Positions 1 through 23,061 of a stretch of DNA of 23,061 bases are shown one piece after another; position 1 is the first letter of the stretch, and each line of letters starts with the position of its first letter. Position numbers and translations under genes: made by a program. Below the pieces are notes generated by a model that was given only the letters and a program-made list of their open reading frames with translations, searched no databases and was not told the DNA's origin. The DNA comes from a virus, in the IMG/VR virus record IMGVR_UViG_3300044627_000331, positions 1 through 23,061 of that record; one strand, written 5' to 3'.

Positions 1-2
1 GA

Positions 3-266
3 GGAGTGATTCCACCACCAATGGGATCTCAACTGGACGGGGTAAGAGATTGGCAAGTAAGAGCATACTACTCTGAATCGCAACTAAAAGAGATACGTGA
101 TATACTTGCAAGTATACATATTGGAAGACCAAGAAAAGATAATTTAATAACAAATAACATGACTCCTACGAGTCAAGAGTTGACACGCAGAACTGGCGAT
201 GGTATACTGGTTTATACAAGAACTGAAGATGGAAGATTTATTCCAATTTGGAATGAGTCTATATAA
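3..266 (+). CDS. unknown phage protein, probably 5'-truncated by the window edge
   Basis: The frame is open from the first complete codon to a stop at 264-266. The first possible starts are GTG at 6 and ATG at 21. The only Shine-Dalgarno-like string (GAGGAG, 1-6) overlaps the GTG and lies 14 nt before the ATG, which fits neither well, so I think this is the C-terminal part of a longer gene. The visible 86 residues are hydrophilic, with a predicted helix around SESQLKEIRDILASIHIG, a basic RPRK patch and a C-terminal beta-like stretch (GILVYTRTEDGRFIPIW). I recognise no family. It lies just upstream of the replication genes and is followed by a small gene in another frame after 19 nt. Confidence 0.55.
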   Translation, partial: GVIPPPMGSQLDGVRDWQVRAYYSESQLKEIRDILASIHIGRPRKDNLITNNMTPTSQELTRRTGDGILVYTRTEDGRFIPIWNESI

Positions 267-285
267 TTTAGAAATGGGCGGGATA

Positions 286-516
286 ATGGAAAATAGTAAT
301 TACGTAGTAACAAATGAACCAACAAAGGTAAATGTAACATTAGGATATACGCTTAATCTAGGAAATTTTCAATCACTAAGAGTTGATCTTGGTGTTGTTG
401 ACTATACTCGTGAGGGTGAAACCACAAACGAAGCAATGGACAGAGTCTATGCATTCGTTGAAAATAAGGTAATTGAAAAAGTAAACGAAGCAAAAGCCGA
501 GATCGTAGCAGAGTAA
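286..516 (+). CDS. small conserved-looking phage protein, 76 aa, next to the helicase
   Basis: The frame is open further upstream, but ATG 286 is the best start. It is preceded by GGGCGGGA (276-283) and gives a protein that does not overlap the previous gene, whereas the upstream starts overlap it heavily. The N-terminal part is beta-rich (YVVTNEP...KVNVTLGYTLNLGNFQSLRVDLG) and the C-terminal third is a charged helix (EAMDRVYAFVENKVIEKVNEAKAEI). The segment NLGNFQSLRVDLGV resembles a motif I recall from small proteins in many phage replication modules, but I cannot name a function. The stop is followed after one base by the next gene, so the two are probably translated together as part of the helicase operon. 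Confidence 0.75.
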   Translation: MENSNYVVTNEPTKVNVTLGYTLNLGNFQSLRVDLGVVDYTREGETTNEAMDRVYAFVENKVIEKVNEAKAEIVAE

Positions 517-517
517 A

Positions 518-826
518 GTGGCTGAACGCAAAGACCGAATGGCTTTGCTCAGTCGCTACAATAAACTTTACTTGCAGAGATACGAGCAAAAGTCTAATCT
601 CAATTTAAACGTTGAGCAGTGGGCATCAGATGCCCTTGTTGAATCCTATGGAATTTCTGCTTGCTATGACTTACTTGAGTATTATTTTAGTATTGCACAG
701 GATCCAACTTGGAATTTCTTTGCATACAATGCAGAAAAAATCCTTAATGGTAAACTTGATAAAGAACAAGACGACAAAGAACGAATAGAGCGTAGGGCCA
801 GAGCAAAGGAGTGGTTAAGTGAATAA
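518..826 (+). CDS. hypothetical protein, 102 aa, immediately upstream of DnaB-like helicase
   Basis: GTG start one base after the preceding stop. The product is helical and charged: an N-terminal basic/aromatic segment (RYNKLYLQRYEQK), a central helix with SYGISACYDLLEYYFSIA, and a strongly charged C-terminus (KEQDDKERIERRARAKEWLSE). Its stop overlaps the helicase start by 8 nt, which implies translational coupling. Position suggests a helicase-loading or helicase-associated role, because phage loaders are often encoded next to dnaB. No AAA+ Walker motif is present, so it is not a DnaC-type ATPase loader, and the role is a guess from context only. Confidence 0.75.
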   Translation: MAERKDRMALLSRYNKLYLQRYEQKSNLNLNVEQWASDALVESYGISACYDLLEYYFSIAQDPTWNFFAYNAEKILNGKLDKEQDDKERIERRARAKEWLSE

Positions 827-2045
827 TACAGAAGCAAAACTAATCACTGCTGTTTTAACTGACAAACAGGTTCATGTTCTTTTACAGGCAAATGTAGACA
901 ATTTACTAAGAACACATAATGATGTGTGGAACTTTATCAGAAATTATTCTGAAGCAAATGGAACGGTTCCGCCAACATCCTTGGTTGTTGAAAAGTTTAG
1001 AGACTTTACACCAGCAGAGGGTATTGGAGCAACAAAGCATCATCTTGATGAGTTACAAACAGAATACTTAAATGACAGCCTAAAAGATATTATTCGTAAT
1101 GCTGCATCTGAGATTCAGCAGGGAGAAGGATCAAAAGCCCTAGAAGAATTAATTACAAAGACTTCTGAGTTAAAGAAAAATACATCTGCAATTCGTGACA
1201 TTGATGCTACAGACATTGATTCAGCAATTGCATATTTTGAAAATCTAAAGAAGCAGCAAGAATTAGGCCATGTTGGAATTAAAACTGGTCTTCCAGGATT
1301 TGATAACTACCTACCTTCTGGAATTATGCCAGGACAACTTGGTGTGTTTCTTGCTTATCCAGGCATTGGAAAGTCATGGCTTGCATTGTACTTTGCTGTA
1401 CAAGCATGGAAGCAAGGCAAGACTCCGCTAATCATCAGTCTTGAAATGTCAGAAACAGAAGTTAGAAACCGTGCTTTTACTATTATGGGTGAAGGTCTTT
1501 GGTCACACAGAAAACTTTCTAATGGAGATGTTGAACTTGACATGCTAAAGAAGTGGCATGAAAGTAAAATACAAGGAAAGCCACACTTTCATATTATTTC
1601 AAATGATCAAGGTGGAGAAGTAACTCCTTCAGTTATCCGTGGAAAGATTGACCAGTACAAGCCCGACTTTGTTATTGTTGATTACTTGCAGTTGATGAGT
1701 CCAAATCAAAAGTCAGACAATGAAACGGTAAGAATGAAGAACCTTTCACGAGAACTTAAACTTATGGCTATTAGTGAAGAAGTTCCCATTATGGCTATCT
1801 CATCTGCAACACCCGACGATGTAAAAGATTTAAGTACAGTTCCAACATTGGGTCAAACTGCATGGTCTAGACAGATTGCATATGATGCTGACTGGGTTTT
1901 AGCACTTGGTCGTGGTACCAATAGTGATATTATTGAGTGTGCATTTAGAAAAAACCGTAATGGTTTTATGGGAGACTTCCTAGTACAGGCAGACTTTGAT
2001 AAGGGCTATTACAGATATAAGGATTTTGAAGACAAAAATGGCTAA
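819..2045 (+). CDS. dnaB: DnaB-like replicative DNA helicase
   Basis: A 408-residue RecA-fold ATPase predicted to unwind DNA at the phage fork. Residues 1-110 form a DnaB-N-like helical region (HNDVWNFIRNYSEANGTVPP). The C-terminal ATPase has Walker A AYPGIGKS at 179-186, an H1a-type glutamate in IISLEMSE (E209), Walker B FVIVDYLQLM with D288, and a late basic motif FRKNRNG (376-382) fitting the arginine-finger region. It is shorter than bacterial DnaB (about 450-470), mostly at the N-terminus. The GTG start at 819 has AAAGGA at 805-810. The end overlaps the primase start by 8 nt, so helicase and primase are probably made in linked amounts. Confidence in the helicase call is high; assignment within the DnaB/Twinkle/gp41 group is less certain. 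Confidence 0.93.
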   Translation: MNNTEAKLITAVLTDKQVHVLLQANVDNLLRTHNDVWNFIRNYSEANGTVPPTSLVVEKFRDFTPAEGIGATKHHLDELQTEYLNDSLKDIIRNAASEIQQGEGSKALEELITKTSELKKNTSAIRDIDATDIDSAIAYFENLKKQQELGHVGIKTGLPGFDNYLPSGIMPGQLGVFLAYPGIGKSWLALYFAVQAWKQGKTPLIISLEMSETEVRNRAFTIMGEGLWSHRKLSNGDVELDMLKKWHESKIQGKPHFHIISNDQGGEVTPSVIRGKIDQYKPDFVIVDYLQLMSPNQKSDNETVRMKNLSRELKLMAISEEVPIMAISSATPDDVKDLSTVPTLGQTAWSRQIAYDADWVLALGRGTNSDIIECAFRKNRNGFMGDFLVQADFDKGYYRYKDFEDKNG

Positions 2046-2961
2046 AGAGTTATATACAACGCAGCAAATACATAGAGTGCTCACTGGAGCAGGAATTGAT
2101 ATTGAGGCTGAGTATGGAACTGATTATATAATTTTTTGCCCATATCATAATAATAATAGAACTCCAGCAGGAGAAGTTTCAAAAGAGTCTGGATTATTCT
2201 TTTGTTTTGGTTGCCAAACAACAAGAAGTCTTGTTGAATTAATTATGCACATGACTAGTAGAACATATTTTGAAACAGTTAGATTTATAAAAAGCAAAGA
2301 AACAGAAACAGATATTAAAGCAGTTATTAATAAAGCACTGCATCAAATGCCCGATTTTGTTCAGTATGACGAACTTCTTATTAAGAGATTAAATAAACAA
2401 GCACTAGATTCTCCAAGAGCAATGACATATTTTGAAGGTCGTAGACTTACAAGAGAATCTGTGATAAAATTTGATTTAGGGTTTTCTGAAAAACAAGATT
2501 CAGTTGTTATTCCTATGCAATCTCCAGATGGAATGTCTATCGGTTTTGTTGCAAGAACAATTGAAGGCAAAGAGTTTAAGAATACTCCAGGACTTCCAAA
2601 AAGCAAGATATTGTTTAATCTTCACAGAGTAAAAGCATCTAAGATAGTCTATGTTGTAGAATCTTCTTTTGATGCGATCAGATTAGACCAAGTAGGTTTC
2701 CCTGCGGTTGCTACCCTAGGGGCAAATGTTTCATCAAGCCAGATTGAACTTTTGAAACGGTACTTTACAGGTGTCGTATTAGTAGCAGACAACGATGATG
2801 CTGGAATGATTATGGCTGAGAGACTTACTGAAAAAATGGGTAACTTAGTTACAATTATTAGACCAGACAAAAAATATAAAGACATAGGCGATATGACAGA
2901 TGATGAAATTAGAACTCTTGAGTTCCAGTTTGACAATGTTATTGACTCTATGCTAAAATAA
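2038..2961 (+). CDS. DnaG-type DNA primase (zinc finger + TOPRIM)
   Basis: Makes RNA primers at the fork together with the adjacent helicase. From ATG 2038 it has 307 residues. A CHC2-like zinc-binding motif uses C34, H37, C56 and C59 (CPYH ... CFGC). The TOPRIM part has the conserved glutamate E208 in YVVESSFDAIRL and the DxD pair D251/D253 in VLVADNDDAG, followed by KDIGDM where primases usually have KDPND. An in-frame ATG at 1996 lies well inside the helicase; I prefer 2038 because it gives the usual short overlap and has a GAAG at 2028-2031. It lacks the C-terminal helicase-binding domain of full-length DnaG, as many phage primases do. A promoter for the next gene is embedded in its last codons. 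Confidence 0.9.
   Translation: MAKELYTTQQIHRVLTGAGIDIEAEYGTDYIIFCPYHNNNRTPAGEVSKESGLFFCFGCQTTRSLVELIMHMTSRTYFETVRFIKSKETETDIKAVINKALHQMPDFVQYDELLIKRLNKQALDSPRAMTYFEGRRLTRESVIKFDLGFSEKQDSVVIPMQSPDGMSIGFVARTIEGKEFKNTPGLPKSKILFNLHRVKASKIVYVVESSFDAIRLDQVGFPAVATLGANVSSSQIELLKRYFTGVVLVADNDDAGMIMAERLTEKMGNLVTIIRPDKKYKDIGDMTDDEIRTLEFQFDNVIDSMLK
2930..2959 (+). promoter_or_regulatory. sigma70-type promoter before the ssDNA-binding protein gene
   Basis: TTGACA (2930-2935), 18-nt spacer, TGC-TAAAAT (extended -10; hexamer 2954-2959). It lies inside the last codons of the primase. Predicted start is near 2966, leaving about 20 nt of leader with AAGGAG before the ATG at 2986. A separate promoter fits the high demand for ssDNA-binding protein. 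Confidence 0.6.
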
Positions 2962-2985
2962 TAAAACACTTATATAAGGAGAAAC

Positions 2986-3639
2986 ATGACTATTGTAAAG
3001 GGATTAAAAAATATAAACGCCCTAGTCGACAAGCCAAAATACGAAGGTACAGGAACAAAGGTTCGCTGGGTTAAGTTAGCGGACGGGCAAGCAGCAAAGA
3101 TTCGTTTTGTTAATGAGTTAGATGCAGACTCAGCAAACTATAACGAAGATCGTGGTCTAGCAGTTGTGTGTTCAGAGCATACAAATCCAAAGGACTATAA
3201 GCGCAAAGCAGCATGTACTCAGGAGTCTGAGGGTCGTTGCTTTGGCTGTGAGATGGCTCGTAAAGAGCCTAAGTCTGGCTGGAGAGCACGTTTGCGTTTC
3301 TACACAAACGTTCTTGTTGATGACGGAACAGAAGAAGCCTATGTCGCTGTGTGGTCACAGGGCATTAGTAAGCAATCAGCATTCAACACAATTCGTGAAT
3401 ACGCACTTGAAACAGGAAGCGTATCCAATCTACAGTGGAAGTTAAAGCGTAATGGTCAGGGAACTGAAACCAACTACACATTAATTCCAAGCATACCTGA
3501 CTCTGAGCCATTCAAGTGGGATGGCTATGAGTTCTTCAACCTAGAAAAGGTTGTCCGTGAAGTTCCTTATCCAGAGCAAGAAGCATTCTACTTTGGATTT
3601 GATACTCCATCTGTAACCAGTACGAATATCGACTGGTAA
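2986..3639 (+). CDS. T4 gp32-like single-stranded DNA-binding protein
   Basis: Predicted to coat single-stranded DNA during replication and recombination. The 217-residue protein has a zinc-knuckle pattern inside its OB-like core: C62/H65, C77, C85 and C88 (VVCSEH ... AACTQ ... RCFGCEM). As I recall, T4 gp32 binds zinc with H64, C77, C87 and C90, so spacing and position match closely. Aromatic and basic residues alternate through the core (GWRARLRFYTNVLV, LQWKLKRNG), as expected for an ssDNA groove. The C-terminus (FDTPSVTSTNIDW) is only mildly acidic, so a classical acidic protein-recruiting tail is weak. Strong Shine-Dalgarno AAGGAG just upstream of ATG 2986 and its own promoter. The polymerase gene follows after a TAA-TAG double stop. 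Confidence 0.82.
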   Translation: MTIVKGLKNINALVDKPKYEGTGTKVRWVKLADGQAAKIRFVNELDADSANYNEDRGLAVVCSEHTNPKDYKRKAACTQESEGRCFGCEMARKEPKSGWRARLRFYTNVLVDDGTEEAYVAVWSQGISKQSAFNTIREYALETGSVSNLQWKLKRNGQGTETNYTLIPSIPDSEPFKWDGYEFFNLEKVVREVPYPEQEAFYFGFDTPSVTSTNIDW

Positions 3640-3642
3640 TAG

Positions 3643-6600
3643 ATGAATTACGTAGGTTTGCATGTCCATACACACTACTCCTTAATGGATGGTGTTGCTA
3701 CTCCAGAAGAATACGTTAACCGAGCAGTTGAACTTGGTATGCCAGCACTGGCTATCACAGATCATGGTTCTTTATCTGGGCATAGGGAACTGCACCGTAT
3801 TGCAAAAGCAAAGGGCATCAAACCAATTCTTGGCGTAGAAGGCTATATGACAAGAGATATGAATGACAAGAGAGCAAAGGCAGAACGCACTGATCCTCTT
3901 GACTTAAACTATCATCATATAGTTCTTCTCGCTAAGAATCAAACAGGTCTAGAAAACCTTAATAAGATTAATGAAATTGCTTGGACTGAAGGTTTCTTTA
4001 GTAAGCCAAGATTTGATTTTGATGTATTAAAAAAATATAAAGAAGGCTTGGTTGTAACATCTGGCTGCCTTAGTGGTTGGATTGCCAAAGCGGTAGAACT
4101 AGGTGAACTTGCTACTGCAAAGAGACATATGCAATGGTTTAAAGATGAATTTGGTGATGACTACTATATTGAGGTAATGCCACACAATTCTGCAGAAATC
4201 AATAAGGGTATTATTGAACTTGCGGATGCAATGAAAATTAAAATTGTTGTAACACCAGACTGTCATCACTCTGACTCAAGTCAGAAAGAAATTCAAGAGT
4301 TAATGCTTATTCTAAATACTCATACTAAATTACAAAAAGATGCAACATATGAAAAGTCAAAGAAAAAAGAATCTTTTATGGATAGACTTGATTATCTCTA
4401 TGGTGCTGACAGAATGATGAGTTTTAATAAGTTTGATATTCATTTGCTTTCTTATCAAGAAATGAAAGATGCAATGCTAAAGCAGGGCATTGATCGTGAA
4501 GATATGTTTACCTCTACCATAGAGATTGCTAATAAGATAGAAGATTATGATATTAAAGAAGGCTTAAATCTTCTGCCAGTTCAATATCCAAAGCCAGGTG
4601 AAGAGTTAAAGAAACTTGCATTAGAAGGACTTAAAGATCGTGGTCTTGCAGATAAGCAAAACTATCTTGATAGACTTGATGAAGAATTAACTATTATTAA
4701 CAATAAAAACTTTGCTCCATACTTTCTTGTAGTTCGTAACATGCTTAACTGGGCAAAGAAAGAAGACATCATGGTTGGTCCAGGACGTGGATCTTCTGCT
4801 GGTTCATTGCTTTGCTATACCCTTGGCATCACAGACATTGATCCAATCAAGCATGGCTTGTTGTTCTTTCGTTTTATTAATCCAGAACGTAATGACTTTC
4901 CTGATATTGATACAGATATTCAAGATTCAAGACGAGATGAAGTTAAAGACTATCTAGTTAGACAGTATAGGCACGTTGCATCTATTGCTACATTCCTTCA
5001 GTTTAAAGACAAGGGAGTTGTAAGAGATGTTGCAAGAGCATTAAACATTCCTTTGCCAGATGTAAATAAAGTTTTAAAGACAGTTGATACATGGGATGAC
5101 TATTGTGGCTCTAGAAATGCTGCATGGTTTAGAGAAAAGTATCCTGAAGTAGAACTATATGGAGACCAACTACGTGGACGTATCAGAGGGACTGGTATCC
5201 ACGCTGCTGGTGTAGTTACTAGTAAAGATCCAATCTTTAAGTATGCTCCACTAGAAACACGCTCTGTTACTGGAAGTGATGTTCGTATTCCTGTGGTTGC
5301 GGTAGATATGGAAGAAGCAGAAAAGATTGGTCTAATTAAGATTGATGCTCTTGGACTAAAAACTCTTAGTGTTCTTAAAGATACTCTTGACATGATTGAA
5401 GAAAGAGATAAGAAAAAGATTAACCTGTTAGACATAGATATGGATGATAAAAATGTTTATCAGATGCTTTCTGAAGGGTACACAAAGGGTGTATTCCAGT
5501 GTGAAGCAGCCCCATATACAAACCTACTAATTAAAATGGGTGTCAAGAACCTATCAGAACTTGCTGCATCAAATGCTCTAGTTCGTCCTGGTGCCATGAA
5601 TACTATTGGAAAAGACTACATTGCACGTAAGCATGGTCGTCAAAATATCGACTATACTCATACAATATTAAAAGAATTTACGGAGGATACTTATGGCTGC
5701 ATTCTTTACCAAGAACAAGTTATGCAAACATGCGTACAACTTGGCGGTATGTCCATGTCGGAAGCAGATAAAGTTAGAAAGATCATTGGAAAGAAAAAGG
5801 ATGCTAAAGAGTTTGATGAGTTCAAAGACAGGTTCATCAAGGGTGCTTCTGCTTATATTGCTCCCAATCAGGCTCTTGATTTATGGCACGACTTTGAAGC
5901 ACATGCGGGATACTCGTTCAACAAGTCTCATGCGGTTGCTTACTCTACGCTCTCGTATTGGACGGCGTGGCTAAAGTATCACTATCCATTGGAGTTTATG
6001 TTTGCATTGCTTAAAAATGAAAAAGACAAAGACACTAGAACGGAGTATTTAATTGAGGCTAAAAGAATGGGAATACCAGTTAAACTACCTCACATTAATG
6101 ATTCGGATAAAGATTTTAAAATTGAAGGTAAGGGTATTCGTTTCGGACTATCAGCGATTAAGTTTATATCTGATACTATTGCAGAGAGATATATACAGGC
6201 TCGTCCTTTTAAAACATACAAAGAAGTAGAAGAATTTACTTTTACAAAGGGTAACGGAGTAAATACTCGTGCACTTAATGCAATGAGGGCGGTAGGAGCA
6301 TTAACATTTACAGATAATCCTGCTAATGCAAATGAAGTAAAAGAAAATCTATATGAGTATTTAAACCTACCTGAGTTTAATACATCTATTCCACAACATT
6401 ACTATGCATATTTAAATGATGTTGAAGAATATGAAGAAAAGGGAGCCTTTATTCTTATGGGTATGATAAAATCTATTAAGAGAAGCAAAGGCTGGTCAAG
6501 GGTAGAGTTGTTAGATAAAACTGGATCTGTTGGTATTTTTGATGATGAGAGCACAACGATTGAGGCTGGACGAACATATATTGCTTTAGTTAATGATAAT

Positions 6601-6918
6601 AGAATCGTGTCTGCGGTTCCAGTAGATGAAGTCAAAGAGTCCAAAGATGCACTTGTTAAGTTCTTAAACTACAAGATGTTGCCATTTAAAGAAGGTGAGC
6701 ACTTTGTTGTATCTTTTAAACCAAGAATTACAAAGACTGGAAAGAAGATGGCTTCACTAACCTTGGCAGATTCGGGTAGAGAATTACATGCAATTACTGT
6801 GTTTCCAACATCATTTGCTAGAGCATACATGACTATTGAAGCAGGAAATATTTATAAATTTAAGTTTGGAAAGACAAAAGATGGCACTGTTATAATGGAT
6901 GAGGTGGAAAATGTTTGA
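3643..6918 (+). CDS. dnaE: DNA polymerase III alpha subunit (DnaE type) with PHP domain
   Basis: Replicative DNA polymerase, 1091 residues, near-complete relative to cellular DnaE (about 1160). N-terminal PHP domain: HVH at H7/H9, D16, TDH (D40/H41), E66 in GVEGY, H91/H92, C142 and PDCHH (D206/H208). This looks like the full metal-ligand set of an active PHP 3'-5' exonuclease. Polymerase palm: GPGRGSSAGSLL, then PDIDTD with D421, D423 and D425, and the third aspartate D568 in IKIDALGLKTL. The C-terminal part holds an OB-fold-like stretch (GAFILMGMIKSIKRSKGWSRV) and a second OB-like segment (SFKPRITKTGKKMASLTL). ATG 3643 follows the double stop of the SSB gene with no clear Shine-Dalgarno, which suggests reinitiation coupling. 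It overlaps the MazG-like gene by 8 nt. No separate epsilon or beta-clamp gene is visible here. Confidence 0.95.
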   Translation: MNYVGLHVHTHYSLMDGVATPEEYVNRAVELGMPALAITDHGSLSGHRELHRIAKAKGIKPILGVEGYMTRDMNDKRAKAERTDPLDLNYHHIVLLAKNQTGLENLNKINEIAWTEGFFSKPRFDFDVLKKYKEGLVVTSGCLSGWIAKAVELGELATAKRHMQWFKDEFGDDYYIEVMPHNSAEINKGIIELADAMKIKIVVTPDCHHSDSSQKEIQELMLILNTHTKLQKDATYEKSKKKESFMDRLDYLYGADRMMSFNKFDIHLLSYQEMKDAMLKQGIDREDMFTSTIEIANKIEDYDIKEGLNLLPVQYPKPGEELKKLALEGLKDRGLADKQNYLDRLDEELTIINNKNFAPYFLVVRNMLNWAKKEDIMVGPGRGSSAGSLLCYTLGITDIDPIKHGLLFFRFINPERNDFPDIDTDIQDSRRDEVKDYLVRQYRHVASIATFLQFKDKGVVRDVARALNIPLPDVNKVLKTVDTWDDYCGSRNAAWFREKYPEVELYGDQLRGRIRGTGIHAAGVVTSKDPIFKYAPLETRSVTGSDVRIPVVAVDMEEAEKIGLIKIDALGLKTLSVLKDTLDMIEERDKKKINLLDIDMDDKNVYQMLSEGYTKGVFQCEAAPYTNLLIKMGVKNLSELAASNALVRPGAMNTIGKDYIARKHGRQNIDYTHTILKEFTEDTYGCILYQEQVMQTCVQLGGMSMSEADKVRKIIGKKKDAKEFDEFKDRFIKGASAYIAPNQALDLWHDFEAHAGYSFNKSHAVAYSTLSYWTAWLKYHYPLEFMFALLKNEKDKDTRTEYLIEAKRMGIPVKLPHINDSDKDFKIEGKGIRFGLSAIKFISDTIAERYIQARPFKTYKEVEEFTFTKGNGVNTRALNAMRAVGALTFTDNPANANEVKENLYEYLNLPEFNTSIPQHYYAYLNDVEEYEEKGAFILMGMIKSIKRSKGWSRVELLDKTGSVGIFDDESTTIEAGRTYIALVNDNRIVSAVPVDEVKESKDALVKFLNYKMLPFKEGEHFVVSFKPRITKTGKKMASLTLADSGRELHAITVFPTSFARAYMTIEAGNIYKFKFGKTKDGTVIMDEVENV

Positions 6919-7228
6919 TGATCTAGCAATAAAGATACATAGCAATGCAGTAGAAAAAGGTTTTTGGGATCGCACAGCAGATGAAATATTTGTTACTAAA
7001 CAAATGATGATGATTGTTTCTGAGGTTGTTGAGGCCATGGAAGCACTTAGAAAAGATATGGATCCAGGACAACTGTCAGACGAGTTTGCAGACATTATTA
7101 TTCGTACATTAGATTTATATGCAGGCATGGTGGAAGCAGGGTACATGACTAAATCTTTAGATGCAGCAATTAAAGAAAAGATGGAAAAGAACTCTAGTAG
7201 ACCAAAGAAGCATGGGGTAAGATTTTAA
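6911..7228 (+). CDS. MazG-like nucleotide pyrophosphohydrolase
   Basis: A 105-residue all-alpha NTP pyrophosphohydrolase candidate, which would hydrolyse nucleotide triphosphates (dNTP house-cleaning, or (p)ppGpp-related roles proposed for phage MazG). The metal-binding pattern ExxE...ExxD is visible: E38/E41 in SEVVEAMEALR and E58/D61 in DEFADIIIRTLDL. The C-terminal SRPKKHGVRF is also common in phage MazG-like proteins. I chose ATG 6911 because GAGGTG lies at 6901-6906; an in-frame ATG at 6899 would overlap the polymerase by 20 nt. Its stop shares a base with the recA start (TAATG), so it is tightly coupled to replication and recombination genes. Single-domain size is typical of phage and integron MazG-like proteins. 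Confidence 0.85.
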   Translation: MFDDLAIKIHSNAVEKGFWDRTADEIFVTKQMMMIVSEVVEAMEALRKDMDPGQLSDEFADIIIRTLDLYAGMVEAGYMTKSLDAAIKEKMEKNSSRPKKHGVRF

Positions 7229-8244
7229 TGGTAGTCACAATAGAAGATGTTTTAGCACAACTAAATCCAAAACTACGCAAGACTGTAATGGCTGGAGATA
7301 CAATTCCAGCAACACAGTACGCAGCAACTCCTAGTTTTGGTCTTAACAAGGCTTTAAATGGTGGTCTGCCATATGGTCGTCAGGTTCTTATCTGGGGATC
7401 AAAGTCTTCTGCAAAGTCTTCTTTGTGCCTACAGATGATTGGTCTTGCACAAAAAGAAGGAAAGATTTGTGCTTGGATTGATGCTGAGATGTCGTACGAC
7501 AAGAAGTGGGCAGAAGGTCTTGGGGTAGATACTTCAAAACTAATTGTTTCACAATGCAGAACCATTAATGAAATGGTAGATATTGGAACCAATCTAATGA
7601 ATGCGGGTGTAGATATGATTGTTGTAGATAGTATTACATCACTTCTACCAGCAATTTATTTTGAGAAGGATTCAGACGAATTAAAACAACTAGAAAATAC
7701 AAAGCAGATTGGTGCCGAGTCTCGTGACTTTAGCAATGCATGGAAGATGATTAACTATGCAAACAATAAAGTTAAGCCAACACTATTTGTTTTAATTTCA
7801 CAATCACGTAATAATATTAGCGCTATGTACACAAGCCAGCAACCTACTGGCGGTCAGGCTACTAAGTTCTACTCATCTACAGTTATTAAACTGTTTTCTT
7901 CAGAGTCAGATAATCAAGCCATCAAAGGCAAGATTAAAGTCGGAGACAAACTAATTGAAGAAAAGATTGGAAGAAAGGTAAGATGGGAACTGCAATTCTC
8001 AAAGACTTCACCTGGATTCCAGTCTGGTGAGTATGATTTTTATTTTAGAGGAGATGAAGTTGGTATTGACACTATTGGTGATCTTGTGGATACTGCAGAA
8101 CTCGCTGGTCTCGTTACCCGCACAGGTGCTTGGTATCAACTTGAAGATGGCACAAAAGTTCAGGGAAGAGAAGGATTCATTAACAGAGTAAAGGAAGACC
8201 TAGATCTACAGGATAGCCTAAGATCAAAGTTGGCAAATGGCTGA
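7228..8244 (+). CDS. recA: RecA-like recombinase with variant P-loop
   Basis: Strand-exchange ATPase for recombination-dependent replication and repair, 338 residues. Features: ATPase core opening with FGLNKALNGGLPYGRQVLIWG; Walker A GSKSSAKS at 57-64, with alanine (A62) where the consensus has glycine; catalytic-type glutamate E87 in DAEMSYD; Walker B MIVVDSIT with D134; the Q192 switch in LISQSR; and an L2-like loop PTGGQATKFYSS matching RecA TGGNALKFYAS. The C-terminal region after 275 is short and helical. ATG 7228 overlaps the previous stop by one base. Phage recombinases such as T4 UvsX also deviate from the P-loop consensus, as I recall, so this need not mean loss of function. It overlaps the next zinc-ribbon gene by 8 nt. 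Confidence 0.93.
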   Translation: MVVTIEDVLAQLNPKLRKTVMAGDTIPATQYAATPSFGLNKALNGGLPYGRQVLIWGSKSSAKSSLCLQMIGLAQKEGKICAWIDAEMSYDKKWAEGLGVDTSKLIVSQCRTINEMVDIGTNLMNAGVDMIVVDSITSLLPAIYFEKDSDELKQLENTKQIGAESRDFSNAWKMINYANNKVKPTLFVLISQSRNNISAMYTSQQPTGGQATKFYSSTVIKLFSSESDNQAIKGKIKVGDKLIEEKIGRKVRWELQFSKTSPGFQSGEYDFYFRGDEVGIDTIGDLVDTAELAGLVTRTGAWYQLEDGTKVQGREGFINRVKEDLDLQDSLRSKLANG

Positions 8245-8422
8245 AGAAAAATTCCTTCCAGTTCCTGGTAAATTTATTTGCCAAAAATGTAAAGAAGATT
8301 TAACTGCTGCAAGATTTTGGTATGAAACAGGAGATGTTACATGGATGTGTTCTAGAAAACACATATCAAGAGTTGCATTGCTTGCAAAGAAAAAGAAAAA
8401 GAAAGATTTTGAAAATGAGTGA
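8237..8422 (+). CDS. small zinc-ribbon protein, 61 aa
   Basis: Short protein with an N-terminal metal site: C15 and C18 in FICQKCKEDL, then C38 and H42 in WMCSRKH, a CxxC...CxxxH arrangement. The C-terminus is a run of lysines (AKKKKKKDFENE), so a nucleic-acid-binding adaptor role is plausible. It overlaps recA upstream and the PD-(D/E)xK nuclease downstream by 8 nt each, placing it inside the recombination operon. I do not recognise a named family. Confidence 0.78.
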   Translation: MAEEKFLPVPGKFICQKCKEDLTAARFWYETGDVTWMCSRKHISRVALLAKKKKKKDFENE

Positions 8423-8717
8423 AAGATCAGAGAGCAAAAGAATTGGTGCTAAGCAGCACAAAAACTCTGGTCGTAATACTCATAAAGGAGATGCAACTTG
8501 GAGAAACTTCACAGTTGATTTTAAAGAATATCCAAAAGGTATCACAGTAAACAAAGATATTTGGGCTAAGGCAGTAACAGATGCTATTAGAAATGGAAAC
8601 GATCCAGCAATATTCTTGGTTCTTGGCGAGGGAAATGCCAAGGTAAGGCTGGCGGTAATAGAAGTAGAAATGCTTGAGCAGTTAACAGAAGGGTATGAAA
8701 ATGACACAGCAAAGTGA
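8415..8717 (+). CDS. small PD-(D/E)xK endonuclease, Hjc/Holliday-resolvase-like
   Basis: A 100-residue protein with the layout of small archaeal-Hjc-like and phage nucleases: an N-terminal acidic/basic helix (SERSESKRIGAKQHKNSGR) with candidate E3 or E6, then HKGDAT with D26, then TVDFKEY with D35-x-K37 as the (D/E)xK motif, and a following alpha/beta region (DIWAKAVTDAIRNG, AIFLVLG, RLAVIEVEMLEQL) like the last strands of the fold. The second acidic residue is aspartate rather than the usual glutamate. ATG 8415 is chosen over an upstream in-frame ATG at 8322, which would lie entirely inside the zinc-ribbon gene. Position after recA supports branched-DNA cleavage. The nuclease fold is likely; Holliday-junction specificity is inferred. 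Confidence 0.68.
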   Translation: MSERSESKRIGAKQHKNSGRNTHKGDATWRNFTVDFKEYPKGITVNKDIWAKAVTDAIRNGNDPAIFLVLGEGNAKVRLAVIEVEMLEQLTEGYENDTAK

Positions 8718-9018
8718 ATCAGCACAAACAACTATTGATATGGTTAATGGGTTAGCAGAAATTGCAGACTATATGCAGGATGAAGAGTTAACCGTTGCAC
8801 TAACAATGATTGCTAAGTTAATTATTAAACCAGATATTCCTCCTCATGTAGCAAGCCTTGAAATTGTAAGGCTACAGGCAATTGCAGCAAAAATGTCATT
8901 TAAGGCTACTTGGCTAACTAATGTAGATAAAAGCGACAGAGCAAAGAAAAACATTTACTATACAGCAGCAGAAGCAATCAATGATTTGGTATCAGCACTT
9001 AAGTACATAATGCGCTAA
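8701..9018 (+). CDS. hypothetical all-helical phage protein, 105 aa
   Basis: ATG 8701 is favoured over ATG 8695 because AGAAGGG (8687-8693) then has normal spacing. The protein is almost entirely predicted helix with no cysteine cluster, signal peptide or membrane segment. Notable segments are NGLAEIADYMQDEELTVALT and a C-terminal TAAEAINDLVSALKYIMR. It overlaps the upstream nuclease by 17 nt and is the last gene before a likely new promoter at 9021-9029. It may be an accessory to the recombination genes, but only context suggests that. Confidence 0.75.
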   Translation: MTQQSESAQTTIDMVNGLAEIADYMQDEELTVALTMIAKLIIKPDIPPHVASLEIVRLQAIAAKMSFKATWLTNVDKSDRAKKNIYYTAAEAINDLVSALKYIMR

Positions 9019-9020
9019 CC

Positions 9021-9029
9021 TGCTATACT
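9021..9029 (+). promoter_or_regulatory. extended -10 promoter before the Cas4/RecB-like nuclease
   Basis: TGC-TATACT at 9021-9029 in the short gap between genes, with no convincing -35 at normal spacing. The same nine bases occur in the promoter at 17785-17793. Predicted start is near 9036, giving a leader of roughly 14 nt with an AAGGGA ribosome site before ATG 9050. Confidence 0.5.
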
Positions 9030-9049
9030 TATATAAACAAGGGAATATA

Positions 9050-9838
9050 ATGACAAAAAACTTACTAAAACAGATTATGCTTAAGCCTACAACAGAGAAC
9101 GATACATTCGAAACAGAGAAGTTTGTTGAGACTATTCAGAACGGCTACCTAGCAGATCGTGGTACAAAGTTTCAAACTAAAAAATCTTTTAGTCCTTCCA
9201 CAATTGCATATGGTCATGGAGAATGTCCACGGTACTGGTACCTAGCATTTCAAGGTGCAAACTTTGAAGACAACAACACTCCATATGATGTTGCAAATAT
9301 GACCAATGGTATTATCTCTCATGATCGTATTCTTGGAAAAGCATTTGCAGGTTCTGGAATTCTTATTGATACAGAGTTTGATTTGCGTGAATCAGATCCT
9401 CCAATTTATGGCAAGGTCGATGGTCTTGTTAAGTGGCAGGATGAAGAAGTTGTTGTTGAAGTAAAGACAACAAATGAACAGGTATTTGAATATCGTAAGA
9501 AAACAAATAAGCCAAAGTCTGGACACGTAATCCAGTTGCTTATTTATATGAAGGTTCTTAAAAAAGCCAGAGGTGTTCTTGTTTATGAAAATAAGAATAA
9601 CCATGAACTTCTTGCCATACCAGTTGCCATCAATGAAAATTATATTAATTGGATTGATCAGGCATTTGAATGGATGAAGGTTGTTCGCAAGGCATGGGAA
9701 GATCAACAACTTCCAATGAAGAACTATAGAGCAAACTCAAAGATTTGCAAAAACTGTCCGCTTAAGTCAGACTGTGACAAAACAGAGGCGGGAGTTATTA
9801 AGATTGCATCTCTGGAGGAATTGAGTGAAACGATGTAG
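9050..9838 (+). CDS. Cas4/RecB-family PD-(D/E)xK exonuclease with Fe-S-type cysteines
   Basis: A 262-residue nuclease predicted to degrade or resect DNA ends during phage recombination. Core motifs: H91 in GIISHDRIL, D124 in YGKVDGLV, E137-V-K139 in VVVEVKTT and Q162xxxY166 in IQLLIYMK, the full RecB/Cas4 set. One cysteine in the N-terminal part (C59, GECPRYWY) and three near the C-terminus (C233, C236, C242 in CKNCPLKSDC) form the C...CxxCx5C pattern that holds a 4Fe-4S cluster in Cas4 and AddB-type nucleases. No cas1, cas2 or repeat array lies nearby, so this is a phage replication/recombination nuclease and not a CRISPR component. It overlaps the next zinc-finger gene by 14 nt. Confidence 0.88.
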   Translation: MTKNLLKQIMLKPTTENDTFETEKFVETIQNGYLADRGTKFQTKKSFSPSTIAYGHGECPRYWYLAFQGANFEDNNTPYDVANMTNGIISHDRILGKAFAGSGILIDTEFDLRESDPPIYGKVDGLVKWQDEEVVVEVKTTNEQVFEYRKKTNKPKSGHVIQLLIYMKVLKKARGVLVYENKNNHELLAIPVAINENYINWIDQAFEWMKVVRKAWEDQQLPMKNYRANSKICKNCPLKSDCDKTEAGVIKIASLEELSETM

Positions 9839-10121
9839 CAGGTTTGAATGTGAAAATCATTTTAAACCAAAAGTAAGTTATCAAATTTATTGTAGTGAAG
9901 AGTGCAGAGACCTTTCTACAAAAGAAAAGATTGCTGAAAGATATCAAGTAACTAAAAGACAAAAACGTTTAGGCAAGACAAGAAGATGTCTTGGTGGATG
10001 TGGAGTACAACTATCCATATACAATGACTCTGGGTTTTGCTCTAATTGTAATATTAGTGAAAAAGCAGTAGCAAAAATGTTAAAAGAGGTAAAGGGGTTT
10101 TTTGATTATGAACAAAACTAA
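9825..10121 (+). CDS. double zinc-finger protein, 98 aa
   Basis: GTG start (9825) inside the nuclease 3' end. Two Cys4 modules are visible: C4, C9, C23, C27 (CSRFEC ... YCSEEC) and C55, C59, C72, C75 (CLGGC ... FCSNC). They are separated by a basic linker (YQVTKRQKRLGKTRR), which suggests nucleic-acid binding. The first module resembles small treble-clef fingers common in phage and HNH-type proteins, but no HNH catalytic residues are present. It sits between two nucleases and overlaps the RuvC-like gene by 14 nt. It could be a cofactor of either nuclease or a transcriptional regulator. Confidence 0.8.
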   Translation: MKRCSRFECENHFKPKVSYQIYCSEECRDLSTKEKIAERYQVTKRQKRLGKTRRCLGGCGVQLSIYNDSGFCSNCNISEKAVAKMLKEVKGFFDYEQN

Positions 10122-10680
10122 ACCAAGCAGAATTTGTGCAATTGATGCAAGCACAAATAGCCTTGCCTTTGCTATTTACATTAATGACAAACTTGATAGT
10201 GTTGGTAAGATTAATTTTGAAGGCAAAGATATTTATGCTAAAGTAGGAGATGCTGCAGTTAAAACTAGGGCATTCTTTAGTGAGTTCATTGAGGTAGATG
10301 CTATTGTTATTGAGCATACCGTTTTTATGAACAGCCCTAAGACTGCAGCAGATCTTGCCCTTGTGCAGGGTGCACTGCTAGGTGCAGCGGCTATGTGCGG
10401 TATCAAAACGGTAGGCAAGGTATCTCCAATAACATGGCAAAACTATCTAGGTAATAAGAAACTATCTAAAGAAGAACAACTACAGGTAAGAGTAATAAAT
10501 CCTGGAAAGTCTTTATCTTGGTATAAAGCATACGAACGTGACTTTAGAAAGAAAAGAACAACTAAATTACTTGACATTATTTATGATAAGAATATAGAAG
10601 ATTATGATGTTGCTGATGCTGCAGGCATTGGGCATTGGGCTATTCATAACTGGGATAAGGCTTTAGGGGTTGACAAATAA
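10108..10680 (+). CDS. RuvC-like Holliday junction resolvase
   Basis: A 190-residue RNase H-fold endonuclease of the RuvC type, expected to resolve branched recombination or replication intermediates before packaging. Acidic active-site residues are in the right order: D13 in CAIDASTNSLAFAI, E69 in AIVIEHTVF, and D167/D170 in YDVADAAGIGHWA (the DxxDA motif). The middle segment (DLALVQGALLGAAAMCGIKTVGKVSPITWQ) matches the RuvC helix and 'P..W' region. I prefer ATG 10108 over TTG 10102 because AAAGGGG (10091-10097) then has about 10 nt spacing. The gene ends just inside a promoter for the packaging genes. Confidence 0.88.
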   Translation: MNKTKPSRICAIDASTNSLAFAIYINDKLDSVGKINFEGKDIYAKVGDAAVKTRAFFSEFIEVDAIVIEHTVFMNSPKTAADLALVQGALLGAAAMCGIKTVGKVSPITWQNYLGNKKLSKEEQLQVRVINPGKSLSWYKAYERDFRKKRTTKLLDIIYDKNIEDYDVADAAGIGHWAIHNWDKALGVDK

Positions 10681-10698
10681 CACTATGGCTGGTAAACT
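10670..10698 (+). promoter_or_regulatory. sigma70-type promoter at the start of the packaging region
   Basis: TTGACA (10670-10675), 17-nt spacer, TGG-TAAACT (extended -10; hexamer 10693-10698). The -35 lies in the final codons of the resolvase, and the -10 lies inside the start of the 51-residue HTH gene. A transcript from near 10705 would lack that gene's first ATG, so it would express DUF3310 and the terminase, or a shorter HTH protein. Confidence 0.55.
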
Positions 10699-10840
10699 AT
10701 ATACATCAGAAGTCTACATGCGTAAGCGCTACGTATTAGATAAAAAGACTCCAGAGGAAATTGCAAAGGAGTGTGGCTGTACAGTGGAAACAGTGTATGT
10801 CTACCTTGCAAAATTTGGATTAAGGAAGAGTAAGCGATGA
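10685..10840 (+). CDS. 51-residue helix-turn-helix DNA-binding protein
   Basis: Short gene starting ATG 10685 and ending TGA 10838-10840, overlapping the next ATG by 4 nt (ATGA). The product has a tyrosine/basic N-terminal helix (SEVYMRKRYVLDKK) followed by a clear HTH: TPEEIAKECGC-TVETVYVYLAKFG, in the style of resolvase/homeodomain-like HTHs found as single-domain proteins in many actinophages. It may be a small regulator or assist the terminase. The next in-frame ATG (10718) would follow the embedded promoter but would remove part of the first helix. No good Shine-Dalgarno is adjacent (TAGGGG lies about 15 nt upstream), so initiation may be by coupling to the previous gene. Confidence 0.78.
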   Translation: MAGKLYTSEVYMRKRYVLDKKTPEEIAKECGCTVETVYVYLAKFGLRKSKR

Positions 10841-11082
10841 GCGATAATTTACATATTACGGTTGATCAAGTCAATCATCCGTCTCACTATGTCTCAGATC
10901 CTTCTGGCGTAGAGTGCATACAAATTACTCGTCATCGTAATTTTAATATTGGTAATGCCTTTAAGTATTTGTGGAGAGCAGGACTTAAAGATGAGTCAAA
11001 GACTATTCAAGATTTAGAAAAAGCAATCTTTTATATCAAGGATGAAATTAATAGACTAGAGGGTAAGTATAATGTCAACTGA
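10837..11082 (+). CDS. DUF3310 family protein (SaV-like)
   Basis: 81 residues with the DUF3310 signature: VNHPSHYV near 12-19, GVECI at 24-28, and FNIGNAFKYLWRAGLKD at 36-52, followed by DLEKAIFYIKDEI at 59-71. The family is very common in tailed phages. Its function was long unknown, with a nucleotide-kinase-like or nucleotide-metabolism role suggested in some annotations; I do not rely on that. It overlaps the HTH gene upstream by 4 nt and the terminase small-subunit candidate by 11 nt. Confidence 0.88.
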   Translation: MSDNLHITVDQVNHPSHYVSDPSGVECIQITRHRNFNIGNAFKYLWRAGLKDESKTIQDLEKAIFYIKDEINRLEGKYNVN

Positions 11083-11608
11083 AGAAGACCTAGTTAAGCA
11101 CCTTGATCAGGTAAATACAGTAGTTTCTGAATACCTTAAGGGTAATGACCCAACAGTTATCTCAAAAGAATTGGATATTCCACGCACTCGTGTCGTCACG
11201 CTTATCAATGAGTGGAAGGCTATGGCCTCAGACAACTCAGCAATTCGTGCTCGTGCTAAAGAAGCACTTGTAGGAGCAGACACACACTATACAAAACTTA
11301 TATCAAAGTCATATGAAGTTATTGATGAAGCGTCAATGACTAATAATCTTGGTGCAAAAACTGCAGCAATTAAACTAGTTATGGATATTGAGTCAAAGCG
11401 CATTGATATGCTTCAAAAGGCTGGGCTTCTTGAGAACAAAGAACTTGCAGAAGAAATGGTTGCGATTGAAAAAAGACAAGAAGTTCTTGTTGCAATTCTA
11501 AGAGATATTGCTTCATCTCATCCAGAAGTACGTGATATTATTATGCAAAGACTTTCCTCTATTGCAAAAGAGGGAGAGGTAATAACAGTTGTCCACGATG
11601 TTCAATGA
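11072..11608 (+). CDS. terminase small subunit candidate
   Basis: 178 residues directly before the terminase large subunit, overlapping it by 20 nt. N-terminal HTH of the homeodomain-like type: DPTVISKELDIPRTRVVTLI at about 26-45. This is followed by long helices (AIRARAKEALVGADTHYTKL, AAIKLVMDIESKRIDMLQKA, AEEMVAIEKRQEVLVAILRDI) suited to oligomerisation. Small terminases recognise packaging sites on the concatemer through such an HTH and form rings with helical cores. GAGGG lies before ATG 11072. The assignment rests on architecture and position, since small subunits diverge strongly in sequence. Confidence 0.75.
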   Translation: MSTEEDLVKHLDQVNTVVSEYLKGNDPTVISKELDIPRTRVVTLINEWKAMASDNSAIRARAKEALVGADTHYTKLISKSYEVIDEASMTNNLGAKTAAIKLVMDIESKRIDMLQKAGLLENKELAEEMVAIEKRQEVLVAILRDIASSHPEVRDIIMQRLSSIAKEGEVITVVHDVQ

Positions 11609-13373
11609 TTTCTTAGAAGTACTTAAGGAAAACAACTTTGACGAGATTCCAGTAGATGCAAAAACATTTGTTGAGTCTCCAGATTTTCTTGGGCAGCCAC
11701 CATTATCTGATATTCAATACGACATTGTTGAGGCTATGAGTCAGATTTATAAAAAAGAAGACTTAGAAGAGTTAATGGGATCAGTAGAAGGTAGCAAATA
11801 TTATGCAAAATATACTAAGAACGAAATCATTTTACAGTTGGGTAAAGGTAGTGGCAAAGATTTTGTTTCCACTGTTGCTTGTGCTTATGTTGTTTATAAG
11901 TTACTTTGCCTTAAAGACCCTGCCAGATATTTTGGAAAGCCAAGCGGAGACGCTATAGATATTATTAACGTTGCAGTAAACGCTCAACAGGCCAAGAACG
12001 TTTTCTTCAAAGGTTTTAAAAGTAAGATTGAAAGATCTCCATGGTTTGCAGGCAAGTATAATCCAAAAGCAGACAGCGTTGAGTTTGATAAATCAATTAC
12101 TGTTTATTCTGGACACTCAGAGCGTGAGTCACATGAAGGTTTGAACTTGCTCATGGCAGTCCTTGATGAAATTTCTGGGTTTGCATCTGAAGTAGGTACT
12201 GGAAATGATCAAGGAAAGACTGCTGAAAATATCTACAAAGCCTTTAGCGGTACAGTAGATTCTCGTTTCCCAGACCTAGGCAAGGTTGTTTTACTTTCTT
12301 TCCCAAGATATCAGGGTGACTTTATTTCAAAGCGGTATGACGATGTGATCATGGATAAAGATGTAATAGAACGTAGACACACCTATATAATCAACCCCGA
12401 TTTACCACATGATGATTCAAGTAATCAACTTGAAATTGTATGGGAAGAAGACCATATTGTTTCATATAAAATACCAAAGGTATATGCATTAAAGAGACCT
12501 ACATGGGAAGTAAACCCTACTAGAAGTATTGAAGATTTTAAAATGTCTTTCTTTAAAGATATGGGAGATGCAATGATGCGCTTCCTTTGCACCCCAACAT
12601 ATTCATCTGATGCTTTCTTTAAGCAAAAAGATAAACTAGAAAGATGTATGACCTTAAGAAATCCTGTGGACAGTCATAGAAGATTTGATCCAGGCTTTAA
12701 GCCAGATCCAGAAAAAACTTATTATGTTCATGCTGACCTTGCACAAAAACATGACAAGTGTGCAGTAGCAATTGCACATGTTGATAAGTGGGTTAGTATT
12801 CAGGTTATTAAAGATTACCAGCAGGTAGCACCAGTTGTTATTGTTGATGCCGTTGCTTGGTGGGAGCCAAAGGTAGAAGGCCCTGTTAATTTATCTGAGG
12901 TTAAACTGTGGATTCAAAATCTACGCAGAGAAGGCTTTAATATTGGAATGGTATCGTTTGACCGCTGGCAGTCCTTTGATATTCAAAATGAACTAAAGGC
13001 TGTTGGAATAAGAACTGATACTGTTTCTGTTGCTAAAAAACACTATGAAGATTTAGCAATGATGATATACGAAGAAAGAGTTGCTATGCCAATGATTCCT
13101 TTGTTGCTTGAAGAGATGAGCGAACTCAAGATTATGAAAAATAATAGAGTAGACCATCCACGCAAGAAATCTAAGGACTTGGCAGATGCCGTTTGTGGGG
13201 CGGTATTTGGAGCAATATCCCATACCAGTAAGGATTCCAATCTAGAAATTGAGATTCATACCTGGTCTACTGCATCCCGACTTGCACAAAAGCAAAGGGA
13301 TATGGTAGAATTAGAGACTAGGGAGATTCCTGAAGATATCAAGGATTTCCTAGATGAATACAAATTAATTTAA
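11589..13373 (+). CDS. terL: phage terminase large subunit
   Basis: DNA-packaging motor, 594 residues, ATPase plus RNase H-like nuclease. ATPase: Walker A GKGSGKD at 85-91 (aspartate where many P-loops have S/T, a form I recall in other large terminases) and Walker B LLMAVLDEISGF with D193/E194. A coupling-type motif may be VVLLSFPRYQGD (233-244). Nuclease: acidic residues D383 in YVHADLAQKHDK, D458 in MVSFDRWQS, and D530/D533 in KDLADAVCGAVFG. The TTG start at 11589 is favoured because AGGGAGAGG (11571-11579) is 9 nt upstream; ATG 11598 would be 18 nt away. No portal gene follows: the next gene is a secreted protein, which is unusual for a packaging-head gene order. Confidence 0.94.
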   Translation: MSTMFNDFLEVLKENNFDEIPVDAKTFVESPDFLGQPPLSDIQYDIVEAMSQIYKKEDLEELMGSVEGSKYYAKYTKNEIILQLGKGSGKDFVSTVACAYVVYKLLCLKDPARYFGKPSGDAIDIINVAVNAQQAKNVFFKGFKSKIERSPWFAGKYNPKADSVEFDKSITVYSGHSERESHEGLNLLMAVLDEISGFASEVGTGNDQGKTAENIYKAFSGTVDSRFPDLGKVVLLSFPRYQGDFISKRYDDVIMDKDVIERRHTYIINPDLPHDDSSNQLEIVWEEDHIVSYKIPKVYALKRPTWEVNPTRSIEDFKMSFFKDMGDAMMRFLCTPTYSSDAFFKQKDKLERCMTLRNPVDSHRRFDPGFKPDPEKTYYVHADLAQKHDKCAVAIAHVDKWVSIQVIKDYQQVAPVVIVDAVAWWEPKVEGPVNLSEVKLWIQNLRREGFNIGMVSFDRWQSFDIQNELKAVGIRTDTVSVAKKHYEDLAMMIYEERVAMPMIPLLLEEMSELKIMKNNRVDHPRKKSKDLADAVCGAVFGAISHTSKDSNLEIEIHTWSTASRLAQKQRDMVELETREIPEDIKDFLDEYKLI

Positions 13374-13389
13374 TCAAACAAGGAGAAAA

Positions 13390-14544
13390 ATGAATTCATT
13401 TAAGAAAATCGCTCTTGCCGTGGTTGCAGCCATGACATTGGGCACAATGGTAGCAACACCTGCAAGTGCTAACACCATGTCAGTTGTAGCAACAACATGG
13501 AACGGTACGGCATTCGCTGCACCAGCAACTGCTGGAACAGCACTAACTACTGCAATTGCACGTCCAGTGCCTGCAGATAACAAGATTAACGATGCTGACG
13601 TGGTTCAGTTGGTAGCAACAGTTGTTGCTGGAACAAACGTAACTGCAACAGCAACTAACGCAACAATCGTATCTAAACTACATGAAGACACTGCACCAGT
13701 AGGGGCATCGTCAGGATCATCATCTTTGACAATTGCAACAGGTACTGGAACAACAGCAACATTTTATGTCTACACAAAGACAACAGCAATCGGAACAGTT
13801 GTAATCACAAATGGTCCAGTAACACTTACATATTATGTACAGGGTACTGCTGGTTTAATTAACAACCTAACAGTTTCTGCTCCTGCTTCAGGGGCTGCTG
13901 GCACAAAGCAAGACATTGTTGTAACTGCAACAGATGCATTTGGAAACAAGGTATCTGGTAAGTCAATTACTGCAACAGTATTTGCTGCAACAGCAGTAAT
14001 GGATACAGCAACAGTAGCAACTGGTGCTACACTAACAGACTTTGGAACAGCAACCTTTAAGGCAACTCTTCCAACAACAGGAACACGATCACTTATTACA
14101 TTTGCTCCAACAACTGCAGGAGATGCAGTTGCAGCAGCAGTAGTAGGCTTGACCGCTCCAACACTTGCACCATTTGCAGAAATTGCAGTTCGTGATCTAG
14201 TATCAGAACTTGCTGCTCAGGTTGCTGCAAAGGATGCAGCACTTGCTGCTAAGGCTGTTGCAGATGCTGCAGTTCTAAAGGCTGCTGCAGATGCAGTTGC
14301 TGCTAAGGCTGCTTCAGATGCTGCTCTTGCAGCAGAGAAGGACGCTTCTGTAAAGGCTCTTGCTGATGCAAAGGCTGCTTCAGATAAGGCACTTGCTGAT
14401 GTAAAGGTTGCATATGATGCAACTATTGCTAAGTTGACTGCAGATAATGCAGCAGCAATCAAGTCTATGAAGGCCGCATTCAACAAGTTGGCTATTCAGT
14501 GGAACAAGAAGAATCCAAAGGCAAAGGTTACTTTAGTTAAGTAA
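13390..14544 (+). CDS. secreted Ala/Thr-rich surface protein with Ig-like domain and coiled coil
   Basis: 384 residues. A Sec signal peptide (KKIALAVVAAMTLGTMVATP, cleavage likely after ASA at 25-27) shows the product is exported. Residues 30-150 are Thr/Ala-rich and beta-like. Residues 155-255 look like a bacterial Ig-like (Big) domain with TDAFGNKVSGKSITATV. Residues 265-365 are an Ala-rich coiled coil with many AAKAA/ADAA units. The basic tail ends in NKKNPKAKVTLVK. AAGGAG precedes ATG 13390, and an intrinsic terminator follows directly. The whole plan resembles a bacterial cell-surface or S-layer-like protein. It could coat the infected cell, or be a virion fibre that uses the Sec route; signal peptides are rare in virion proteins. 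I recognise no precise family. Confidence 0.85.
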   Translation: MNSFKKIALAVVAAMTLGTMVATPASANTMSVVATTWNGTAFAAPATAGTALTTAIARPVPADNKINDADVVQLVATVVAGTNVTATATNATIVSKLHEDTAPVGASSGSSSLTIATGTGTTATFYVYTKTTAIGTVVITNGPVTLTYYVQGTAGLINNLTVSAPASGAAGTKQDIVVTATDAFGNKVSGKSITATVFAATAVMDTATVATGATLTDFGTATFKATLPTTGTRSLITFAPTTAGDAVAAAVVGLTAPTLAPFAEIAVRDLVSELAAQVAAKDAALAAKAVADAAVLKAAADAVAAKAASDAALAAEKDASVKALADAKAASDKALADVKVAYDATIAKLTADNAAAIKSMKAAFNKLAIQWNKKNPKAKVTLVK

Positions 14545-14559
14545 TTAATCCAACAACTG

Positions 14560-14588
14560 AGGGAGCCATTAACTTGGCTCCCTTTTTT
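14560..14588 (+). terminator. intrinsic (Rho-independent) terminator
   Basis: GGGAGCCA (14561-14568) pairs perfectly with TGGCTCCC (14575-14582), loop of 6 nt, followed by six T (14583-14588). A60-T83 can extend the stem. It closes the transcription unit that holds the terminase and the secreted Ig-like protein. It is the only clear terminator found in the window. Confidence 0.93.
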
Positions 14589-14617
14589 GTTATCTTCATA
14601 TGTTTAATTGAATAATT

Positions 14618-14626
14618 TGATATAAT
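14618..14626 (+). promoter_or_regulatory. extended -10 promoter for the PA14-like surface gene
   Basis: TGA-TATAAT (14618-14626), about 30 nt after the terminator, without a good -35. Predicted start near 14633 would fall on the GAGGAGAG ribosome site, so the leader would be very short; a start a few bases earlier is possible. Placement right after a terminator supports a new transcription unit. Confidence 0.55.
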
Positions 14627-14647
14627 AAGCAAGAGGAGAGTCCCCAC

Positions 14648-16783
14648 TTGAAAAAACTCTTGCGTACATTTACAGTTTTTATTCTTGCTTTTGGATGGCT
14701 ATTTATAGCACCAACAGGGGCTAATTCTGACGATCCTATAGCAATAGGCGCACAAAGGATAGAAGCCCTAAACGAACAAGTTTCAGACCTTAATGATATT
14801 TCTGAGTTTGTTCCTCTCATAGAAGAAGCCCAAGATAAATATGACGCTGCCGTGATTTCCAGGGATAATAAAATATCAGCAGAAGAAGACTATGTAGATG
14901 CAGTAGATGCAGAATCAACATCCCTATCTAATTTGAATAATAAAATATCATTATTAAATGCAGCGCAAAAAGCGGTAGATGATCAAACCCCAATAGTTTC
15001 AACTGCATTAACAAACAGAAACAATGCTCAGGAAGCATTGGCAATAGCCAACCTTAATCTTCAAACCACACAGTCTAATATGCAGGCTGCTGGAGGATCA
15101 GGTTTGGCATATACTGTTTATAATCTTGTTAGACAGGGTAATGTTGCTACCCCAGGATCTGTGCTTTGTTCTGGCACCTGGAACTCAAGTTCTATGAACC
15201 TTCCAGTTTGTGATAATAGATATGAAAACTTTATTGTTAAGTTTGTTGGACAGATTACAGTTCCGTCATGGTTTACAACAGTATCATTTGGGGGATACAC
15301 AGATGATGGGTTTAAAATGTATGTAGATGGAGTACTTGCTACAAGTCAGTGGGTAGAGCAAGGAACAACATGGAGTCCATTTACTCCAGTTTATAATGTT
15401 AGTGAAGACAAAACATTAGATGTAGAAATTTGGTGGTACAACGGTGGGGGCCCAGGCTCTTATCTTCTTGGATGGACAATTCCTGGTGGAATGACTAGTG
15501 CAGGGTGTGATTATGCTGGAAATCCAAGAGTGTGGGGAGAAAATTTTAGTTGTGATCTTAATACATTTTCTTCTGGTCCTGGTGCAACACAAGAGCAAAT
15601 AAATGATTATAACCAAGCACTTGCAGCAAGAACATCTGCATTAGCAACTTATAATGATAAGTTATCTGTTTATAACACGGAACTTGAAAAGTTAAATACA
15701 TATAACAGTGAATTAACAACTGCCAATACTAATAAAAATAATGCACAAACTGCCTATGAAACTGCACAAGATAATACTCAAGATGCATTAGATGAAAAAA
15801 ATAATGCTATTGAAGACTACAATAATGCAATTGAAGATATGAATAATGCTATTACTGCCGCAGAAGAAGAGTACGAGGCTCAATGGGATTTTGAAGAAAG
15901 GCAGAGAATTAATGCTGCTATTGCTACTGCCCTTGCAAATATGCCACAGCCAGAACCAACACCAGAGGTTACAGTTGAGCCTACCCCAGAGCCTTCTCCA
16001 GAACCATCAACTGAGCCAACAGAGGAACCTACTGAAGAACCTACGCCAGAGCCTTCTCCAGGGCCTTCTCCAGAGCCTACAGAAGATCCTAAGCCAGAGC
16101 CTACGGAGGAACCTACACCTGACCCAACCCCAGAAGTTACTCCAGATCCAAAACCAACAGATGAGCCAGTGGTAGAGCCAACTGAAGAGCCAACTCCAGA
16201 ACCTACACCAGAAATAACTCCTGAACCAGAACCAACAACTAATCCTGAGATAGAGGATGAAGAGTTGGCTGCACTTATTCCCGAAAAAGGCACAGGAACA
16301 TCAGAAGATTTATCTGGAGTTATTGCTAACCTTACAAGTAAGGATAATAAGTTAGTTACACTTTCACCTGAACAGGTAGCAGCGGTTAGCCAAACACTTA
16401 AGTCTTTGACGCAAGAAGCAAAGTCAGAGATTGCTGGAGACCTTGGAATCAAGGCATCAGAAGTTGCACAGATTGCTGAGCAAATGAAGGGTAATCCAGC
16501 ACTTGCCTCAGCATTTGTTGAGTTCGCAGAAAGAGCAGGGGATGCAGGAAATTCTGCAATGCCATTTACATTAGCAGATGCAGTAACAGAAGTGCAAACA
16601 GAGGCATTTTTAGCAGATCCATTGGGAGCAATTACAAACATAGATTTTGAAAAGATTCTAAACCCAGCGGAATGGGGAAAGGATATGACTGACGACCAAA
16701 GAGAAAAGGCTCAAGAAGTCATAATCCCAGTAATTATAGTATCAAACATTGTTAGTTCTGTTATGTCAATAAGGAGGTTATAA
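14648..16783 (+). CDS. large surface protein: signal peptide, coiled coils, PA14/GLEYA-like domain, Pro/Glu/Thr stalk, C-terminal anchor
   Basis: 711 residues, TTG start with AGGAG 9 nt upstream. Order of parts: signal peptide 1-26 (KKLLRTFTVFILAFGWLFIA); coiled coil about 35-145; a beta-sandwich 153-303 with YTDDGFKMYVDGVL and WWYNGGGPGSYLLGW, typical of PA14/GLEYA carbohydrate-binding domains, and cysteines C174, C188, C287 and C302; a second Asn/Gln-rich coiled coil 313-430; a PTPEPSPEP-like stalk 434-535; a helical domain 545-690; and a final hydrophobic segment VIIPVIIVSNIVSSVMS ending in RRL. It looks like an anchored adhesin, with the sugar-binding head held between coiled coils. It may alter the infected cell surface or act as a receptor-binding virion part. 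Export and architecture are seen; the role is inferred. Confidence 0.82.
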   Translation: MKKLLRTFTVFILAFGWLFIAPTGANSDDPIAIGAQRIEALNEQVSDLNDISEFVPLIEEAQDKYDAAVISRDNKISAEEDYVDAVDAESTSLSNLNNKISLLNAAQKAVDDQTPIVSTALTNRNNAQEALAIANLNLQTTQSNMQAAGGSGLAYTVYNLVRQGNVATPGSVLCSGTWNSSSMNLPVCDNRYENFIVKFVGQITVPSWFTTVSFGGYTDDGFKMYVDGVLATSQWVEQGTTWSPFTPVYNVSEDKTLDVEIWWYNGGGPGSYLLGWTIPGGMTSAGCDYAGNPRVWGENFSCDLNTFSSGPGATQEQINDYNQALAARTSALATYNDKLSVYNTELEKLNTYNSELTTANTNKNNAQTAYETAQDNTQDALDEKNNAIEDYNNAIEDMNNAITAAEEEYEAQWDFEERQRINAAIATALANMPQPEPTPEVTVEPTPEPSPEPSTEPTEEPTEEPTPEPSPGPSPEPTEDPKPEPTEEPTPDPTPEVTPDPKPTDEPVVEPTEEPTPEPTPEITPEPEPTTNPEIEDEELAALIPEKGTGTSEDLSGVIANLTSKDNKLVTLSPEQVAAVSQTLKSLTQEAKSEIAGDLGIKASEVAQIAEQMKGNPALASAFVEFAERAGDAGNSAMPFTLADAVTEVQTEAFLADPLGAITNIDFEKILNPAEWGKDMTDDQREKAQEVIIPVIIVSNIVSSVMSIRRL
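15947..16252 (+). repeat. Pro-Glu-Thr-rich low-complexity repeat tract
   Basis: About 100 codons made of degenerate PTPEPSPEP, EPTEEPTPE and PDPTPEVTPD units (residues 434-535 of the surface protein). The DNA repeats CCAGAGCCT/CCAACTGAAGAG variants. Such tracts form extended stalks in cell-wall-associated proteins and can change length by slippage or recombination. Confidence 0.85.
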
Positions 16784-16787
16784 TAGG

Positions 16788-17213
16788 ATGGTTATGAATA
16801 AAGTTAAAGAGAAGGTAAAGGTGATTTTAGGCAAGATAAAGATGCCTAAAGTTGTAATTCCTAAAATAAAAATACCAAGCATTAAAATACCAAAGTTTAA
16901 GATGCCAAAAATATCTATCCCAAGCATTAAAATGCCAAAAATAAATATGGAAAAACCAAAAGCATACATTACAAAGTCTTTTCCGATTATTAAAAAAATG
17001 TTTAAAATTTTTACAAAGATTGTTAAAGGCTTTATTTCATGGTTTTGGAAAGCAGTTAAAGAAAGTATTGCTCAGGTTTGGACACTGCTTGGATTCTTTA
17101 TTGCATGGCTTACGCTTACAGGAACAGCCCAGCAGGTAGTTGGAATGGCAACATTAATTGCCACTGCTATCTGGCTTATAACAATACCATTGCGTGAAGA
17201 CAAAGAAGATTAG
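16788..17213 (+). CDS. membrane protein with seven proline-pentad repeats and two C-terminal TM segments
   Basis: 141 residues, very lysine-rich N-terminal half. Residues 19-53 are seven consecutive pentads of form (I/M)-P-(K/S)-(I/V/F)-x (MPKVV, IPKIK, IPSIK, IPKFK, MPKIS, IPSIK, MPKIN), with prolines at 20, 25, 30, 35, 40, 45 and 50. Residues 60-95 form an amphipathic cationic region (IIKKMFKIFTKIVKGFISWFWKAV). Hydrophobic segments at about 97-111 and 115-135 look like a membrane hairpin. A perfect AAGGAGG (16771-16777) lies in the end of the previous gene. Positively charged amphipathic plus hairpin layout could suit a holin, membrane anchor or wall-spanning protein. No family is recognised. 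Confidence 0.8.
   Translation: MVMNKVKEKVKVILGKIKMPKVVIPKIKIPSIKIPKFKMPKISIPSIKMPKINMEKPKAYITKSFPIIKKMFKIFTKIVKGFISWFWKAVKESIAQVWTLLGFFIAWLTLTGTAQQVVGMATLIATAIWLITIPLREDKED
16842..16946 (+). repeat. 15-nt coding repeats (seven pentad units)
   Basis: Seven 15-nt units encoding (I/M)-P-x-(I/V/F)-x. The string CCAAGCATTAAAAT(A/G)CCAAA occurs twice, 45 nt apart (three units), pointing to duplication of a multi-unit block and not only to protein-level convergence. Confidence 0.75.
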
Positions 17214-17226
17214 GATAGTTACTGAT

Positions 17227-17436
17227 ATGAAAAAAATAGCAGCCCTACTATCAGCATCTGTGCTTTCTTTGTTATTGACCTCTTGCGGGGTACTGGAGAA
17301 TAGATATCGCTATGATTGCCACGACCCTGAAAACTGGTATAATAAAGAGTGTAATCCACCAATATGCTTGGCAGATGGATTATGCACTAAAGACATACTT
17401 GGTTTTGATCCTACGGAGGGTAGCGTAAATGAGTAA
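17227..17436 (+). CDS. small Cys-rich lipoprotein, 69 aa
   Basis: Lipoprotein signal: MKKIAALLSASVLSLLLTSC, with lipobox LTSC and lipidated cysteine C20. The short mature part (RYRYDCHDPENWYNKECN ... ICLADGLC) has four more cysteines (C31, C42, C47, C53) that could form two disulfides outside the membrane. I recall similar short lipoproteins with a 'YRY.C.DP.NW....C..P.C' pattern in marine phages, next to a two-TM protein as here, but their function is not known to me. I chose ATG 17227 because it gives a proper signal peptide with AGGATAG 9 nt upstream; the in-frame ATG at 17194 adds a charged extension. It overlaps the next gene by 8 nt. Confidence 0.82.
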   Translation: MKKIAALLSASVLSLLLTSCGVLENRYRYDCHDPENWYNKECNPPICLADGLCTKDILGFDPTEGSVNE

Positions 17437-17752
17437 AAAAAGATATACATCAGATGAATTAGATGCAAGACTAAAATTTTTTCTTGGTATGACACTAGGA
17501 ACAATTCTATTGTTTACAACAATGGGAATTCTGTATGCCCTTGTTTTTGTAACACAGCCAATTGGAGAGCAGTCAGAAAATGACAAGATGTTCTTTAATG
17601 TATTATCATCTGTAGCAACATTTATTACTGGCACACTTGCTGGTATTTTAATTGGTAAAAATGGCGGGGGTTCAGATAACTCACAGCCTATTCAGACATC
17701 TGAGCCTGTAGTTAATCAGGTAGCAGATGACTTTGATGACTTTATTGAATAA
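17429..17752 (+). CDS. two-TM membrane protein, holin candidate
   Basis: 107 residues. A charged N-terminus (SKKRYTSDELDARLK) precedes TM1 at about 17-41 (FFLGMTLGTILLFTTMGILY) and TM2 at about 54-76 (MFFNVLSSVATFITGTLAGI), then a polar acidic tail ending DDFDDFIE. Size and two TM segments fit class II holins, which make the membrane lesion that lets endolysin reach the wall. GGAGGG lies 8 nt before ATG 17429. It is fused by overlap to the lipoprotein gene, so the pair may act together in lysis or in membrane defence. The lysin gene is about 2.2 kb downstream. The holin role is inferred only. Confidence 0.8.
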   Translation: MSKKRYTSDELDARLKFFLGMTLGTILLFTTMGILYALVFVTQPIGEQSENDKMFFNVLSSVATFITGTLAGILIGKNGGGSDNSQPIQTSEPVVNQVADDFDDFIE

Positions 17753-17764
17753 ATAATACCCTGC

Positions 17765-17793
17765 TTGACACCATTTTGTGTAGATGCTATACT
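17765..17793 (+). promoter_or_regulatory. near-consensus sigma70 promoter for the HslV-like protease gene
   Basis: TTGACA (17765-17770), exactly 17 nt, TATACT (17788-17793), with extended TGC before the -10. It is the best promoter in the window. The -10 is half of a palindrome TATACT-TG-AGTATA (17788-17801). Predicted start is near 17800, with AGGGG shortly before ATG 17820. Confidence 0.8.
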
Positions 17794-17819
17794 TGAGTAT
17801 ACATATCTAAGGGGTAGGC

Positions 17820-18338
17820 ATGACCTGTGTTGCAGGAATAGTAAAAGACGGCAAAGTTTATATTGCTGGTGAGCGTGGTGCATCACAAGACAATTACATT
17901 GTGTCTATTGACAAACCAAAAATTTGGAAATCTGGTTCATATATTTTTGGATATTCAGGAACATTTGATGCACAAATTATTCAGTATAACTTTATTCCAC
18001 CTGCACCTGAAGGTAACTTAGATAAATTCATGCATGGAAAGTTTTTAAAATCTCTTAAAGCATTTTATAATGAATGGGATATTGGTGGTAAAGATAGTGA
18101 AATATCACTTTTAATTGGCATTAAAGGTAAACTCTATGAGCATGAAGCAGAAGGGTTTACTATGATTTCCTATGACAGAGACTATCTTGCCATAGGATCA
18201 GGAGCAGACTACGCTATGGGTTCTCTTCATGCTACCCAAACTCATAAAGATCCAAAGCGTAGGCTTGCTCTTGCTGTAGGTTGTGCTATTCAATTTAGCA
18301 CATCTTGTATTGGTCCAGTTGACTTTTTAAACGCATAG
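17820..18338 (+). CDS. HslV/proteasome-beta-like Ntn-hydrolase peptidase
   Basis: 172 residues. After removal of the first Met, Thr would be the N-terminal nucleophile (MTCVAGIVKDGKVYIAGERG). Counting from that Thr, position 17 is Glu and position 33 is Lys, aligning without gaps with D17 and K33 of HslV. FGYSGTFDAQ matches the HslV FAGGTADA region, and IGSGADYAMGSLHA matches GSGGNYALAAARA. The usual Asp17 is thus replaced by Glu. The family is a self-compartmentalised protease that normally needs an unfoldase; none is encoded in the window, so it might use a host ATPase or act on small or unfolded substrates. It has its own strong promoter, and the next gene's promoter overlaps its 3' end. 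Confidence 0.85.
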   Translation: MTCVAGIVKDGKVYIAGERGASQDNYIVSIDKPKIWKSGSYIFGYSGTFDAQIIQYNFIPPAPEGNLDKFMHGKFLKSLKAFYNEWDIGGKDSEISLLIGIKGKLYEHEAEGFTMISYDRDYLAIGSGADYAMGSLHATQTHKDPKRRLALAVGCAIQFSTSCIGPVDFLNA

Positions 18339-18347
18339 GGGTATACT
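18319..18347 (+). promoter_or_regulatory. sigma70-type promoter predicting a leaderless mRNA
   Basis: TTGACT (18319-18324), 17 nt, TATACT (18342-18347). The ATG at 18354 follows the -10 by only 6 nt, so transcription should start at or next to the start codon. No Shine-Dalgarno is present. The -10 is part of a palindrome TATACT-A-AGTATA (18342-18354). Confidence 0.75.
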
Positions 18348-18353
18348 AAGTAT

Positions 18354-18572
18354 ATGGAAGAATTTGACGACATATTAAAAAAGATTCAGGAAACTGAATC
18401 AGACTTTAATGAGTTTGAAATTTGGCTTGATAATGGAATTGAACGGGGATGGATAACAGAACCGTTCTGTAATACTCATGATGGTGATCCATACATGAGC
18501 GAAGAAGAAGAAGCAGAATGGGAAGCAGGGGGCGACCCATGTCAAGTAGTATTTAAAATAAAGGAGATATAA
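18354..18572 (+). CDS. acidic 72-residue hypothetical protein
   Basis: Strongly acidic protein with the segment WLDNGIERGWITEPFCNTHDGDPYM and a final GGDPCQVVFKIKEI. Similar GW..P.C.THDG.P...EE..W..G.DPC patterns occur, as I recall, in small proteins of actinobacteria and their phages; no function is known to me. Two cysteines and a histidine (C59 region, CNTH) might bind metal. The start is unambiguous because the promoter spacing predicts a leaderless message beginning at this ATG. Its stop directly abuts the subtilisin ATG, and the subtilisin ribosome site lies within its last codons, so the two genes form one unit. Confidence 0.8.
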   Translation: MEEFDDILKKIQETESDFNEFEIWLDNGIERGWITEPFCNTHDGDPYMSEEEEAEWEAGGDPCQVVFKIKEI

Positions 18573-19403
18573 ATGAAAAAGGTAGTGGGGATTTTTACAA
18601 TTCTGTTTGCTGTTGCATTTTTGCCAGCGGTACAGGCTGAAGAAAAGGTTGCAATTGCAATTATTGACACTGGTGTAGATACATCACAGGTAAAAGTATT
18701 TCATGAGGTATGTATTATGGAAGAAAAGCGTTGTCCAAACAAGCAAACTTTCATGGAAGGTCCTGGCTCTGCAACACGCTCTGCCGTAAATGGGTTTGAG
18801 CATGGAACACGCATGGTTAAAGTTGCACAAGCAATTAATCCAAATGTAAATATTGTTTTTATTCGTATTATTCCAGCAGACAGAAATGACAAAAATCCTA
18901 TGTTTGCTGCTGCAAATTCTAATAGCACTGTAAAGCAGGCTCTTGATTGGGTAGTTAAGAATAAGACAAAGTTTAATATTGTAGCAACATCTACATCTTT
19001 TTCTGAGTATTCTAGATTCAAAAAGGGTGCTAACTATTGTCCAGTAAATCGTCCTTTGCAAAATACTATTGTATCTTTGCAAAAGTTAAACGTTGGAACT
19101 TTTTTTAGTGCTGGTAATGACTACAAGGCAGATCAAATTGGATACCCAGCATGTATCTCTGAGTCAATTGCAGTAGGTGCATCTAATGCTGACCATAGAG
19201 TTGAACTCTACAGCAATAAGGCTCCACAAATTGATTTCTTTGCTCTTGGTACATATGATATTTTAGGAGAAAGAATTATGGGAACTTCTCCATCTACCGC
19301 TGCACTAGCAGCACATTGGGCTAAAAATTACAAGGGTACTTATCAGGGTACATACGACTATTTAAAGTCGGTATCAATCAACCTTGTGGTGCCTTTAGCA
19401 TAG
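18573..19403 (+). CDS. secreted subtilisin-like serine protease (S8 family)
   Basis: 276 residues. Signal peptide 1-22 (KKVVGIFTILFAVAFLPAVQA, cleavage after VQA). The catalytic triad is in order: D32 in AIAIIDTGVDTS, H77 in GFEHGTRMVKVA and S239 in GTSPSTAALAAHW, with the oxyanion-hole asparagine N182 in FFSAGND. The mature domain begins almost at the catalytic Asp, so there is no I9 propeptide, which most secreted subtilases need for folding. Strong AAGGAG before ATG 18573. Likely works outside the membrane, perhaps on host surface proteins, at lysis, or in processing of the phage surface proteins encoded upstream. The catalytic assignment is strong; the substrate is unknown. Confidence 0.9.
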   Translation: MKKVVGIFTILFAVAFLPAVQAEEKVAIAIIDTGVDTSQVKVFHEVCIMEEKRCPNKQTFMEGPGSATRSAVNGFEHGTRMVKVAQAINPNVNIVFIRIIPADRNDKNPMFAAANSNSTVKQALDWVVKNKTKFNIVATSTSFSEYSRFKKGANYCPVNRPLQNTIVSLQKLNVGTFFSAGNDYKADQIGYPACISESIAVGASNADHRVELYSNKAPQIDFFALGTYDILGERIMGTSPSTAALAAHWAKNYKGTYQGTYDYLKSVSINLVVPLA

Positions 19404-19412
19404 TGATATAAT
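19384..19412 (+). promoter_or_regulatory. promoter for the small heat-shock protein gene
   Basis: TTGTGG (19384-19389), 17 nt, TGA-TATAAT (extended -10; hexamer 19407-19412). The -35 lies in the last codons of the subtilisin. Predicted start near 19419 is at the foot of the leader hairpin. Confidence 0.7.
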
Positions 19413-19416
19413 AGGT

Positions 19417-19443
19417 AGTGCACCTGCCAAATGGGGGTGCACT
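19417..19443 (+). promoter_or_regulatory. 5'-leader stem-loop before the hsp20 gene
   Basis: AGTGCACC (19417-19424) and GGTGCACT (19436-19443) are perfect 8-bp inverted repeats around an 11-nt loop. The stem would form at the very 5' end of the transcript. The AAAGGGG ribosome site (19459-19465) lies downstream of it and is not sequestered, and no T-run follows, so it is neither a simple terminator nor a simple RNA thermometer. It may stabilise the mRNA or be a protein-binding site. Confidence 0.6.
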
Positions 19444-19470
19444 AACTTATTCGCTTGAAAGGGGAATAAA

Positions 19471-19899
19471 ATGGGAAACCAATTCGCTATGGATCTATTC
19501 AATGATCCTTTTTTTATTGGCTTCAACAGAGAGTTGAGCCGCTTAAACACAGCACATAAAACAAACTCACAATCATATCCTCCATATGATCTTCTTAAAC
19601 TAGATGAAGATACATATAGGCTATCACTTGCAATTGCAGGGTTTACCAAAGATGACTTAAAAATCTCTGTAGATAATGGAACTCTTATTATTAAGGGTGA
19701 AATTGTTGAGGTAACAGATGCTGAGGTAGTTCACAAGGGCATTGCTGGTCGTAAATTTGTACGATCATTTGCTCTTGGAGAATACATGGAAATAACTGGG
19801 GCAGAAATGAAGGACGGTATGTTACATATTGATATAGACCGTATTGTTCCTGAAGAAAAAAAGCCTAAAGAAATCGCTATCAAGGTTGCTAAAAAGTAA
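19471..19899 (+). CDS. small heat-shock protein, Hsp20/IbpA-like
   Basis: 142 residues with an alpha-crystallin domain. YPPYDLLKLDEDTYRLSLAI (36-55) starts the domain; HKGIAGRKFVRSFALGEYME (88-107) corresponds to the IbpA-type GIAxRxFxRxFxL segment; GMLHIDI at 116-122 matches the G-x-L motif; and a C-terminal I-x-I (I135/I137) is present for oligomer assembly. ATP-independent chaperone that holds unfolded proteins, possibly phage head or tail proteins in late infection. Small Hsp genes occur in many aquatic phages, including cyanophages. It has its own promoter, a 5' hairpin and strong AAAGGGG. It lies between two protease genes and the lysin. Confidence 0.92.
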   Translation: MGNQFAMDLFNDPFFIGFNRELSRLNTAHKTNSQSYPPYDLLKLDEDTYRLSLAIAGFTKDDLKISVDNGTLIIKGEIVEVTDAEVVHKGIAGRKFVRSFALGEYMEITGAEMKDGMLHIDIDRIVPEEKKPKEIAIKVAKK

Positions 19900-19914
19900 C
19901 CAATAGGATATAAT
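19886..19914 (+). promoter_or_regulatory. promoter for the endolysin gene
   Basis: TTGCTA (19886-19891), 17 nt, TATAAT (19909-19914), starting within the end of hsp20. Predicted start near 19921-19922 begins the transcript with TGCACCTG, the same eight bases found at the hsp20 start. Weak ACATA/TATGT inverted repeats (19917-19936) flank it. The leader of about 48 nt carries AGGAG before ATG 19970. Confidence 0.7.
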
Positions 19915-19969
19915 AGACATATGCACCTGAGTATGTGTTTAAACTGCTCACTAATATTAGGAGATAAAA

Positions 19970-20761
19970 ATGACAACTAAGGGTTCGCTAGAAGCAATCA
20001 TTGATATTGCAAAGAAAGAAATTGGAACTATTGAAGGTCCAAAAGATAATGAAACAAAGTATGGCAAGTGGAGCGGTGCTAACTTTCAGCCATGGTGTCA
20101 GTCCTTTGTTTCTTGGTGTGCGTTTACATCTGGTTTAGATGCTAAGAAGTACCCAAAGACTGCTTCAACAGTAGCAGCAGCAGATTGGTTTAAGAAGAAT
20201 AATAGATGGGCAGATGCTCGCAATGATGATCCAACTCCAGGAGACTGGATCTTTTTTGATTTTCCAGATGATGGTGTAAATCGTATTTCACATGTTGGTC
20301 TTTGCATAAAGAATAATGGAGATGGAACTATCCAAGTTATTGAAGGAAACACATCAGGAACTTCAAAGGGAGACCAGAGAAATGGTGGAATGTGCGTAGA
20401 AAAAACTCGTGCTTATGTAAAAAACAAGAAGGGCATCTTGAATGCTGTTGTTGGCTGGGGCCGTCCAGTATATGCTGGAGAAGAAAATCTCCCATTGCTT
20501 TCAAAAGGTGGAGCAGTTTCGCAACCAACTGCTACTGCAAGTGCACAACCAGCAAATGCAGAAAAGAAGCAGTTTACTCCATTTAAAGTTGGATCAAAGG
20601 GAGAATCAGTAAAAAAGGTTCAAGAACTCTTAGGAGTAAATGCAGACGGTAGTTTTGGTCCAGGAACTGAAAAAGCAGTTAAGTCTTTTCAAAAGAAGTC
20701 TTCTTTGCCAGTAACAGGTGTAGTTGATCAAGCAACATTAAAGGTACTAAGAGGTAAGTAA
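19970..20761 (+). CDS. endolysin: CHAP-type amidase/peptidase with C-terminal peptidoglycan-binding domain
   Basis: 263 residues, no signal peptide, so export to the wall would depend on a holin. N-terminal catalytic CHAP-like (NlpC/P60-related) domain 1-168: nucleophile C43 in FQPWCQSFVSWC, H108 in RISHVGLC, and E125/N127 in VIEGNTSG as third residue. Pro/Thr/Ala linker about 180-198. C-terminal PG_binding_1 domain 203-263 with VGSKGESVKKVQELLGV, GSFGPGTEKAVKSFQKK and VTGVVDQATLKVL. Together these cut and bind peptidoglycan, in line with a Gram-positive-type wall. It is followed 1 nt later by an FmdB-like gene. A virion-associated lysin is possible, but soluble endolysin is the simplest reading. 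Confidence 0.92.
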   Translation: MTTKGSLEAIIDIAKKEIGTIEGPKDNETKYGKWSGANFQPWCQSFVSWCAFTSGLDAKKYPKTASTVAAADWFKKNNRWADARNDDPTPGDWIFFDFPDDGVNRISHVGLCIKNNGDGTIQVIEGNTSGTSKGDQRNGGMCVEKTRAYVKNKKGILNAVVGWGRPVYAGEENLPLLSKGGAVSQPTATASAQPANAEKKQFTPFKVGSKGESVKKVQELLGVNADGSFGPGTEKAVKSFQKKSSLPVTGVVDQATLKVLRGK

Positions 20762-20762
20762 T

Positions 20763-20939
20763 TTGCCAAAGTATGATTACAAATGCACGAAGTGCTCAAT
20801 GTCCATTGAATTTGAAAGAGGATTTGGTGAAGACAGAGAGCCATCGTGCTGTAGTGAAATAATGCAAAGACAGTGGACAGGCTCTGTCGGAGTAATATTT
20901 AATGGTTCAGGTTTCTATTCAACAGACAACAAAAAGTAA
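20763..20939 (+). CDS. FmdB-like small zinc-ribbon protein, 58 aa
   Basis: TTG start one base after the lysin stop, with AGAGG (20751-20755) upstream. The product begins MPKYDYKCTKC, the hallmark of FmdB-type zinc ribbons, with C8, C11 and a CC pair at 29-30 (EPSCC). The rest (MQRQWTGSVGVIFNGSGFYSTDNK) also matches the family's usual GSGFYxTD ending. FmdB-like proteins are common in actinobacteria and phages. They are described as putative regulators, and the exact role in phages is unclear. Confidence 0.88.
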   Translation: MPKYDYKCTKCSMSIEFERGFGEDREPSCCSEIMQRQWTGSVGVIFNGSGFYSTDNKK

Positions 20940-20950
20940 GGGTATATACT

Positions 20951-21205
20951 ATGAGAACAATGATTACAGAAGATGTCGTAGCAAAAGAGTGGGTACTAAA
21001 AGCAACTGACCGCTGTGATTCATGTGCAGCAGAAGCCCTTGTAAAGGTAACTGGGCTAACTGGAGACCTAATGTTTTGTGGTCATCACTACAATAAAATC
21101 ATGGATAAGCCTGAAGGGTATAAGAAAATGATGGCTTTTGCGCTAACTGTAGTTGATGAAAGAGATAAGTTGATTGAGAATAGAGCAAAAGGAGAGTCAT
21201 ACTAA
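20951..21205 (+). CDS. DUF7455-like zinc-binding protein, 84 aa
   Basis: Contains ATDRCDSCAAEALVKVTG and LMFCGHHYNKI: C22 and C25, then C43 with H45/H46. This pattern (L..aDRCD.CgA.A.V....sG.L.FC.HH) matches my memory of DUF7455, a family mostly of actinobacteria and actinophages, and supports the host inference. The C-terminal half is longer than usual and helical. GTAAGGG (20936-20942) precedes ATG 20951 at 8 nt. The stop shares a base with the next start (TAATG). Confidence 0.8.
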   Translation: MRTMITEDVVAKEWVLKATDRCDSCAAEALVKVTGLTGDLMFCGHHYNKIMDKPEGYKKMMAFALTVVDERDKLIENRAKGESY

Positions 21206-21612
21206 TGTTTGAATATTATGTGAAGAAAGTAGAAAACGTAGTAGATGGAGACACCATTGACGTTGTTATTGATTTAGGGTTTGATATCATGTTTGCATCT
21301 CGTGTAAGATTGGCTGGTATTGATACCCCTGAATCTCGCACAAAGGATCTTAAAGAAAAGGCACTTGGTCTTGAGTCTAAGGAGTATCTAAAGAAGCATC
21401 TTAAAGATGCAAAGTCTGTTGTAATTAAGACAGAGAAGATTAACTCATCTGAAAAGTTTGGTCGTATTCTTGGTTGGCTTTATGTTAATGGAGAAACAGA
21501 ATCTGTTAATGATAAGATGATTAATGATGGCTATGCTTGGGGATATATGGGAGATACAAAGGTTAAGGACTTTGATGCTCTTGCAAAAGCAAGAAAGAAG
21601 TCTGGTAAGTGA
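21205..21612 (+). CDS. thermonuclease (SNase/micrococcal nuclease family)
   Basis: 135-residue calcium-dependent nuclease. Motifs and, by chance, numbering follow Staphylococcus nuclease: VVDGDTI with D16, RVRLAGIDTPESR with R35, D40 and E43, and KFGRILGWLYV with R87. The GYAWGYMG segment is also typical. There is no signal peptide, unlike the secreted staphylococcal enzyme, so it should act inside the cell on host DNA or RNA, or in a virion. It overlaps the thioredoxin gene by 4 nt (GTGA). The full set of catalytic residues suggests it is active. Confidence 0.92.
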   Translation: MFEYYVKKVENVVDGDTIDVVIDLGFDIMFASRVRLAGIDTPESRTKDLKEKALGLESKEYLKKHLKDAKSVVIKTEKINSSEKFGRILGWLYVNGETESVNDKMINDGYAWGYMGDTKVKDFDALAKARKKSGK

Positions 21613-21875
21613 ACCTAGTTTATTATTTTACAGCAGATTGGTGTAATCCTTGCAAAAGAGTAAGGCCGATTGTTGAAGAAATTAATAGAGAAAGCATCAA
21701 TAAGTTTAAAATAATAGATGTTGATTCAGAAATGGAACTTGTTAAAAAGTTTGAGATCAGGTCTGTGCCTACATTTATTTTATTAAAAGACGGTAAAGAA
21801 ATTAAAAGAATTACTGGGGCACAAACTAGAGAGCAACTAGAAGATTTTATTAATTACGAGGACAATCATGAGTGA
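21609..21875 (+). CDS. thioredoxin-like protein, 88 aa
   Basis: Compact thioredoxin fold: YYFTADWCNPCKRVRPIVEE carries the active site CNPC (C12/C15) in place of the usual CGPC, and SVPTF gives the cis-proline (P54). It is shorter than E. coli TrxA (about 108) because it begins directly at the strand before the active site. GTG start overlapping the nuclease stop. Phage thioredoxins can serve ribonucleotide reductase, disulfide control or, as with T7 polymerase and host Trx, processivity; which applies here is not visible. Confidence 0.9.
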   Translation: MNLVYYFTADWCNPCKRVRPIVEEINRESINKFKIIDVDSEMELVKKFEIRSVPTFILLKDGKEIKRITGAQTREQLEDFINYEDNHE

Positions 21876-22197
21876 ACCCGAAGAAGATATAATTAATAAA
21901 CTTATTTTAGACAATGCTTTAGAGGTAGTTGGTATTGATAAGTCTAATGGAGAATTTCTTTATGCCTTTACCCCAAAAATAAAAGATGTTATGCCAGAAT
22001 TGTATAAAGATCATCTTAATACTGTAAACTCAGAAATAATGATATTGTGGGAAAAAGGATTTTTAAATGTTGACTTTTTTCAAGAAGATCCAGTGGTTAC
22101 ATTGACAGATAAAGCCTTTATTAAAGAAGAAGTAAATAGGCTCAGCAGGCAAGAACTGTGGTCTCTAGAAGAAATCAAGAGGCTACTGAAAACATGA
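21868..22197 (+). CDS. hypothetical protein, 109 aa, possible winged-helix fold
   Basis: Acidic protein with helix-rich layout. The central LYKDHLNTVNSEIMILWEKG-FLNVDFFQEDPVVTLTDKAF could be a helix-turn-helix followed by a beta wing, as in winged-helix proteins, and the end is a charged helix (LWSLEEIKRLLK). This is a weak fold guess. It overlaps the thioredoxin gene by 8 nt and is the last gene before the head-assembly gene, which has its own promoter. Confidence 0.75.
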   Translation: MSEPEEDIINKLILDNALEVVGIDKSNGEFLYAFTPKIKDVMPELYKDHLNTVNSEIMILWEKGFLNVDFFQEDPVVTLTDKAFIKEEVNRLSRQELWSLEEIKRLLKT

Positions 22198-22203
22198 GAA
22201 GTC

Positions 22204-22212
22204 TGATATAAT
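22204..22212 (+). promoter_or_regulatory. extended -10 promoter predicting a leaderless head-gene mRNA
   Basis: TGA-TATAAT (22204-22212). The hexamer ends 6 nt before ATG 22219 and no Shine-Dalgarno is present, so the message probably starts at the initiation codon. No good -35 is visible at 17 nt. Confidence 0.7.
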
Positions 22213-22218
22213 CTAACT

Positions 22219-23061
22219 ATGCCATATTCTATCGGAGAAAAGGGATCATACGGTTGTTCTGGGTACCCTGCCATTAAAGACGGAACAAATGAAGTGATGG
22301 GGTGCCACACTACCAGAGCAGAAGCGGCTGCTCAAATCTATGCTATTAACATGTCTGAGGGCAACATAGACAAAGCCATGCAGCCTATTAAAGAAGGCGA
22401 TTTTGTTATGGGAATGACATCCGAAGGAATGGTTCACGGAGTTGTTGAGCATATTATGAATGAAGGCGGTACTCTAGGAACACCTGGATCAGAGTATGCT
22501 CTTGAATCTATGCCACCAGAAAATCCAGCAATGTCAGTTAGAATTTATAAAGAAGATGACGGTAAGTGGGAACCAACTGCATATAGTATTGGAATGATGT
22601 ATAAAAATGCACAGGTTGTAGATATAAACAATCATAGTATGGAAGACGATGATGATGAAATGAATTCAGAAGTTGCTATGGCAATGTATGATTCATCAAT
22701 TGGTAAAAGAGAAATGGCTAATGCTCCATATGAAGATTATGAGGGAGCGGACAACTGGGACAACGTTACAAAATCATGCTGGGTTGGATACGAACAACAA
22801 GGAATGAAAGAAAAAGATGGACGAATGGTTCCTAATTGTGTTCCAGTTGGTAAGACATACAGCATGGAGGATGAAATAGAAAAGGCAAAGTCTGTATCTG
22901 TTGGAGATCATGTGACCTTTGCAGTTCCAAAGCCACCAGACAAAACAGAATCTGCACATGGTGTTGTAGAAAGAGTTGAAAGATCTGGCACAGTAAAACT
23001 TCCTGGAACAAATGAAAGTGTTGGAGCATCTTCAGATAATCCAGTAGCAGTTATTAGAGTT
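22219..23061 (+). CDS. head-morphogenesis/prohead-protease-associated protein, 3' end outside the window
   Basis: 281 codons open to the window edge. N-terminal Cys-rich module SYGCSGYPAIKDGTNEVMGC with HTTRAEAAAQIYAI resembles the start of head-maturation-protease-linked proteins in actinophages. Residues 57-134 form a beta-barrel, Tudor/SH3-like unit: IKEGDFVMGM, HGVVEHIMNEGG, NPAMSVRIY, then WEPTAYSIGMM. Residues 179-209 carry NWDNVTKSCWVGYEQQGMK and RMVPNCVPV, a module common in phage scaffold and capsid proteins. From 226 a second related unit begins: VSVGDHVTF, HGVVERVERSG, NPVAVIRV. Such domains precede protease, scaffold or capsid regions, which should lie downstream. The start is fixed by the leaderless promoter. 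Confidence 0.75.
   Translation, partial: MPYSIGEKGSYGCSGYPAIKDGTNEVMGCHTTRAEAAAQIYAINMSEGNIDKAMQPIKEGDFVMGMTSEGMVHGVVEHIMNEGGTLGTPGSEYALESMPPENPAMSVRIYKEDDGKWEPTAYSIGMMYKNAQVVDINNHSMEDDDDEMNSEVAMAMYDSSIGKREMANAPYEDYEGADNWDNVTKSCWVGYEQQGMKEKDGRMVPNCVPVGKTYSMEDEIEKAKSVSVGDHVTFAVPKPPDKTESAHGVVERVERSGTVKLPGTNESVGASSDNPVAVIRV

Follow-up and report, generated by a model that had tools for sequence, protein, structure and literature searches.

The locus examined here raises the question of why a phage would carry, directly after its large terminase gene, five genes whose products appear to be exported or membrane-bound. The window was the whole stretch of 23,061 nucleotides analysed (IMG/VR record IMGVR_UViG_3300044627_000331), and the five genes, designated A to E, occupy positions 13,390 to 17,752.

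Gene layout downstream of terL

The features of the locus and its neighbours are listed below.

11589..13373, +, terL, the fixed gene ahead of the A slot; TerL is 53% identical to TerL of Streptomyces phages Yaboi and Karimac
13390..14544, +, gene A, putative exported Ig-like rod, 384 aa (ORF list, relatives, structure model)
13390..13470, +, predicted signal peptide of A, ending ...TPASA (hydrophobic segment; MNS(F/L)(K/Q)(K/R) start kept among relatives)
13471..14202, +, two Ig-like domains of A, residues about 28-154 and 155-271 (model and fold comparison)
14200..14511, +, long Ala/Lys helix of A (H271-374), followed by a basic C-terminal tail (model)
14559..14584, +, intrinsic terminator between A and B (10-pair stem and T run)
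14621..14626, +, TATAAT, candidate -10 element ahead of B (by eye; present in 5 of 8 aligned sequences)
14648..16783, +, gene B, putative stalked PA14 membrane protein, 711 aa, TTG start (ORF list, relatives, model)
14648..14722, +, predicted signal peptide of B (hydrophobic segment; signal-like starts also in other B-slot proteins)
14807..15088, +, stalk helix 1 of B, residues 54-147 (model)
15089..15583, +, PA14-type domain of B, residues 148-312, with invariant TDDGF and NGGGPG (alignment of 19 sequences, PDB profile match, fold comparison)
15590..15937, +, stalk helix 2 of B, residues 315-430 (model)
15941..16252, +, Pro-Glu-Thr-rich stalk of B (38 Pro, 26 Glu and 19 Thr in 104 residues)
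16259..16783, +, conserved helical C-domain of B with DMTDDQREKAQE, C-terminal hydrophobic segment and RRL tail (alignment; similar C-termini under other tip types)
16788..17213, +, gene C, KMPKI-repeat membrane protein (ORF list, hydrophobicity)
17227..17436, +, gene D, small predicted lipoprotein (reading frame already open at GTG 17194; related sequences in two records of named phages)
17429..17752, +, gene E, two-TM protein, phrog_25359 (PHROGs match, hydrophobicity)
18573..19403, +, secreted subtilase (Pfam PF00082, 1.1e-10; N-terminal hydrophobic segment)
19970..20761, +, CHAP and peptidoglycan-binding endolysin (Pfam and PHROGs matches)

All five open reading frames (13390-14544, 14648-16783, 16788-17213, 17194-17436 and 17429-17752) were found to be real, and for D the ATG at 17227 is a likelier start than the listed one at 17194 (ORF 17194-17436). 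When IMG/VR was scanned with peptide patterns, at least 457 and at least 592 of 599 candidate stretches encoded relatives of A and B, respectively, so that A and B are not chance ORFs. A neighbouring gene, the subtilase at 18573..19403, was also strongly variable among relatives.

The five genes had been described as one cassette. This does not hold, since the terminator splits A from B and a second phage group carries A at another site while B to E remain together. A stem with a T run was seen by eye at the equivalent place in the other seven aligned sequences, some with a different stem. Random variation of the order, which the preliminary description had named as a refuting outcome, is not seen: among 145 A loci, A is directly preceded by TerL in 107 and by g72 in 34.

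Phage group and position of the portal gene

Judged by sequence, the source phage belongs with relatives of Stanwilliamsviridae, a likeness that consists of TerL and portal homology and gene order and is not a formal family rank. With the Karimac portal as query, a portal was detected in 10 of 12 long relatives (49-60% identity); TerL identity was 53%, and the order from helicase to terL is common to the group. Nanopelagicales are the likely host.

The portal gene lies upstream of terL by about 37 kb (G005), 39 kb (G004) and 46 kb (G001), and in Streptomyces phage Karimac portal and terL are at 24.8 kb and 69.4 kb, respectively. The preliminary description placed the cassette where the portal would be expected, with head genes resuming near 22.2 kb. 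The positions in Karimac and the long relatives rule out a portal displaced by A to E, and the reading of this phage group is corrected in that terL is not followed by portal there. The ORF near 22.2 kb matches nine PHROGs of unknown function, its match to a head maturation protease reaching no better than E = 0.04, and the PHROGs profile search gave no sign of a head block there.

Gene A encodes a predicted exported Ig-like rod

Both A and B carry N-terminal hydrophobic segments; a hydrophobicity script and visual inspection served to assess these and the signal peptides. A has a signal-like N-terminus, in line with export, and its structure model, of middling confidence (mean pLDDT 65), shows two Ig-like domains and a 104-residue helix. 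The best fold matches of the Ig-like region reached Z of about 10, with invasin 1cwv at 8.9, intimin at 8.5 and SbsB at 8.1. A tandem Ig-like rod fold is common to A, invasin, intimin, FdeC and the S-layer protein SbsB. The scores are middling, and A differs in its terminal helix and basic tail.

By sequence comparison, A gave no match in the PDB at E up to 1 and no Big match in Pfam, where Big_1 matched two other A-slot proteins below the cut-off. No match in named phages was obtained for A, for B, or for one further type from each slot.

Gene B encodes a PA14 tip on a predicted long stalk

The model of B (middling confidence, pTM 0.40) places a fold of the sugar-binding PA14 type between long helices, and a C-terminal hydrophobic segment spans residues 690-708, in agreement with the earlier reading of a stalked PA14-like protein. 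The fold matched the PA14 domains of RsgI3 (6qe7, Z 14.0), MpAFP (12.1) and the flocculin Flo5 (11.4), the last two being PA14/GLEYA adhesins, and the PDB profile search matched RsgI3 PA14 at 4.9e-9, two stronger matches in that search falling on the low-complexity stalk. The likeness to these three domains consists of the fold (Z 11-14) and the invariant DD and GGG stretches. In contrast to them, the PA14 domain of B is the tip of a phage stalk, putatively ligand-binding, and sequence identity is low (12-23%). Pfam PF07691 was not reported for B of the window at E up to 0.1, and was matched in three other B-slot proteins. A non-PA14 protein from the B slot (P0001) gave no PDB match at E up to 0.1. 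In the viral library, B was best matched, at 57% identity over 722 alignment columns, by A0A6J5NKY8 and other uncultured Caudovirales proteins with PA14, which are annotated from the domain alone, with no function listed.

A close architectural parallel is the surface exclusion protein PrgA of plasmid pCF10 (6z9l), which excerpts of PMC7726212 and PMC10588982 describe as an exported protein, encoded by a mobile element, with a long helical stalk that holds a domain far from the Gram-positive cell. PrgA aligned to residues 47-437 of the B model with Z 13.3 over 228 residues (4.7 A), a value that is owed largely to long helices and near which helical matches may reflect a mere common arrangement. 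The PgrA profile TIGR04320 scored 19.9 bits on B against a cut-off of 70, on the coil only, where SMC and other coil models also match. PrgA differs in its protease-like tip, its conjugative plasmid and its LPxTG wall anchor (the anchor as given in the PMC7726212 excerpt). No LPxTG was seen by eye in phage-encoded B, whose C-terminus consists of DMTDDQREKAQE, the hydrophobic segment and RRL. Matches of B to PADLOC models (E 1.4e-4 to 1.6e-3) and to NCBIfam SslE were set aside, the former lying on the coils and stalk and the latter on the stalk.

A fixed slot with exchanged contents

An ORF starting with MNS(F/L)(K/Q)(K/R) begins at most 90 nt after TerL in all 73 testable relatives, that is, those with at least 200 nt after TerL (7 of 80 TerL loci had less). 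The start codon is ATG in 72 and, by eye, GTG in L234. The 61 complete bodies in the A slot fell into four clusters of 26, 17, 16 and 2. Of the 19 loci that extend more than 3 kb past A, 18 have an ORF of 400 aa or longer in the B slot, and L240 has none; in L171, A is followed only by a short gene and HslV.

When loci with identical TerL, terS and A were reduced to one (84 to 64), the Spearman correlation over the 64 non-redundant loci was 0.84 for TerL and terS and 0.19 for TerL and A. Among pairs with TerL at least 98% identical, A was below 85% in 30 of 54 and terS in none of 54. Near-identical terL was often paired with divergent A and B; conversely, TerL of L098 and L115 is 55% identical and their A proteins 96%, and for the structural-region proteins of the two phage groups identity is about 22-45% in those that can be matched, some being without a match. 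These findings show that A and B alleles are exchanged between phage groups, and that the bodies are swapped within a fixed slot.

The median dN/dS was 0.28 for A, 0.29 for B and 0.03 for TerL (pairs with fewer than three synonymous changes or dS outside 0.05-1.5 were dropped). Within B it was 0.15 for PA14, and 0.32 and 0.45 for the coils. No diversifying selection was detected, the median being below 1 in every part tested, PA14 tip included. Incomplete genes and pairs above 99.5% in all genes were dropped from the variation comparison, in which, as in the locus listing and the C-D-E and endolysin counts, the loci of one contig recur.

Genes C to E accompany the endolysin

The types first assigned to C, D and E stand. 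C is a repeat membrane protein with one hydrophobic segment above the cut-off, D has a lipobox-like LTSCG (by eye) in a hydrophobic segment, and E has two hydrophobic segments. C and D were adjacent in 67 of 67 cases and D and E in 65 of 66, counts in which one contig's loci may appear repeatedly. Of 58 loci with both genes, 49 have the endolysin directly behind E, at most 400 nt away (37 of 44 after removal of identical pairs), an arrangement as in holin-endolysin modules, with TM proteins directly beside the endolysin. In the other nine loci, including close relatives of the window, it lies 2.2-4.3 kb from E, and in the window itself E is not directly beside it. D and E occur together in two named phage records, one with nuclease-like and chitinase-like genes nearby, and C had no match in named phages. 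Searches of Pfam, PHROGs and NCBIfam gave C to E no match among holins or spanins, small membrane proteins being often missed by such searches. C to E look like a separate trio of small membrane proteins that accompanies the endolysin and is associated with lysis, not with a surface system.

This adjacency, together with the D-E pair in named phages, would also fit a role of B, and perhaps A, in lysis, with B spanning the thick wall and helping the endolysin, along with C to E, to break it. That B takes part is nonetheless rather unlikely. The endolysin is distant in the nine loci mentioned, C to E keep with it while the type of B changes, L240 has an endolysin and no B-slot ORF, and a swappable lectin-like tip would seem unneeded for lysis.

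Proposed display on the infected cell and alternative explanations

The explanation that we tentatively prefer is that A and B are exported and displayed outside the infected cell by a lytic actinophage, forming a layer that may limit further adsorption. A decorated cell is the best reading because of the export signals, the B anchor, the adhesin-like folds, the PrgA-like stalk and the exchange between unlike phages. Together they suggest that an infected cell receives a new, virus-encoded decoration, and they bear much more strongly on display than on exclusion. The earlier proposal of surface remodelling survives for A and B; it seems not to extend to C to E, and the portal argument made alongside it was wrong.

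A would be made together with terL, and B would have a promoter of its own. A may stay on the envelope, and in B the helical and Pro-Glu-Thr stalk would hold the PA14 tip well clear of the membrane. Such a layer would most likely serve to keep more phage from adsorbing to the infected cell and its debris, a form of surface or superinfection exclusion. If A masked the receptor that the phage itself uses, A should be coupled to the tail. No coupling of the A allele to the phage's own distal tail proteins was seen in two pairs, G001/G002 (A 100% identical) and G004/G012 (99%), in which the most distal tail-region ORFs were without a full match or 41-55% identical, and this counts against such a mask. 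The alleles probably fit the surface of the host strain rather than the phage's own tail. Sequence alone would not choose between exclusion, aggregation and grazing defence.

For exclusion, the analogues are PrgA, which acts in conjugation, and Llp, which acts for phage T5. Llp and Cor, as described in the excerpted text of PMC9586334, are superinfection exclusion lipoproteins, phage-made envelope proteins that end adsorption, and in this they resemble displayed A and B. Llp is, however, a small periplasmic lipoprotein that jams one receptor, whereas A and B would be long proteins on the outside of the cell; D resembles Llp and Cor in size and lipobox only.

It is conceivable, if somewhat doubtful, that this is a dedicated display locus of an abundant group of lake actinophages, in which the export signal and membrane anchor are constant and whole surface domains are exchanged through recombination, so that infected cells bear surfaces that the phage specifies and that vary between strains. 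Such a locus would be the phage version of a variable surface antigen locus, with its effect on the infected cell and not on the virion, and with a parallel in PrgA/PrgB of conjugative plasmids. No published description of one was found in open-licence PMC, and a text search of PMC6802176 gave no mention of signal peptide, surface, PA14, Ig-like or superinfection. If true, some lytic phages of lake actinobacteria spend several kilobases on altering the face of the infected cell, choosing among many alleles. This would bear on which agents can infect or eat such cells or stick to them, and would make strain diversity in freshwater Actinobacteria and their phages more open to testing.

In fold, the PA14 domain of B resembles flocculins and the adhesin MpAFP, and the Ig-like region of A resembles invasin, intimin and FdeC. 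This would also agree with aggregation, in which A and B make infected cells or ghosts stick to cells or particles, raising local infection on lysis or altering grazing. We consider this unlikely, the analogy being at the level of fold only and sparse plankton cells perhaps rarely meeting.

That A, B or both are instead virion parts, such as capsid or tail decorations or receptor-binding fibres that merely look exported, is quite improbable. Ig-like and PA14 folds do occur in phage virion proteins, several matches carry the names tail, structural, adsorption or Big-1, and receptor-binding proteins are likewise swapped fast. This view, and that of exported virion parts raised in the preliminary description, are weakened by the exchange of A and B between phages with such unlike structural-region proteins and by the uncoupling of A from distal tail proteins in the two pairs. 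Virion parts are also made less probable by signal-like N-termini, kept in all 73 A-slot loci and in several types from the B slot, and by the hydrophobic segment with RR tail of B, and A and B lie far from the portal and were not found to travel with the structural block.

Finally, acquisition of A and B from host surface genes, suggested by their host-like look and by their being common to phage groups, is very improbable, since two scans for A by exact short peptides, which distant host homologues could escape, found no relative among 183 and 85 candidate stretches from bacterial and archaeal genomes (84,980 species, one genome apiece), and the A slot is filled in all 73 phage loci tested.

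Genome context and position of the head genes

The first run of genes in the window leads from replication to terminase (DnaB-like helicase, primase, ssDNA-binding protein, DnaE, MazG, RecA, Cas4-like, RuvC-like, terS-like and TerL). It is followed by five genes, A to E, and by an HslV-like gene, g72 (72 aa), a subtilase, Hsp20 and an endolysin; several of these names were based on ORF reading and position relative to phage Karimac and not on a search. The window TerL was found to be 53% identical to TerL of Streptomyces phages, e.g., Yaboi and Karimac, and the gene order as far as terL was similar in those phages. A WhiB gene was present in 16/16 relatives tested (records of 37-118 kb), which fits an actinobacterial host; we infer Nanopelagicales.

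The Karimac portal gene maps to 24.8 kb; terL maps to 69.4 kb and has HNH, tRNA and small genes on its 3' side. Of 12 long relatives searched with the Karimac portal, 10 gave a portal match (49-60% identity), and contig coordinates placed the portal upstream of terL by approximately 37 kb, 39 kb and 46 kb in the relatives G005, G004 and G001, respectively. Therefore, no portal is expected 3' of terL, and the proposal in the preliminary description that A-E occupy its expected place has to be withdrawn. Nor was there any sign that the 22.2-kb ORF opens a head block, where head genes had been thought to resume. Short Cys-rich and KEGDFVMG-type stretches occur in this ORF (22219-23061), which has hits to several PHROGs without an assigned function. 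By eye, the relative locus L160 showed a similar stretch at 14621-15061.

Two gene arrangements

The features downstream of terL are as follows:
13390-14544, A, exported Ig-like rod
14559-14584, terminator 3' of A
5' of B, TATAAT
14648-16783, B, stalked PA14 membrane protein
16788-17213, C, KMPKI-repeat membrane protein
17227-17436, D, small lipoprotein
17429-17752, E, two-TM protein

When gene orders were compared across at least 153 loci, the window's group had the order terL-A-B-C-(D-E)-HslV-g72-subtilase-(Hsp20)-endolysin; genes were gained or lost in some loci. A second phage group, whose terL, where seen, was approximately 44-56% identical to that of the window, kept B-C-D-E-endolysin together, and A lay several kb beyond, 3' of HslV-subtilase-thioredoxin-g72. 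Among the matches listed, A was directly 3' of TerL in 107 of 145 A-bearing loci (76 distinct A sequences), directly 3' of g72 in 34 (22 distinct A sequences) and directly behind neither in four. The separate placement of A in the second group, the terminator and the TATAAT indicate that A is probably the last gene of the terL run and B-E a separate unit. The region first described was worth noticing, but the reasoning behind the observation was partly wrong.

C adjoined D in 67/67 loci and D adjoined E in 65/66, and the endolysin followed within 400 nt of E in 49/58 loci (37/44 distinct pairs). The D-E pair also occurs in phage DSL-LC01 (11990-12516) and in a Manatee Spring phage genome (MW202675, 2834-3273). 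It is shared by freshwater phages that otherwise differ, one of which has lysis-like genes nearby. Neither A nor B was found by tblastn in either record. We take C, D and E to be putatively lysis-associated and outside the variable display. Gene C has KMPKI/KIPSI repeats and encodes 141, 146, 151 or 156 aa among close relatives.

A fixed start and a replaced body

To avoid selection bias, the best 80 loci by TerL among the matches listed were chosen without reference to A or B. An MNS(F/L)(K/Q)(K/R) ORF with ATG opened within 90 nt past TerL in 72 of the 73 loci with at least 200 nt 3' of TerL; the printed bases of the remaining one, L234, give the same start with GTG. An A relative was detected downstream by BLAST in only 51 of 68 TerL loci with at least 600 nt, indicating that the body is replaced while the start is kept. 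The 61 complete A-slot proteins formed four clusters (26, 17, 16 and 2). In long records found through A or B, A was present in 12/13 and B in 13/13.

Of the 19 loci with more than 3 kb beyond A, 18 had a B-slot ORF of at least 400 aa. At their C-termini, 16 of the 18 proteins had an REK(A/V) motif followed by a hydrophobic segment and a tail with Arg, and those of L197 and L230 had a variant motif and a Ser/Gly-rich tail. The tips differed: the window type, L197, L244 and L170 have PA14, L187 has a non-PA14 domain that is fn3-like in part, and shorter forms, as in L179, have no Pfam match. In L240 there was no B-slot ORF, and in L171 only a short gene and HslV followed A.

In this widespread group of freshwater actinophages, these findings point to a constant slot whose variable products are predicted to be exported. 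No description of it was found in the open-licence PMC papers searched.

Exchange of alleles

A total of 153 non-identical pairs, in which loci of one contig recur, had TerL at least 98% identical. In these pairs, A had a median identity of 84% (n = 153) and B of 81% (n = 137), whereas the median was 100% for both terS (n = 107) and E (n = 37), and C stood at 95% (n = 90). Between loci L013 and L035, A and B were 79% and 72% identical, respectively, and the other eight proteins compared 99-100%; DNA identity dropped at the A start, was approximately 91-93% in the A-B spacer and rose again towards the B end. Over 64 non-redundant loci, TerL identity predicted that of terS (0.84) and hardly that of A (0.19): A was below 85% in 30/54 pairs with TerL at least 98%, and at least 90% in 85/1225 pairs with TerL below 85%. 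In the pair L098/L115, TerL was 55% and A 96% identical.

Variation extended to the subtilase, g72 and, to a lesser degree, the HslV-like gene. The subtilase (18573-19403) has a signal-like N-terminus and, by eye, DTG, HGT and GTS motifs; its median identity was only 69-78% among phages with TerL at least 90%, and in the second group it lies near A. It could act on surface proteins.

Cell-surface display or virion part

Given the export signals, the anchor and the exchange, display of A and B on the cell is a better reading than a virion part, and we consider it quite likely. Between the two groups, structural-region proteins were approximately 22-45% identical where matching, some having no match, and among the matches listed identity across the groups reached 96% for A and approximately 80% for B. 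In the record pairs G001/G002 (A 100%) and G004/G012 (A 99%), the most-distal tail-region ORFs were unmatched or 41-55% identical, and other tail ORFs 57-99%; some of these ORFs may bind the receptor. This two-pair comparison makes A less likely to be a tail part and also disfavours simple matching between A and the receptor-binding protein of the same phage. That display on the cell serves exclusion is a tentative suggestion, somewhat short of an even chance.

The G001/G002 tail region (L248, L163, L249, L250) is a second variable island: proteins were 93-99% identical after the portal and at most 60% from a tape-measure-sized ORF onward, with two large ORFs lacking a full match. By their N-termini as read, not searched, G005 (L160 18922-19983, L161, L162) has carbamoyltransferase-, oxygenase- and glycosyltransferase-like ORFs.

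Predicted folds of A and B

A was modelled (mean pLDDT 65) as a pair of Ig-like domains plus a long helix, and it gave middling, invasin-like structure matches. The B model (mean pLDDT 68, pTM 0.40) has a helix (54-147), a PA14-type sandwich (148-312) and a second helix (315-430); a Pro-Glu-Thr stalk leads from there to a helical C-domain, and the C-terminus is a hydrophobic helix. Matches of B to PA14 structures were clear (Z up to 14.0). The third match was PrgA (Z 13.3 over 228 residues); PMC10588982 describes this surface exclusion protein as having its protease domain on a stalk of approximately 40 nm. Such a match would be expected from two helices around a tip domain.
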